From: Cyanocohniella sp. LLY
Lineage (GTDB): Bacteria > Cyanobacteriota > Cyanobacteriia > Cyanobacteriales > Nostocaceae
Reading direction: 5' to 3'
Assembly: GCA_022241785.1 (NCBI GenBank)
Contig: JAKOMP010000006.1
Coordinates: 302 to 64,301 of the forward strand
Length of the DNA stretch: 64,000 nucleotides
The position numbers were made by a program, and so were the translations under genes. How positions within the stretch are numbered: the stretch's first letter is position 1; the number at the start of each line of letters is the position of its first letter. Below the pieces are notes generated by a model. It saw only the letters and a list, made by a program, of their open reading frames with translations. It ran no database searches and was not told the origin of the DNA. Shown one piece after another: positions 1 to 64,000 of this stretch.

Positions 1-1
1 G

Positions 2-97
2 GGTGTTAGCCAGCAAGGGGAGTTGAAGATCAAGGTGCATCTACCAATTAAAAGTTCTAGGCGGATGCTGACTCATCCGGATAAGCAGCAAAAATAA
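2..97 (+). CDS. 3' end of a truncated CDS (unknown product)
   Basis: Open frame from window edge, GVSQQGELKIKVHLPIKSSRRMLTHPDKQQK then stop. Confidence 0.4.
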   Translation, partial: GVSQQGELKIKVHLPIKSSRRMLTHPDKQQK

Positions 98-735
98 TAG
101 CGACTGATACCAAGATAATTTGCGATACCTGCGGTAAGCTGTGCTAAATTTTCATGGATTTGACGCTCTCCTTGCTAGAAGTAAGGAGATTCACAACGTA
201 TCCCTATGGATGGGACATCGGACACAGCCCCACAGCACCAGTCAACATTAATCCTGTTTGCAGTCGGCTATTGAGAATTCGCTCTATTCCAAAGCTCTCA
301 CCCAGATTAATAGCGATCGCAAATTGTGCAAGAGAATATTCAAGAATCTCCCCTAGTGTTAAGTAGTAGTGTGCCAAGCTGATTCCCGGCGACATTTTTC
401 TGCCACTAGAAAGTATAAGTGGATGAGAGGGAACCTGTGAAAAAGGATGTTCATAGTTGGCATCAAGATTTAGTATTTCTTTACTTGACATCTTTCACCG
501 CGCAACAATTAAGTGCCTAACTATTACTCTAGTAATAGGGATAAGACTTGAGTACTAGCAATATAAGAAACTAAAAACATGATTAACTTGTCATAATGAA
601 AAATGAGCATTAGTTGAGCGAGCGTGACCATCGAGTATAAAATTATGCTCACAATAGATGTCTAAACATCGAAAACAACCCTTTTGAACATTGTTTGAGC
701 ATTTATGCAAGCAGGATGGCTAGAACCCTTGATTT

Positions 736-3252
736 ATGGAGTTTAATCAGGAATTTCACATTTCCGTAACCCCAGTAGGGCAAAATGATTACCTGGTACG
801 GACAGAACGCGTTGCGCCTGGGGTGCCATTGGCAGAAGAACTGGTAACTTGGCCTGTAGCTGAGTGGTTGACATCTGCTGGACATTTAATGAATGATCCA
901 TTGAAAGCAGTGTTGCAAGGAGAAGCTATCGCCAGAAACTCTGTCAACCTAGTGGCATTGGGACAGCAATTTTATAATGCGCTGTTTCAAGGTACTCTGC
1001 GAGACAGTTGGATTACTGCTCAAGGTATTGCCCAGAATCACCAACAAGTACTGCGTTTACGTTTGGGTTTAAAAGACATCAGGTTAGCACGTCTGCCGTG
1101 GGAAGTTATGCACGCAGGCGATCGCCCACTGGCTACTGGCCCTTATGTGGCTTTTTCTCGCTACCAAAGCGGAATAATGGCTCCATCCCGGTTACCATCC
1201 AGAAACAGAGCAAACCCAACGGCAACTGGTGGTGTGAAAGTCTTGATGGTGCTGGCTTCCCCTCCTGATCAAGTCCGCCTCGATCTGCTCAAACAAGAAG
1301 CTATTAAACTACAAACTGAACTACAGCGTCAAACGCCAAGAGCCGACGAAAGTGGTCAGTATCTTCCAGAAATCGAACTCACCCTCCTAGATCAACCAGG
1401 GCGAGAAGAATTGACGCAAGCTTTAGAACAAGGAAGATACCAAGTTTTACATTACTCAGGTCATAGTAACTTAGGGCCGAACGGCGGAGAAATTTATCTT
1501 GTCAGCAGAAGAACTGGCTTAACAGAAACCCTCAGTGGCGATGATTTAGCAGGCTTGCTGGTCAATAATAATATTCAAATGGCAGTGTTTAACTCCTGTT
1601 GGGGTACATACACAGCTACATCAGATCCCGTAGGAGATATGACGGGTGAACGTAACCTGACAGAAAGTTTAGTCAGGCGCGGGATTAAAAGCGTTTTGGC
1701 TATGTCAGAACGTATTCCCGATGAAGTAGCATTAACACTGACACAGTTGTTTTACCGCAATCTCAGTCAAGGATATCCCATAGATTTATGCGTAAGCCGG
1801 GTACGTCAGGGATTAATTTCTGCTTATGGTTCCCCCCAATCCTACTGGGCATTACCGATTTTATATCTTCAACAAGATTTTGATGGTCTGTTGTCTCCAG
1901 ACACATCTTTAAGTGCAGAATCAATTAATGGATATAATCACAATCCCCCTGTGAAGGTAAACCCTACTGCTATGTACTTGGCAATGGTAGATGAGACAGA
2001 TATACCTTTACCAGTGGAAGAGATGATGCCCTCTGGCTTAGGTCATGATCTTTCAGGGATGGATTGGCTAGGGGAAGAGACATGGGGCGATCTAGTTGAT
2101 GAAATTGAGTATGATGATGATCCTAATTACGCAGAAGATTCAGCCCTAGTTTCAGATTTGTTTCGTCAGCTAGATAACCAAAAAGCAGCAAATAAGCGAT
2201 TTCCTGACAGTGAAGAATTTGTAGAACCAATTAGAGATGATGATTTTCCAGAAGAACAGACTTCCGAACAGATTATTCCCCTGAATAGACAAGTAAATTT
2301 GTGGGGAGACATCCCAGATAACATCACCGAAGCTACCCGCAATTTTCAACAAGAAACAGAGAATAATCCCCTCAGGCGATCGCAACCCCCATCAAGACTG
2401 CGGCCCCCAGATCGTTATCAACTCAGGCTATGGCCTGTGTTGGGTATTCTCGGAGCCATTGCGATCGCCTCCTTAATCGGCTGGGGTTGGTGGTGGCGAA
2501 ATCAGCAAGTATCAGTATTACGTGACATCCCACCCATTCCTACCCCATCTCTACCCGCCCCCGAACAGCCACCTATCGACATCAATGAAGCGCCCACGGG
2601 AATAGTCACCACCACAGCTATGGAAAAAATCAGCCAGGGAGACTTATCAGCTGGTTTAGAAGCGGTAGAAGTACTACTTAATCGGGGGATACTTCCTGCG
2701 GCTCTAGCTACTCTAGACTTAGTACCACCAAAGCAAGCAGATGATCCCAAAGTTAACTTTTTGCGGGGCCGATTAGCCTGGCAGTTTGTCCAGATAGGAG
2801 ATAAAAAATATAGTATTGATGATGCCCGTCGTTATTGGGAAAGTGCTGTTAAATCTGATCCAGATTCAGCTGCGTATACTAACGCTTTGGGTTTTGCCCA
2901 CTACGCAGAAGGCAATTTAAATCGAGCCAATGACTCTTGGTTCAGAGCTTTAAATTTAGCTCTCAACCAGCAAAATACGGCTTCTACTACACCAGTATCT
3001 TCTATACAAAAAACAATACCACAAGAAGCTTTAACTGCCTACGCTGGTTTAGCTCTGGGGCTATATAAATCTGCATATAATCAACCTGCTAATAATAAAC
3101 AAAGACAATATATTAATGAAGCCATCAAATTACGGCAAATGGTCATTAAGGATGATCCTGTAAATTTCCAAATCAATCAATTAAGTCAAAATTGGTTATG
3201 GACAGAACAGGCAATTAAAGATTGGCAATCACTCCTGCGGGCGGAGAGTTGA
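736..3252 (+). CDS. CHAT-domain (caspase-like) protein with a TM segment and C-terminal TPR-like region
   Basis: HYSGHSN and FNSCWG motifs typical of the CHAT His/Cys dyad; TM LWPVLGILGAIAIASLIGWGWWW; C-terminal TPR-like helices. Confidence 0.85.
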   Translation: MEFNQEFHISVTPVGQNDYLVRTERVAPGVPLAEELVTWPVAEWLTSAGHLMNDPLKAVLQGEAIARNSVNLVALGQQFYNALFQGTLRDSWITAQGIAQNHQQVLRLRLGLKDIRLARLPWEVMHAGDRPLATGPYVAFSRYQSGIMAPSRLPSRNRANPTATGGVKVLMVLASPPDQVRLDLLKQEAIKLQTELQRQTPRADESGQYLPEIELTLLDQPGREELTQALEQGRYQVLHYSGHSNLGPNGGEIYLVSRRTGLTETLSGDDLAGLLVNNNIQMAVFNSCWGTYTATSDPVGDMTGERNLTESLVRRGIKSVLAMSERIPDEVALTLTQLFYRNLSQGYPIDLCVSRVRQGLISAYGSPQSYWALPILYLQQDFDGLLSPDTSLSAESINGYNHNPPVKVNPTAMYLAMVDETDIPLPVEEMMPSGLGHDLSGMDWLGEETWGDLVDEIEYDDDPNYAEDSALVSDLFRQLDNQKAANKRFPDSEEFVEPIRDDDFPEEQTSEQIIPLNRQVNLWGDIPDNITEATRNFQQETENNPLRRSQPPSRLRPPDRYQLRLWPVLGILGAIAIASLIGWGWWWRNQQVSVLRDIPPIPTPSLPAPEQPPIDINEAPTGIVTTTAMEKISQGDLSAGLEAVEVLLNRGILPAALATLDLVPPKQADDPKVNFLRGRLAWQFVQIGDKKYSIDDARRYWESAVKSDPDSAAYTNALGFAHYAEGNLNRANDSWFRALNLALNQQNTASTTPVSSIQKTIPQEALTAYAGLALGLYKSAYNQPANNKQRQYINEAIKLRQMVIKDDPVNFQINQLSQNWLWTEQAIKDWQSLLRAES

Positions 3253-3253
3253 G

Positions 3254-3335
3254 GGAAATGGGGAGATGAAGGAGATGAAGGAGATGAGGGAGATGGGGAG
3301 ATGGGGAAGATGAGGGAGATGAGGGAGATAAAAAC
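3254..3335. repeat. Short tandem GGAGATGA/GGGAGATG repeats
   Basis: gggagatgaaggagatgaaggagatgagggagatggggagatgggg... Confidence 0.8.
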
Positions 3336-3413
3336 AAAGATGTTGGTACTCACTGAAAATCTTTCCCCCCTGCACCCTGCTCCCCTGGTCCCCTGCTTCT
3401 TCCCCAGTCCCCT

Positions 3414-3989
3414 CTACTGCAACTTTTCTAGTTGTGCCAAAACTTCTGTACTGTGAACAGATGGGTTGACTTTGACGAAAGTTTCACGCAGAATACCTTC
3501 TGGATCGATGATGAAACTGTGACGCATAGATACAAAACCGATCCAAGAACCATAAGCTTTACTTACCTCTCCTGTGGTATCAGCTAACAGAGGAAATTTT
3601 AGCCCCTCTGAATCACAAAATTCGGCATGAGAATCAATATCATCGGCACTTACACCAATAATCTGGGCATTTTTTTCGATGTATTTGGGTAAATCCTGCT
3701 GAAAACGACGAGCTTCAATGGTGCAACCAGAGGTGAAATCTTTGGGATAAAAATATAGTACTACCCACTGACCACGCAAGTCAGAGAGAGAAATTTTGCC
3801 ATTTCCAGTATTGGTTGGCAATGTAAACTCTGGTGCGGGCTGATTAAGTTGGGGGAGTTTGCCACCCAGAGCATGAGCATCGGGAGTAAGATGCAACCAA
3901 CTCATGACAGCAAAACAACTGGCAAATAATAAATTTAAAAAAGTGCGCCGAGAAATCATGGTGCAAACAAAAATTACAACTTTACACAA
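3414..3989 (-). CDS. Peroxiredoxin (PrxQ/BCP-like) with signal peptide
   Basis: FTLPTNTGNGKISLSDLRGQWVVLYFYPKDFTSGCTIEARRFQ. Confidence 0.9.
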   Translation of the reverse strand: MCKVVIFVCTMISRRTFLNLLFASCFAVMSWLHLTPDAHALGGKLPQLNQPAPEFTLPTNTGNGKISLSDLRGQWVVLYFYPKDFTSGCTIEARRFQQDLPKYIEKNAQIIGVSADDIDSHAEFCDSEGLKFPLLADTTGEVSKAYGSWIGFVSMRHSFIIDPEGILRETFVKVNPSVHSTEVLAQLEKLQ

Positions 3990-3991
3990 GT

Positions 3992-4264
3992 TTACAATTC
4001 TTGGTTACCTAACTCCTGTTTTGGTTCTACATGAGATTCTATTGGCGTATCTGTGCTTTCAATGTATTGGCTATCTAACAGAAAAGCTCCTTTAGTAAAA
4101 CGGATACCCCAATACCCACCAGGACGACGGTCAAGAACTATACCTTCTTCGCCAATGCTAATTACATCTGGAGGGCGTAGCATGGGCATAGGGTCTGCTG
4201 TTTTGACGTAGGGCGGTAGTGCTACGACTCGGACTGTACTACCAATAGTAAATTCTTGAGACAT
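3992..4264 (-). CDS. sipA: SipA-like (DUF3148) NblS-interacting regulator
   Basis: VKTADPMPMLRPPDVISIGEEGIVLDRRPGGYWGIRFTKGAFLLDSQYIE. Confidence 0.75.
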   Translation of the reverse strand: MSQEFTIGSTVRVVALPPYVKTADPMPMLRPPDVISIGEEGIVLDRRPGGYWGIRFTKGAFLLDSQYIESTDTPIESHVEPKQELGNQEL

Positions 4265-4344
4265 TTTAAAAGCGCCAGGAGTTTTGATTAACTAATAACT
4301 TAAACTCCTAACTTTTACTAGGGGTTAGCCTAATTTTTTTATTG

Positions 4345-4517
4345 TAGGACTTACGCAACTGGCATATTATTTTAAGTTTGTAGTGAGGACTTTAGTCCTC
4401 TCTGCGAGACGCTCCGCGGTAAGCGCAGCTATGCCCGCAGGGCTTTACAAGATAAGGGCTTAAGCCCTTACTACAAGCAAAAAATTTTTATTTTTCGTGA
4501 CACTTGTGTAAGTCCTG
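4345..4517. mobile_element. MITE-like element with 13-bp imperfect TIRs and a possible 5-bp TSD (TATTG), carrying a nested inverted-repeat element (4380-4474)
   Basis: AGGACTTACGCAA ... TTGTGTAAGTCCT; TATTG at 4340-4344 and 4518-4522; inner GTAGTGAGGACTTTAGTCCTC...AAGCCCTTACTAC. Confidence 0.65.
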
Positions 4518-4724
4518 TATTGGATGTGTGGGAAATGGGAAAAGGAGAGGGGATGGCATGATTTCCCCTACTCCCATCTTCTGCAAGAAGTTTTGTAAAA
4601 AATTGAATAGAGTAAGTTGGCGTGTCAGTCCGGACTTTACTAATTTTTTTATACAGATTCAGATTCAGATGCTGTGATGAGATGGGCTGCTAGCTATACC
4701 CACCCCAGACTTGATAAATCGGGA

Positions 4725-5234
4725 TTACTGAGAATTGCGTTGCTGACGGCGCGATCGCATATTTTGTTGCATTTCTTGTAGTTGTTGCCGCTGTTGAGGG
4801 TTGAGGACGGCTAACATTTGTTGTTTAGATGTCTCACGAATTTGACGCATTTGAGTTTGTTGTTGTGGAGTCAGATTCAAGTTAGTCCAACCTTTCTGTG
4901 GACGCTGACCTTGACCTGCTTGGCGTTGACCTTGACCTGATTGGCGTTGCGCCTGACGTGCTTGTTGTGCAGCTGCCAATGTTGCTTTTTGTTCTGCGGT
5001 CAGAAGTGCCTCAATTTGGGACCGGGTATTGGTTTGAATCGTCTCCATTTGGGATTTTTGAGCATCCGTTAGTTCTAACCTTGACCAACCAGCACCTTTT
5101 TGACCTTTTTCAGGTCTGGCATTTTGTGCCAGTTGAGGTGAAAAGGATCTCATTTGTGCTTGAACAGCAAAAGGGGTTGCAGTTAAGGTGAGAGCAACTG
5201 CTCCAGCTAGTAGTGATAATGGCTTGAATTTCAT
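4725..5234 (-). CDS. Spy/CpxP-like periplasmic LTxxQ-motif protein
   Basis: Signal peptide; LTDAQKSQM and LTPQQQTQM repeats, Q-rich. Confidence 0.7.
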   Translation of the reverse strand: MKFKPLSLLAGAVALTLTATPFAVQAQMRSFSPQLAQNARPEKGQKGAGWSRLELTDAQKSQMETIQTNTRSQIEALLTAEQKATLAAAQQARQAQRQSGQGQRQAGQGQRPQKGWTNLNLTPQQQTQMRQIRETSKQQMLAVLNPQQRQQLQEMQQNMRSRRQQRNSQ

Positions 5235-5469
5235 CTAATTATCTCGTTTGGTTTCCTGGTTGGATGTCACCATCATAAGAAATCATTCATGGGAGCTACA
5301 TGAGGCGAAAGTCATGATTATACCCATGACTAAAGTCATGATCTAATTTTGAAAAATTTAACTTGTAATTACTGATCAAATACAGTAAAGATAGAAAATA
5401 TCTTTAATTGATTAAGTTTTCATTCAATTCACATCTTAATGATGCTAAAAATCTTTAAAAATCTAGAAA

Positions 5470-6687
5470 TTGCCATATATGAGCCGTCCTATTCAAATTA
5501 ATAATCATCCTTTTCGGTTTCTGCTGTATTTAGAGTGGGTATTACTAGCGATCGCAGTTATCACAGCCGCGTTACCATCACCTTCACCACGGTTTACAAC
5601 TAAGGTTCCTGAACTGACTATTTTTAGTCTAGTTTTTTTTGGGTTAATGGGTTTGAGATTACCCACTGCTAACTATTTTAGTAAAATTTTTTATACAGCT
5701 ATTGAAATTTTTTTAATTACCACAACAGGATTCTTTGGGGGGAGAATTGCTAGGCTTTTTCCTTTTTTATATATTATTTTAGTAACTCGTAGTTGTTTGA
5801 TTTTTCAGTTACCTGGCCGTTTGGTAGTTACAAGTTTATCGTTTAGTTTATTTTTATTAACACTACGATATCGCTTACCTAGAGCTGTTTTACCACCACA
5901 TGCTCAAGAGCGATTGCGATTTTTTCCCCTCAGTTTAGCGTTGATATTCGGCTTAAGTTTAATTTTTATCTTGCTATTAATGAATACAGTAATCTCTGAA
6001 CGTCAAAGCCGCGAAAAATTAGCGATCGCTAACGAAAAACTGCGCCAATATGCTTTAAAAATTGAGAATCAGGCTACCCTTGAAGAACGCAATCGTATTG
6101 CTCGTGAAATCCATGATTCATTAGGACATTCTTTAACAGCTTTGAATTTACAATTAGAAACTGCCTTAAAACTGTGGACATCTAATCCAGACAAAGCTCA
6201 GACATTTTTAGCAAGAGCTAAAGAACTGGGGTCTAAATCACTCAACGATGTGCGTCAATCTGTTTCTACTATGCGTTCTCATCCTTTACAAGAGCAATCT
6301 TTAGAGCAGGCGATCACTATTCTTTTAGAAGATTTTTACCGCTCCAATGGGATATCACCAATTTGCCAAATAAATTTAGAATATTCTTTACCTGCTGACA
6401 TTATTATATCTATTTATCGGATTATCCAGGAATCTTTAACAAATATTTCTAAATATGCAGATGCATCGGAAGTAAAACTAAATTTAACTACAACTAAAAG
6501 TAGTTTTCGCTTGATAATTCAAGATAATGGTAAAGGTTTTTATGTTAAGCAAAATACGACTGGTTTTGGATTGCAAAGTATGCGCGATCGCACCTTAGCA
6601 TTAGGAGGAGAATTTAATATTAATAGTTCTCCTGGTTCTGGTTGTGAAATTATAGTTGATATTCCCTTGTTGAGATTGACACAATGA
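5470..6687 (+). CDS. Sensor histidine kinase, NarL/DesK-type (HisKA_3)
   Basis: [26 protein letters not shown]-terminal TM helices; HATPase DNGKGF...[10 protein letters not shown]. Confidence 0.92.
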
Positions 6688-7346
6688 TTAAAGTTTTACT
6701 GGTAGATGACCAAAATTTAATTCGTCAGGGATTAAAGGCATTATTAGAACTAGAAGCAGATTTAGAGATTATAGGTGAAGCAGAGAACGGTGAACAGGCA
6801 GTTGATTTGAGTACCCAGCTACAACCAGATGTGATATTAATGGATATTAGAATGCCCATTATGGATGGCGTAGCAGCTACACGAGCAATTCAAAAATCTT
6901 GTCCAGGAATCAAAATTTTAGTATTGACTACTTTTGATGATGATGAATATATAACCGCAGCTTTAAAAAATGGCGCAATGGGTTATTTATTAAAAGATAC
7001 ACCATCGGAAGAATTAGCTGTTGCTATTCGTGCAGTGCATAAGGGCTATACACAACTAGGCCCCGGAATTATCAAAAAACTGGTAACTCAATTTTCTCCA
7101 GTTACAGCAACCCAATTACCTCCTGTACCACCTAGTTTATCTGAACTTACTCCCAGAGAAAAAGAGGTATTACAGTTAATTGCTACAGGTGCTAATAACA
7201 GGGAAATTGCTCAACAATTATATATTTCTGAGGGAACTGTTAAAAATCATGTGACGAATATTTTAAATAGGTTAAATTTGCGCGATCGCACTCAAGCGGC
7301 TATTATTGCTAATACGTTTTTAGGATATTTAGAACAAAATAGTTAA
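6684..7346 (+). CDS. NarL/LuxR-family response regulator
   Basis: REC domain and [36 protein letters not shown]; overlaps the kinase by 4 nt. Confidence 0.95.
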
Positions 7347-7399
7347 TAGTAATTTGTACTGTTTCACCACAGTTTAGATGCAGGCGATCGCCAAGTACA

Positions 7400-7825
7400 T
7401 CAATTAAATAATGCTAAACATTCATCTTTTAAAATCCCTCTTGTCACCTTGATATTTCTAAATGATTTAGCAATCACCTCTTCACAAGAAATATCAATTT
7501 GTGATTGATTGACCGAGACTAAATCTTGAATTGAAGCACCATAGATAATTTCCGATATTCCTGACCACACACAAGCAGTGGCACACATGGGACAAGGTTC
7601 ACCAGTTGTATATATGCTATAACCTTCGAGAGAGGGGCTTTTAAGTTTAGCTGTTAAACTACGAATAACATTGATTTCTGCATGGGCTGAGGGATCACAA
7701 TCTTGGTTCACAGTATTATGAGCTACAGCAACTACTTCGTTATTTTTAACAATTACTGCACCATAAGGCGCATCCCCTTTTTTAGCTGCTTCTAATGCTA
7801 GGCGCATAAAATATTCTTGGTTCAT
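7400..7825 (-). CDS. Nucleoside/guanine deaminase-like CMP/dCMP deaminase family protein
   Basis: HAEINVIR and PCPMCATAC zinc-binding motifs. Confidence 0.85.
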   Translation of the reverse strand: MNQEYFMRLALEAAKKGDAPYGAVIVKNNEVVAVAHNTVNQDCDPSAHAEINVIRSLTAKLKSPSLEGYSIYTTGEPCPMCATACVWSGISEIIYGASIQDLVSVNQSQIDISCEEVIAKSFRNIKVTRGILKDECLALFN

Positions 7826-7885
7826 CTGAATTAAGAACTTCTCCAGGATAAATGTTAATAATATAGCATTGCTACTGTGAGTTAT

Positions 7886-8009
7886 CCGACTTTTCAGGTC
7901 ATGTAGAAAAGTCCAGGAAAAATCTAACTTCTAAATCAGGAATTCAAAGTCTCTCTCCTCGCAGGAGAGAGATTTAGAGAGAGGTTTTCCAGATACCGTG
8001 AAAAGTTAG
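7886..8009. mobile_element. Internally deleted MITE copy (family A) with 9-bp TSD GTGAGTTAT
   Basis: Left end ccgacttttcaggtcatgtagaaaag; right end ggttttccagataccgtgaaaagttag; gtgagttat at 7877-7885 and 8010-8018. Confidence 0.8.
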
Positions 8010-8033
8010 GTGAGTTATGGGTAATATATTAGA

Positions 8034-8822
8034 TTGATGAATATGTTACTAAGCAGACAAGAAACAGAATTTTACCTAAAAGACCTAGAAACACCAACGG
8101 GTAAAGCGATTAATTTAACTCTTGCAGCTTTGGTGTTACTATCATCAGGAATTTTCGTGGCCGAAACTTATAATATTCCTGATGCTATTCGGTTCCAGTT
8201 AGATGTCATCGACACTATTATAGTGATAATTTTTGCTGGAGAATATGTACTACGTCTGTGGAGTTCAGAAAATAAATTTAAATATATTTTTAGCTTTTAC
8301 TCAATTATTGATTTAATAGCAATTTTGCCATTTTTTTTAGGAGCAGTTGATATCAGATTTATTCGCCTACTGCGATGGTTTAGGATTTTACGATTAATTA
8401 GGTTAATAGACAAAAAATTTTTATTTGGCACTATTACCACCGAAGATGGTGTGATTTTCGCACAAATTTTATTTACTTTATTTGCCATTATATTTGTTTA
8501 CTCTGGCTTAATTTATCAAGTCGAACATCCAGTTAATCCTCATGTTTTTGCCACTTTTTTAGATGCGTTTTATTTTTCTGTTGTCACCATGACAACTGTA
8601 GGATTTGGTGATGTGACACCAATTTCCGAATTAGGTCGTCTATTAACAGTATTAATGATTTTAACAGGTGTTGCTTTGATTCCTTGGCAAGTAGGAGATT
8701 TAATTAAACGATTAGTCAAAACTGCCAATCAGGTAGAAATTGTTTGTTCAGGTTGTGGCTTGAAGTTTCATGATGTGGATGCTGGGTTTTGTAAAAGATG
8801 TGGGGCTAAACTAGGTGAATAA
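8034..8822 (+). CDS. Voltage-gated ion channel (K+-type) with C-terminal zinc ribbon
   Basis: Selectivity filter TMTTVGFGD; S4-like RFIRLLRWFRILRLIRL; CSGCGLKFHDVDAGFCKRCGAKL. Confidence 0.88.
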   Translation: MMNMLLSRQETEFYLKDLETPTGKAINLTLAALVLLSSGIFVAETYNIPDAIRFQLDVIDTIIVIIFAGEYVLRLWSSENKFKYIFSFYSIIDLIAILPFFLGAVDIRFIRLLRWFRILRLIRLIDKKFLFGTITTEDGVIFAQILFTLFAIIFVYSGLIYQVEHPVNPHVFATFLDAFYFSVVTMTTVGFGDVTPISELGRLLTVLMILTGVALIPWQVGDLIKRLVKTANQVEIVCSGCGLKFHDVDAGFCKRCGAKLGE

Positions 8823-8914
8823 TCACTGCTATTTTAAGCTCCCCGATTTCTTGTAGACACCCGCAGAACCGGGTAGAAGTCGGGGAGATGTATGTTGATA
8901 AATTGCCCCAATTT

Positions 8915-9940
8915 TTAGGGTGGACTTAACCTTTTTTGTTGATGACTGCGGGGAATCATCTCATATGCTGCTTTATTTCCATAAATATAGCGTTGCACCC
9001 GACGATTGAGAATACTGGGAATTTGGCTCAATAAATGGACGAAAAAATAGGGGTTGCGTACCATTTCTCTCAAACTTCTTTGCCATTTACGCTGTTTGAG
9101 TGATTCTACAACACGGTAATAAGCTAAATTCTTGTTTAAAACAGCAAGATTTTTCAAAAAAGCCCGGGCTAGCGAAGTTTGTTTGTCAATGCCATTTTGC
9201 TTTAAAAAAGCTTCGATTGCCTGACAATCTTGCTCAATACGGTTGACTTTAGGCGAATAAACCAGAGAACCTGTACGGGAGCGGTAAAAATAATATGGTT
9301 CTGGTACGAGAAAAAAACTAGCTCCTTTGATTAGACATTCCATGACTAACCAAAAATCTTGGGTTACTTTAATGCTGGGATCATATTCAATATGATGTTG
9401 CAACAGAAAATCTCGCCGGAATAAAGGTTTGGATAAGCCTAGATGCAATCCCTGTTGTCCATAGACATCGGTTTCTACAAAAAATACCGGATCTATTTGC
9501 TTGATAGTGTCAATGACATCTCCACTTTCGTTAATTAGTGTACTCCAGGGAGCATCTTCGCCGTCTCGAATCAGAAATAGATCATCAGCAACCATATCTG
9601 CATTCTTGGACTCTGCTACCTGTAAAAGCTTTTCCAGCCGTTTAGGAGCATACCAATCATCTGAGTCTAAAACGGCAATCCATTTTCCTGTAGCTTCCCT
9701 TAATGCTCGATTGCGCGTCCCACCGGCTCCCAGATTTTGTGGATTAACAAAAACTTTTAGTCGTTCATCTTTAAAGCTTCTAGCTACCTCTGCTGTCCCA
9801 TCAGTTGATGCGTCATCTACTACAATTACTTCGATATTGTGGAGAGTTTGCCCCAATACCGACTTTATTGTTTTAGAAATATAGGCTGCTGTATTGTAAG
9901 CAGGGATAATAACAGATATTTCTGGATTCATGTTAGACAC
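8915..9940 (-). CDS. Family 2 glycosyltransferase
   Basis: SVIIPAYNTAAYISKTIKSVLGQTLHNIEVIVVDDASTDGT...LDSDDWY. Confidence 0.93.
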   Translation of the reverse strand: MSNMNPEISVIIPAYNTAAYISKTIKSVLGQTLHNIEVIVVDDASTDGTAEVARSFKDERLKVFVNPQNLGAGGTRNRALREATGKWIAVLDSDDWYAPKRLEKLLQVAESKNADMVADDLFLIRDGEDAPWSTLINESGDVIDTIKQIDPVFFVETDVYGQQGLHLGLSKPLFRRDFLLQHHIEYDPSIKVTQDFWLVMECLIKGASFFLVPEPYYFYRSRTGSLVYSPKVNRIEQDCQAIEAFLKQNGIDKQTSLARAFLKNLAVLNKNLAYYRVVESLKQRKWQRSLREMVRNPYFFVHLLSQIPSILNRRVQRYIYGNKAAYEMIPRSHQQKRLSPP

Positions 9941-10462
9941 TGGCCAATTAATTTTGTACCAATCAAGTTTTATCTACATAGGAATTTCCCAATAAAAAAA
10001 TATCCAATATTCTCTAGTGGGATGGATGTTACAGCCGCTTACAGCTAATACCCGCTCTGAATATCAGACGGGTGAAGATGCCTACTTTGAAAAATGAATA
10101 ATTTAATTTTCGGAAATCCTTTGTGCTTAATAGATTAACGTAAGTAGTACCGTTAGTTTTTAATTTTTCTGTTAGTTTTTACGCATTTTATTAGTTTTTG
10201 TTGAAGAACGATGTTTTTAGGCAATGAGGCCTTATCTACCGCAAAGACTGCAACAAGCCGGAGATAATTACCCAGACTTGTGACAACGACAACCTTTTCG
10301 GGAATGCATCTGCTTACTCTGGTAGTAAATATGGCAAATGAAGTTTTAGTTTTAGCGAACTGACAAAAGCCCTCCGGGCATCCAAGAAACAGCGCTTGCG
10401 CTATCGCTACCTATTTTAATGGTTAGAGCTAAGATGGCTATGTATTTTTTGGCAGTATAAAT

Positions 10463-12160
10463 ATGGTACAAAATTTTTACGTAAATCCAGCAGTAGGCAA
10501 CGATACCAACCCTGGTAGCCAACAATCGCCTTTCAAGACACTTACGCAAGCTCTGAAGCTTGCCACACCGGAAACCAAGATTCAATTAGCAGAAGGTAAT
10601 TATAACGCCGCTAGTGGGGAAGCTTTTCCCCTCACAGTGCCAGTGGGTGTAATAGTTGTGGGTAATGAAGCCAGTAAGGGCCGTAATATATTCATTGAAG
10701 GCAGTGGTAACTATCTCAGCCGTACCTTTGCTGGTCAAAACGTCACCTTCGTGCTATTGAATAACGCCGAACTACGGGGAGTGAGTGTAACTAATTTAGC
10801 TAGTCGTGGTAGTGGAGTCTGGATTGAATCAAGCACCCCTACTGTTGCCAATAGCACCTTTATCAACTGCAAGCGTGAGGGAGTATTTGCTACAGGTGAA
10901 GCGAATCCAGTGATTCAAGGTAATGTATTTACAGAAAATGCCGCCAATGGAATTGCGATCGCCAAAAATTCCCAAGGTAAAATTCAAGGTAACACCTGCC
11001 ATAAAACAGGTTTTGGCATTGCAATTAGTGATGCAGCATTACCCACTCTTCTAGATAATAAAATTTACGAAAATCGTTCAGGAATTATTGTTTCTGGGAC
11101 TGCGCTTCCCATCCTGCGTAATAATCTCATTGAAAATAATACTGATGATGGTTTGACAGTAATTGGAAATGCTTTACCGGATCTTGGTAATACCAATAAC
11201 CCAGGGGGCAATATCATCCGTAATAACAGTAAATTTGATGTGCAAAACGCCAGTTCTAAAAAGCTGGTGTCTGTAGGAAATCAAATAGATCCTAGTAAGG
11301 TCACAGGCAATATAGAGTTTGCCAACGTTTCGGTTCCAACACCAACACCAACACCAACACCAACACCAACACCAACACCAACACCAACACCAACACCAAC
11401 ACCAACACCAACACCAACACCAACACCCACACCCACACCAACACCCACACCAACACCCACACCCACACCAACACCAACACCAACACCAACACCAACACCA
11501 ACACCCACACCAACACCAACACCAACACCAACACCAACACCCACACCCACACCCACACCCACACCCACACCCACACCCACGCTCAACTTAACCGATATTG
11601 GTAATCATTGGGCGGCAGCATTTATTCGGGAATTAGTTAATAGGGAAATAGTTAGCGGGTTTCCAGACCGCACATTCAAACCTGATGCAAGGATGACACG
11701 CGCACAATATGCGGCGTTAATGGTCAAAGCTTTCAACCCATCTGTAAAACGCACAGCCATTAAATTCAAGGATGTACCAGAGAATTTCTGGGCATTTCAG
11801 GTAATTCAACAAGCTTATCAAGGGCAACTTCTTTCTGGTTATCCCGATAATACCTTTGGCCCCAACCAAAATATCCAGCGCGTACAAGTGCTAGTATCCC
11901 TGGTGAATGGACTGGGTTTATCTGCTGAAAATACAGGTGCCATTAAAACTTTCGATGATCAAGTAAAGGTTCCTGGCTACGCTAGTAATGCAATAGCAAC
12001 AGCAACCCAAAAGCAACTTATTGTCAATTATCCCAATCTCAATGTACTCAACCCCACCCGCGATGCCACAAGGGCAGAAGTTGCCGTCATGGTGTATCAA
12101 GCTTTAGTGGATGCTGGACGCGTAGCACCAATTAACTCACTTTATATTGTGACCGCTTAA
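10463..12160 (+). CDS. DUF1565/parallel beta-helix protein with long Pro-Thr linker and C-terminal SLH domains
   Basis: [25 protein letters not shown]; (PT)n; SLH segments [47 protein letters not shown]. Confidence 0.9.
11335..11580. repeat. Hexanucleotide CCAACA/CCCACA tandem repeat encoding (Pro-Thr)n
   Basis: About 245 bp of accaacaccaac... with interspersed cccaca variants. Confidence 0.98.
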
Positions 12161-12242
12161 TTTACGCAATTAGCCGCAGGTTTCAACGTGGCTAATACAG
12201 CATTTTAGAGTGGGCGTAGGGGTTTGTCCCACACCAATAGTC

Positions 12243-12434
12243 CTAACTTTTCACGGTATCTAGAAAACCTCTCTCTAAATCTCTCTCCTGCGAGGAGGAG
12301 CCACTGCGTTGCGCGGTTTCCCCGCGTTGTAGCAAGTGGCGTTAGAGACTTTGACTTCTCCCCATTCCCTCGTAGGGAAGGGGGGTGGGGGGTTAGGTTT
12401 TGCGTTACCTTTTCCACATGACGTGAAAAGTCAG
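12243..12434. mobile_element. MITE family A copy 1 (13-bp TIRs CTAACTTTTCACG / CGTGAAAAGTCAG)
   Basis: Near-identical in inverse orientation to 54314-54580. Confidence 0.8.
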
Positions 12435-12582
12435 ATTTGCGGGTGAGGTTTCAACCAACGAGGAAAAGGAGTAAGGGAGCTTTCACTCCACTTGCGGGTG
12501 AGGTTTGTACCTTTAGTTCCCCTACCCCCTACCTCTAATCAAAAGTTGTCAATCAAATTGCACAACTGAATCCTGGCAAAAC

Positions 12583-13818
12583 TTAGACCTTAAATTTTTC
12601 AGTAATTCGTTGCATTGCTGTTTCCACATTTTCCCGGCTATTAAATGCCGAAATCCGGAAGTAACCTTCACCCGCAGCACCAAAGCCAGAACCCGGTGTA
12701 CCCACCACATTGACAGTTTGTAGCAGCTTATCAAAAAATTCCCAACTGGATAGACCATTGGGAGTTTTTACCCAGACATAAGGTGCATTAACGCCACCAT
12801 ATACAGCTAAACCGGCGGCTGAAAGTTGCTCACGAATAATTTTGGCATTTTCTAGATAAAAATCTACTAATGCCTTAATTTGTGTCTGTCCTTCCTGGGA
12901 ATAAACCGCTTCAGCGCCTCTTTGGATGATGTAAGAAACACCATTAAATTTAGTAGACTGGCGACGATTCCATAGTTTCCACAATTCCACATCAGTACCA
13001 TCGGCGGCCTTTGCTGTCAGAGTTTTTGGTACTACTGTTAATGCACAACGTGTACCTGTAAAGCCTGCATTCTTAGAAAAAGAACGAAATTCAATGGCAC
13101 ATTCCCTAGCACCTGCAATTTCATAGATAGAGTGAGGAATGGCAGGATCAGTAATGTAGGCTTCGTAGGCAGCATCAAAGAAAATTATCGAGCCATTAGC
13201 TTTGGCATAATCCACCCATGCTTGCAAATATTCCTTAGTAGCAGTAGCACCAGTGGGGTTATTGGGGAAACAGAGATAAATTAAATCGACTTTCTGTGTG
13301 GGAATCTCAGCGGTGAAGTTATTTTTAGCCGAAATGGGCAGATAGACTAAGCCCTCAAACTCACCTTGATCGTTAGCAGCCCCGGTATTCCCTGCCATGA
13401 CATTAGTGTCCACGTAGACGGGGTATACAGGGTCAGTAACGGCGATAATATTGTTTTTGCCAAAAATATCCAGAATATTGCCTGTATCGCACTTAGAGCC
13501 ATCGGAGATAAAGATTTCGGAGGCATCGATATTTGCCCCCCGTGCTTGGAAATCTTGGGCAGCAATTTTTTCCCGTAACCAAGCATAACCTTGTTCTGGG
13601 CCATAGCCTTTAAAGGTAGCGCGATCGCCCATTTCTTCCACCGCTTTGATCATCGCTGTGCGGCAAGCTTGAGGCAGAGGTTCCGTGACATCACCAATGC
13701 CCAAGCGAATAATCTGAGCCTCAGGATTAGCTTCTGCGAACGCATTTACCCGTCGAGCAATTTCGGGAAACAGGTAACCAGCTTTCAGCTTCAGGTAGTT
13801 GTCGTTAATCGTTGCCAT
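12583..13818 (-). CDS. dapL: LL-diaminopimelate aminotransferase
   Basis: [24 protein letters not shown]...[15 protein letters not shown] motif [13 protein letters not shown]; start trimmed from 13950. Confidence 0.93.
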
Positions 13819-14170
13819 AGTAGAGTTGAAAAAATAGCCTAGATAAAACAGCTTACTGCCAATTGATCTGTGCAATGGCCAATAGCTGCGGCAATTTTGA
13901 GAAATGCTTACTAGTTTCCAGTTCCAAAAGCAGTTGCTACTTCTGGACAAAGTTCTAGGTGTTTGGCATGACTACTTATTTGTATTTTTACTGCGTAATG
14001 CCAAATTACGTAGATGTTAGATCCGACTAAGACATATATCAAAAGAAAGGGTAATAATTCAACTAGTCCTTAAGACTGGTAATAATTTAATTCTGATGGC
14101 AGATTTAATTTTCAGGGTGAAATTGTTAATTTATATCTGTCACTAAAAATATTTACTAAAATTAAAAACA

Positions 14171-14443
14171 ATGAACATTCTTGCTTGGATTGCTTTAGGT
14201 TTAATTGCCGGTGCTATTGCTAAAGCTATTTATCCTGGTCGTCAAGGTGGTGGAATACTAGGAACAATCCTACTAGGAATCATTGGTGCTTTTGTTGGTG
14301 GTAGTTTGGGTGTGTTCTTTAGTACGGGAACTTTAACACTTGCCGCGCCTGGCCTCAGTATTTCTGGTGTGGTATTAGCAGTTCTTGGTGCCATTGTTGC
14401 TATTTTCTTGTGGAACTTGCTAACTTCTCGCAGTGCGGCATAA
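14171..14443 (+). CDS. GlsB/YeaQ/YmgE family membrane protein
   Basis: MNILAWIALGLIAGAIAKAIYPGRQGGGILGTILLGIIGAFVGG. Confidence 0.88.
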   Translation: MNILAWIALGLIAGAIAKAIYPGRQGGGILGTILLGIIGAFVGGSLGVFFSTGTLTLAAPGLSISGVVLAVLGAIVAIFLWNLLTSRSAA

Positions 14444-14453
14444 GAGAGGGAAG

Positions 14454-14488
14454 TACCCCAACTCCCAGGCTATAGTTGGGGCTTCTAG
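14454..14488. terminator. Hairpin between convergent genes
   Basis: accccaactcccaggctatagttggggcttct. Confidence 0.55.
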
Positions 14489-14502
14489 TTTCACAGAATA
14501 CC

Positions 14503-15084
14503 TTAAACTTTAGCAATTGTGACTGTTTGAGGTTGGTTTTGATACTTCCCGAAGCGGTCAGCATAAGTTGTTTGACATGGCTCCCCTTCTAGAAAGAGCA
14601 ACTGTAAAACCCCCTCATTAGCGTAAATTCGACAGTCTGCACTAGAAGCATTACTAAATTCCAAAGTCAAGTAACCTTCCCATGAAGCCTCAGCAGGTGT
14701 GATGTTGGCAATGATCCCGCAACGTGCCATTGTTGATTTGCCAATACAAATAACTGTGATGTTGGAAGGGATTCGTAGTCGTTCCAGGGATACACCTAAG
14801 GCGTAGCTATTGGCTGGAATGATGAAAAATGATCCATCTTCATCGGTTTGTAATGCAATAGATTCCAAGTTAGCAGGGTTAAAACGCTTGGGATTAACAA
14901 TAGTACCGGGAATATGTCTAAAAACCCGAAAATCTGTGGGAGCTAATCTCAGATCATAGCCATAGCTAGATAATCCGTAACTAATCACTCGCCTATCTTC
15001 AATTTGGCGCACTAAAGAGTTTTCAAAGGGCGCAATCATCCCTAACTTGGCTTGTTCAATGATCCATTTATCGTTTTTCAACAT
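14503..15084 (-). CDS. dcd: dCTP deaminase
   Basis: MLKNDKWIIEQAKLGMIAPFE...SSYGYDLRLAPTDFRVF. Confidence 0.93.
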   Translation of the reverse strand: MLKNDKWIIEQAKLGMIAPFENSLVRQIEDRRVISYGLSSYGYDLRLAPTDFRVFRHIPGTIVNPKRFNPANLESIALQTDEDGSFFIIPANSYALGVSLERLRIPSNITVICIGKSTMARCGIIANITPAEASWEGYLTLEFSNASSADCRIYANEGVLQLLFLEGEPCQTTYADRFGKYQNQPQTVTIAKV

Positions 15085-15197
15085 GTTTTATCCCTACATA
15101 TAAAAATAATTTTGAGATGACACAGATGAAGGGGATGAGAAAGAAATTGTTTTCTTTTCCCCTTTTCCCCTTGTCCCCTTATCCCCGCCCTCTAATT

Positions 15198-15734
15198 TTA
15201 CGGTCGATGACTACGCCGAATTTCTGTAATTTGGTCTGCCACATCTAACAAAGATTGAGGCATTTCTGGCCCTGTGAGAATGATATCGACATGGGGAGGG
15301 CGTTGTGCAAGAAACCCTAACACTTCTGTTTCGGGAATTAAGCCAAAATTCATCGCTAAACTTAATTCATCTAAAACTACCAGAGAATACTTTCCTTCAA
15401 ACACAACCTGTTGTGTATACTGCCATAGCTTTTGTAAGGACTGGTTTTCTGCTTCGTCTAGATGGGGTGTATCGATGCAGCGAGGCAAATCACAGCGAAT
15501 CCAATCTAAATTTTGCCCTAACTGGATGGGTCGCTCTTGTCCTTGGCGAATCCCACCTTTAAGAAACTGCACCACTAAAACTGGCGTACCTTGACCGGCA
15601 ATTCTCAGCGATTGAGCCATGACACTGGTAAAAAAGTTCCGGTGTGGGCTTGTGAAAACTTGCACTAGACCTTCAACTGGATAAGGTAAGTTGGGGGTGG
15701 AATTGACGCTTGGTGTTTCTAACTGGGCAACCAT
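15198..15734 (-). CDS. CobO/CobA-like P-loop ATP:corrinoid adenosyltransferase family protein
   Basis: VQVFTSPHRNFFTSVMAQSLRIAGQGTPVLVVQFLKGGIRQG...VVLDELSLAMNFGLI. Confidence 0.75.
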   Translation of the reverse strand: MVAQLETPSVNSTPNLPYPVEGLVQVFTSPHRNFFTSVMAQSLRIAGQGTPVLVVQFLKGGIRQGQERPIQLGQNLDWIRCDLPRCIDTPHLDEAENQSLQKLWQYTQQVVFEGKYSLVVLDELSLAMNFGLIPETEVLGFLAQRPPHVDIILTGPEMPQSLLDVADQITEIRRSHRP

Positions 15735-16231
15735 AGGAAAAGTTCAAAAAATAACAAAGACTTAAGGAATTTTACAGAGTTAATTGTCAATCTAACTGAA
15801 AGATTTCAGAGCATTAGGGGTAAGCTTGTCATGCTTCAATTACTGTAAACTATCCCCACATGTTTCACAGATAAGATGCCGCTTTAGCGTGTCATAAGTT
15901 CTTTTAAGCAAAATAAATGAAATCACATGCAAATCTGGTTTTTAATCTCACCCCGCCTTTGATTTTCGTCAAAGTCTCCTCTTTCCTTTCCAACGGTTGG
16001 GGGTGAGGTTCTATATTTTATTAAATTTGCATTCCTAAACAATGAGAATATTGACATTTTCGTTTTTTACATGAAACTAGTCATAACCATAAAAATGTAT
16101 AACTGGTAATTCCCACCAATGGAGAAATAGGGAAGTGGCAAATAAAAAAATTGCAGTGTTAAATATCACTTGTGTGGGAGCAAAACGCACTCAGAACGTT
16201 AAGAATTTTACCAAAAAAGGAGTGAGTTGTA

Positions 16232-16786
16232 GTGAAATTAGTGATTCTGGGAGGTTCAGGATCGGGAAAAAGCACTCAAGCCCAAAAGCTTTGCAGACAT
16301 TTTGATATTCCTCAAATTTCTACAGGCGAGATTTTAAGGCAGGCGATCGCTAATCTTAGCGACTTGGGTTGCCATGCACAACCGTATGTCACCAAAGGGG
16401 AGCTAGTTCCAGATGAAATGATGATTGAGTTGATTCGGTTGCGGCTCAAACAGCCTGATGTCTCTTGTGGTTGGGTATTAGAGGGTTACCCCCGTACTGC
16501 CTTTCAAGCTGAGGAATTGGATTTTTTATTGGATGATTTAGGGCAAAAGTTAGATTGGGCTATTTATTTACAAGTACCAGAAGCCATTATGGTTAGTCGC
16601 TCCTTAGGGCGTTCTTTACCAGATGACCAACCCGAAATCGTGCAGCGGCGTGTAGAAATCTTTTACGATCGCACTATTCCCATCCTAGAGTATTATGACC
16701 GTCGCCGTCGCTTGCTAACTGTCAATGGGGATCAGTTACCGGAGATGGTGCAACAAAATATTTTAACTTTGTTATCTAGGACTTAA
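16232..16786 (+). CDS. adk: Adenylate kinase
   Basis: LVILGGSGSGKSTQAQKLCRHFDIPQISTGEILR...GWVLEGYPRT; GTG start. Confidence 0.88.
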   Translation: MKLVILGGSGSGKSTQAQKLCRHFDIPQISTGEILRQAIANLSDLGCHAQPYVTKGELVPDEMMIELIRLRLKQPDVSCGWVLEGYPRTAFQAEELDFLLDDLGQKLDWAIYLQVPEAIMVSRSLGRSLPDDQPEIVQRRVEIFYDRTIPILEYYDRRRRLLTVNGDQLPEMVQQNILTLLSRT

Positions 16787-16940
16787 AGCCAAAATTCATC
16801 CTGATTAATCCGCAAAATAATCATTTTTTCATAGATGCCATAGTTGATATTTTGACTGAATAATATAGTACGTATATAAGTAGTAATACTAAGGTAACCT
16901 TAAAGCAGTATTCTTATATCAAAATTCTGAGGCAACTTTC

Positions 16941-17681
16941 ATGGTTTGGCAGCGTCCCGATGGTCGGCAACCCTACGAACTCCGTCCCATCAGCTTTGAT
17001 AACGGTTTTACCCGTTTTGCCCCCGGTTCTGTCCTCGCAAAATGTGGTGACACCCAGGTACTTTGTACTGTCAGCGTTAGCGAAGGCGTGCCTAAGTTTT
17101 TAGTAGGAACTGGCAAAGGTTGGTTAACTTCAGAGTATAGAATGTTACCTTCAGCGACTCAACAACGCCAAGCACGAGAATTGTTGAAATTGTCAGGAAG
17201 GACACAAGAAATTCAACGTTTAATAGGACGCAGCTTACGCGCAGCCATTGATTTTGAGGCATTGGGAGAACGGACACTGACTGTAGATGCCGACGTATTA
17301 CAAGCGGATGCTGGCACCAGAACCACAGCCATTACAGGTGGGTTTGTCGCCTTAGCTAATGCAGTTTCTCACTTGTTACAGCAGGGAATATTAGAGCGAT
17401 CGCCTTTATGCGGTCAAGTGGCAGCAATCTCTGTAGGGTTATTACAAGGCGAGGCATATTTAGATTTAAACTACATTGAAGATGTCGCAGCCACCGTAGA
17501 TTTCAACGTGGTGATGAATCAACACTTAGGCATCATCGAACTCCAAGGAACAGCAGAAGAAGGCAGTTATAGCCGTACCCAGTTAAATCAGCTACTAGAT
17601 TTTGCCGAAAAAGGAATTGAGCAATTATTAATCGCCCAGCGAGAGGCGATCGCAGATTGGGATGTGTTGTTTAGCGGCTAG
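16941..17681 (+). CDS. rph: Ribonuclease PH
   Basis: [19 protein letters not shown]...[14 protein letters not shown]...[12 protein letters not shown]. Confidence 0.95.
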
Positions 17682-17948
17682 AGGTTAGGGACTAGAGGCT
17701 AGAGAAAAATGTTCGTACTATCTTCTCCTAATTCCCATTATCCCAGAGGGGGCCTTGAGTTCCCCAATCCCTACTTTCTCTATTCGTACAACTGACTACT
17801 GACAACTGACCGGGGAAAATGGTAACGATGTTTTAAGTTGACCTATCCCCATTTAATGCTTCATGTTAAAAGTTTCAAAAGTTAAAAAGGGGAATTGTCA
17901 GAAGTTAGGTATGGTATTGCTGGAAGTCGGCAATGTGATGATGAAACC

Positions 17949-18671
17949 ATGAATAAAACGGTTGAAGTTCTCCCGGATCTATCTGCGCTGGTGGCGCGAT
18001 CGCTTGATTTGATTTTATCGAAGTTGGCAACTGCCATTGAGGAACGTGGGCAATTTACTATTGCTTTAGCTGGTGGTAGTACACCTAAGCCTTTATATGA
18101 GGCGATCGCTCAACAAAACCTGCCTTGGGATAAAATTCATGTGTTCTGGGGAGATGAACGTTATGTCCCACCAGATCATCCCGATAGCAATGAACTGATG
18201 GCGCGGCGCGCGTGGTTAGATCGCGTTGATATCCCCGCGGCTAATATTCATGCTGTACCGACTTTGGATGCAGATCCAGCAGTGTCAGCGGCTAAACATG
18301 AACAACACCTACGAGAATTTTTTAATTCTTCCCCTACCGATGTTCCGGCTTTGGATGTAGTTCTGCTAGGCATGGGTGATGATGCACATACTGCATCTTT
18401 GTTTCCCCACACCGATGCTTTACAAGTGCGCGATCGCTTGGTGACTGTGGGTAATAAAGACGGTAACCCCCGCATAACCTTCACATACCCATTGATCAAC
18501 GCTGCGCGCAGTGTAATTTTTGTGGTGGCTGGTGCTAATAAACGACCAGCTTTAGCTCAAGTCTTTGCACCTGTAGCCGATGACTTCTCTTATCCATCCC
18601 GCTTAATTCAACCCCAGGGAGAACTTTGGTGGTTGTTAGATGCCGCAGCAGGTTCGGAACTCCCTGTTTAA
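17949..18671 (+). CDS. pgl: 6-phosphogluconolactonase
   Basis: FTIALAGGSTPKPLYEAI...VFWGDERYVPPDHPDSN...LLGMGDDAHTASLFPH; ORF track gives upstream start 17895. Confidence 0.93.
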   Translation: MNKTVEVLPDLSALVARSLDLILSKLATAIEERGQFTIALAGGSTPKPLYEAIAQQNLPWDKIHVFWGDERYVPPDHPDSNELMARRAWLDRVDIPAANIHAVPTLDADPAVSAAKHEQHLREFFNSSPTDVPALDVVLLGMGDDAHTASLFPHTDALQVRDRLVTVGNKDGNPRITFTYPLINAARSVIFVVAGANKRPALAQVFAPVADDFSYPSRLIQPQGELWWLLDAAAGSELPV

Positions 18672-18879
18672 CTTTCCGATCAGCAGTAATTGTTAAAATC
18701 GGAAGCTAGAGTTTTCCCTGTAGCAAAACCTGTGGGTAAAGCTCATTTCTCGCCACCGCTAACACAGTCGCTTAGATCTGCGACTTCTTTTTGTAGCGCT
18801 ATCTCACCGCAGAAGCGTTTACATAGTTCTCTCTGCTTGCCCAGACTACATTTACGATGATCTTGAACAAGGACTTAAA

Positions 18880-19767
18880 TTGATGATCGTCTGTCCTAAT
18901 TGCAATCACCCCAATCCAGACGGCGCTGTCCAGTGTGAAGCTTGTTATACGCCGTTACCAACAACTAGTAACTGTCCCAACTGTGGCGCAACGGTGCAGG
19001 CAGATGCTGCTTTTTGTGGTCAATGTGGTTATAATCTGCACTCAAATGCTGCGCCTACTACTGCTGCTGCCACTGTTGCTCCTGATATTGCCGTAGAAGT
19101 ACCGCCGTTAGTTGAGCCTGATCCACTATTGGAACTATTACAACCAGATTCGTTGGGAATCAACTCAGATGCCAACGCCAATCCACCTGAGGCCTCACCT
19201 TTGCCAGCGACAGCAATGTCAATGCCACCAGCAGAAAGTAGCCCAGCACCAGCACCTGCTGCTGCTCAACCTGTAGTTGCAGAGCCAGAAGTGGCAACTC
19301 CACCCCCGGCACCCACACCAGATCCCCAGCCAGAGCCGCCACCAGCTCCGGTAGAACCCCCCGCACCTGAACCTGAGCCTCAAACAGTTGCCGCCGCAGC
19401 AACTCCTGTCCCAGCGGCTTCTAGGACGCAATTACAGCAGGTAACGGCACGGTTATTCCACGTCCAAAGCGATAGCGAAATTGAACTGCCACAAACTTTG
19501 TCTGTAATTCATATCGGCAAGCCCAATGACCGCATTCCCCCCGATGTGGACGTTTCAGGATTTTCCAATTCAGAAATTGTTTCCCGGATACATGCAGATA
19601 TTCGGGTTGAGGGAGATGCTCACTACATAGAAGATGTGGGCAGTTCTAATGGTACTTATATTAATAACTTGCCATTATTGCCAGGGAACCGACACCGCCT
19701 CAGACCAGGCGATCGCATCAGTCTGGGTAAAGGCGACTTGGTAACTTTTCTGTTTCAACTTGTGTAA
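18880..19767 (+). CDS. Zinc-ribbon, Pro-rich linker, FHA-domain protein
   Basis: CPNCNHPNPDGAVQCEAC, CPNCGATVQADAAFCGQCG; C-terminal FHA VSRIHADIRVEGDAHYIEDVGSSNGTYIN. Confidence 0.9.
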   Translation: MMIVCPNCNHPNPDGAVQCEACYTPLPTTSNCPNCGATVQADAAFCGQCGYNLHSNAAPTTAAATVAPDIAVEVPPLVEPDPLLELLQPDSLGINSDANANPPEASPLPATAMSMPPAESSPAPAPAAAQPVVAEPEVATPPPAPTPDPQPEPPPAPVEPPAPEPEPQTVAAAATPVPAASRTQLQQVTARLFHVQSDSEIELPQTLSVIHIGKPNDRIPPDVDVSGFSNSEIVSRIHADIRVEGDAHYIEDVGSSNGTYINNLPLLPGNRHRLRPGDRISLGKGDLVTFLFQLV

Positions 19768-19810
19768 TTAAGGCTTCCCATCCTCCAGCCGTCTTTGTTT
19801 CCATCTTGGA

Positions 19811-20040
19811 GGGTCAAAAGAGGCAGGGGAGCAGGGGGCAGGGAGCAAGGGAGAAAGCTGAGACGGAGCTTGTTACTCCGCCCCTGCAAGAGCGCCCTAG
19901 AAGGCGATGCCCTGAGCTTGTCGAAGGGGCGGGGCTTTATACCCATGTTCCGCTCTGCTCCACGGCTTCTCTGCGAGACGCTGCACGAACTGACAGGGCT
20001 TGCTCCCCCTGCTCCCTGCTCCCCTGCCCCTCCGCTTCTT
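19811..20040. repeat. Intergenic low-complexity/inverted dispersed repeat (GCAGGGGAGCAGGG... / ...CCCTGCTCCCCTGC), related in part to 49985-50140
   Basis: Shared gagcagggggcagggag / gacggagcttgt...ctccgtctcag blocks. Confidence 0.6.
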
Positions 20041-20109
20041 GGTAAGTACACTAGGATGGATGAAAGTACACTCCAGTAGTTAGGGTAATTACGTTCAGGA
20101 AAGTGACTT

Positions 20110-20853
20110 ATGAAGGAACCAGGTAAAAATTTTGAACCATTGCTCAGTAGAGAAGCCCCGCCAGAAGTAGAACGCATGGGGTTAACTTGGCTAATTGCTG
20201 CGGCGATCGCAACTAGTTTGTTGTGGCAAGTACCAGGAGGCGATTATATTTTATACCCGTTTAGCATCCTGGCAACTTGGTTCCATGAAATGGGTCACGG
20301 CTTGATGGCTTTGGTATTGGGGGGACAGTTTCATCAATTACAGATTTTTAGTAATGGTTCTGGTGTAGCAACTTATAGCATCTCGCGGACTTTGTGGCCC
20401 ATTGGCCCGGCTTTAGTCGCCGCCGCAGGCCCAATGGGGCCCCCTATTGCCGGTGCAGGGTTAATTCTGGCTTCCCGGAGTTTTACTACAGCCTCCCTGA
20501 GTTTAAAAATACTAGGAGGTATTTTGTTGCTTTCCACGTTATTTTGGGTGCGTTCTTGGTTCGGATTGTTCGCCATTCCCCTACTAGGTTTCATCATCCT
20601 GGGGATTTCTTTAAAAGCGCCCCATTGGATGCAGGGATTTGCTATTCAATTTCTCGGCGTTCAAGCTTGTATTAGTACATATCACCAACTGAATTATTTA
20701 TTTAGCTATAGTGCTGGCCCCTTAGGACTTTCTGATACGGCACAAATGCAAAAATATTTACTGTTACCTTACTGGTTTTGGGGTTGGTTAATGGCGATCG
20801 CCTCCCTGGTAATTTTAGTTCAAAGTCTCCGCATCGCTTACCGTACGAAGTGA
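20110..20853 (+). CDS. M50-family membrane metallopeptidase-like protein
   Basis: ATWFHEMGHGLMALVLGG (HExxH-like) in a multi-TM protein. Confidence 0.85.
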   Translation: MKEPGKNFEPLLSREAPPEVERMGLTWLIAAAIATSLLWQVPGGDYILYPFSILATWFHEMGHGLMALVLGGQFHQLQIFSNGSGVATYSISRTLWPIGPALVAAAGPMGPPIAGAGLILASRSFTTASLSLKILGGILLLSTLFWVRSWFGLFAIPLLGFIILGISLKAPHWMQGFAIQFLGVQACISTYHQLNYLFSYSAGPLGLSDTAQMQKYLLLPYWFWGWLMAIASLVILVQSLRIAYRTK

Positions 20854-20907
20854 GATCCGCCTCCGGCGGGGCGGTTACGCCATCGCTAAATATGCAAGGT
20901 ATTATCT

Positions 20908-21788
20908 GGGATCAATGAAATTTCAACATTTAATCTTCGGGGTGGTTTTGAGAAAATCGAAGTTTCAATCCCTCACAGGGAGTTAATGAAATTTCAACTT
21001 CACGTTATCCAAGATGAACACGGGGTGAAACTCTGGTTTCAATCCCTCATAGGGAGTTAAGGAAATTTCAACGGATTCTGTTCTAAGAAGAGAATCTAAA
21101 AATTACCCTGTTTCAATCCCTCATAGGGAGTTAAGGAAATTTCAACCCGTCCACAAAACAACAAAAGCCAACAATTTTTTCTGTTTCAATCCCTCATAGG
21201 GAGTTAAGGAAATTTCAACCTTCTTGGGCTGTATCATCTACTCCGGTATATTCCCGTTTCAATCCCTCATAGGGAGTTAAGGAAATTTCAACAGACTTCC
21301 TTACTTTTGGCATGACTAACTTTAGTTTCAATCCCTCATAGGGAGTTAAGGAAATTTCAACGTAATAGCCAAATTACTTGGCTGTAAATATTGATTGTTT
21401 CAATCCCTCATAGGGAGTTAAGGAAATTTCAACGGGGTTGGTGAAATTAAAGTTAAGAATATTACGTGTTTCAATCCCTCATAGGGAGTTAAGGAAATTT
21501 CAACCTTCGCACCACCGAGAGCGGTTTTGCAGCTGTAAGTTTCAATCCCTCATAGGGAGTTAAGGAAATTTCAACGAACAACAAAAGTATAAGAAGTTTT
21601 CATCTTTTTGTTTCAATCCCTCATAGGGAGTTAAGGAAATTTCAACTCTATGAATAATCAGCAAATCTTACAATGGATTAGTTTCAATCCCTCATAGGGA
21701 GTTAAGGAAATTTCAACTACTCAACGCTCCCGTGCGTTTGCTCTTTCTTGAGTTTCAATCCCTCATAGGGAGTTAAGGAAATTTCAAC
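20908..21788 (-). CRISPR. Type I-D CRISPR array: 12 full 37-nt repeats plus one degenerate terminal half-repeat; crRNA strand is minus (repeat GTTGAAATTTCCTTAACTCCCTATGAGGGATTGAAAC)
   Basis: Repeats start at 20962, 21036, 21110, 21183, 21256, 21325, 21397, 21468, 21539, 21610, 21681, 21752; spacers 32-37 nt; degeneracy at the low-coordinate end puts the leader near cas2. Confidence 0.99.
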
Positions 21789-21999
21789 GGCAACAGCCTA
21801 AAACTCTATGTATATTTACTTTTCAAGGTTCTGGTGCGCGGATGAGCCAATCATAGCATCAAAGATGTAGATTGATTGGCCAACAAATAGCTCAAACCCA
21901 GATTATGTAAGGCGCGCGGATACTTGAGGAGCGATTGGACTCAAAAGTGTTGCGCTGTGAGGATTTGCAGCCATCTTTCCACAAGAGCGTTCTGAACAC
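21789..21999 (-). promoter_or_regulatory. CRISPR leader region
   Basis: Between cas2 stop and first conserved repeat; contains inverted repeat GCCAATCA/TGATTGGC and repeated GCGCGGAT motif. Confidence 0.7.
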
Positions 22000-22293
22000 C
22001 TACCCATCCGCGCATTCTGCAAAGAAAATACTATCATCACGAATCTTTTGCCCACCAATACGTTCTATTTTACCTACACAGCAAGCACACATCGAGTAAA
22101 AAAGAATGCTATCGCTTTCAGGCTTAATTAATTTGTTTAAGCGCGATCGCAATCTTGCATACTGAGTATCAGTTAGATAGCATTCAAACACACTATACTG
22201 TACCCATTGACCGTAAGACTTGAGTATTTTGTGGATTTTGGTGCGGCGTTTGTCTTCGGAAATATCGTAGGACACAATCACATTCATTGGCAA
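22000..22293 (-). CDS. cas2: CRISPR-associated endonuclease Cas2
   Basis: MNVIVSYDISEDKRRTKIHKILKSYGQWVQYSVFEC. Confidence 0.97.
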   Translation of the reverse strand: MPMNVIVSYDISEDKRRTKIHKILKSYGQWVQYSVFECYLTDTQYARLRSRLNKLIKPESDSILFYSMCACCVGKIERIGGQKIRDDSIFFAECADG

Positions 22294-22305
22294 GCTCTCC
22301 TGTTC

Positions 22306-23322
22306 CTACTTCAAAACCAATGGGGGGTATTTTTCGGTTTCTCCCATCAAGTATTTAGCCAATAATCGAGCCTGTAGCTCAAATGCCTCTTGGTAAGTAC
22401 ACTTGCGCCCTAATACTGGATGCTTAAACTCAGACTGTTTTTTTTGCGCGTATTGTTGCAAAAATCTTTTTCGTCCTTCTGGGGTTAAGGATACTGCACC
22501 ACTCAAAGGCTCTGTTACAAAATCGCTTTTTGTCAACAATTGCTTATTCAATGTAGACAAGACTACCGCATCTACTACTAAAGGACGAAATTCTTCCATT
22601 AAGTCTAATGCCAATGACGGTCTACCATAGCGTTCACAATGTAAGTATCCTAAATATGGATCAAATCCGGCAATATTGACTGCACCTTGAATGTCATGCC
22701 GTAATAATGAATAACCAAAGCTAAGTAAAGAATTAACTGGATCTGTTGGCGGACGGCGCACACGTTTAGTAAAACTAAATTCTGTAGTCCGAATTAATTG
22801 GTCAAAGCAAGCAAAATAAGCAGCACTCCCAGCACCTTCTAATCCCCGCAATGAATTAATATTTTTTGTAGTCTCGATTGGTGCGATCGCTTGTTCTAAA
22901 CGTGTTACATTCGCAGATAAATCCAAGCCTGGGCTTTCACGTTGGCGACGGATGAGAAAACTACGGTAGTTTTTCAACTTTCCACGAACAAACCCTTGTA
23001 CTACATGAATTGCTTGGACTGACTCACCTATTGCCTGCCATTGAGCCTTACGCACAAAAATATTCTTGGTCACTTCTGGTTGTAAAGTCCCTAAGTAACG
23101 ACCATTATTTGTTAGAAAAGTTAGAGGGATGTGCCTCTCTAGTAATTCAGAAATAGCAGCAGGTGAAATGGTTGCTCGTCCTAAAATTACAACACCATCT
23201 ATTTTAATTAATGGAACATCTAAAATTGTCTTTTTATTGAATTTGACATGAAGACGCTCGTCAACTTTGCCAACAAAAGCATCTTCTTGAGTAACGTACA
23301 CTGTTCCCATAGTTACATCCAC
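22306..23322 (-). CDS. cas1: CRISPR-associated endonuclease Cas1 (type I-D)
   Basis: MGTVYVTQEDAFVGKVDERLHVKF...GAGSAAYFACFDQLIR...NSLLSFGYSLLRHDIQGAVNIAGFDPYLGYLH. Confidence 0.97.
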   Translation of the reverse strand: MDVTMGTVYVTQEDAFVGKVDERLHVKFNKKTILDVPLIKIDGVVILGRATISPAAISELLERHIPLTFLTNNGRYLGTLQPEVTKNIFVRKAQWQAIGESVQAIHVVQGFVRGKLKNYRSFLIRRQRESPGLDLSANVTRLEQAIAPIETTKNINSLRGLEGAGSAAYFACFDQLIRTTEFSFTKRVRRPPTDPVNSLLSFGYSLLRHDIQGAVNIAGFDPYLGYLHCERYGRPSLALDLMEEFRPLVVDAVVLSTLNKQLLTKSDFVTEPLSGAVSLTPEGRKRFLQQYAQKKQSEFKHPVLGRKCTYQEAFELQARLLAKYLMGETEKYPPLVLK

Positions 23323-23354
23323 AATTAATCAATTGACTGAGTAATGATTCTTAA

Positions 23355-23948
23355 TTACTTAGCTTCTTGATAGCGTCCTACTGTTTCTACAGCTTGCGGT
23401 AAACAATGAGAATATAAACTACATCCATCACACCGTTTAGCTTTGATAGCTTTAGGCATTGCACCTGTAACTAATAGTGTTTGCACAGCTTCAATCGTAG
23501 CGATCGCAGTTTGACGCAATTGTTCTGAAATCTCTACTAGTTGACGTTGGTGAGAGTGTGCATAGTAGACATATCCAGTGTTGATAGGTTTCCCTGTCAT
23601 TTCTTCTAAACACAAGGCTTGAGCGCAGACTTGTAATTCATCATTATCCCACTCGCCTTTACGCCCTCTTTTGTACTCTATTGGATAAAATTCACCATTT
23701 TCTGATTCAATTAAATCTGATTTGCCTATTAACTTGTATCTATCAGATTTCAACCAAATCGCCCTTATTTGCCAAGTATCGTCACGGTTTACATCTCCAG
23801 TTGTATGAACGCGCTCATGTAAAGTTGTACCTTCAATTGTGTATTGGTTGTCAATAAATTCTCCTGCACAAAACATTCGCCAGCAGCGATGTGGACAGTA
23901 GGAATACTGATTTAAGGCTGCAATTGGAATATAATCACTCTCATTCAT
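23355..23948 (-). CDS. cas4: CRISPR-associated exonuclease Cas4
   Basis: NQYSYCPHRCWRMF...PIEYKRGRKG...CDGCSLYSHCLP. Confidence 0.95.
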   Translation of the reverse strand: MNESDYIPIAALNQYSYCPHRCWRMFCAGEFIDNQYTIEGTTLHERVHTTGDVNRDDTWQIRAIWLKSDRYKLIGKSDLIESENGEFYPIEYKRGRKGEWDNDELQVCAQALCLEEMTGKPINTGYVYYAHSHQRQLVEISEQLRQTAIATIEAVQTLLVTGAMPKAIKAKRCDGCSLYSHCLPQAVETVGRYQEAK

Positions 23949-23977
23949 AATTTAATTTGGTGTTTGGATAGAAAAGC

Positions 23978-24796
23978 TTATACTCGACGCACCATTCCCA
24001 TACCCATCGTTGTTTTACGCCCTAAACCTGCGTATAGTGCAAAATTAGCTAATGTATTCATTTGCTTAATTACTAATGGCTCAACATCTCCCAATATCCG
24101 GTAGCCAATTCGACCAACACAACCTATGAATTTGCTTTCATAATTAGTCAAAACTTCAGTATTGATATTAAAAGCACTGGGATAAACCGATTCAATGGCA
24201 ATACTAGCAATTTCCATCCCACTATATTTATTCCAACGGCTAAGAAGGCTATTGAATACAGATTCTTTTAGAGGTAAAACATTGTCATATCCACCTTGGC
24301 GGAATGATACAGGCGTAGCGAAGGTGAAATCAAGATTGCGTTCTCTATCACTAGCTTGCTCATACAACTGCTCATAGGTGCAAGCATTAGCCCAAGGTTG
24401 CGTTAATAGTGGTGTACCTTGAATACTAGTAATGTGTAAGTTTGCAGAACCCAAATGCCAAGGGTATTTAGGGTTAAGATTCAACCACAGTTCAGTTAAT
24501 TTACTAAATAAAGTGTCATCAAGTAGGGAAATACGCCACCAGCAGGGAGTACCAGCTGCGATAGGTTTTTGATGACTAAATTGCAAAGTCTGGTGATTCT
24601 GCTTGTGTTGCCGTTGTATTTGTAACGGTGAAAGAGTGAATGCTTTATCTGCTTTAGAGGAGTGCAAATAGTCTCCCAAACTGGAATTAACGGAACTGAT
24701 CAAAGTAAGAAAGAGGGCATGAAGATGTCTGCCAGTGAGAAATTCGGGGTATATGGGAGACTGGGGAATGAGGTTAAGGATGAGGCTATAAGGCAT
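23978..24796 (-). CDS. cas6: CRISPR-associated endoribonuclease Cas6
   Basis: Position between cas5d and cas4; C-terminal glycine-rich GLGRKTTMGMGMVRRV. Confidence 0.9.
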   Translation of the reverse strand: MPYSLILNLIPQSPIYPEFLTGRHLHALFLTLISSVNSSLGDYLHSSKADKAFTLSPLQIQRQHKQNHQTLQFSHQKPIAAGTPCWWRISLLDDTLFSKLTELWLNLNPKYPWHLGSANLHITSIQGTPLLTQPWANACTYEQLYEQASDRERNLDFTFATPVSFRQGGYDNVLPLKESVFNSLLSRWNKYSGMEIASIAIESVYPSAFNINTEVLTNYESKFIGCVGRIGYRILGDVEPLVIKQMNTLANFALYAGLGRKTTMGMGMVRRV

Positions 24797-24845
24797 GAAT
24801 AATTAAAATGGTAAATGTAGGGTGGGCAATGCCCACCACTTGAGA

Positions 24846-25565
24846 TTAAGCTTTAAATTGATACCGCATTTTTGCCGGTAAGCGCACTTTTTCAGTTTTG
24901 CTGGGATTGTCGAATTCGTAGTACTGTCCTTGGCGAATGCTAACATTTTGAATCAGACTCACCGGGGGCATATTTACCACATCATAGCTAACGACTTGAT
25001 GAGTAAACATCACATCCAAAGGATTTAATGGATAAGAAAAAAAGAAATCCCCTGTTTTTAATTCAATTTTGGTAACTTCTTGAATAATGAGTTCAGCTTT
25101 ACTCATCCATTTACCTAAGCGAATCCATTTTGGTAGCTTTAATTGCTTTTGAGAAATTATAAACAACTCAAAGTTACTTTCCGGTGCAATTTCTTTTGCC
25201 CTACCAAAACTAGGAATATTTTTTTGCGTTTTCTCCATCTCCACATGGTAGTTATTGTTAGCATACTTCCAGGTGTTAAGAGTTGTAGAATGATTAACTG
25301 CACGTGCAGGAGTCACATAAATTTCTTGATGATTTAGCGGTGTTAGATGTACCTCATATTTAGGAACTTGTTCGGAGCAAAAATAACGATAGGAATGTTC
25401 TTCAGCAACGGTAGTAGAGTAAATTTGGCTATCAACTAAACCCAGTGCATAACAGAGAGCATAGTTGTGAATTATTGGCTCTGTTTCATACAAACGACCG
25501 ATTTCACGAGTTGCGTAATAGAGGCTGTCATGAAGTTCTATTTGACAGAGGTAAATAAATACCAT
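24846..25565 (-). CDS. csc1: Type I-D Cas5 (Csc1)
   Basis: MVFIYLCQIELHDSLYYATREIGRLYETEPIIHNYALCYALGL; overlaps csc2 stop by 1 nt. Confidence 0.93.
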   Translation of the reverse strand: MVFIYLCQIELHDSLYYATREIGRLYETEPIIHNYALCYALGLVDSQIYSTTVAEEHSYRYFCSEQVPKYEVHLTPLNHQEIYVTPARAVNHSTTLNTWKYANNNYHVEMEKTQKNIPSFGRAKEIAPESNFELFIISQKQLKLPKWIRLGKWMSKAELIIQEVTKIELKTGDFFFSYPLNPLDVMFTHQVVSYDVVNMPPVSLIQNVSIRQGQYYEFDNPSKTEKVRLPAKMRYQFKA

Positions 25566-26581
25566 TACTCTTTCCCCGCTTTAGCCGCAGTTTTCTTCTT
25601 GGTAATATGAGCTTTAGCATAAGCTTTAGCTTCTGCATCAGCCTTTTGCAAAATTGCCTGAATTCCTTTCTCACTTCCTATTAAAGTTTTGACTTCATTA
25701 ATTAGGGATACAAAAGCATCACCAATTAAATCTGTGTGAACAATAAACTCATCAGCCATTAACGCTTCAATAGCCTTTTTAGCAGCAGTAATTACATCAT
25801 CTTCATCTAGTGGATCGGGAGCATTTAAGGTATTATTAGATTTCATTTGGTCATATATTGCCTGAGTCCAACGCAGGTTACTAGTGATTTCGCCATCAGC
25901 AAATACAACACCAATTAACTCATTTCTAACTCGACCTGTACGGGTGGTTTGCGCTCCATAATGACGAGTTCGCAGAATGTTATTAAAAACGTAAAGGAAG
26001 CTAGCTTCAGTGGGGTCTTTCAAGGTGACAATACTAGGAAAGAAAACTTGCGGTCTAATGTGGTCTTGCTGATTAATTCGACTCGTGACTTCACCAGGTT
26101 TAGAACCATTTTCACCCTTAGAAGCCATCGTGCCATTTTCATAAGGAGCATTTAGGGTAAATGTTTCGTGTGATTCATCAAAAGCTGTAATTGAAAATGC
26201 CGTGTCTACCACAACTTTTGATTTTTCAGAACCAGAGTCACCAATAGCAAATCCGTAAATGATGCAATCAGGATTATCCATTGCAAAATTCACGTTGTAT
26301 TCGCATTCTTCAGCCGTCATTAATCCATAATTACGCAGTAATTCCCGACCAACTAAACGCTCGGGAGTAGACTGTTTGCGCTTGAACATTGACAACCGGC
26401 TAATTGTGGTTTTGTCTTTAACTCCTGCTCTTACCCGTGCTTTGTTCAGTTCTGCATCTGTCTGGAATAGAGGGTAAGATTCAGTAATACGAATAGTCAA
26501 AAAATGAACATATTTACCCATTGGTTTGTATGGAATTTCAGTTTGAAAGAATTTTGATTCAACAGTTTTTAAAATTGCCAT
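25565..26581 (-). CDS. csc2: Type I-D Cas7 (Csc2)
   Basis: KYVHFLTIRITESYPLFQTDAELNKARVRAG...LRTRHYGAQTTRTGRVRNELIGV. Confidence 0.95.
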   Translation of the reverse strand: MAILKTVESKFFQTEIPYKPMGKYVHFLTIRITESYPLFQTDAELNKARVRAGVKDKTTISRLSMFKRKQSTPERLVGRELLRNYGLMTAEECEYNVNFAMDNPDCIIYGFAIGDSGSEKSKVVVDTAFSITAFDESHETFTLNAPYENGTMASKGENGSKPGEVTSRINQQDHIRPQVFFPSIVTLKDPTEASFLYVFNNILRTRHYGAQTTRTGRVRNELIGVVFADGEITSNLRWTQAIYDQMKSNNTLNAPDPLDEDDVITAAKKAIEALMADEFIVHTDLIGDAFVSLINEVKTLIGSEKGIQAILQKADAEAKAYAKAHITKKKTAAKAGKE

Positions 26582-26616
26582 GATTTATCTCCAAAATGAG
26601 GTTAATTAAGTTAAAT

Positions 26617-26761
26617 TGGCGGTTAAAAACCGCATCTACACAGGCGAAACCCACCTGCGTGGGTTAAAAATACCCATTTTTTTATTAGTCCGCGCAGGAC
26701 GTTCGGCGAAGCTCAGTCGAGCTGCGGACTTTGTTTGTGTAGCCGCAACTTATAGTCGCCC
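26617..26761. repeat. Dispersed hairpin element inserted inside the cas operon between cas10d and csc2
   Basis: ggcggttaaaaaccgcatctacacaggcgaaacccacctgcgtgggtt ... agtccgcgcagga...gctgcggactttgtttgtgtagccgc; CTACACA/TGTGTAG termini plus internal palindromes. Confidence 0.6.
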
Positions 26762-26775
26762 TGGCTCTAATTTGA

Positions 26776-27237
26776 TTATTCATTTTCATCATTTTCAACT
26801 TTAGATTTTCCTGCATTTTCTTTATCATCTTCAAGACGGTAAAGAAACTCACAGGTATCTCGAATTAAGTTGAGTTGACGGCCTGCTAAACGAGCGCGAT
26901 CGCCTGCAAATGAGTTATCAAATACCTCCACCACAAAATACTTGGCAAAATCTAGAACAGCTTGCCGTTCTTCCTCACGTTTGCTCATGATCCAACGTCC
27001 TTCAGCAGTAGAAGAATGAACACGATCCATGAGTTTAAAAACTTCTGCTGCAACAGCTGCAACTAATGTTTCTCCCTGAAACACACTTGACTCAGCTTTG
27101 AGTATAGTTTCAGCCGCAATATCAACTGGTTTCAACACAGCATTAGACTTAGGATTATAACGCTTATTAGCTCGGTAAAATCTGCGGTATAAATCTGTTA
27201 ATTTCTGAGGATGATTCAGACTTGATGCTTCTCCCAC
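26776..27237 (-). CDS. Candidate internally initiated Cas11d small subunit (about 153 aa) from the 3' end of cas10d
   Basis: In-frame GTG at 27237 preceded by GGAG with 9-nt spacing (ATGGAGCAATTAATTGTGGGAGAAGCA); an in-frame ATG lies at 27252. Confidence 0.5.
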   Translation of the reverse strand: MGEASSLNHPQKLTDLYRRFYRANKRYNPKSNAVLKPVDIAAETILKAESSVFQGETLVAAVAAEVFKLMDRVHSSTAEGRWIMSKREEERQAVLDFAKYFVVEVFDNSFAGDRARLAGRQLNLIRDTCEFLYRLEDDKENAGKSKVENDENE

Positions 27238-30129
27238 AATTAATTGCTCCATATTAGTGTCATATTTCACATAAGGATCAAAACAAGGATAAAAATGATA
27301 GGCATAAAGCCGGATTTTCTCGATTCGTGCTGTTTCCGATCCCTGGTTACGCACCCAGCGATTGAGATAAGAAAAAACGTACAACGGACTGGTTTCAAAA
27401 TCTTTAGCCAGTTCTGTAAATCTCCCCCAATTGGCATCGTAACCAGACTTACCCTGTCGCGCATTCACATCTAAATGAATGGCGTAAGCGGCGGTAAGCA
27501 CATTTAAAGGTGCTGGGTATTGGATGCCGTTTTCGTTCCAGCCTTCGAGGATGTAGTCAAGACGGAAGCGATCGCGCCTTACTAAAGCACGGAAAGCATG
27601 AGGCGCACTATCAAGGAAAACGCTTTCCTCAAACTCAGCGCCATCGTTAAAAGGTGGAATTGGTGACTCTGAAACTACAGTTTTAACATCTAAAATCATC
27701 GGGAAAGCAAACGCTAACCAAGTTGGCATTACCCAAGATTCTGTATCGGTGCTGTCTCTTCCTGGCGGGAGCGCCATGAAGTAAAATGTTAAAGGCTGGT
27801 CTTCAGGATAGGAAAGTTTAAAGGTGCGGTCTTTGTCACGCTGGAGGTTTTCATCGATTAAGAAACTATCTACACTTTGGTAGCGATCGCGCCCCAAATC
27901 CGCTTGTAAATCCTTACTGATAAAATGATTGCGAATGCTGGTATCAAAACGAGTTTGAGCAATACCATTGTAGGCTTTCTGCAAAAACTTGTTAGTCTCT
28001 GGAGTAAAGTAATAAGTAGGATAAAAGTAGAGATAGCGATATTTACCATCTTCAAATCGTTTACCTACAGCTTGAGTTTGATTCATCAAAATTTGCCTCA
28101 GCATCATCTCCACACCTGCAATACTGGAGATATTGCGTTTAGCGTTGGAACCTCCTAACATTTGCTTGTTTGTATAAACTTGAGGGGTAAATAAAACTGC
28201 TGATTCCATTTGCTCAGTAACCGTGTAAGCAGAATGAGAAATTGAGCAGATTAATTGTTTCCCTCGCCCTGATTTTTTCGCAGCATTGTAATTATCTAAC
28301 TCATTTAGAAATGTTTCAACTTGAGTTTTAACAGATGGCTCTTGATTAGTGCCTGGTAACATGACAACTCGTTTTACCCAAAGCCTTAAATCATCCCAAC
28401 CATCAGGTAATTGATATTGAGAAATTATCGGACAAATTAAGGTTGTCAAATAGTCAATTACTTGCTGACAAGCTTCGCGTACATCTTCAATCCCTGGATG
28501 ATGTTCTAAATATTTAGCCGCAAGATAATACCATTCATAAGGTACTCCTCCGGTATTTCCTTTTAACTTGTTTTCTTTGAGACTTTCATTAATGCGTTTA
28601 ATTTCTCTAATTTGGGGTAAACATTCTGTTAAATTCCAAAACTCTGCAACTTTGTGAGTTAAATCAAAATCGGGAACTGCTGGCAGCTTTTTATCTTTCT
28701 TACGAGCAGAATCAACGCGATTAACTGTCTCTTGCCAAATCTTTCGGCTAACTAAATCACCAAACTCTGCTATTTGGTCAATGCGGATATCGTCTTCAAA
28801 TTTGAAATCATAATCAGCAGATAAAACATTTCGTTGCTGAAACTTATTCAGATTTTCGCTGCGACTTTTAGCAACAGAGCCTTTATTAGGGTTTAAGATG
28901 CGTAATGTAGCATCTAAGGCTACTTCCATCAAGTCTATATTATCAAAAAATAAGTTGTAATATTCGGCATATTTCATGCCTTTGCCATCTCTACCAAATC
29001 CTGTTTGTCTGAGGCGTAATTGACCTGCACAAAGGGATTTAATACTGTTAACTACACGGTCTGGTAAATCTGACGGCGAGATAGCTGGCGCATTGCGCGA
29101 AGCCAAGTAAATTACGCCTGTTGGCAGATATAACAAAGGTTCATAATAGATATTTTCATCAGTATTCAGACTGATATGAGCCTGAATTAAAGCATTATTC
29201 ACCACATTAGTTAAAACACCCCGATTCTCAGCAATGCTGTGATAGGTAAATTTCAACTGTCCATCACTGAGGCTGTGGATGATTTCTTTGAGTCTAGGAT
29301 GTTCTGCATCCTGGGGATGTTTAACAATTGAGGCGAGAGAATCAGCTAAACAAGTTAAATCAGATAAACTGCGGAGGGTACGGTCTTTGAGAATAGGATT
29401 CAAGCCAAATTCAGAAAAATTCCAGTTAGTATCCCAACGGCGTTGAGCATTATAAGCCATGCATAACAAATCATCTACATATTCTCGATAAGCTTCAGGA
29501 TTTTCTGGATTTATAAAGTTATCGAGTCCTAGTTGGTGAACTTTTTTATCAATAATTTCACGATGTTCTGCTAACGGCAACTTGCGGCAGTTTTCAGGTA
29601 CATCAGGAAACTTTTCAAAATCATGTAAAATAAATCCAGCAATTACTAATCTGCGCTCTCGCTCTTTAACCACTCGCTGCACTGTGGTATTAAGTTTTTC
29701 TAAACGTTTCTCAATTAAATTAGCTGGGAATAATCCATTAAGTAAGTGAGTATTCAGTGATTGGTCAGCAGCGTTATCTCGTCTAACTTTAGTTTTCCCT
29801 TCAGCTTCTCGCTGTTGGTCAATCTCATCAAAAAACTTACCGCCTTTCGCCGTTACACCAATGGCTATCCGCAACAAATTTGGTAAAACATATTCACCAA
29901 AGTCTGCCATTACCTTATCATCTGGATTTTGAGATTGAATAGCTTCACGCAATAGTTTAAGTGTTAATAATTCGCCTTCGGTTTCAATAGTACGGTCTGA
30001 AGAATCGCCATCAAAACCAAAATCACCTGATAACCAATTATCATCTGCTACTTCAGAATTTACATCATTTTCTGTTTCTAAGAGTGATAATTGTTGATAC
30101 TCATCTGAAGCTTTATTTTTTTTAGCCAT
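26776..30129 (-). CDS. cas10d: Type I-D Cas10d (Csc3) with HD nuclease motif
   Basis: LVIAGFILHDFEKFPDVPE; LNTHLLNGLFPANLIEKRL; position in I-D operon. Confidence 0.95.
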   Translation of the reverse strand: MAKKNKASDEYQQLSLLETENDVNSEVADDNWLSGDFGFDGDSSDRTIETEGELLTLKLLREAIQSQNPDDKVMADFGEYVLPNLLRIAIGVTAKGGKFFDEIDQQREAEGKTKVRRDNAADQSLNTHLLNGLFPANLIEKRLEKLNTTVQRVVKERERRLVIAGFILHDFEKFPDVPENCRKLPLAEHREIIDKKVHQLGLDNFINPENPEAYREYVDDLLCMAYNAQRRWDTNWNFSEFGLNPILKDRTLRSLSDLTCLADSLASIVKHPQDAEHPRLKEIIHSLSDGQLKFTYHSIAENRGVLTNVVNNALIQAHISLNTDENIYYEPLLYLPTGVIYLASRNAPAISPSDLPDRVVNSIKSLCAGQLRLRQTGFGRDGKGMKYAEYYNLFFDNIDLMEVALDATLRILNPNKGSVAKSRSENLNKFQQRNVLSADYDFKFEDDIRIDQIAEFGDLVSRKIWQETVNRVDSARKKDKKLPAVPDFDLTHKVAEFWNLTECLPQIREIKRINESLKENKLKGNTGGVPYEWYYLAAKYLEHHPGIEDVREACQQVIDYLTTLICPIISQYQLPDGWDDLRLWVKRVVMLPGTNQEPSVKTQVETFLNELDNYNAAKKSGRGKQLICSISHSAYTVTEQMESAVLFTPQVYTNKQMLGGSNAKRNISSIAGVEMMLRQILMNQTQAVGKRFEDGKYRYLYFYPTYYFTPETNKFLQKAYNGIAQTRFDTSIRNHFISKDLQADLGRDRYQSVDSFLIDENLQRDKDRTFKLSYPEDQPLTFYFMALPPGRDSTDTESWVMPTWLAFAFPMILDVKTVVSESPIPPFNDGAEFEESVFLDSAPHAFRALVRRDRFRLDYILEGWNENGIQYPAPLNVLTAAYAIHLDVNARQGKSGYDANWGRFTELAKDFETSPLYVFSYLNRWVRNQGSETARIEKIRLYAYHFYPCFDPYVKYDTNMEQLIVGEASSLNHPQKLTDLYRRFYRANKRYNPKSNAVLKPVDIAAETILKAESSVFQGETLVAAVAAEVFKLMDRVHSSTAEGRWIMSKREEERQAVLDFAKYFVVEVFDNSFAGDRARLAGRQLNLIRDTCEFLYRLEDDKENAGKSKVENDENE

Positions 30130-30574
30130 CTTCTTGACTCAATGAATTTAAATAAGAACTAACTTGGCGCACATAAAGCGGATAGTGTTGTAATGCCAAA
30201 CTGATAGCTTTAAAAACTTGCCGTGGATCTATTTCGTCATATTCATGTACAAGACGATTCCTTAATCCTGATGATGGTGCTATTTGTCTGGCTAATTCAA
30301 CAGTAATTACACTGTATTGACCAAGAATAATAAAAGAATTAAAGTTGGTTTCTGACTTACCTGGATTTAGCTTAGATAATATATGGTCATTGATATCTAT
30401 AGCTGCTTGAGCCATTAATTGTAAAAGTCTCTCGGTAATTAGTTGAGTATCAAAGTCAAGCAGGTAATCCTCTAAAGTAATTTGCTCAAATCTTTTAAGA
30501 TTATCAAGATAACGAGCAATAAAATCCAACCTAGTTGTGACAATCACAGTATCTATCTTGGTCATACACCCCAC
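30122..30574 (-). CDS. HepT-like HEPN (DUF86) protein
   Basis: SGLRNRLVHEYDEIDP (RX4HxY); overlaps cas10d start by 8 nt. Confidence 0.88.
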   Translation of the reverse strand: MGCMTKIDTVIVTTRLDFIARYLDNLKRFEQITLEDYLLDFDTQLITERLLQLMAQAAIDINDHILSKLNPGKSETNFNSFIILGQYSVITVELARQIAPSSGLRNRLVHEYDEIDPRQVFKAISLALQHYPLYVRQVSSYLNSLSQEDG

Positions 30575-31008
30575 CTTTGGAGAAACTGCTCAATATGTTG
30601 TCGGGTAATATTTTCAATTTTTTTAAGCTCTGAATTACTCAGTAGATATCTTTGTTTGAATTTTTCAAATTCTCCTAGATTATCTTCATACAAAAGCTTC
30701 CCATCACGAGCAACAAAATGTGATATTAGTTCAGAGCATTGATTAAGTTCTACAACGTCTATTTGATCAGAATTTATTTTGAATAATTCGCCAATAACTA
30801 TAGGTAATTCAAACCAGAGAAAAGCATTATCTTTTACATAATTCTCACGTTGTTCCTGATCACACAAAACTGCAAAATCCCAGTCACTTTTAGCGTGAGT
30901 GTTCCCAGTAGCTCTAGAACCAAACAGAATTAACATTTTGAGATAAGGAATTTTTTCAGGAAGTTGTTGAGCTAATTCTCTAAGTTCTGTAATTGTTGGT
31001 GTTTTCAT
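30562..31008 (-). CDS. MntA-like minimal nucleotidyltransferase antitoxin
   Basis: ILFGSRATGNTHAKSDWDFAVL (GSx10DxD); overlaps HepT by 13 nt. Confidence 0.88.
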   Translation of the reverse strand: MKTPTITELRELAQQLPEKIPYLKMLILFGSRATGNTHAKSDWDFAVLCDQEQRENYVKDNAFLWFELPIVIGELFKINSDQIDVVELNQCSELISHFVARDGKLLYEDNLGEFEKFKQRYLLSNSELKKIENITRQHIEQFLQRWGV

Positions 31009-31046
31009 GTCAGCATTCCTATTAACCGTTATCTAATTGGCAATTT

Positions 31047-32066
31047 TTATTCCACTCCTTGTAGTAGTTTAGCAACTTGTTCTGGAGCCGGAAGTTGATT
31101 TTTTAATTCTTGAGGCAACGTAGAAAACAGTTTATAAGTTGCGATACCAATTGGTTTATTCGATTCTCTCAGTGCATACTCAACAATAGTTTTATCCTTG
31201 GATTTGCAAAGAATAATTCCGATTGAGGGATTTTCGTCTGGGAATCGAGATAAATCATCTAAAGCCGCCAGATAAAATTGCATTTTTCCCACATACTCAG
31301 GTAGGAACTCTCCAGTTTTTAACTCAATCGCAACTAGACATTTTAATTGGCGGTGATACAGCAACAGGTCAATAAAAAATTCTTTATCGCTAACTTCTAA
31401 GCGATACTGACTGCCAACAAAAGTAAACCGCCCACCCATTTCTTGCAAGAATGGTTCAACTCTTGCCAAAATTGCCTGTTCTAGCTGTCGTTCACTGTGT
31501 TCATCTGCTAGTTCCAAGAAATCAAAAGTATATTCATCTTTGACAGCTAGTTTTAATTGGTTACGAATCTCTGCTGGAACAGTTTTATCAAAATTAGTCT
31601 GATTTAACAGAGTCTTTTCATAAGTTTGATTTTCAATTTGGTGAATCAAAACATTCTTTGTCCAGCCAAATTTGCGAGTCATCCTAATATAAAACTCTCG
31701 TTCGAGGTCATCTTTGCATTTCTCTATAATGACCAGATTGTGAGTCCATCCAATTTCTCGCACCATTGGTGCGAGTTTTTCATTGTTGACGTATGATTCA
31801 TAAAAAAGCCTCATCCGCCAGAGGTTAGCAGCAGAAAACCCGCTAATTCCTGGAAACTCTGCTTGTAAGTCTTTTGCTAACTGTTCTACTACGGATTTTC
31901 CCCAACTAGCGCCCTGCTGTTGAGTAACAATTATCTGTCCAATGTCCCAGTAGAGGTTAATCATTTCCCGATTAACTGCTTTTAGTGCTTCGTATTGGGC
32001 TGAACGAATACGCTGTTTTATTTCCATTAGCAAATGTCTGTAATCGTTTGAAATGGGGTTACTCAT
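31047..32066 (-). CDS. DUF1016/YhcG-family PD-(D/E)XK nuclease
   Basis: INLYWDIGQIIVTQQQGASWGKSVVEQLAKDLQAEFPGISGFSAANLWRMRLFYESY; FFIDLLLYHRQLKCLVAIELKTGEF. Confidence 0.93.
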   Translation of the reverse strand: MSNPISNDYRHLLMEIKQRIRSAQYEALKAVNREMINLYWDIGQIIVTQQQGASWGKSVVEQLAKDLQAEFPGISGFSAANLWRMRLFYESYVNNEKLAPMVREIGWTHNLVIIEKCKDDLEREFYIRMTRKFGWTKNVLIHQIENQTYEKTLLNQTNFDKTVPAEIRNQLKLAVKDEYTFDFLELADEHSERQLEQAILARVEPFLQEMGGRFTFVGSQYRLEVSDKEFFIDLLLYHRQLKCLVAIELKTGEFLPEYVGKMQFYLAALDDLSRFPDENPSIGIILCKSKDKTIVEYALRESNKPIGIATYKLFSTLPQELKNQLPAPEQVAKLLQGVE

Positions 32067-32302
32067 AATGTAAAAGGTTCAACTCGCTCATGACTAACTA
32101 GGCGACGCGCATAGATTAAACAGGCTTGCACATCTTCCAGTTCTAACCAGGGATAAGCTTCTAGTAAGGTTTCGATAGTATCTCCCGCCCTCAACATCCC
32201 CAAAATATGTTCAACCGCAAGGCGACGACCTCGAATAATTGGTTTACCCTCAAAGATTTTAGGGTTAACTGTAATTCTTTCTAGTAGTAAGTGTTCATTC
32301 AT
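32063..32302 (-). CDS. DUF433 antitoxin-like protein
   Basis: LLERITVNPKIFEGKPIIRGRRLAVEHILGMLRAGDTIETLLEAYPWLELEDVQACLIYA; 4-nt overlap with DUF1016 gene. Confidence 0.9.
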   Translation of the reverse strand: MNEHLLLERITVNPKIFEGKPIIRGRRLAVEHILGMLRAGDTIETLLEAYPWLELEDVQACLIYARRLVSHERVEPFTL

Positions 32303-32355
32303 GGTTTATCTTCAAAATGTTTAAGTTTATTGACTATTTATTGTGATTGGGAGGA

Positions 32356-32498
32356 AAGAGGGAAGCTTTGCTAAAACTCATTGCTTTAAGATTTGGTGTT
32401 ACCAGTGACTCGCTCAACCATCAGCTTTCAATCTGTTGGGGATAGAGACTACCTACGCCTGACCTTAATACCGCAAGCTGCTGTATAGCTTCCCTCTT
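32356..32498. other. 143-bp element bounded by perfect 12-bp inverted repeats; candidate structured RNA or MITE upstream of DUF433
   Basis: AAGAGGGAAGCT (32356-32367) / AGCTTCCCTCTT (32487-32498); internal CAGCTT/AAGCTG pairing. Confidence 0.6.
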
Positions 32499-32553
32499 AG
32501 ATGGAGATTCTCTAATTTAGCTAGAGAAATCCCCAGATAAGCTATCGCATCAG

Positions 32554-32760
32554 TTATGCTGCCAATAACCGATATTGAAATTGGTTATGAGCAACTTTTC
32601 GCTTTTCAATTAAGTAGCCTTTCTTGCGAGCTTCAAACACTGTGTGTCCAAATCGCCAACTAATCTTAGCGGCTAGTTCGTCGCCTAAATGCCACTTACC
32701 ATCTTTGAGAACTGAGATTAGTCGCTCAAGGTTTGTCAATTTGACAAGCATGGTTATCAC
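32554..32760 (-). CDS. Small winged-helix-like protein (68 aa), possible regulator
   Basis: LERLISVLKDGKWHLGDELAAKISWRFGHTVFEARKKGYLIEKRKVAHNQFQYRL; SD-like AAAGGAGGTGATAACC upstream. Confidence 0.65.
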   Translation of the reverse strand: MITMLVKLTNLERLISVLKDGKWHLGDELAAKISWRFGHTVFEARKKGYLIEKRKVAHNQFQYRLLAA

Positions 32761-32808
32761 CTCCTTTAAAAACTCTGTCGTACAAATACTTCAGTCCAAA
32801 TGCTTGTT

Positions 32809-32836
32809 TTGCAAGGACTTCAGTAATTTGTATAAT
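32809..32836 (+). promoter_or_regulatory. Candidate promoter for the mini-CRISPR RNA (TTGCAA-N16-TATAAT)
   Basis: Sequence match to sigma70-type boxes, reading toward 32966. Confidence 0.4.
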
Positions 32837-32839
32837 CTG

Positions 32840-32868
32840 ACGCTACATAATGCGATAGCTCTTGTCAA
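32840..32868 (-). promoter_or_regulatory. Candidate promoter for wHTH-TA-cas operon (TTGACA-N17-TAGCGT)
   Basis: Perfect -35 TTGACA at 32868-32863 on minus strand, weak -10. Confidence 0.4.
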
Positions 32869-32875
32869 GCATTTC

Positions 32876-32923
32876 AATAAGCTTAGACTTATTCAACAAC
32901 TAATAAGCGTTGACTTATTCAAC
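32876..32923. promoter_or_regulatory. Two tandem palindromic sites AATAAG-N6-CTTATT-CAAC; each reads GTT-GAATAAGTC on minus strand
   Basis: aataagcttagacttattcaac and aataagcgttgacttattcaac; both match the mini-CRISPR spacer 5' half. Confidence 0.75.
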
Positions 32924-32965
32924 CTTGTATGAAATCCTTGTATACATGGAGCTTTACGCGCACAA

Positions 32966-33072
32966 AAAACAATCCTTTAAAATCCCTATTAGGGATTGAA
33001 ACGAATAAGTCTGTGCTTAAAACCGTAAGCTCTTGTCATAAATCAACTAAAATCCCTATCAGGGATTGAAAC
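32966..33072 (+). CRISPR. Divergent two-repeat, one-spacer mini-CRISPR (candidate crRNA-like regulatory RNA)
   Basis: Repeat 3' parts ATCCCTATTAGGGATTGAAAC (ends 33002) and ATCCCTATCAGGGATTGAAAC (ends 33072); 70-nt period; ATTGAAAC handle as in the main array. Confidence 0.8.
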
Positions 33073-33073
33073 C

Positions 33074-35251
33074 TCAAACAACCCATATCTCATCTCCTTT
33101 GCTTTTAAACGTGTATGCAAGCGTATCCAGCAACAGTGCAGAGTGACCAAAAGCGATCGCATACGGCGCAGTAGCATCATGAAAGCTATACTGATCGCTG
33201 ATGCCATAAATCTGAAAATTCATCGGTAGCCTTAGCCGCATCCGCACTTCAGCAAGAGGACGGCGAATCACGTAACAAACCAAACCTTCCTTTTTTAGAC
33301 GCTTGTTAATTTCTCCAACCCAATAGTTGTCAGGTTGCCAAATTTCCACACCAGTCAAAACCTGAACTTTCCAAGCGTCAGCAATTTGCTGCAAGTTACC
33401 AGAATAGGTAAACTTCCAGTTCAGCCTTTCCTCTCGGTAAGAACGCAATTTCATAAATGCTAGACAATGAGCAAATCTACCTTTGGCGATGGGTTGTCCG
33501 GTGCGTTCTGCGGTTTCTTTGAGTGTCCGTATAAATGCCGCTTCCGTCCACATTTCAATTTCTAAATTTCCCAAAATACCCGGTAAATCGTAGGTTTTAA
33601 ACCTATCTGCTTCGTTTTCTTCCGTTAAGTCGTATAAACCACATTGCAAAGGACTTGAACCGCGAAAACTAGCAGCATCCTCAGCAATAGGATTTCCTGA
33701 TTTACCAGAAAGCGCTTGCCAATCTTTCGCCCATCCTTGAATACGTCCAGCTTGTGACTTCAGACTTGTTTCAAATACTTGTTCACAGGCTTCTTGAAAC
33801 TTCTCTCGGCTTTGGGCATACTGTTGTTTAATTGTGCGATCACTCAACTGATAAAACAGCCAAAATGATTGCACAGCCCCCCAACGACGATAATAACCAC
33901 GAAAATCGTTGATTTGTCGATAATTCTCAGTAATTGTATTGTGAAAATAGGGGCGATCGCAAATACTATTCCCCTCTAACGGTGGCGTATCTCCCTTAAA
34001 CAATCGCTCTACCAAAAAGTTAGGAACTAAAGAAAAAGCTGTGAAATTCTCAAACTTAATTTTTTGACCATCTTTTTCATATTCGTCATGCCTTCCTAAG
34101 CGTCCTAAACGTTGGATAAAGTTACCTGCATCAGATGATTCAAAAATTAAAAAATTGATTTTTAAATCAACCCCAACATCAATTGTGCTAGTACCAATAA
34201 CCAAATCAGCAGAAAGGCTTCGCTCTTTTTCTCCTTTTCCCGATAGCCCTGTATTTTCTCCAACTTTCAATCCGCAAGGCTGTAATATTTCCCGAAAAAA
34301 CTGAGTTAGACGTTTGACTGCTGCAATTGAGTTAAGGATAATTGCGCCTTTACTTCCTGGATACTGCTGAAACTGAGCCAAAATCAAATCACTATTTTCT
34401 TTGAGCCAGGTTTCCGAAGCTTTAAACGACGGTTCCAAAGGAATAAAATTCAGCGTAATTGTCCGTGCTACCTGTCGCCAGCCCTGTGCTTGCAGTTGCT
34501 GCCCTTGTTCTGGTGTATCAGGAAATTGATATTTATGTTGTTTGAGCGGATCAATTTCTTGACAACTAAATCCTGCTTTTTCTAATCGCCCAATTAAGTT
34601 TGTATCTGGTGTGGCTGAGAGAAACAGAAATTTTTTGCGGCGATTTGTACAGCGAATTAACAACATTGTGTTAATCACACTAGCAATTTGTGGAGCAGCG
34701 AAAACGTGAAATTCATCAAAAATAAATAAGTCAAAATCTTTATCAATTCTGCCCCATAACTTATCTGGACTATCGCCATGAATTATATAAGCACCTCGAT
34801 GTAGGTAGTGAAAAATATCGGGGTTAGTTAATAATGCTTCTCTCTGGTTAGTGAGAGTTGCGATCGCCGCCCCTTTTTTTAAGCCCTCATTTTCAGCATA
34901 AATCTCTAAATCAGCCCCACTGAGTCGCACTACACGCGGCTGATTTTCTGGCTGGAATTTTTCAACATATCCTTTAATCTGCGTTTCTTGATCGCGGGCG
35001 AGTTCGTTAGTTGGGTAAAGTCCAATGGCGGAAAACTCTCCTTGAAGCACTTCTAGGTAAGCCGCTAGACTTTTACCATCGCCAGTCATTGCAGTATTGA
35101 ACACGACATCAATATTGGGATCGCGTAATGCTTCTAAAGTTGCTGCTTGATGCCAAGATAGTGACCAATTTTGAGGTAGTTGCACCCCATCAGGTGTGGG
35201 GACTGTTTGCGAATAAACAGGTTTGAGAGTAATTTGGTAACTTTCGGACAT
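33074..35251 (-). CDS. cas3: Type I-D CRISPR helicase Cas3'
   Basis: VFNTAMTGDGKSLAAYL Walker A; LFIFDEFHVFAAP; FLSATPD; NFIQRLGRLGRHDE. Confidence 0.93.
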   Translation of the reverse strand: MSESYQITLKPVYSQTVPTPDGVQLPQNWSLSWHQAATLEALRDPNIDVVFNTAMTGDGKSLAAYLEVLQGEFSAIGLYPTNELARDQETQIKGYVEKFQPENQPRVVRLSGADLEIYAENEGLKKGAAIATLTNQREALLTNPDIFHYLHRGAYIIHGDSPDKLWGRIDKDFDLFIFDEFHVFAAPQIASVINTMLLIRCTNRRKKFLFLSATPDTNLIGRLEKAGFSCQEIDPLKQHKYQFPDTPEQGQQLQAQGWRQVARTITLNFIPLEPSFKASETWLKENSDLILAQFQQYPGSKGAIILNSIAAVKRLTQFFREILQPCGLKVGENTGLSGKGEKERSLSADLVIGTSTIDVGVDLKINFLIFESSDAGNFIQRLGRLGRHDEYEKDGQKIKFENFTAFSLVPNFLVERLFKGDTPPLEGNSICDRPYFHNTITENYRQINDFRGYYRRWGAVQSFWLFYQLSDRTIKQQYAQSREKFQEACEQVFETSLKSQAGRIQGWAKDWQALSGKSGNPIAEDAASFRGSSPLQCGLYDLTEENEADRFKTYDLPGILGNLEIEMWTEAAFIRTLKETAERTGQPIAKGRFAHCLAFMKLRSYREERLNWKFTYSGNLQQIADAWKVQVLTGVEIWQPDNYWVGEINKRLKKEGLVCYVIRRPLAEVRMRLRLPMNFQIYGISDQYSFHDATAPYAIAFGHSALLLDTLAYTFKSKGDEIWVV

Positions 35252-35345
35252 ACACTTAAATAGTGTCCGTAACTAGTTGTTGAAATCCATAATGACACTC
35301 AAAATGGAGATTGGCAAGAAGTATCAATACAAAGTGTCCGTATAA
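35242..35345. promoter_or_regulatory. Divergent cas3'/WYL intergenic region with repeated GTGTCCGTA motifs
   Basis: tagtgtccgtaa (35261-35272), aagtgtccgtataa (35332-35345), cggacatacactt at the cas3' start, gacact at 35294. Confidence 0.65.
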
Positions 35346-36215
35346 ATGAGTCGAAAAGGTCAGTCGATAACTTTATCTATTTCAGAACGTGATAAAGCCG
35401 AGCTAGAAAACCTGGCTTTGGAGTTTGGTATGATGTGGGGTGATCGCCCGAATATCTCTAAACTTATAGAAGCGATCGCCCGTCATCAGTTAATTATTCG
35501 TAAAAATCACGACTGGTCAGAAGAACGTATTCGTGCGCTTGACCGTGCAATGCGTTTATTAACCGACAATGGGCAAAATGACCAAGCACAAACAATAGCA
35601 CAATTATTACTAGAACGTAGCGAACTACCAATACTTCTGCGTACCAATATTGAAAGTTTTTTAGGAAATTTACACCCACAATGGCGTTTGGAAATTGACC
35701 GTTATATCTTACGTCAGGAAGCATTTCAACTCAGTTATCAAGATGCAGCACAACGAGTTTTTAATTTTACTGTCTATTATGCTAAAGTTACACCCCATGA
35801 AAAGCGGCAATATCTAGATTGCTGGTGTAAAGAGACAGAAGGTAATTCTGATGTGGAAGAATTACGTCATAATTGGAGTTTACGTTTAGACCGTATTCAA
35901 GACGCTGCTGTTTTACCTGTTGCTGGTCAGTGGCGTACTGCTGGACTTGCACAGATAGACATAGAGATGCATCTGCTGGGTAATTTAGGCTTTGCTTATC
36001 AGTCCAAACCAGAAGACAAAATAAATGACTGGCTACCAGAGACACAACGAGTAAAGCAAGTTATCAGGAGTGTCTCTAATACATTTTGGTTTACTAGGGA
36101 AGTGATGCAATATGCACCAGATTGTGTAATTGTATCGCCAAAAAGTGTACAAGTACTCATTCAAAAGAAAATTAAAACTCTTTATCACAATTACCATTTA
36201 GATGTATCTTCATGA
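35346..36215 (+). CDS. WYL-domain-type transcriptional regulator associated with I-D CRISPR
   Basis: RHH-like N-terminus MSRKGQSITLSISERDKAELENLALEFG; WYL-like central and C-terminal region; divergent to cas3'. Confidence 0.65.
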   Translation: MSRKGQSITLSISERDKAELENLALEFGMMWGDRPNISKLIEAIARHQLIIRKNHDWSEERIRALDRAMRLLTDNGQNDQAQTIAQLLLERSELPILLRTNIESFLGNLHPQWRLEIDRYILRQEAFQLSYQDAAQRVFNFTVYYAKVTPHEKRQYLDCWCKETEGNSDVEELRHNWSLRLDRIQDAAVLPVAGQWRTAGLAQIDIEMHLLGNLGFAYQSKPEDKINDWLPETQRVKQVIRSVSNTFWFTREVMQYAPDCVIVSPKSVQVLIQKKIKTLYHNYHLDVSS

Positions 36216-36299
36216 AAATTGTCTGGATTTAAAAACTAAGGAGTAAATGAAATTGCGGCTTTATCGATTCTTTATGCATTAATTCGGATACTTATCGAA

Positions 36300-36325
36300 G
36301 TTTCAATTCCTAAAGGGACTGGGGA
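36300..36325 (-). repeat. Solitary degenerate CRISPR-repeat-like sequence
   Basis: gtttcaattcctaaagggact resembles GTTTCAATCCCTCATAGGGAG. Confidence 0.35.
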
Positions 36326-36369
36326 AAAAATGATCATATTTCTACCCCGCAGGAAGCCGCTAACGCTGA

Positions 36370-37014
36370 TCACTCCCTCTGTGTCAAAGTAAACAAAGCA
36401 CGATAAACGGGTTCTCCTTTATTTTGAGTACCTATTTCTCTTTCCGTCGGTACTGGTAGAGGGTTTTCGGCTAGCCATTCTCCTGTACCTAATTGCTGAA
36501 AGGCGGGATTTTCCACAAAGCGATCGCGCATTTCCACAGCCACAAATTTTATATCTGATTGCAGAAATACTACCCCCCCAACTGCTAAGTAATTAGCTAG
36601 TTCTGCCACTAATTCCGGTTGTACGACACGGCGTTTAGCGTGACGGGTTTTAAACCAAGGATCAGGGAACTGAATGGAAACCCGTTGCAAAGTGCCTGTA
36701 GGTAGAGAAGATAATAGCGATCGCAATGAATTATTCACATTGCAAAATAAATAGTGGAGATTTGTGACACCCAATTCACTCCGTACCTGATTCGCCTCCA
36801 CTACCAACGGTTCTCGAATTTCCAAACCCAGATAATTCCAGTTTGGTTCTATTTGCGCCATTTTTAGTAAAAACCTGCCCTTAGCACAGCCAATATCCAG
36901 ATGTAGTGGTTGATTTGGCTGGGTATAGACTTTTTCCCAGTCTAGAGGACTTGCTGGTGTTTGATACTTTTTGGCCAGGGGGTTAACGTGTTGGCGGACT
37001 CGGACAACTGCCAA
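36370..37014 (-). CDS. trmB: tRNA (guanine(46)-N7)-methyltransferase
   Basis: [18 protein letters not shown]...[14 protein letters not shown]...[17 protein letters not shown]. Confidence 0.95.
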
Positions 37015-37510
37015 AATTGATACTCCTTTCAGTGTTAAATTTAAATGTTGTTAAATATATTTAAACGACTTACTATATATTAATTAATAATAGTATTACT
37101 CAGTAATAATTAACATTTCACACAATATATTTTGTCATATTATTTTTTATAAAATCAAGAATCATCCTGTAATTTAATTTATCATGTATTAACTAATCAT
37201 ACCAAGTCTATGTAAATCTGTACTTAATTCAGTCATCCGCTAAAACTAGTCTTTGCTAAACAAACCCATGATGAGCAGCCTCATGAAACTCATCTTGATC
37301 AAGGCATAAAATTAGCTGAATTGTATAAAATTATTACATATAAAATTCCTCTTTGATTTTGGCAAAAACTTAGTATACCTTGATTTCTTGTTCCCTGTTC
37401 CCTGTTCCCATTCCCTGTTCCCCGTTCACATCTCTTGTTTTTCAAAGCAAGCGTTATACTTTGTGAAAAAGAGTTTTTTCCGCACTGTTTTAAATTTAAC
37501 CTCAAAATCA

Positions 37511-38671
37511 ATGTCTTTAAGTTTTCGCTTTGCCGTAGTTAGTGACTTACATTTGGCGCTTCCTCATACTATTTGGGATCATCCTAGCCGATTTCATTTG
37601 GTGGAAGTTAGTATCCCAGCTTTTGAAAGTGCAATAGAACATTTAACACAACTGGATTTGGATTTCCTCTTACTTCCAGGAGACCTAACTCAGCACAGCG
37701 AACCAGAAAATCATCTCTGGTTACAAAAACGATTAGCCAAGCTTCCTTTTCCCACCTATGTTGTTCCAGGTAATCATGACGTTCCCGTAATCCAGGCAAA
37801 TCAACAATCGATTGCTTTTGCCGATTTCCCCCACTATTACCGCCAATTTGGCTATACTGATCCCCAGCAACTTTACTATACACAGCAATTGTTGCCTGGA
37901 GTCCGATTAATTGGTCTAAATTCTAACTTTTTTAATGAACAGGGTGAGCAGATAGGGCGTTTAGATCCTCAACAACTTAGCTGGTTAGAAGAGGTACTTG
38001 CAGCATTTACAGATGAATTAATACTGGTAATGGTGCATCACAATGTCGTTGAGCATATACCCCATCAATCGCGCCATCCCTTAGGCAAGCGCTACATGCT
38101 GGAAAATTCTCCTCAACTATTACAAATCTTACAACGTTATCAAGTCCAGCTAGTATTTACGGGGCATTTGCATATTCAGGATATAGCCTGCTCACAAGGA
38201 GTATATGACATTACCACTGGTTCCTTAGTGAGCTATCCTCACCCTTATCGTGTTTTCGAGTTTCGTCAAGATAAACAGGGTAGAGAATGGTTACAAGTTT
38301 TATCTCATCGCATAGAAACAGCACCTAATTTCCCGAACCTGCAACATTTATCAAAGCAGTGGATGGGCGATCGCTCTTTTCCTTTTTTGCTGAAACTATT
38401 AACTCAGTACCCCTTAAACTTACCCCTAGCCCAAGCAGAAGAACTAGCACCTTTGATGCGTGACTTTTGGGCAAATATCGCTGATGGCGACGCCATATTA
38501 GACTATCCTGATTTTCCCCCAAAAGTGCGGCGCTATTTTCAAACATACGGTGCGATCGCTGATGGTAGTCCTCACCTGATTGATAACAACACCACCCTTC
38601 TTTTAAAGCAACCACAGGAAATTAGACAGCCAGTAGGTACGATGAGTAACGTTCTTTCACTTGTTGATTAA
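37511..38671 (+). CDS. Metallophosphoesterase
   Basis: FAVVSDLHLALP; LLPGDLTQ; YVVPGNHDVP; TGHLHIQD; start trimmed from 37388. Confidence 0.9.
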   Translation: MSLSFRFAVVSDLHLALPHTIWDHPSRFHLVEVSIPAFESAIEHLTQLDLDFLLLPGDLTQHSEPENHLWLQKRLAKLPFPTYVVPGNHDVPVIQANQQSIAFADFPHYYRQFGYTDPQQLYYTQQLLPGVRLIGLNSNFFNEQGEQIGRLDPQQLSWLEEVLAAFTDELILVMVHHNVVEHIPHQSRHPLGKRYMLENSPQLLQILQRYQVQLVFTGHLHIQDIACSQGVYDITTGSLVSYPHPYRVFEFRQDKQGREWLQVLSHRIETAPNFPNLQHLSKQWMGDRSFPFLLKLLTQYPLNLPLAQAEELAPLMRDFWANIADGDAILDYPDFPPKVRRYFQTYGAIADGSPHLIDNNTTLLLKQPQEIRQPVGTMSNVLSLVD

Positions 38672-38736
38672 CTCTCATTTCCCCTACGAGGAAGTCAAAA
38701 ATCAAACAACTTGATTCACTACTCCATTCCCCTCGT

Positions 38737-39978
38737 CTAATCCCCATCATCTATTGCTCGGCAAATCCCAAAAACAGATGTATAACCGTGTACAAATGTA
38801 GTACCAGCCACAGGGCCAATTTCACCACTACAGAAAAAACCACCTACGGGGATATGTGGGATGTAGCGGTTAAATAACTCTGAATCAAAATTGGGTTTGC
38901 CATAAAGCCCTTGGCCACGTCCCACACAAGAAAACATTAAAGCAGCAGCGGCAGCAGGTTCGGCAAGTTGTTGAGTTTTATACCGTTCTAAAAGAAATTC
39001 TAGATCTTCGGCCGAGGCTTCGGCATCGCGGAGGTGGAATTGGAGGCGTTGACCAGGACGGACAATATCTCCCACTGCGATCGCCCCAGCAGATGGATCT
39101 ACCCCCAGAATGCTCCGAATTAAAAAGTCTCCTTGCTGTAAAGACAACTTAAATTGATCCATTTCCATGCCCACAAACAAGGAGTGTTGTGCTAGCATTC
39201 TTTCTTGTTCACTGAGACTAGCAATCAAATCTCTTAATACTACCAGTGGCACTTTTTCATCTAGTTCGAGGATGATATTGCGTTCAGCTTTTGTCACTTG
39301 CATTGGCTCACCGATGGGCCGACATCCCTGGGCCACAATGGTTTCTAAAACAATATTGCCGCTCAAAGCCAAGCCTACCGTTCCCTCACGATACAAGCAT
39401 TGATGCAGCCCAGCGGAGGCATCGTTACAAAACAGTGACATCCGACCACCTAAACCCCCCGAACTAGCCTGTCCCCCAACAACCACTGATCCTGGGTAGG
39501 CAAAATCCAGGCCTTGCAATAAATCATTGATTCTCGAAGAAAAGGCACTAGACAGCAAAATAAACTGGGGTGCTGGAGATGGTTGCACACCAATCAAATC
39601 AATCCAAGCATCTGGTGAACTATCCAAATCAGGTAATTCTTCAGCCAGAACATGAAAAACTTGTATATTCACCCCTGGCAGATGTGCTAAAGTCAAGCTA
39701 ATAGCTGCTTCTGCTTCTAATTCTTGAGTTTCTCCGGTAGCTGTAGTACCAATTACACCACCACCACTACAACCAATCAACACAGGTACTGAAAGTTTTT
39801 CAGCCAGGAGAGGTAAAAGCCGGGAATACTCACTGGCAAATGCAGACGAAATAAATACCAGCCCTAAATCCGCAGGTACTTTTAATATCGAGACAGCTTG
39901 TTCTACCACATCTGTAATAGCTGCTTCCAAAGAAGGACGGGTTGATAGGGCATTTGCCCACTGCATTTGGTCTGCCAT
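38737..39978 (-). CDS. FIST N/C domain sensory protein
   Basis: VLIGCSGGGVIGTTATGETQELEAEAAISL; FSCVGRGQGLYGKPNFDSELFNRYIPHIPVGGFFCSGEIGPV; start trimmed from 40068. Confidence 0.88.
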   Translation of the reverse strand: MADQMQWANALSTRPSLEAAITDVVEQAVSILKVPADLGLVFISSAFASEYSRLLPLLAEKLSVPVLIGCSGGGVIGTTATGETQELEAEAAISLTLAHLPGVNIQVFHVLAEELPDLDSSPDAWIDLIGVQPSPAPQFILLSSAFSSRINDLLQGLDFAYPGSVVVGGQASSGGLGGRMSLFCNDASAGLHQCLYREGTVGLALSGNIVLETIVAQGCRPIGEPMQVTKAERNIILELDEKVPLVVLRDLIASLSEQERMLAQHSLFVGMEMDQFKLSLQQGDFLIRSILGVDPSAGAIAVGDIVRPGQRLQFHLRDAEASAEDLEFLLERYKTQQLAEPAAAAALMFSCVGRGQGLYGKPNFDSELFNRYIPHIPVGGFFCSGEIGPVAGTTFVHGYTSVFGICRAIDDGD

Positions 39979-40498
39979 GAATTTTGGGCTTTTTCCTCTT
40001 GTTAGTCCAGTAGTGGGAATTTTCGATCCTGGGCACAATTGCATCCTACAAGAGTTGACGCCAGCCAACTTGATCTCTCCTCAGTGCCTTGTTCATCCCA
40101 GGAAGCTAGTATTTATGACCTTTAATAACTGGCCAGCTACTTCTGCTCAACTACACTAATACAGCACAGCGGAAAGAGAAATTCCCATGAAAAATAGCAC
40201 TATAGCCATAGCATAAACATTTCTGAACTTCCGCAAAGCAGCACTAGGGTTGTCATTCCCTACCAGATGTACTCAATGTATTGTATGATTGTACTTTCGT
40301 GGTACTGACTCTATAAAAACTTAAGAAATAGATATAGATATACTAAGTAAGCCACTAAATGTTGTATTAATTATGAATCATCAGGCTAATACACTAAGGT
40401 AACACTTAAGTGGTTAAAATAGTTGAAGATAGAACAAAAAGTTGCCATTCTTAAACTTTTTCTATACTGGTACTAAAACAACACAACGAGACTAAACT

Positions 40499-40732
40499 AT
40501 GAGCGATACCCAAGAAAAAATCCAAGAGACAATTGCCGCAGAAGTAGAACAAGCTCGTACAGTTTGTGACACTTCTGGTAGTGGCTCTGCTGAATGTGCG
40601 GCAGCTTGGGATGCAGTTGAAGAGCTGCAAGCTGAAGCTTCCCACCAGCGCCACAAAAAGCCAAAAAATTCTCTAGAACAGTACTGTGATGATAACCCAG
40701 AAGCAGCAGAGTGCAGAGTTTACGAAGATTAG
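40499..40732 (+). CDS. Calvin-cycle regulator CP12
   Basis: ARTVCDTSGSGSAECAAAWDAVEELQAEASHQR...LEQYCDDNPEAAECRVYED. Confidence 0.95.
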   Translation: MSDTQEKIQETIAAEVEQARTVCDTSGSGSAECAAAWDAVEELQAEASHQRHKKPKNSLEQYCDDNPEAAECRVYED

Positions 40733-41227
40733 TAAATAAGTAGGTGAATTGTTTTTCACCTGATTGGCAAGCAACTAAAATCCACTAAATATCTGGCATT
40801 TTTGATCTATTCCTGGATCAAATCTCAATCCATCTCCTGGCAATATCTTTTCTCTCTACTGATGAGAGTAAGTTGATAATTGTAGGTTTGGTGGTTTTAG
40901 GAGGTAAATATTGAGGATCGTAATGACCCGCAAATATGACCCCTAAGAATGAAAATATTGAGCTTTGTCTGGGCATACTAGCTCATAACTGCGGAGTGAG
41001 TTCCATAACTCTCCCGCAGGTAGCTGGCTGATAAAAGATATTTACAGTTGAGGATTTGCACGTTGCTTGTTTTTTTTGCAACTAGAAATTAGGCTAAGTC
41101 ATAAGATAGAGTTATCAAAAACTTGATCAACAGACAAAAAGTTGATATTTCATCCTCAATTCCGGATAAATGCTTCTGTAAAATAGCTGCTCTAGATACA
41201 AATTTGTTATAGCCTGAGAACAAAACT

Positions 41228-41821
41228 ATGCAAGAACTTTGGTTTCGCCCATTTGTCTGGGTGGACTACCGACTGGCGGTATTATTTATGGTGATTATTC
41301 CCTTAATTCTTTTAATTTGGGTGTTTGTCCAAAAAGTAGAAGGGATGCAACGCTTGTTATCTATTTATTGGCGAGTATCCAGTCTGCTGACAATCACAGT
41401 TTACTTGATGATTGCTCAGTACCCAGTTAGTTTTATTACTGGATTGATCGGGCAGATATTGATACCGGTTTCTCTGTGGTTTTGGGTGGATCTCAATGAT
41501 GAAATTGACTATCAACCAAGTAGTCCTTTGAAGCTAATCTTTACCTCGTGGCGTTGGGGCGTAACGGTTTATTCCATTTTAGGTGCAATTGCCTTTATTC
41601 CTTTTGTGGGGTGTGCTTTCTCAGAAACCGCCATTCAAACTCCCTATTGCCAAGTTTGGTTTGAAGCCCCCTTAATGTTTAAAGAGTATTTCCACTACAA
41701 CAGTACACCAGCTTTTTTAGGCTTTTTGGGCATAGTTGGTTTGGTAATTTATGTGGCTTACTTAGCCTACTTTGTCCTCGTCAAGCTGGGCAAACAGGGA
41801 CGTTCAGCCATACAACAGTAA
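41228..41821 (+). CDS. DUF3177-like membrane protein
   Basis: WFRPFVWVDYRLAVLFMVIIPLILLIWVF; multi-TM. Confidence 0.6.
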   Translation: MQELWFRPFVWVDYRLAVLFMVIIPLILLIWVFVQKVEGMQRLLSIYWRVSSLLTITVYLMIAQYPVSFITGLIGQILIPVSLWFWVDLNDEIDYQPSSPLKLIFTSWRWGVTVYSILGAIAFIPFVGCAFSETAIQTPYCQVWFEAPLMFKEYFHYNSTPAFLGFLGIVGLVIYVAYLAYFVLVKLGKQGRSAIQQ

Positions 41822-41850
41822 CTCATCTTTTGTGGTAAATTTCCTGTTTA

Positions 41851-42150
41851 ATGAACAATTTTATTGGCAAGCGGTTGGAACAATACACCGTTAAACGCCC
41901 CCAAGAAGTCTTACTGGTAACAGTAGAAATAGCCGATGAACAAGATAAAGTGGCTGTGTTCAAAGGCTTTTCTAGTTCTTTAATGCGTCCCACAGCATTT
42001 GATGCGGATGTACCAGTCATTCCCGAGGGCGCGATAATTCTTAGTATTGACCGCATTAGAAGTCCTTACAATCCTGAAGCCCCCCGTTATATTCAACGAG
42101 CAATTTCTTGGGAAGCTATGCAAGATTTGCTGTTAGAAGTTGGTGTTTAG
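41851..42150 (+). CDS. Conserved cyanobacterial hypothetical protein
   Basis: ORF between DUF3177-like gene and cbiD; coherent 99-aa protein. Confidence 0.65.
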   Translation: MNNFIGKRLEQYTVKRPQEVLLVTVEIADEQDKVAVFKGFSSSLMRPTAFDADVPVIPEGAIILSIDRIRSPYNPEAPRYIQRAISWEAMQDLLLEVGV

Positions 42151-42165
42151 TTAGGGGCTAGTACA

Positions 42166-42270
42166 ATATCTTTCTCCCTCGTCTCCCCATCTCCCCATCT
42201 CCCCATTTCCTGATTTCCCCAACTCCCAACTCCCCACTCCCCATCTCCCCACCTCCCCACTCCCTCCCAA
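42166..42270. repeat. CTCCCCAT/CTCCCCAC short tandem repeats
   Basis: ctccccatctccccatctccccatttcc...ctccccactcc. Confidence 0.85.
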
Positions 42271-42271
42271 A

Positions 42272-43387
42272 ATGTCCCATCCTGGATACACTCTCCCTGT
42301 TTTTGCCTGTGCTTCTGCTGTGGCTGCATTACACTGGTTACGCTATCGTCAACCCCTAACTGTTGTGTCGGTAGACTTGATGGAACCTGCTGAAATTGCA
42401 GAAATACCGATTGAACAGGTGGCTGGATTCTCTGAAAATCAGGCTTTGGCAATTACCCGCAGTGAACCAGGTGATAATCTCGATTTAACTAGAAATACTC
42501 CCATTTGGGCGCTGGTGGAATGGAGCGAAGGCGACGGGGAGACTGTAACTATTCAAGGTGGAGAAGGTATCGGTAGACAAGTAAATGCTGATGATAAGCC
42601 GGCGATTTATGCTTATGCTCACAGGCTGCTAACAGAGAATCTGACGCGAATGCTAGCACCGGGTGAAAAAATCACGGTGAAAATCATTTTACCAGAAGGG
42701 CGATCGCTTGCTGTTCGCACCTCTAATTCGGCTTTTGGTGTGGTGGAAGGTCTTTCTCTGTTGGGGACAACTGGTATTTCTCAACCTTTGAGTACGCCAG
42801 ATCAATTGGCTACTTTTCGCAGTGAATTGCAACACAAAGCTAGTCAATTTGAACGCTTGGTATTTTGTATTGGCGAGAATGGCTTAGATTTAGCGCGTAA
42901 ACTCGGTATTAATCCCGAACAACTGGTAAAAACGGCTAACTGGTTGGGGCCATTGCTAGTAGAAGCCGATGTATTAGGTGTTAAAGAAATCTTATTGTTT
43001 GGTTATCACGGCAAATTGATGAAATTGGCTGCGGGGATTTTTCATACTCATCACCATTTGGCTGATGGACGTAGGGAGGTTTTGACGACGCATTGTGCAT
43101 TGGCTGGGTTACAGTCACCGCATCTACAAGCAGTATTTCACAGTGCTACAGCCGAAGCAGCATTGACATACCTAAGAGCCTTAGATGCAGCCACAGGTAG
43201 TGATTGGGTTAATCAAGTTTATCAGGCGATCGCTCAAACTATCGATACTCGTTCCCAAGAATATATACAAAGCCATAGTACAAGAGGTACCGCAGCAACA
43301 GTATGTGGCTCAATTCTCTTTGACCGCCATCGCCAAATTCTTGTAAAGAGCAAAACTGCTTGTCTCTTAATGGAAAAATTGTGTTAA
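42272..43387 (+). CDS. cbiD: Cobalt-precorrin-5B C(1)-methyltransferase
   Basis: LPVFACASAVAALHWLR...FGYHGKLMKLAAGIFHTHHHLADGRREVL. Confidence 0.9.
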   Translation: MSHPGYTLPVFACASAVAALHWLRYRQPLTVVSVDLMEPAEIAEIPIEQVAGFSENQALAITRSEPGDNLDLTRNTPIWALVEWSEGDGETVTIQGGEGIGRQVNADDKPAIYAYAHRLLTENLTRMLAPGEKITVKIILPEGRSLAVRTSNSAFGVVEGLSLLGTTGISQPLSTPDQLATFRSELQHKASQFERLVFCIGENGLDLARKLGINPEQLVKTANWLGPLLVEADVLGVKEILLFGYHGKLMKLAAGIFHTHHHLADGRREVLTTHCALAGLQSPHLQAVFHSATAEAALTYLRALDAATGSDWVNQVYQAIAQTIDTRSQEYIQSHSTRGTAATVCGSILFDRHRQILVKSKTACLLMEKLC

Positions 43388-43613
43388 TTTATTATGAATA
43401 ATCATAAATAATCCCAATCAATATCTTTTTAAGTAAGCACTCTCAGATAAGTTATTTTTTTAATACCATGCCATAACTATTGGCTAGCAAACGCTTTCTA
43501 CCTGGCGTTTGTTCGGGGATATCTTAACCATTTACCAGCCAAACCAGGCGATAAGTGGTGTTTAACTAGACAACAGTGCGACCATCTACCTTACATTCAC
43601 AACTCCCCTCATC

Positions 43614-45233
43614 ATGAATACAGCGGTGACTCTACAAACCGAACAAGCACCTCAAATGGAAAATTTGGGGCGGCTGGATCGTCAAATAATTGTGATTCTC
43701 GACTTCGGGTCACAATATTCAGAACTGATTGCTCGCCGTATCCGCGAGACTCAAGTATACTCTGAAGTTCTCTCTTATCGCACTACATCTGAACATTTAC
43801 GCAAATTAAATCCTAAAGGGATCATTCTCTCTGGTGGGCCAAGTTCAGTTTATGATGATCACGCTCCCCATTGTGACCCAGAAATCTGGAATTTAGGCAT
43901 TCCCATTTTGGGTGTGTGCTATGGAATGCAGTTGATGGTCAATCAGCTCGATGGCAAAGTAGAAAAAGCCGCACGGGGTGAATATGGCAAAGCATCATTA
44001 TATATAGATGACCCCACGGACTTGCTAACTAATGTCGAAGATGGCAGCACCATGTGGATGAGTCACGGTGATTCAGTCACCAAAATGCCCCCAGGGTTTG
44101 AAGTGTTAGCCCATACAGAGAATACTCCCTGTGCTGCCATTGCTGACCACGAAAAGAAACTTTACGGTGTACAGTTCCATCCCGAAGTAGTTCATTCTAT
44201 TGGTGGTCTGCCATTAATTCGCAACTTTGTTTATCATATCTGCGATTGCGAACCCACCTGGACAACAGCGGCTTTTGTAGAAGAAGCAATTCGGGAAATT
44301 CGGGCTAGAGTCGGTGAAAAGCGGGTACTTTTGGCGTTGTCTGGAGGAGTAGATTCTTCCACCTTAGCCTTTTTGCTGCATAAAGCCATTGGGGATCAAT
44401 TGACTTGTGTGTTTATTGATCAAGGCTTCATGCGTAAATTAGAGCCGGAAAGGTTATTGAAGCTATTTAAAGAACAGTTTCACATTCCCGTCGAATATGT
44501 CAATGCCCGCGATCGCTTCTTAGCAATGATTGACGGTATTACAGATCCCGAAGAAAAACGCCGCCGCATTGGGCATGAATTTATTCGGGTATTTGAAGAG
44601 ACATCCAAACGCCTGGGTCATTTTGATTATCTAGCACAAGGTACTTTGTATCCAGATGTCATCGAATCTGCTGATACCAACGTAGATCCTCAAACTGGCG
44701 AACGAGTAGCAGTAAAAATTAAGAGTCATCATAACGTTGGTGGGTTACCCAAAGACCTGAGGTTTAAACTAGTCGAACCTCTGCGGAAACTATTTAAAGA
44801 TGAAGTCCGCAAAGTTGGGCGTTCCATTGGTTTACCAGAAGAAATTGTCCAACGCCAACCCTTCCCCGGCCCTGGTTTGGCAATTCGGATCTTAGGCGAA
44901 GTCACCGCCGAACGGTTAAACATTTTGCGTGATGCTGATTTGATAGTGCGCCAAGAAATTAACAAACGTGGTTTGTACCATGAAGTTTGGCAAGCATTTG
45001 CTGTATTACTACCAATTCGTAGTGTTGGTGTCATGGGTGACCAGCGTACCTATGCTTACCCCATTGTCTTGCGGATTGTCACCAGTGAAGATGGCATGAC
45101 TGCTGATTGGGCGCGCATCCCTTACGATATATTGGAAGAAATTTCTAACCGCATTGTTAATGAGGTCAAAGGTGTTAACCGTGTGGTTTACGATATTACC
45201 TCCAAGCCACCTGGAACCATCGAGTGGGAATAA
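43614..45233 (+). CDS. guaA: GMP synthase (glutamine-hydrolysing)
   Basis: [53 protein letters not shown]. Confidence 0.98.
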
Positions 45234-45329
45234 TTCTTGGCTAAGTTAGCCTATGGATGGACACAGATGAACACTAATTATTTCTCTGTGTCCATTTTTG
45301 GTTTTATTTAACGTGAATTCGACGGAACC

Positions 45330-45475
45330 TAACCCCAACCCCTTCCCTACAAGGGAAGGGGCAAAAAATAGCTCACGTGGTACGAAATAATCGGCTTTTT
45401 AAGCCTCTAACGCCACTTGCTACAAGTCGGGTATTAGTGGCTCCTCCTTGCAGGGGAGAGGAATGGAAGCGGGGT
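45330..45475. repeat. Decayed dispersed repeat related to MITE family A interior
   Basis: cctaaccccaaccccttccctacaagggaagggg ... cctctaacgccacttgctacaagtcgg...gtggctcctccttgcaggggagag. Confidence 0.5.
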
Positions 45476-45715
45476 CATTTCCAGCTTATCGAACTCACGT
45501 TTATGTATGGGATTTTGGCTTACGCAAAACAATAATTTGCTAGAAGTGATTAAATAAAAGAGCGATCGCGAGAATCAACCCTTTTATATTTAGTTGGTAT
45601 ATTTACGAACCAATAATTAATTTTTTATTTTTTTATTTAATCATGTAGAGACAAGACTTTTCCTATCTCTACAGATACAACAGGAGCTATATAGAGATAA
45701 CTCTATGAGAACTAT

Positions 45716-46366
45716 TTAATGAAACTTCGCATTGTGCCGGATCAAATTCATAAATTCCTCGCGGGTTCTGCCATCTTCTGCAAACACACCCCGCATAGCA
45801 CTACTAACAGTCCAAGAGCCAGGTTTTTGGACACCCCGCATCACCATACACATATGAGTTGCTTCCACTACCACTGCAACACCTTGGGGTTTGAGTAATC
45901 TTTGTAAAGCGTCAGCAATTTGTGTGGTCAGGCGTTCTTGTACTTGCAAACGTCGTGCATACATTTCACAAATGCGGGCAATTTTAGATAAACCTATGAC
46001 TTTGCCATTAGGAATGTAAGCAACATGAGCGCGCCCGATGATTGGCAGGATATGATGCTCACAGGAACTGAAAATATCGATGTCCCGAACCAACACCATT
46101 TCATTGGCATCTTCTGTGAAAACTGCTCCGTTTAGCAGTTCGTCCAAAGATTCATGATATCCCTTGGTGAGAAACTGCAACGCTTTCACTAGTCTTTTGG
46201 GAGTGTCTATAAGTCCTTCACGGTCTGGATCTTCTCCTAATCCAATCAACAAAGTACGCACAGCCTGCATCATTTCTGCTTCTGTGACTTTTGGCTGTTT
46301 TTGAGTGGCTAAAGATGACAGTACCTGATCAGCAGAAGTTAGATCGGGACGAATCGATAGAGTCAT
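45716..46366 (-). CDS. folE: GTP cyclohydrolase I
   Basis: [56 protein letters not shown]. Confidence 0.95.
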
Positions 46367-46481
46367 TTTGTAAGTTTTGTAGGAATGTTGTATGAGTTCA
46401 TCAGTTGTCAGATTCTTGTGGCTATTGCCTCTGACTACCCCTGACTAATGAATGAGTGTAACATAACTTTACACTTCCTCA

Positions 46482-47519
46482 TCATACCAAACATTTATGC
46501 AAACGTGAGTGAATTTCACTGGTTTCTAAGTTTCGTCCAATGAAAACTAGCTGATTTTTTGGTGGAGAATACCAATCATCAGCGTGTAAATTGTAACGAG
46601 GCCCACTCAGTTGAAAGATATGGCGTAACTCGCTGTCACTAAACCAGAGAATCCCTTTGGCGCGAAATACACCTGCTGGCATTTCTTCAGCTAGAAAGGC
46701 TTCAAACTTGTGAACATCAAACGGGCGATCGCTTTGGAAAGAAATGGAAATAAATCCATCGTTGTCTAAATGATCAGAGTGATGGTGATGATGCTCATGT
46801 TCATGATGCTCATGTTCATGGTGATGATGCTCTTTGTGGGCATCTTCTTCTGCAATGGAAATATACTTATCTTTGGGAGTCAAATCTGTGCCTAACAGCA
46901 ATGGTAATGGCACTTGTCCATATTGAGTGTGCAAAATCTTCGCACCCACTTTGACTTCATGGATGAAAGATTCTACTTCTTGTATTTTTTCTGGAGTAAC
47001 TAAGTCAACTTTATTCAGCAGAATAATATCTCCATAAGTTATCTGTTTTAATGCTGATTCACTTTGAAAATGCTCGCTGTCAAATGCTTCGGTATCTACT
47101 AATGTGAGAATAGAATCAAGGTTAGTTAAGTCTCTGAGTTCTGTCCCCAAAAAAGTTAAAATAATTGGCAGGGGGTCTGCTACCCCTGTGGTTTCAATTA
47201 CTAAGTAATCAATGCGTTCTTCTCGTTCTAAAACTCGATAAACAGCGTCAACTAATCCGTCATTTATTGTACAACAAATACAACCGTTACTCAGTTCCAT
47301 CATGTCTTTATCTACGGAAACTAGCAATTGGCTATCAATGTTGATATCGCCAAATTCGTTGACTAAGACGGCAACTTTTAAGTCTTGTTTGTTTTTGAGT
47401 ATTTGATTGAGAAGTGTAGTTTTACCACTGCCTAAAAATCCGGTTATCAGGGTGACGGGCATTCCCTGTTTGGGAATTTCAGGCATGATGTTGGTTTCTG
47501 ATTTACTTAATGTTGTCAT
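46482..47519 (-). CDS. COG0523/CobW-family GTPase with His-rich metal-binding loop
   Basis: TLITGFLGSGKTTLLNQIL; CICCTI; HKEHHHHEHEHHEHEHHHHHSDH. Confidence 0.93.
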   Translation of the reverse strand: MTTLSKSETNIMPEIPKQGMPVTLITGFLGSGKTTLLNQILKNKQDLKVAVLVNEFGDINIDSQLLVSVDKDMMELSNGCICCTINDGLVDAVYRVLEREERIDYLVIETTGVADPLPIILTFLGTELRDLTNLDSILTLVDTEAFDSEHFQSESALKQITYGDIILLNKVDLVTPEKIQEVESFIHEVKVGAKILHTQYGQVPLPLLLGTDLTPKDKYISIAEEDAHKEHHHHEHEHHEHEHHHHHSDHLDNDGFISISFQSDRPFDVHKFEAFLAEEMPAGVFRAKGILWFSDSELRHIFQLSGPRYNLHADDWYSPPKNQLVFIGRNLETSEIHSRLHKCLV

Positions 47520-47679
47520 ATTGTATCCTGCTGGGAATTTATTCAGGTGAAATAGAAATATTAGGAGGAAGGAACCGCAAAGGAAAAAAGTTTAAAAGGG
47601 GTTTTGCCTTATTCCCATATACAGCATTTTGTAAGCATATTATAAATCTTGTGGGGTGGGTATCTTGCCCTTGTTTACC

Positions 47680-47940
47680 TTATTTATGTGAGATAAGTTG
47701 AGTGATATCTTCATAATCTATATCGTCGATTGCTTTATGAATTTTGTACTGTTGAGGGGGCATTGTCATGAGAGAAATTACTGTCTCAATTGGTGGGCAA
47801 TTCGCTTCAATACAACTTAATTGACTCAGAGAAATAGGAGTTTCTGAATCAATGGTGAAAAATTGATAAATCCATTGTTTAACTGTTGCTATTTTTTCGG
47901 GATTTACTTGAGGTTTTTTGTTGCCAAAAGAGAAGTTCAT
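47680..47940 (-). CDS. Small conserved hypothetical protein between COG0523 and thrS genes
   Basis: 86-aa ORF in the zinc-related cluster; CIEANCPP motif. Confidence 0.65.
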   Translation of the reverse strand: MNFSFGNKKPQVNPEKIATVKQWIYQFFTIDSETPISLSQLSCIEANCPPIETVISLMTMPPQQYKIHKAIDDIDYEDITQLISHK

Positions 47941-47950
47941 ACTGGATGGT

Positions 47951-49807
47951 TTAGATGAATGTTTTGGAGGCGATCGCTTGTTGCACTTTCTCTATAATTT
48001 CATTGATGGTTAATGCACCTAAATCACCAGTTTGTCTGGTACGTATACTTAAGGTTTGGTTTTCTACTTCGCGTTTACCGACGACAGCAACGACGGGAAT
48101 TTTTTCTAATTCGGCTGTGCGAATTTGTTTGCCTAATCGCTCACCGCTATTATCTATTTCTACCCGGATACTGGATTTTTTGAAAGTGGCAGCTACAGTT
48201 TTAGCATATTCGCGTACGTCATCGCTAACTGGTAACAGCCTAATTTGTATCGGTGCTAACCACAAAGGAAAATCACCAGCATAATTCTCAATTAAGATGC
48301 CAAAAAATCGCTCTAAAGAACCAAAAATTGCCCGATGAATCATAATTGGTCTTTGGCGATCGCCTGCTGGGGCAACATATTCCATATTGAAACGTTCGGG
48401 CAAGTTAAAATCAACTTGAATCGTGGAACATTGCCAACGACGACCAATAGCATCTTCTATTTTAATGTCAATTTTGGGGCCGTAAAAGGCACCGCCACCT
48501 TCATCAATGATATAATTCCAACCTTTAGTATCTAAGGCTTCTCGTAGTGCAGCTGTGGCTAAATCCCAAACTTGATCATTACCTACTGATTTCTCTGGAC
48601 GGGTAGACAAGTTAACTTCGTAATTGCTAAACCCAAAGTCCGATAGTATTTGTTCGGTCAGATTTAATACACCCAAAATTTCTGGTGCGATTTGTTCAGG
48701 TAAACAAAAAATGTGAGCATCATCTTGAGTAAATCCCCTCACCCGCATCAAACCATGTAAAGCACCAGAACGTTCATAGCGGTAGACTGTCCCCAGTTCA
48801 CACACCCGAATTGGTAATTCTCTGTATGAGTGCAGTTGATTTTTGTATGTGAGGACATGAAAAGGACAATTCATCGGCTTGAGTTGATAAGCCTGATGTT
48901 CTACATCTATCGAGTCAAACATATTTTCCCGATAGAAGTCAAAATGACCCGATGTTTTCCACAATTCTAAATTCGCAACGTGGGGGGTGTAGAGTAATTG
49001 ATAGTCGGCTTCTAGGTGCGATCGCTTCCAGTAATCTTCAATGATATGCCGAATTTGCGCCCCTTTAGGATGCCAGAAAACTAACCCACCGCCAGCTTCG
49101 TCTTGAATACTGAACAAATTCAAATCTTGACCTAGCTTTCGATGATCACGCCGCAGCGCTTCTTCTCTGTGTTTTAAGTAGGCTTGTAAATCTGCGGGAG
49201 TTTCCCAAGCAGTGCCGTAAATACGTTGTAACATCGGCTTGGTTTCATCACCTTGCCAATATGCACCCGCAACATTTAACAAGGTAAAAGCATCAGGATG
49301 AATTTCCCCAGTAAAGTTGACATGGGGGCCAGCACACAAGTCCCACCAGTAATTTTGAGAACTGGTTAAATCGTCTTGTGAAACTGTAAATAACGAAGAT
49401 TCTGGCTGCACAACCGCATCAGGACTGCCGATAAAATAACGTGTAATGATGTCATTTGGGGAAATGCGTTCTAAAATTTCTGTTTTGTAACTTTCACCTA
49501 AACGCGCAATTTCTGCTTGAATGTCCTCCCGTGACACTTCCTCACGGATAATCGGCAAATTAGCTTGAATTATCCGCCGCATCTCCCCAGCAATTTTATC
49601 CAAGTCCTCTGGCGTAAAGCTTACAGGACTATCAAAATCATAGTAAAAGCCTGTTTCTGTCACTGGGCCAGTTGCTACTCTAGTCCCTGGGAATAAGGTT
49701 TGCACAGCCATTGCCAAAATGTGGGCGCAAGTGTGACGTATTCGCACCAGGTGCTGATTATCTAGCTGCTGCAATGTCTCCTGGGACTGGATGATGGAAC
49801 TAACCAT
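47951..49807 (-). CDS. thrS: Threonyl-tRNA synthetase (probable second, zinc-regulated paralog)
   Basis: RHTCAHILAMAVQTLFPGTRVATGPV; LKPMNCPFHVLTYK; no N-terminal TGS domain seen. Confidence 0.93.
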   Translation of the reverse strand: MVSSIIQSQETLQQLDNQHLVRIRHTCAHILAMAVQTLFPGTRVATGPVTETGFYYDFDSPVSFTPEDLDKIAGEMRRIIQANLPIIREEVSREDIQAEIARLGESYKTEILERISPNDIITRYFIGSPDAVVQPESSLFTVSQDDLTSSQNYWWDLCAGPHVNFTGEIHPDAFTLLNVAGAYWQGDETKPMLQRIYGTAWETPADLQAYLKHREEALRRDHRKLGQDLNLFSIQDEAGGGLVFWHPKGAQIRHIIEDYWKRSHLEADYQLLYTPHVANLELWKTSGHFDFYRENMFDSIDVEHQAYQLKPMNCPFHVLTYKNQLHSYRELPIRVCELGTVYRYERSGALHGLMRVRGFTQDDAHIFCLPEQIAPEILGVLNLTEQILSDFGFSNYEVNLSTRPEKSVGNDQVWDLATAALREALDTKGWNYIIDEGGGAFYGPKIDIKIEDAIGRRWQCSTIQVDFNLPERFNMEYVAPAGDRQRPIMIHRAIFGSLERFFGILIENYAGDFPLWLAPIQIRLLPVSDDVREYAKTVAATFKKSSIRVEIDNSGERLGKQIRTAELEKIPVVAVVGKREVENQTLSIRTRQTGDLGALTINEIIEKVQQAIASKTFI

Positions 49808-49820
49808 AACGACAAAATAA

Positions 49821-49835
49821 TGAGAATCGTTATCA
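49821..49835. promoter_or_regulatory. Putative Zur box upstream of thrS
   Basis: TGAGAATCGTTATCA (reverse TGATAACGATTCTCA), 12/14 to TGATAATnATTATCA. Confidence 0.65.
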
Positions 49836-49984
49836 TATTAGCGCAAAAAATCCCAGTGGCAACATTCAGCAATCAAATTTGATTTCATAAAATTACTTAC
49901 TAGCTATGCCCACCTGATTAGAAAATCAGAACAGTATCCATGTTACTTTTACTTTAATTTTCTCATGGTACAAAGAGCGATCGC

Positions 49985-50140
49985 CGAAGAAGCAGGGGGG
50001 AAGGGAGCAGGGAGCAGGGGGAGAGCGGAGCAAAACATGGGTATGTTCGCGGAGCGTTTCGTAGAAAAGCCCCGTCTTTCTTTGTCTCCTTGGACTGGGG
50101 TGGAGTACAAGCTCCGTCTCAGTTTTTCCTCCTATCCCCT
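49985..50140. repeat. Intergenic dispersed repeat related to 19811-20040
   Basis: gcaggggggaagggagcagggagcagggggag ... ggagtacaagctccgtctcag. Confidence 0.55.
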
Positions 50141-50238
50141 TGCCTCTTTTAGCCTGATAATTCCCCATATGCCTCATAGCATAACGGTATCTGAAAGTTG
50201 GTAAAATTCAAGTTACGCATGAGGAGAACACAACAGAC

Positions 50239-50973
50239 ATGGTAGCAACTACAACCAACTTAAATATTCCTGCACTAGAAGCAGAATATAGTCAAAAAAC
50301 ACCAAGAGAAATCTTGAAATTTGCCTTGGAAACGTTTAATAACATCTCGATTTCTTTTAGTGGTGCTGAGGATGTTGTTTTAATTGATATTGCCTCAAAA
50401 ATTACTAAGGACTTCCGTGTTTTTACACTTGATACCGGACGCTTACACTCAGAAACGTATCAGTTTTTGGATCAAGTTAGAGAACACTATGGCATTAAAC
50501 TAGAAGTAATGTTTCCCGATGCAGCCGAAGTGCAAGCCTTGGTAGAAGAAAAGGGTTTGTTTAGTTTCTATCAAGATGGTCACAAAGAATGCTGTGGTGT
50601 TCGCAAGGTAAGACCATTACGCCGTAAACTGAATACCCTGGATGCATGGATTACAGGCCAGCGCAAAGACCAAAGCCCTAGTACCCGTAATCATATTCCT
50701 GTAATTGAAGTTGATGGTGCTTTTTCTACAGAAGACCATCAATTAATTAAATTCAACCCCCTAGCCAATTGGTCTTCTGCACAGGTGTGGGAATACATCC
50801 GCGCCTTAGATGTACCTTACAACAAATTACATGAACGCGGTTTTGTGAGTATTGGTTGCGAACCTTGCACCAGACCTGTGTTACCTAACCAGCATGAACG
50901 CGAAGGTCGTTGGTGGTGGGAAGAATCCACAATGAAAGAATGCGGTTTACACGCTGCTAACTTAGAGAAATAG
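50239..50973 (+). CDS. cysH: Phosphoadenylyl-sulfate reductase
   Basis: [47 protein letters not shown]. Confidence 0.95.
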
Positions 50974-51019
50974 TCAATGCAAAAGTGCGATCGCTTGAGG
51001 CGATCGCCTGACTATTTTG

Positions 51020-51256
51020 TTACACCCAAAATTCCGGTTGAATTAAGTCGATAGCGATGGCTATCAGACCAGCGAAGTCCAATTGATAGAATAGTCTCCA
51101 AAAACGAACTTGTTCTCGAACTTGTTGATTGTCACAAGCAAAAATCACTCGCCTCGTCTGTATGATTAAAGGTAGCCAGGGATAGGTACGACGAATGAGG
51201 CGAAACCAGATTTGGGAAGGTTTATAGAGTATACATCTTTGCTTCATTGTCGCCAA
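51020..51256 (-). CDS. Small hypothetical protein
   Basis: 78-aa ORF with coherent composition. Confidence 0.4.
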   Translation of the reverse strand: MATMKQRCILYKPSQIWFRLIRRTYPWLPLIIQTRRVIFACDNQQVREQVRFWRLFYQLDFAGLIAIAIDLIQPEFWV

Positions 51257-51351
51257 AAGCTCCGAAAGATTAAGGAGAGTTGACTATAATATGAATAATG
51301 TTCATGTTTATAAAATACGAACAAAGTTCATGTTTGTCAAGAATAAAATTA

Positions 51352-51996
51352 ATGACCGCGAAAAATTATCGCAGTAGTTCTCAGATGCGCCGCCAACCTC
51401 AGCAGATGAGGAGTCAGGAGAGGGTGAATTGCATTCTGAATGCAGCTGAGGAACTATTTATTGAGGTGGGATACGAACAGACAACAACACGGGCGATCGC
51501 AACTCGCGCTAAAGTTCCTGTAGGGTCACTGTATCAATTCTTTCCCGATAAACAGGCAATTCTCAAGGCTTTGGCTAGGCGATATTTTCAACAGGAGTAT
51601 CAGTTATTTACCCAATTACACACCCCAGAAGCAGAGGCTTTACCTGTAGATGTGTATGTTGATCGAGTGATTGATGCATTTGATCACTTGATGAATAGCC
51701 ATCCCGGATACCGTGCTGTTTATGAACAACTGCTGAACTTGATGACATACTCAGCAATGGAAGCAATGGATGACTACGAATATCGCATTGTTGATGAACT
51801 TGGGGCTTTTTTTGGTCGAGTTAACCCCAAGCTAGCAGCCGACAAATGTCAGGCGATCGCTTTACTAATAGTTAAGGTAGTAGGTGATATGCTATGGCTG
51901 GCTAGCAATCAAAATCTGGCAATGCGGCAAATATTGTTAGCAGAAACAAAATTATTGATTTTAGGTTATCTCAAGAATTATTTAGCTGGAGAATAG
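51352..51996 (+). CDS. TetR-family transcriptional regulator
   Basis: RVNCILNAAEELFIEVGYEQTTTRAIATRAKVPVGSLYQFFPDKQAILKAL; ORF track start 51298. Confidence 0.92.
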   Translation: MTAKNYRSSSQMRRQPQQMRSQERVNCILNAAEELFIEVGYEQTTTRAIATRAKVPVGSLYQFFPDKQAILKALARRYFQQEYQLFTQLHTPEAEALPVDVYVDRVIDAFDHLMNSHPGYRAVYEQLLNLMTYSAMEAMDDYEYRIVDELGAFFGRVNPKLAADKCQAIALLIVKVVGDMLWLASNQNLAMRQILLAETKLLILGYLKNYLAGE

Positions 51997-51997
51997 A

Positions 51998-52534
51998 TTA
52001 TAAATCAATCATAAAACTGTCTCGTAGATGAAAATCAGCTTCTTGCCCGCAATGAGTTAATGCCCAATAAGTTACTGTATCATTGCTATGTTTAATAACA
52101 GTAGTAATAGCAATTTCCAGGGTTTGTTTGGCTGGGATAATTTGACTCAAATCAATATTCACAACCAGTGATAAATCATCAGATTGATGAACCTTAAAAG
52201 GAAGCACACTAAAAGCTGTTTCCTCTGTCATTCCTTGGCGGTATCCATCAAAGCGATAAATATTCCAGTTTCCAGAAGGGGATAAATTAAATTCCCAATA
52301 CTGTGCTGAATCTTTGATACCCAGGAAAAATTCAAAACAAGTCTCCTCCCATAATTCGTTTTTGCGTGTTGGTGTATTGGATGGTAAGGAAATTACAACT
52401 GTTTTTAAATCACCACTCAGTTGATAGTTAATAGTAAGTTGATTATCATATCTGGCAATATTACCAGTAATGTGCAAATTAGTTAGAGATTCGTTTGATG
52501 AAAATGGTTGCAGGAAAAATGTCTGTTTTGTCAT
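51998..52534 (-). CDS. DOMON-like domain protein
   Basis: NELWEETCFEFFLGIKDSAQYWEFNLSPSGNWNIYRFDGYRQGM. Confidence 0.75.
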   Translation of the reverse strand: MTKQTFFLQPFSSNESLTNLHITGNIARYDNQLTINYQLSGDLKTVVISLPSNTPTRKNELWEETCFEFFLGIKDSAQYWEFNLSPSGNWNIYRFDGYRQGMTEETAFSVLPFKVHQSDDLSLVVNIDLSQIIPAKQTLEIAITTVIKHSNDTVTYWALTHCGQEADFHLRDSFMIDL

Positions 52535-52541
52535 GAATTTT

Positions 52542-52628
52542 GTAGTAAGGGCTTTAGCATTTTATTGTCAAATTCTGTTATTTATTGTTTAGTCTATAGG
52601 AAATATTGAGGACTAAAGTCCTCACTAC
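52542..52628. repeat. Small inverted-repeat element (GTAGTAAGGGCTTTAG ... CTAAAGTCCTCACTAC), same ends as inner element 4380-4474
   Basis: About 16-bp imperfect TIR. Confidence 0.65.
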
Positions 52629-52631
52629 GAA

Positions 52632-53768
52632 CTACTTATTAAGTATTCTCAAGTCTTGAATAATTTGACGAATTTTAGTTTCTTGATATTCGATGCTTTC
52701 GATGAGTTTAAATTGTACTAATGCCCTAGCTAAGTTGTGTTCTGGATGCTTAACTTTAAAGTAGATATTTCCGGCTAAATAGTCGGCAAAAAATCTCAGT
52801 CCTAATTCAAAAGTAATTAGGCGAATGGCATCGTAAATGTAAAGATAGTCATTTTCTGTCAGAAAGGCTTGGGCTACAGAAAGATAACCTTGTAAAATTC
52901 CCTGAAACAAGTCAGTATCAAAATAAACTCCTGTCCAGTGTTCAGTTTCTTCTCCCGCCGGATTACAGCCCGATCGCAAGCAGTCGCCAATGTCATAATG
53001 TACTAGTCCTGGCTTTACGGTGTCGAGGTCAATTACGCTAACTGCTTTGTGGGTAGCAGTATCAAACATGACATTATTGATTTTGGGGTCGCCGTGCATC
53101 AGGCGTAGGGGTAATTTACCTGTGGCTTTGGCGTCTTCGAGAATCGATACAAAGTTAAGGCGATCGCTCACAAATTTCCAGCCATAATTAATTTCTGGGG
53201 ATGGTTGTGGCTGAGTTTTTGCTAAAACTTCGTTGTACTGCTGAAGATAAACCGGTGTAATATGGAAACCTTCTAAAGTATCAGCCAGTTTTTCTGGGGG
53301 TAAATCACTGATAAGGTTGTGAAACATCCCCAACGCATAGCCGATTTCTGCGGCCAGTGAACTATCTTGTAGGGTATCGAATGATTGGGAATTTTCAATG
53401 AAACTAATTGCGCGCCAGTAATAGCCACAGCTATCTTGCCAGATATCTTGAGTATTTTTAGTTAATAGCACGCGGGGAACTTCCCAACGCCGATTTGCTG
53501 GGGTGCATTGCAGGCGATCGCGCACATGTTCTGTTAAGGTACGCATATTCCGCATCACTAGTTCTGGCTGGCGAAACACCTGAGTATTGATGCGTTGCAG
53601 AACAAAATGCTTTTCTGTGGCAGAATCCAGAGTTACTAAAAAAGTATCGTTAATATTGCCATTGCCAAATGCTTTAACACCTGTAACTCTATCGGAAAAT
53701 GCGAATTGTTCGGCGATCTTCACCAGGCTTTCTACACCAAGTGTTTGCATATCTTCTGTAATTTTCAT
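52632..53768 (-). CDS. Aminoglycoside phosphotransferase/homoserine-kinase-like family protein
   Basis: LPLRLMHGDPKINNVMFDTATHKAVSVIDLDTVKPGLVHYDIGDCLRSG. Confidence 0.88.
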   Translation of the reverse strand: MKITEDMQTLGVESLVKIAEQFAFSDRVTGVKAFGNGNINDTFLVTLDSATEKHFVLQRINTQVFRQPELVMRNMRTLTEHVRDRLQCTPANRRWEVPRVLLTKNTQDIWQDSCGYYWRAISFIENSQSFDTLQDSSLAAEIGYALGMFHNLISDLPPEKLADTLEGFHITPVYLQQYNEVLAKTQPQPSPEINYGWKFVSDRLNFVSILEDAKATGKLPLRLMHGDPKINNVMFDTATHKAVSVIDLDTVKPGLVHYDIGDCLRSGCNPAGEETEHWTGVYFDTDLFQGILQGYLSVAQAFLTENDYLYIYDAIRLITFELGLRFFADYLAGNIYFKVKHPEHNLARALVQFKLIESIEYQETKIRQIIQDLRILNK

Positions 53769-53936
53769 AGATGACCTACACTACTCCTCACTGAAATTGC
53801 ACAAAGCAATAGGGGATATCGTAGCCTAAGTCTCAATAATTCGTAATCCCAGCAAAAAACCCCGGCGAAACTAACCGAGGTTTATAGGAGAAGTCCAAAT
53901 GACGATGAGATACAGTGATACCGAAATCTACAAATA

Positions 53937-54107
53937 TTAGCTAACGCTTAAGGCTACCAAAACTAAAGTTGTGACGAGTAATGTAGCGAATGCACCCTGC
54001 ACAGCATATAAACGTTGCTCTTCTTGGTCAGGGTAGCTAGCGTAATACATTTTGGGTTCGTTAGCGTAGTTGTTTAAAATACCTGATTCGTTAATGGTGG
54101 TATACAT
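53937..54107 (-). CDS. Ssl1498-family light-harvesting-like small protein (56 aa)
   Basis: Manual translation MYTTINESGILNNYANEPKMYYASYPDQEEQRLYAVQGAFATLLVTTLVLVALSVS; below the ORF-track cutoff. Confidence 0.8.
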   Translation of the reverse strand: MYTTINESGILNNYANEPKMYYASYPDQEEQRLYAVQGAFATLLVTTLVLVALSVS

Positions 54108-54313
54108 AGTTTTTTCTGTGTTTGTTACTTTATGTAAACTAATTTAACAATATTGTTACAAAAGGTCAATAGGGCTTGACAAAAAAGAATGGATGACTGT
54201 GATTAGAACTACTTATGTCGGGATATTTCTGAGACTCCACCCGCAGGCGATCGCCTCAATATTCATCAGTCGTATAATCAGTATTAGTTGCTATAGCTAC
54301 CTCAAAAATCAAC

Positions 54314-54580
54314 CTGACTTTTCACGTCATGTGGAAAAGGTAACGCAAAACCTAACCCCCCACCCCCCTTCCCTACGAGGGAATGGGGAGAAGTCAAAGT
54401 CTCTAACGCCACTTGCTACAACGCGGCGGCACTTCCTACTCTGCGAGAAGCCGCGCAGAGCGCATCTACAAGTCGGGCAACCCGCCCAACGGAGTGCCTT
54501 GGGAACCCGCGCAACGCAGTGGCTCCTCCTCGCAGGAGAGAGATTTAGAGAGAGGTTTTCCAGATACCGTGAAAAGTTAG
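54314..54580. mobile_element. MITE family A copy 2 with 10-bp perfect TSD AAAAATCAAC
   Basis: CTGACTTTTCACG ... CGTGAAAAGTTAG; AAAAATCAAC at 54304-54313 and 54581-54590. Confidence 0.9.
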
Positions 54581-54615
54581 AAAAATCAACCAGGAACACA
54601 TAGCATAGGGCGGCA

Positions 54616-55416
54616 ATGCAAAAACTACTTTTTAATGACAGAGATAACTTTAAAGCGCAGGCCCTATTCATTGGTAAAAAGATTAACCTACAGACGTTAG
54701 AGAATTACGACTGTTTGGCGACCATGCCAATCATGGTTACAGTAGGTGAACACGGCTGTGCGGTGTTGCTAAGTTATGGTGCAGTTGTGTTGTTTAATCT
54801 TGAGGCTAAAGAAAAGGAAGCCTTTTTGACCAAACTATCCTCTCAAGTTAGCGAAGCCTTTGCCGAACCGGAGACAGAAGAGGTAGAAATGCACCTCAAT
54901 GTCATAGAGAGTGAGCGAGTCAAAGAAGGGAAAATTTTGCTGCATGAATTCAGTATTGAACGCTTGCAGATAGTGGCTGATATTCTCGCTAAAAGTGTTG
55001 TGCTATCTCATTACGAAACTAGCCTAGCCACTGTATTTGATCAAATTGAACCCTTTGCAGCTAGTCTTCAGCGCGAACACAGAAGTAGACGCGAGAGTCG
55101 GGAATTACTACGTCAACTCGGCACTACCTTGTTAGTTCAACATAAAATTGTCGGTCGAGTCGAGATCATCGATAAGCCAGAGGTACTGTGGGAATCGCCC
55201 CAACTAGAAAACTTATATCTGCGTTTAGAGGATGAATACGAAATCCGTGAGCGTCACAACGCCTTAGAACGCAAACTAGAGTTAATTTCCCAAACTGCAC
55301 AAACGGTGCTGGAATTTATGCAGCACAGCAGTAGTCAGCGAGTCGAATGGTATGTGGTGATTCTGATTATAGGGGAGATTTTACTGTCACTGTATGACAT
55401 TATTTTTAAAGGCTAG
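54616..55416 (+). CDS. RMD1/DUF155-family protein
   Basis: HEFSIERLQIVADILAKSVVLSHYE; C-terminal TM WYVVILIIGEILLSLYDI. Confidence 0.8.
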   Translation: MQKLLFNDRDNFKAQALFIGKKINLQTLENYDCLATMPIMVTVGEHGCAVLLSYGAVVLFNLEAKEKEAFLTKLSSQVSEAFAEPETEEVEMHLNVIESERVKEGKILLHEFSIERLQIVADILAKSVVLSHYETSLATVFDQIEPFAASLQREHRSRRESRELLRQLGTTLLVQHKIVGRVEIIDKPEVLWESPQLENLYLRLEDEYEIRERHNALERKLELISQTAQTVLEFMQHSSSQRVEWYVVILIIGEILLSLYDIIFKG

Positions 55417-55473
55417 TACCGCTGCAAACATAGGAAAAATATACTGGTATAACTAAAAACAATAAAATAACCC

Positions 55474-56550
55474 ATGCATACAGCCAGAGCGATCGCCCCA
55501 TTTACTGCCATTATTGTCTCTAGTCTCATATCCTGTGCATCCATCACAGCGCCGGAATTATCCCAGTCTGCACAACCAACTCAATCCCCATCTATTATTG
55601 CTGAAAACGACCAGCCCAGTTCAGAAAGCATTCTCAACGAAGTTATTAGCCGTCAGAAAAGTTTACAGGTTTGCGATTTCGAGTTTGACCCAGAGGCAGC
55701 ACGCCAATTCTCTGAAGTCTACACTAATAATCAAGGTCAGCATCTAGTACAACTTCTCTGTTTCATGGCCGCTTATCAAGGTAGATTCGCCTTCTTGCAA
55801 GTAGATACTTCTGGATCTGACCTCAAAATTCAACCTTTAGAACTCGAAGTTGCTGGATTACCCGAATTTGATTCCCAAACAAATATCCTGTCTAATAGTT
55901 ATAAATTTGTAGGCGCAGGTACTTGCATACAAGCAACTCAACACTATTGGCGTGGTGACGGGTTAAGGCTGATTAGTTCCCAGATGATAGATGGAAAGCC
56001 TAATGGCTGTCAAGAATTAGGAGGGCGATCGCCTTCAGGCAATCAACTAATTACTACGCAGAATATCGGCCCTGCTAAACTAGGCATGACTCTAGGGCAA
56101 CTCAAACAAGTTTTAGGTGAGGAGGCAAAATTTGAACCCACCAGCCTGGGGGTTGATGCAGGTGAAGGGATGAAAGTTATTCAAGAAGGAACTTTGCAGT
56201 ACTTGTTGGGTTTCACCGCAGAAGAAAAAACCATAACCGATAATTCTCTAATTAACAGCATTACAGTTGCTAACCCCGACTACATAACCAGTACCGGGTT
56301 AGGGCCAGGGACTCCCCTGAAAACAGCGGTTGCAGTCTACGGCCCTGCGACCCTATCCTACAACTGGAATAATGAAGGACGAGAATACATTGAATTTGAG
56401 AAAGGATTTGGTTCAGGGATGTCCATCAGGTCTAATCAATGGACTCGTACAGATTTTTCTGGTATTTATTCTGACACTAAAGCTGAGTTCAACAAAACTC
56501 AAAAATACCACGAACATGCAGGTATTGGTTCCATCACCATCAGGCAGTAA
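55474..56550 (+). CDS. DUF1176-like lipoprotein/exported protein
   Basis: Signal peptide with SCAS; FVGAGTCIQATQHYWRGDGLRLISSQMIDGKPNGCQE. Confidence 0.65.
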   Translation: MHTARAIAPFTAIIVSSLISCASITAPELSQSAQPTQSPSIIAENDQPSSESILNEVISRQKSLQVCDFEFDPEAARQFSEVYTNNQGQHLVQLLCFMAAYQGRFAFLQVDTSGSDLKIQPLELEVAGLPEFDSQTNILSNSYKFVGAGTCIQATQHYWRGDGLRLISSQMIDGKPNGCQELGGRSPSGNQLITTQNIGPAKLGMTLGQLKQVLGEEAKFEPTSLGVDAGEGMKVIQEGTLQYLLGFTAEEKTITDNSLINSITVANPDYITSTGLGPGTPLKTAVAVYGPATLSYNWNNEGREYIEFEKGFGSGMSIRSNQWTRTDFSGIYSDTKAEFNKTQKYHEHAGIGSITIRQ

Positions 56551-56889
56551 TACAATTTGGGCTTTTGAATGGGGAATCCCTTTGTGTGTCTGCTTTTTTG
56601 CATTTGGGTTAAGGTTTGATGAACCCAAGATTTACACAAAATTCACGAAATTAAGTTATTCGCTAGGCGTAGAAGGTGACAATAACGACGTAAGCGCTTA
56701 AAACGCTGATATTGCTTACCTACAACACATCCCAGTCACATTGACAAATTTTTTTTGTGTAGATTCCGTATGATTGATTTGCGTAATAACGCTGGATCTT
56801 GTTTGTTTAATAGAGCTTTTTTACGCCAAATAAAAGATAATAAAACTAAGTATGAGCAAAATAGAGAACTCATATTTTAAGGAGCTTAA

Positions 56890-57459
56890 ATGAATCGACG
56901 TATTACCAGTACTGTAAATTCGGTAGTCAGTAAATTAACGCGCAGAAATGCACTACTATGGCTTGGGGGTACAGGGGTAACTACTGCCCTTGTCGCAGGA
57001 GTCCAGAAGGAAGCAAGTGCTAAACAACCCAAAGAAGTGCAATTGATTAACCCACCAACGTTATACAATGCACCTCAAAATGGCTATAGTCATATAGCTA
57101 TTGCCCCACAAAAGGGTACAACTGTCTATATTTCTGGTCAATTTGGTTCGGACTTACAGGGTAATCTTGTCTCCCCCAACTATGAAGAACAGGTAATCCA
57201 GTCCTTTCAAAATCTCCGTTTTGCCTTAGAAGCGGTGGGAGCGCTACCATCAGATGTGGCCAAAACTACAGTGATGATAGTGGATCAGACAGAAGAGAAA
57301 TTGATCCCTTTCGGTATGGAAGTTGGGAAACTTTGGGGTAATAAACCACCTGCTAATACTCTCATTCCTGTACCTAGACTGGCACTTGATGGGATGTTGT
57401 TTGAAATTGATGCTTATGTGGTGATTCCAGACAACCGTAGACTACCACCTTGGTCGTAA
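56890..57459 (+). CDS. RidA/YjgF-family protein with exported-type N-terminus
   Basis: YSHIAIAPQKGTTVYISGQFGSDLQGNLV...NLRFALEAVGALPSDVAKTTVMI. Confidence 0.88.
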   Translation: MNRRITSTVNSVVSKLTRRNALLWLGGTGVTTALVAGVQKEASAKQPKEVQLINPPTLYNAPQNGYSHIAIAPQKGTTVYISGQFGSDLQGNLVSPNYEEQVIQSFQNLRFALEAVGALPSDVAKTTVMIVDQTEEKLIPFGMEVGKLWGNKPPANTLIPVPRLALDGMLFEIDAYVVIPDNRRLPPWS

Positions 57460-57492
57460 ATTTTCGATTTCCCTAGAATCGTGCATAAAAAG

Positions 57493-57521
57493 ATCCCCGA
57501 CTTTTATAAAAAATCGGGGAT
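57493..57521. terminator. Bidirectional hairpin terminator between RidA-like and ftsH
   Basis: atccccgacttttataaaaaatcgggga. Confidence 0.7.
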
Positions 57522-57551
57522 ATGAATTACTGAAACTGTAAGCAAAGTTAA

Positions 57552-59390
57552 TTAGGCAAATGCAGCAGTTTGCACATCATTATTTGCCAAAATTTCTTGC
57601 AATTCGTCAGAATCAACTGTTTCTTTCTCAACCAGCATTTTCGCAATCTGGTCAAGAATGTGACGATTGTTAACTAATACTTCCTTGGCGCGTGTATAAG
57701 CTACATCCACCAACTTACGGACTTCCTCATCAATAGCCGCAGCAGTTTCTTCCGAGAAATCACGCTCTGACATGATATCTCGACCCAAGAACATATTACC
57801 TTGCTGACGACCCAGAGCAACAGGCCCCAAGCGATCGCTCATGCCAAAACGAGTAATCATCTGACGAGCAACACGGGCTACTTGTTGTAAGTCGTTGGAA
57901 GCACCTGTAGTCACTTCTTCTTCACCAAAGATTAATTCTTCAGCTAAACGACCACCTAAAGCCACAGCCATTTGATTTTCTAAATAGGAGCGGCTGTACA
58001 AACCAGTGTCCATGCGGTCTTCACTGGGGGTGAACCAAGTCAAACCACCAGCACGTCCGCGAGGAATAATACTGATTTTTTGTACTGGGTCATAATCGGG
58101 CATCAAAGCACCAACTAAGGCGTGACCAGCTTCGTGATATGCTACTAGGGTTTTGCGCTTTTCGCTCATTACCCGGTCTTTCTTCTCGGGGCCAGCTAAC
58201 ACGCGGTCGATGGCATCATTGATTTCATCCATCGAAATTTCTGTTAAGTTGCGTCGTGCTGCCAAAATTGCGGCTTCATTCAGCAAGTTAGATAAATCTG
58301 CACCGGTAAACCCAGGAGTCCGACGGGCAATTTTATCCAAGTCCACATCTTTGGCTAAGGTCTTACCACGGGCGTGTACTTTAAGAATTTCGCTACGTCC
58401 GGCATAATCGGGACGGTCTACTACTACTTGACGGTCAAAACGACCAGGACGCAATAATGCGGCATCTAAGACATCAGGACGGTTGGTAGCGGCAATAATA
58501 ATAATACCGGTGTTACCTTCAAAACCATCCATTTCGGTAAGTAACTGGTTAAGAGTTTGTTCTCTTTCGTCGTTACCACCGCCTAAACCTGCACCCCGTT
58601 GACGACCTACAGCGTCAATTTCATCGATGAAGACGATACAAGGAGCATTAGTTTTAGCTTGTTCAAATAAATCGCGGACGCGGGATGCACCTACACCAAC
58701 GAACATTTCGACAAACTCAGAACCAGAGATTGAGAAGAAGGGTACACCTGCTTCCCCAGCTACAGCCCGGGCGAGAAGAGTTTTACCTGTACCTGGAGGG
58801 CCTACTAACAATACACCTTTAGGAATTTTCGCGCCAACTGCGGTAAAGCGATCAGCATTTTTTAGAAAGTCTACTACTTCGTTTAATTCCAGTTTGGCTT
58901 GGTCAATACCAGCGACATCACCAAAGGTCACCTGAGTTTGCGGTTCCATTTGGACTCTGGCTTTGGATTTGCCAAAGTTCATCGCTTGACTACCAGGGCC
59001 ACTTTGGGCGCGCCGGAGTAAGAAGAATAAGCCCACTAACAGCAATACAGGGAAGAATAGACTGCTCAATGCCCTAAACCAAAATCCTTCGTCGGTTTGG
59101 GGTAAGACAGAAATATCAACGCCTCTGGTGGTTAAAGTATTAATTAATTCAGGGTCGTTGACTAAGGTTACTACCTTTTTATCACCATCGCTGGAAGTAA
59201 CCAGTGCTGTAGAACGGTCTGCACTCAGGCTAACTCGGTCTACTTTGCCCTGTTCAACTTCTTGAATAAATTGGCTATATCGCCATGTTTCTCTTGTTTG
59301 AGGTTGTTTGTCAAAGAACGCTGTTCCTAACGCAATGACAACTATAAAAAGCAGTGCATACAGCCCCGCATTTCTCCATCTTTTATTCAC
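57552..59390 (-). CDS. ftsH: ATP-dependent zinc metalloprotease FtsH
   Basis: [55 protein letters not shown]. Confidence 0.98.
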
Positions 59391-59503
59391 TGAGGTCTAT
59401 CCTCCTGTATTTTTTGTGCGTTCTTGTAGCTTCTCTGAATATGAGAGGGCATTATTAAGAATTATGTTAACTTATCTTAAGGTATAACATAATAGTGTGG
59501 CCG

Positions 59504-60274
59504 TCATGCTAAAAAAAGCTCCTTTATTTGCTGAAAATTAGGATGGTAGGGATTATATTGTAACGACCCTGAGGACTGGTGAACGGTATGAATGGGGATA
59601 AATTCCACCACACTATTAGTGTAGGCGATCGCTTCAAATCCCCTGACCAATTCAGCATTCCAAGGTTCCTCGCGCACATTTGACAGCCATTGCATCAGTT
59701 GTTTTCGGATAACTCCCGGCAAAATTCCCTCTGTTAGTGGGGGTGTCCACCAACTATTATCTTGCCATCCCCAAAGATTGCCTGTGGTGGTTTCCAACCA
59801 ATTACCGTCGGAATTTACTAAAATTGCTTCTTGAGTGTAGGCATGATTCTTGGCCAGCCAAGCACTCAAATAATTGCCAGTTTTATGAGAAGGAAGACTG
59901 CGACTAAATTCCGCTATCGCCAAACTTGTGGTAATGCCGTGTTGTTGTTTTTCGGGCAAATCTGGCGGTAAAAACCTGCCAGTGATCCATTCTCGCCCAT
60001 CAGGAAACAGAGTAATTCGCAGAACAGGAAAGTTGGCTGAAAGGATTTCTGCACCTTGACGCACCAGTTTCCAGTTTGGTTGTGTCCAGTCAAAAGATTG
60101 TAAAGAAAACAGCAGGCGATCGCAGTGAGCCACCCAGTTAGTTAAACTGCTATCCAGAGATTTTTCATAAACCCGCAGTGTTGTGAAAATCGTCGCCCCG
60201 TAGAGTAACCCTGGATCGGTAATATCTAATTCTATAGTTGGGGATGTGATGATTTTGCCGTTGTACCAGTAAAT
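59504..60274 (-). CDS. Class IV aminotransferase (aminodeoxychorismate lyase-like); true start probably an ATT codon at 60274
   Basis: Upstream in-frame YWYNGKIITSPTIELDITDPGLLYGATIFTTLRVYEKSLDSSLTNW precedes the ORF-track start (60133); GAGG 8 nt upstream of ATT. Confidence 0.75.
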   Translation of the reverse strand: MYWYNGKIITSPTIELDITDPGLLYGATIFTTLRVYEKSLDSSLTNWVAHCDRLLFSLQSFDWTQPNWKLVRQGAEILSANFPVLRITLFPDGREWITGRFLPPDLPEKQQHGITTSLAIAEFSRSLPSHKTGNYLSAWLAKNHAYTQEAILVNSDGNWLETTTGNLWGWQDNSWWTPPLTEGILPGVIRKQLMQWLSNVREEPWNAELVRGFEAIAYTNSVVEFIPIHTVHQSSGSLQYNPYHPNFQQIKELFLA

Positions 60275-60452
60275 AGGATTAACCTCGCTAGAAGAAAGTG
60301 GGAAGATAAGGGATTGAGGATAAAAACTCTTTGGGTACTCTACCAGAGAGCTTTACTGTACTCCCTACTCCCCACTCCCGTACCCTTCGGGAAGCTACGC
60401 TAACGGCTGACGCTCACGGCGAAGCCTACTCCCCACTCCCCACTAATTTACA

Positions 60453-60977
60453 TTAACGACGTACTACCACTAAAGTCCCATTGGGGGCCCAGTTAAAAAG
60501 TTGCCGCGCTTGTGGGACTGTCAAATTTACGCAACCACGACTAACTGGAGTTCCAAAACGGTTATGCCAGTAAGCACCATGAATCGCATAGCCGCGATGA
60601 AAATACATGGCATAAGGCACATCAGGAATATCATAACCCCTACCGCGCATCCGGTTAACGCGATGCTTAGAACCAATGCGAAAACTACCAGTAGGTGTGG
60701 GAGTGGAACGCTTGCCTGTAGAAACACGGAAGGAATACACTAATCTATTACCTTCCCATGCACGTAAACGCTGCTCAGATAAGCTAATTTCAATGCGGCG
60801 AGGTTGAGAATTTTGCCGACGTTGAGAGATGAGGATGCTGTTGTTATTAACTGAAGCGGCGTTGGCTATAGCAGAGTTGGGGTCAGCAGTGGTTGATGGC
60901 GACCAGGAAACAAAAGTTGCGATCGTCAACACTACGCCTGTACAGAAAGTTCCTGAGCAACGTATCCAACTTTGCAT
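60453..60977 (-). CDS. L,D-transpeptidase (YkuD)
   Basis: [26 protein letters not shown]. Confidence 0.93.
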
Positions 60978-61508
60978 GTTGCGTTACCTTATATATTTGA
61001 TTTGCTGTTGTCGGCAGATGGTAAGCAGTCTGAAGATGAGCTACTTCCACCGTTATTAATCGTGTCTGTGCCAAAATCACATCAGTTCAGTTATTCACAT
61101 AAGATGAATCTCTTATGCCTATTCCCCGTAACTGAACTGTATTGAGCTATCTATTCAACGCCTAAAAGGCTATTTTTATCCGAACTGTATTGAGGGGTCA
61201 AAGTAATTCGTAATTGTTAATTCATGATTAACAACCCAAGCATAAATCCGATAACTAGCCATCAGGGGATGGAATCCCTAGAGTTAGTTATACGTTTATG
61301 CAGTTTCAATTACAAATTACTCAGTCAGGATTTACGCTAGATGTCTTGAGGGTATACATGATGAATATCCCTCTTCATATTTTTTATTTCTAGTTGATTG
61401 GTGAGGAATCCGGAGATTTCCCGCGTAAATCTCCCAATTGTCTTGATTTCTGGTTATTTGCCATCCCCACAATTCGCAATTACCCAGTCCCCACCCAATC
61501 CCTAGTCC

Positions 61509-62033
61509 CTACTTATGAATGACAACTTGCGTCCCTAGAGATGCCCAATCGAATAGCCACTTAGCATGGTTAGGGGCAACATTGACGCAGCCTTGGCTGA
61601 CTGGGGTACCAAATTTTTTATGCCAGTAGGCTCCATGAATACCATAATTGCCCTGGTAAAACATCGCATGGGGGACGTTGGGAACATCATAGTTTCTGCC
61701 CCGCATTCTGGTAGATTTGTGCTTTGATTGAATCTTAAAAGTACCAACACGGGTTGGGGTAGATTTTTTACCGGAAGAAATAATCACCGCATATACAGGT
61801 TTTCCTCCTTCCCAAGCTATTAAGCGTTGAGTTGAGAGATTAACTTGAATCCAGCGTTGATCAGATGTTTCTAGTGTCTGGATGGTTTGTTTAATTGTCT
61901 GGTTTTGAGAAGTTGCCCAGGTTTCATTGGCAGCAGCACCAATCACATTCAAGGATAGTGCTGTACCAACGAAACATATTTTTAAGTGACGCACCCAGTC
62001 AGAAGTAATTAGGCTTTTCATAGATACACTCAA
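61509..62033 (-). CDS. L,D-transpeptidase (YkuD), paralog
   Basis: YQGNYGIHGAYWHKKFGTPVSQGCVNVAPNHAKWLF. Confidence 0.93.
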   Translation of the reverse strand: MSVSMKSLITSDWVRHLKICFVGTALSLNVIGAAANETWATSQNQTIKQTIQTLETSDQRWIQVNLSTQRLIAWEGGKPVYAVIISSGKKSTPTRVGTFKIQSKHKSTRMRGRNYDVPNVPHAMFYQGNYGIHGAYWHKKFGTPVSQGCVNVAPNHAKWLFDWASLGTQVVIHK

Positions 62034-62110
62034 ATGATGAAGTTTCAGAAAATCTTCTGCTTTGTATGTATACTTTTTAGCCTAATTTTTTCCTAAGTGC
62101 GGATTTTGTA

Positions 62111-62758
62111 TCATTTTGTTTGCAAGTTGTTTAACTCTTGGATGAGTTGATTGGCTTGCCACGCGATCGCCTGCCAATTTCCTTGTGTCACCAGCCCTTG
62201 GGGAAATAATTGACCACTCAAACCCACTGCGATCGCCCCGGCTTGAATGAATTGGGGGGCATTTTCTAAGGTGACTCCCCCAGTAGGAATCAAGGGAATG
62301 TCACCTAGTGGCCCTTGTAAACTTTTAATATAGTTAGCTCCTCCTACCGCTTGCACAGGAAACACCTTCACACAGCTAGCACCATAATGCCAAGCTGTGA
62401 CAATTTCTGTCGGAGTCAACGCGCCAGGGATAATGGGTACATCTTGAGCAACTGCGGCTTGAATCATGGCAATATCCACATGGGGAGTGAAGAGGAACTG
62501 CGCCCCACAAGCAATGGCATCTTGTAACTGTTGCACATTAAACAGCGTACCCGTACCAATCATACAACCTGGTAACTCTGCACGTAATTGAGAAATTAAT
62601 TCCCCAGCACCATCGCTATTCCAGGTAATTTCAATCAGTTGCATTCCCCCAGAAGCCACAGCCATGGCCATTTGTTGAGCCAACTTCATCTTTGAGGCAC
62701 GAATCACTGCGATCGCTCGGTTTTTTTGCAACTGTGATAACCAAACTTGATTAGGCAT
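62111..62758 (-). CDS. eda: KDPG/KHG aldolase
   Basis: RAIAVIRASKMKLAQQMAMAVASGGMQLIEITWNS; GTGTLFNVQQLQDAIACGAQFLFTPH; PLIPTGGVTLENAP. Confidence 0.93.
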   Translation of the reverse strand: MPNQVWLSQLQKNRAIAVIRASKMKLAQQMAMAVASGGMQLIEITWNSDGAGELISQLRAELPGCMIGTGTLFNVQQLQDAIACGAQFLFTPHVDIAMIQAAVAQDVPIIPGALTPTEIVTAWHYGASCVKVFPVQAVGGANYIKSLQGPLGDIPLIPTGGVTLENAPQFIQAGAIAVGLSGQLFPQGLVTQGNWQAIAWQANQLIQELNNLQTK

Positions 62759-62985
62759 TTTACTCGGACTGACAACCAAAAGCAGATTTATCCCACACAC
62801 AATAGAAGAGTTACGAATTATCTCACTATTTCTTGGGGGATATCAACACATCTAGCATCATGCAACCTTAGCTAGATGCAATCAGAGTTGGAGGTTCTTA
62901 ATCTGAATTTAGCTTGAGTCGAAATTTTATAAGTATAAAGCCGGATCGATTAGTAATTATTTAACACCAGTAACCAACTCAAACT

Positions 62986-63573
62986 ATGAGACAAAACATT
63001 GACCCCTTGAGAATGGGAAGCCGCCTAGCTAAAAATTGGTGGACAGTTGCATTACGGGGAGTATTTGCCATTATTTTTGGTTTAATAGCACTATTCTGGC
63101 CAACAATTACCCTCACAGCACTAGTACTTGTGTTTGGTGCATTTGTATTAATCAGTGGTGTGTTATTAGCGATCGCTGCCTTTAAAGATGGTTTGAATCA
63201 TACCCACAGTTGGCTGTTGTTGCTAGAAGGTGCCATCGGCATTGTGATTGGAGTACTGGCTTTTGTCTGGCCTGGTATCACTGCATTAGTATTACTTTAC
63301 CTAATTGCAGCCTGGGCGATCGTTACTGGCGTTTTAGAAATCATTGCCGCTATTCAGATACGCAAAGAAATTGAGAATGAGTGGCTGTTAGCCATAGCTG
63401 GTATTGCGTCGGTACTGTTCGGTGTATTGCTAGTTATTTGGCCTGTGGCTGGGGCATTAGCAATTTTGTGGCTTATTGCTGCCTACGCCATTATTTTTGG
63501 TATATTGTTGTTGATTCTGGCCTTTCGCCTACGTACATGGGGAAGCGATGGTATCAGCGCCCACCGTAGGTGA
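62986..63573 (+). CDS. HdeD/DUF308-family membrane protein
   Basis: LAKNWWTVALRGVFAIIFGLIALFWPTITLTALVLVFGAFVLISGV. Confidence 0.9.
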   Translation: MRQNIDPLRMGSRLAKNWWTVALRGVFAIIFGLIALFWPTITLTALVLVFGAFVLISGVLLAIAAFKDGLNHTHSWLLLLEGAIGIVIGVLAFVWPGITALVLLYLIAAWAIVTGVLEIIAAIQIRKEIENEWLLAIAGIASVLFGVLLVIWPVAGALAILWLIAAYAIIFGILLLILAFRLRTWGSDGISAHRR

Positions 63574-63920
63574 TCACCATTTTGGATTAAGGGTACTTAA
63601 GTAGAGAGTAGGATTCTTGTGTAAAACCTATTGCCATATCTATAGATAAAATTCAATGACTTGTATTAGTTAAATCTATGTTTAAACCATAGACTATAAT
63701 CTATGATTAAAATCAGAACTCTCTTAGATAAGTATTAATTAGAGTAGACATCATCGATTTATTTTGTTAATCAATTCCTTTTTGGGAAATATAACGTTAA
63801 GCTAAAAATAATATTAAACAAAAATAAATTTCTGCAATCTCAAATAATTAGCTGACTGGAAGTAATTTTACACTTGCTCCCAGATAGCTAATTTTTGCTA
63901 CCAATCCAGAGGTTAATTTC

Positions 63921-64000
63921 ATGGCTCAGTTTCTCCTAGAGACTGTTTGGCTGGTTCCTTGTTATGCCTTAATAGGTGGACTTTTGGCGATTCCTTGGTC
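63921..64000 (+). CDS. NDH-1 subunit F (NdhF-type), truncated at window end
   Basis: MAQFLLETVWLVPCYALIGGLLAIPWS. Confidence 0.7.
   Translation, partial: MAQFLLETVWLVPCYALIGGLLAIPW

Follow-up and report, generated by a model that had tools for sequence, protein, structure and literature searches.

What could toxin-antitoxin genes be doing inside a CRISPR-Cas operon? The question is raised by a 64,000-nt stretch of Cyanocohniella sp. LLY DNA (contig JAKOMP010000006.1, positions 302 to 64,301, forward strand), here called the window, to which all coordinates refer. The window carries a type I-D CRISPR-Cas system, with cas3' (33074-35251, minus strand, TIGR03158), cas10d (26776-30129, minus strand, TIGR03174), csc2 (confirmed by the curated model TIGR03157) and a main CRISPR array of 12 repeats (20943-21792, minus strand, Rfam). 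A CRISPR-DR28 match at 26643-26666, between cas10d and csc2, was rejected as a repeat, since it falls below the cut-off and resembles a GC-rich hairpin. A sequence-only reading of the window had placed five genes between cas3' and cas10d, and proposed that translational coupling ties toxin control to the synthesis of Cas10d, making the cell addicted to the CRISPR locus or providing an abortive-infection back-up.

Inspection of the open reading frames bore out that wHTH, DUF433, DUF1016, MntA and HepT genes are all present in this gap on the minus strand. DUF433, a probable antitoxin (32063-32302, PF04255), and the DUF1016/YhcG PD-(D/E)XK nuclease (31047-32066; DUF1016_N, PF17761, and YhcG_C, PF06250) overlap by 4 nt, and HepT overlaps cas10d by 8 nt, both as had been claimed. 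The 13-nt overlap given for MntA and HepT is more likely one of 4 nt (ATGA): the HepT RNase toxin (30122-30565) probably starts at ATG 30565, because its characterised homologue starts there, with GTG 30574 as a possible alternative. The wHTH gene is real, matching a PADLOC HTH model at 7e-28 while a domain search of the window protein found no Pfam family for it, but the start assigned to it, GTG 32760 (68 aa), is less likely than ATG 32751 behind AAAGGAGGTGAT, which gives 65 aa (32554-32751). HepT and the MntA nucleotidyltransferase antitoxin (30562-31008) score above the curated cut-offs of the NCBIfam equivalogs NF047751 and NF047752 and of PF01934 and PF18765, respectively, and align nearly end to end with a HEPN toxin (PDB 7AE9; 7ae9_A, 6.1e-63) and an MNT antitoxin (PDB 7AE2; 7ae2_B, 3.9e-60). 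The two genes are adjacent, and both the RX4HXY motif of HepT (RNRLVHEY) and the GSX10DXD motif of MntA (GS-X10-DWD) are intact, as in type VII toxin-antitoxin pairs. In HepT/MntA homologues, toxicity is neutralised by AMPylation (PMC11586414).

That these genes did not arrive in the gap by chance came from a survey of related loci. We found cas10d in 39 of 60 relatives and, with a stricter cut-off, in 80 of 393 genomes of the class; the cas3'-cas10d region of 81 loci plus the window made up a set of 82 I-D loci, whose gap genes were counted using the window proteins as queries. Toxin-antitoxin genes are far from missing in nearly all orthologous loci: HepT, MntA, DUF433 or DUF1016 occurs in the gap of 56 of the 82 cyanobacterial loci (HepT in 33, MntA in 30, DUF433 in 33 and DUF1016 in 16). 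DUF5615, a frequent partner of DUF433 here, is found in 10 gaps. Of the 33 loci with HepT, most have it overlapping cas10d, and in about 14 the overlap is exactly 8 nt. Since the genes recur and this overlap is conserved, their placement is not accidental. Moreover, the HepT subfamily is carried solely in or beside the I-D locus in all 22 genomes with a match (25 searched); the sole beside-locus case (G017) lies a few kb upstream of cas3'.

How could the CRISPR system act on these genes? Directly after cas3' we found a two-repeat degenerate mini-CRISPR, whose repeats are of the main-array type. The element was absent from the sequence-only reading. PsiR1 (33039-33072, plus strand; Rfam CRISPR-DR5, 42 bits) lies just past the cas3' stop with its crRNA sense on the plus strand, and PsiR2 (32970-33002, plus strand; CRISPR-DR5, 39.1 bits, just below the Rfam gathering score of 40) would give the 5' handle ATTGAAAC. 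Between them is the guide (33003-33036, plus strand; first 34 nt GAATAAGTCTGTGCTTAAAACCGTAAGCTCTTGT), identified by seed and covariation tests and beginning GAATAAGTCTGTGC beside the handle. According to Rfam, the crRNA sense is the minus strand for the main array and the plus strand, antisense to the operon, for the mini-CRISPR. Ectopic degenerate repeats resembling the resident repeat are also characteristic of CreR, the CRISPR-resembling regulatory RNA reviewed in PMC12737573.

Type I-D systems use a GTN PAM, an 8-nt handle and flip out every sixth base (PMC10212523, PMC9123187). Downstream of the guide, the operon strand reads GTT-GAATAAGTCAACGC and GTT-GAATAAGTCTAAGC, so that two sites immediately preceding the candidate promoter of the wHTH-TA-cas10d operon each offer the guide a GTT PAM and a seed match of 9-10 nt. 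Target T1 (32907-32923, minus strand) consists of the PAM and GAATAAGTC and is backed by the seed, mismatch and covariation tests; T2 (32881-32897, minus strand), the PAM and GAATAAGTCT, is the best match (9/10, shuffle p 0.001), and a 35-nt protospacer starting there extends to the -35 box. The candidate promoter, TTGACA-N17-TAGCGT (32840-32868, minus strand), is a consensus match whose form is shared by related loci, although its -10 box TAGCGT is poor and a stricter promoter scan did not report it. A guide that has a PAM at its target and partly matches a cas operon promoter is again what is seen in CreR. Read in operon orientation, the guide has an 11-nt stretch that matches the -35 region (TGACAAGAGCT); this reading was rejected, because a GTN PAM is missing there and the strand is wrong for the I-D handle.

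The same layout recurs well beyond the window. In each locus, we treated the bases beside the second repeat as its guide; GTN plus a seed match was then sought within 330 nt, ignoring position 6. Guide, PAM and seed were found in 59 of 82 loci, 51 of them by the standard procedure (shuffle p ≤ 0.025) and 8 with relaxed repeat detection, which were selected on their score and have no shuffle p. For PsiR2 guides, most p values were the lowest that the test can return, while PsiR1, which has no guide and served as negative control, never fell under 0.06 and gave no passes. Though GT alone was required, the best PAM is GTT or GTC in 59 of 59. The rate of guide-target mismatch is about 0 at positions 1-5, 0.68 at position 6, 0.69 at 12, about 0.23 at 13-16 and 0.78 at 18, and neither position 6 nor those from 12 on played a part in choosing the sites. 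Positions 6, 12 and 18 are those flipped out by type I Cascade, and the pattern is, as far as sequence can tell, a Cascade signature. Guides vary widely among loci (GAATA, AAATA, TTCCG, ACGAG, ATGAC, ACTGT, TCTAT, TTTGG), and each matches its own promoter region: own guides fit own targets at 12.3/14, compared with 5.4/14 when guides were swapped (permutation p 1e-4). Records outside the survey, from Anabaena sp. 90 (p 0.006) and Dolichospermum UHCC 0315A (p 0.002), also fit. The pair of guide and promoter was not found in 23 of 82 loci, 12 of which have toxin-antitoxin genes; in L032, two repeats are present and both the standard and the relaxed search found no target.

Two target sites are present in 25 loci. 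In loci of the wHTH type, the last plus-orientation site is mostly 18-37 nt before TTGnnn-N17-TAnnnT, and a bound Cascade would therefore cover the -35 box. It is probable, in our judgement, that the mini-CRISPR encodes a type I-D CreR-like guide with which Cascade represses the wHTH-(TA)-cas10d operon, possibly with an RNA decoy in addition. The mini-CRISPR would be transcribed antisense to the operon and processed by Cas6d to a crRNA with the handle described above. Cascade loaded with this guide would bind the GTT-PAM sites T1 and T2 through the seed and partial pairing over about 16 nt, cover the -35 box and repress the operon; because Cas10d is part of Cascade, this would be autorepression. 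HepT/MntA, DUF433 and DUF1016, lying between the wHTH promoter and cas10d, would come under the same control, so that the CRISPR machinery itself probably keeps the toxins and cas10d switched off. Their expression would rise in cells where Cascade has been lost, where an anti-CRISPR blocks it or where crRNAs titrate it. The toxin-antitoxin genes may also have a promoter of their own, e.g. within the 250 nt that follow wHTH.

We would like to point out that guide and toxin-antitoxin genes do not always travel together. Both are present in 44 of the 82 loci, the guide/promoter pair only in 15, the toxin-antitoxin genes only in 12 and neither in 11 (Fisher p 0.066, the loci being related and the counts not independent). 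This imperfect co-occurrence argues that autorepression of cas10d is the older role, and the guide is probably there for cas10d in the first place, with the toxin-antitoxin genes sharing its control. The same counts speak for the strongest alternative, in which CreR-type autorepression of cas10d is all that matters and the toxin-antitoxin modules are mobile passengers with their own promoters in a gap that tolerates them; their make-up is indeed highly variable among loci. Against it, in the 22 genomes with a match this kind of HepT occurs nowhere but at the I-D locus, and it overlaps cas10d, so that independent transcription and translation are unlikely. We regard this alternative as less likely than not.

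The tie between toxins and CRISPR that had been claimed is supported by the conserved placement, the conserved HepT/cas10d overlap and the I-D-confined HepT subfamily; the loci that have only the guide or only the toxin-antitoxin genes speak against a dedicated addiction device. A further reading is a dedicated CRISPR-repressed toxin guard, similar to CreTA or CrePA, in which the guide exists to silence a toxin for as long as Cascade is intact. The type of guide does track the first small gene of the operon, with wHTH going with GAATA/AAATA, QLEL with TTCCG, CC112 with AC.../ATGAC and C6 with ACTGT/TCTAT, as if guide, promoter and gene were one moving cassette, and toxin-antitoxin genes lie downstream in 44 of the 59 loci with a guide. 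The pairing has few exceptions, e.g. L037. Yet toxin and antitoxin are in one operon here, neither KilA-N nor another known toxin was found among the first genes tested, and 15 cassettes are without these toxin-antitoxin genes; we find a dedicated guard rather doubtful.

In addition to the promoter sites, the CreR-like guide that we favour has a third match, T3 (32451-32484, minus strand; mismatch and covariation tests), where the operon-strand RNA is complementary to guide positions 4-29 and has no PAM. In wHTH-type loci, a non-coding stretch of near-constant length (210-340 nt) lies 3' of wHTH and contains a structured RNA that is conserved and peculiar to I-D loci (core at 32403-32482, minus strand, covariance model R1), in which T3 lies here; we confine the claim to this core, as covariation in the outer stem is weak. 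The consensus fold is -17.9 vs -2.4 ± 1.5 in column shuffles. No Rfam family matched this RNA. Among about 235 genomes, R1 has matches in 24; of these matches, 23 are just upstream of cas10d and the other is marginal. QLEL-type loci have an equivalent site ahead of the QLEL gene; T3 was not found in the CC112 and C6 types, and in some CC112 loci the best match is the promoter site itself. Overall, 35 loci have nearly full-length guide-complementary sites in the operon transcript, none with a GTN PAM. When sites were chosen on positions 7-30 alike, the mismatch rates at positions 6, 12, 18, 24 and 30 were 0.68, 0.74, 0.53, 0.95 and 0.89, and most others were near 0, except 2, 3, 8 and 21.

Since I-D Cascade binds complementary ssRNA whatever its flank (PMC9123187), a decoy role for the RNA is plausible. 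T3 in the operon RNA of wHTH- and QLEL-type loci could sequester the Cascade-guide complex that would repress this very operon. A drop in Cascade would let the transcript build up and soak up the remaining repressor, so that cas10d and the toxins would come on together in a self-derepressing switch. We offer this decoy tentatively, as an idea with somewhat less than an even chance. T3 could also be a mere decayed, non-functional duplicate of the mini-CRISPR, and its similarity does run on into PsiR2; but its mismatches are concentrated at each sixth base, own guides beat swapped ones within each type (p 1e-4) and the surrounding RNA is structured and conserved, so simple decay is unlikely. Least probable of all is the earlier model of an addiction or abortive-infection module based on HepT-Cas10d translational coupling with no RNA guidance, which draws on the conserved overlap but accounts for the last junction only, leaves guide, promoter targets and T3 unexplained, and relies on a kind of short overlap that is common in operons. 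A guide apparently aimed at the operon promoter is a stronger link between the toxin-antitoxin genes and CRISPR than such coupling.

The proposed control resembles CreR in its degenerate mini-CRISPR guide, its limited match to a cas promoter and its putative autorepression by a Cas effector (PMC12737573), and differs in belonging to type I-D, in having toxin-antitoxin genes within the putatively repressed operon and in the PAM-less RNA target in the transcript. With CreTA it shares two flanking degenerate repeats and a partial promoter match (PMC8501985, PMC9458426). CreT, however, is a toxic RNA, and what lies under the putative guided promoter here is, besides the conserved structured RNA described above, a set of genes for protein toxin-antitoxin modules and Cas10d. 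As in CrePA, a protein toxin gene lies downstream of a promoter that would be repressed by a guide, but CreP is typically a KilA-N protein countered by an RNA antitoxin (PMC12737573), whereas here HepT/MntA is a type VII pair and domain model searches found no KilA-N match among the gap genes of the window. The open-access literature searched contained no description of CreR-like control in type I-D. If our reading is true, RNA-guided cas autorepression would extend to type I-D across cyanobacteria, protein toxin-antitoxin modules would be under CRISPR control there, and an RNA target within the repressed transcript would add a new layer. In the laboratory model Synechocystis PCC 6803, 13 nt separate cas3' and cas10d and the mini-CRISPR/TA arrangement is absent, which may explain why it went unseen. 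Reportedly, Songailiene in 2020 described the HEPN-MNT pair of Aphanizomenon flos-aquae near a I-D CRISPR-Cas locus, and we know of no guide-RNA control of that pair. Why HEPN-MNT lies beside I-D loci would become a directly testable question, and the Aphanizomenon flos-aquae proteins, the same as those in the PDB entries above, are close homologues of both window proteins.

A single ORF joins DUF433 to MntA in the cas3'-cas10d interval of seven surveyed type I-D loci (L075, L077, L078, L086, L091, L092 and L094; for example, L078:1030-1704 on the minus strand), and a wHTH-MntA fusion is found in L073 and L080. These fusions suggest that DUF433 and wHTH work together with MntA. MntA is also tandemly duplicated within this interval in L096 and L101, as is HepT in L096.

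A promoter-like TTTGCA-N17-TATAAT (window 32808-32836, plus strand) reads toward the mini-CRISPR, the two degenerate repeats and guide after cas3', and is a candidate promoter of the guide RNA; L036 and L042 show a similar -10. In Stanieria PCC 7437 (L162, about 5545-5700), the structured RNA that follows the wHTH gene in wHTH-type loci is retained and the mini-CRISPR has decayed, and a promoter target for it is not detectable in this locus.

In loci such as L040, L035 and L059, the first gene behind the guided promoter, the candidate operon promoter beside the guide-match sites, belongs to small uncharacterised families, namely QLEL (~63 aa), the coiled-coil CC112 (~112 aa) and C6 (~177 aa), and guide type correlates with the family.

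A WYL/WCX-type regulator gene (window 35346-36215, plus strand), divergent from and adjoining cas3', is kept beside cas3' in the majority of loci; as with Sll7009 of Synechocystis, it may form a second control layer. A sub-threshold match to CRISPR-DR28 (window 26643-26666), located between cas10d and csc2, appears to be a GC-rich hairpin.

Follow-up and report, generated by a model that had tools for sequence, protein, structure and literature searches.

RNAs of the CreR type have been reported for CRISPR-Cas types I-B, I-E and V-A (review, PMC13131331), and a further review describes them in general terms for 'type I and V-A' (PMC12737573). The pairing of the related CreA was dissected by mutation: it needs positions 1-5 and 7-11 of the guide, and not positions 6 or 12 (PMC8501985). 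In type I systems, I-D included, every sixth base is flipped out of the crRNA-DNA pairing, the PAM of type I-D is GTN/GTH, and the 2023 review of this subtype names a WYL regulator as its only regulator (PMC10212523). We found no description of CreR for type I-D or for cyanobacteria in reviews up to April 2026; these reviews set the scope of CreR as used here, and a primary paper may mention I-D in passing.

We analyzed a 64-kb window from a Nostoc-like cyanobacterium, in which a mini-CRISPR with a single spacer adjoins a type I-D CRISPR-Cas operon. The element at 32966-33072 is very probably the gene of a CreR-type cas-regulating RNA, i.e. a cas autorepressor of the I-D system. Across about a hundred related loci of cyanobacteria, the guide and its promoter site have coevolved, so that the Cas complex most likely turns down its own genes by means of the mini-CRISPR RNA.

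The region of interest (32862-33072) is flanked by the 3' end of cas3' and by an operon that, like cas3', runs on the minus strand. The stop codon of Cas3', the type I-D helicase (33074-35251, minus strand), abuts the mini-CRISPR, and a WYL-type gene is found beyond it (35346-36215). The operon has the order HTH-DUF433-YhcG-MntA-HepT-cas10d-csc2-csc1-cas6-cas4-cas1-cas2 and is followed by the main I-D array, with 12 repeats GTTGAAATTTCCTTAACTCCCTATGAGGGATTGAAAC (20962-21788, minus strand). Its first gene behind the controlled promoter encodes a small HTH protein (32554-32751) that was recognized by PADLOC (HTH, E=7e-28) and had no Pfam match; the ATG at 32751, behind AGGAGG, is a likelier start than the GTG at 32760. 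It is followed by genes for a DUF433 protein (32063-32302, Pfam scan), a DUF1016/YhcG PDDEXK nuclease-like protein (31047-32066, Pfam scan and PADLOC), a nucleotidyltransferase of the MntA antitoxin family (30562-31008), a HEPN RNase of the HepT toxin family (30122-30574), Cas10d/Csc3, which is the large subunit and the PAM reader in type I-D (26776-30129), and Csc2, Csc1, Cas6, Cas4, Cas1 and Cas2 (22000-26581), all on the minus strand. This Cas10d is the only one in the 6.78-Mb genome. When the sequence was rechecked, all the coordinates given in a preliminary description of the locus were correct, and the downstream genes, from HTH, DUF433, DUF1016/YhcG, MntA and HepT to Cas10d onward, were those it had named. 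The window also contains an ordinary PsrR1 photosynthesis regulatory sRNA (Rfam RF02701, 53855-53938, minus strand).

The mini-CRISPR is a 107-bp repeat-spacer-repeat on the plus strand, opposite to cas3'. Its first degenerate repeat (psi-R1, 32966-33002) carries the hairpin CCCTATTAGGG and the 8-nt 5' handle ATTGAAAC (32995-33002), and compared with the repeat of the I-D array its 3' half is the same but for one base, while its 5' half has diverged. The second degenerate repeat (psi-R2, 33036-33072) reaches to within 1 nt of the cas3' stop codon and matches Rfam CRISPR-DR5 (33039-33072). The repeats retain CCCTATnAGGGATTGAAAC, the stretch that makes up the hairpin and 8-nt handle in the main array, and have lost the 5' half. 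Such degenerate repeats beside cas genes, with the Cas6 hairpin and the 5' handle kept (CCCTATTAGGGATTGAAAC) and the 5' half diverged, are characteristic of CreR. The guide GAATAAGTCTGTGCTTAAAACCGTAAGCTCTTG (33003-33035, plus strand) directly follows the handle, begins with GAATAAGTCTGTGCTTA and has the seed GAATAAGTCTG. The 3' half of the repeat is common to other arrays elsewhere in the genome, so the assignment of Cas6 to the mini-CRISPR RNA is putative. We also observed an 11-mer, AGCTCTTGTCA, in the same direction at 32858-32868 (the complement of the -35 region) and at 33029-33039 (the 3' part of the spacer), which may be due to chance. An orphan single repeat, CCATATTAGGGATTGAAAC (G000:C215:49285; L101, L279), located by bioD/TldD-type genes and far from CRISPR genes, was considered as a second CreR and rejected; no GT-flanked seed match was found within 8.5 kb of it.

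The sequence GTTGAATAAGTCnnnGCTTA occurs in front of the operon as two tandem copies on the minus strand, 26 bp apart, and each copy belongs to a PAM-flanked match to the guide. Site 1 (32862-32897) comprises a GTT PAM (32897-32895) and a protospacer (32894-32862) which, read from 32894 as GAATAAGTCTAAGCTTA, matches spacer positions 1-10 and 13-17 (15/17). Site 2 (32888-32923) lies 26 nt upstream, with a GTT PAM (32923-32921) and a protospacer (32920-32888) that, from 32920, reads GAATAAGTCAACGCTTA and matches positions 1-9 and 13-17 (14/17). When all positions of both strands of the 64 kb were compared with the spacer, these were the two top matches after the spacer itself, both with GTT. The pattern GTHGAATANGTCNNNGCTTA, which includes the PAM, has exactly two matches without mismatch in the 6.78-Mb genome, sites 1 and 2, and no match at one mismatch. 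The sites are 5' of the cas10d operon and overlie its predicted promoter, composed of TTGACA (32868-32863), N17 and TAGCGT (32845-32840) on the minus strand. The TTGACA falls within the 33-nt footprint of site 1, and both this box and the two GTT-flanked seed matches are where the preliminary description had placed them. A consensus scan of the window left this predicted promoter below threshold because its -10 box is weak (TAGCGT). The arrangement TTGACA-N17-TAnnnT is shared with five relatives (L061, L065, L074, L076, L077), and in the window, L061, L065 and L074 it lies 26-27 nt inside the footprint of the site with the best score. Other spacer clusters have a TATAAT-type box within the footprint, and the best promoter-like hexamers were inside the footprint in 28 of 45 cases, a raw count without a null, and outside it in some clusters. 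On the plus strand, TTCAAC (32918-32923), N17 and TATACA (32941-32946) form a candidate promoter of the mini-CRISPR. Because it overlaps site 2, in the PAM and the first bases, the complex might limit its own guide as well.

For the comparative survey, we collected cas3' (TIGR03158) hits from 295 genomes of the order Cyanobacteriales and the DNA surrounding 139 loci. This gave 138 loci oriented on the cas3' stop codon (137 of the 139, plus the window). A mini-repeat ending with ATTGAAAN was found 20-170 nt past this stop codon, on the opposite strand, in 63 of the 138 loci; the last base of the handle is often altered among related loci, as in this ending. Each spacer was scored at ten seed positions (1-5 and 7-11) against every GTN-flanked position in the next 420 bp, and the null was made by swapping spacers between unrelated spacer clusters (3,530 pairs). 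At least 8 of the ten positions match between a spacer and its own site in 57 of the 63 loci, against 3.6% of the swapped pairs, and at least 9 match in 51 loci, against 0.5%. A recognizable site is absent in six of the 63 (L042, L067, L075, L134, L143, L159). The spacers fall into 25 clusters, whose seeds are quite different (for example ATGACCTAAT, ACACATTCAC, TTCATTCTCT, CTCGCCTACT, ACAGACTCAT, TTTATCTACT, CATGTATTGT and ACTGTTGCCT), and when clusters are counted instead of loci 22 of the 25 reach 8 and 19 reach 9 (binomial p about 1e-39). If the search does not require a PAM, GTC or GTT still precedes 17/17 cluster-best sites scoring at least 9; these PAMs, like the GTT of the window, fit the GTN/GTH of type I-D (PMC10212523). 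A second, partly overlapping set of named genomes (Nostoc, Anabaena, Desmonostoc, Cylindrospermum, Calothrix, Scytonema, Leptolyngbya, Phormidesmis, Pseudanabaena and others) has a matched pair in 47 of 52 cases, and plasmid pANA02 of Anabaena sp. 90 has a matched guide and site too. Tandem target sites, 18-31 nt apart, recur among relatives. We dropped a blind search for any pair of seed and GTH-flanked site that did not use the handle: it was flooded by chance pairs at 9/10, and the handle is therefore required for clean counts.

The match between guide and site is unevenly distributed along the spacer. Weighted by cluster (22 spacer clusters), it is 1.0, 0.94, 1.0, 0.92 and 1.0 at positions 1-5, and 0.82, 1.0, 1.0, 0.81 and 0.79 at positions 7-11. 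It falls to 0.24 at position 6 and 0.23 at position 12, declines from 0.79 through 0.70, 0.65 and 0.53 to 0.37 over positions 13-17, and is near chance from there on (0.18 at position 18, around 0.12-0.38 beyond), so that matching ends near position 16. The values at 1-5 and 7-11 are inflated because the sites were picked on these positions, a selection for which the swapped null allows; positions 6, 12 and 13-17 were used only to break ties. Taken as predicted pairing, this profile is what a type I Cascade leaves as its footprint, and it coincides exactly with the minimal seed rule of CreA. Changes within the seed family of the window are compensatory. Its 35 distinct pairs divide into 20 with G at position 1 and 15 with A, and the site is concordant in 35/35 (p=3e-10); positions 8 and 9 are concordant in 34/35 each, against just 15/35 and 7/35 for the free positions 6 and 12. 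Covariation across the order shows, as far as sequences can, that guide and site pair through positions 1-5, 7-11 and partly 13-17. The preliminary description had proposed an alignment of orthologous I-D loci and held that a promoter motif kept beside a changed spacer seed would speak against its reading. The comparison came out the opposite way, with guide and promoter site covarying (57/63, 47/52, and 35/35 at position 1), and its view of the RNA as a self-directed crRNA that recognizes a PAM-flanked site on the cas promoter by the seed only is strongly supported.

These results bear directly on two other explanations of the repeated motif. Its three copies might be operators of a DNA-binding protein, either the product of the HTH gene or the WYL regulator beyond cas3', and the copy in the mini-CRISPR would then be incidental. 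The promoter copies do form a 22-nt direct repeat that includes the GTT, and an HTH gene follows them, but the spacer copy begins exactly at the handle and lacks the GTT, seeds of unrelated sequence elsewhere keep matching the promoter of their own locus, and many loci with a matched pair lack this HTH gene. A periodicity of 6 nt, with positions 6, 12 and 18 free, is also unexpected for a protein operator. Covariation and position profile largely refute this explanation, which we consider highly improbable. Even harder to credit is an accident in which a spacer was once acquired from the promoter and is now decaying. Self-targeting spacers do occur in general. However, a spacer decaying neutrally should lose matches evenly over its length, whereas the observed match is nearly complete at 1-5 and 7-11 and no better than chance at the other positions; moreover, loci across the order keep the place beside cas3' and the changes are compensatory, and we regard this reading as refuted by the covariation.

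The element is not present in all I-D loci. A matched pair is missing in 45 of the 101 loci where cas3' is followed by cas10d, and the module is absent from pSYSA of Synechocystis 6803, where these two genes are 13 bp apart and leave no room for it. Hence, the element is not needed for I-D function. The first gene is often close behind cas3' in the loci without the RNA (within 120 bp in 24/45), which look as if promoter and RNA had vanished together. We observed the same arrangement in another I-D clade, a distant one with about 46% identity in Cas10d (L128, L131, L132, L169, L173, L175), with the seed ACTGTCGCCTT and with the target site on the strand opposite to the usual one. The stems of the mini-repeat have changed in L246, L249 and L250 yet still pair (CCCG-GCAA-CGGG in place of CCCTATCAGGG), and the seed and site match in these loci. 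In some loci (L181, L095, L147, L143, L050 and others) the flanks of the repeat and spacer could form a locus-specific outer stem of 7-10 bp. The stem is striking in single loci, but only moderately above swapped pairs (7/25 above the 95th percentile, p=5e-4); it was not evident in the fold of the window, and we set it aside as a general feature.

Pairing footprint and covariation are best explained by a CreR-type autorepressor in type I-D. To judge from the repeat, Cas6 would cleave a short plus-strand transcript at the repeat hairpin. The product, starting with AUUGAAAC-GAAUAAGUC, would enter the type I-D Cascade as an ordinary crRNA does. Cascade would then find the two tandem GTT sites in the operon promoter and pair with them through positions 1-5, 7-11 and partly 13-17. 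A pairing that ends near position 16 would be too short for a full R-loop and cutting by Cas3'/Cas10d, so the complex would only block: given the footprint and the biology of CreA and CreR, it would sit on the -35 region and prevent transcription. Free Cascade, when plentiful, would turn the operon down, and withdrawal of the complex by canonical crRNAs, anti-CRISPRs or loss of Cascade would release it. The promoter may in this way sense both crRNA load and anti-CRISPRs.

The genes behind this promoter raise the question of what the RNA is for. In cyanobacterial I-D loci, the cas3'-cas10d junction (L039-L182; 30122-32751 in the window) often carries MNT-HEPN, DUF433-DUF5615, YhcG and Uma2-like genes as cargo. 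The preliminary description had combined the CreR-like RNA with a protein-toxin guardian module, in which loss of Cascade would de-repress the toxins. The first part stands, owing to the covariation across the order; the second is not supported. As a rival to autorepression, a module akin to CreTA or CrePA would serve mainly to hold down the embedded toxin-like genes, such that loss or inhibition of Cascade lets a toxin kill or arrest the cell. Toxin-antitoxin-type genes do stand between cas10d and the controlled promoter, both in the window and in 41 of the 56 loci with a matched pair, and CrePA shows that protein toxins can be under such control (PMC12737573). Yet loci without the RNA have this cargo just as often (28/45): among the 101 cas3'-cas10d loci we found no link between toxin genes and the presence of the RNA (Fisher p=0.28), and 15 of the 56 RNA-bearing loci have none of these genes. 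In the window, HepT is the recognizable toxin, and its own antitoxin, MntA, is encoded ahead of it in the same operon, so that de-repression would free the two at once, and the Pfam scan of the cargo (DUF433, YhcG, MntA and HepT families) revealed no KilA-N toxin of the CreP type. We therefore rejected the guardian role as main purpose on the contingency test and consider it unlikely. Since cargo is equally common with and without the RNA, it is probably the cas operon that the RNA serves, with the cargo swept under its control.

It is somewhat less likely still that the RNA is aimed at this promoter and acts otherwise, by activation, by blocking the small first gene only, or by controlling its own promoter too. 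The divergent arrangement, the overlap of the plus-strand TTCAAC-N17-TATACA with site 2, and the association of a small first ORF with the RNA (47/56 against 16/45, p=1e-6, with crude ORF calls) are compatible with such actions. Autorepression of the cas operon is favored by site 1, which covers the -35 of the predicted promoter, and by precedent, as repression is the known outcome of such promoter pairing for both CreA and CreR. The small first gene belongs to several unrelated families across loci (HTH, coiled-coil, RAMA, unknown). We can only speculate, with more doubt than confidence, that the controlled promoter is a layered sensor, where withdrawal of Cascade by anti-CRISPRs or crRNA overload frees the Cas proteins, the small first gene and often toxin-type genes. 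If so, the cas operon itself would be a back-up or abortive response triggered by anti-CRISPRs, and the released first gene would be a fast-evolving one of the HTH, coiled-coil or RAMA types.

The autorepressor reading extends RNA-guided cas autoregulation to I-D, a type I/III hybrid subtype, and to a whole cyanobacterial order. It also provides an evolutionary read-out of how Cascade would pair in vivo (seed at 1-5 and 7-11, flipped bases at 6, 12 and 18, PAM GTC/GTT), and places toxin-antitoxin-type genes and small genes of unknown family under a promoter that may sense Cascade. The regulation of cyanobacterial I-D systems becomes directly testable, and the lack of the module in Synechocystis 6803 explains why this model strain could not reveal it.

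Compared with known systems, the element resembles CreR as a mini-CRISPR with degenerate repeats that lies beside cas genes and would encode a crRNA-like RNA, in its seed-only match to a PAM-flanked site of a cas promoter, here a predicted one, and, by analogy, in the autorepression without cleavage expected here. It differs from CreR by its subtype (I-D, with a GTC/GTT PAM and a Cas10d effector), by its place at the cas3'-cas10d junction, where cas3' lies upstream of the controlled operon and is not part of it, by the small first gene and the frequent toxin-antitoxin-type genes before cas10d, and by its frequent tandem sites. With CreA of CreTA (type I-B haloarchaea, PMC8501985) it shares an identical pairing rule, two degenerate repeats and a PAM-flanked site in a promoter, here a predicted one. 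The promoter repressed in CreTA drives the RNA toxin CreT, of which we noticed none here; the target is a protein-coding operon, the cas operon itself. As in CrePA, where CreA represses a protein toxin (PMC12737573), protein-coding genes would be under a crRNA-like repressor RNA; unlike CrePA, the cargo has no KilA-N toxin, toxins are accompanied by antitoxins, and toxin genes show no association with the RNA. Finally, Sll7009/WYL regulates the type I-D system of Synechocystis 6803 (PMC10212523) and is thus a regulator of the same subtype, with a WYL-type gene also present in the window, but it is a protein and acts in a system with only 13 bp between cas3' and cas10d, while the regulator described here is most likely an RNA encoded in the cas3'-cas10d junction.
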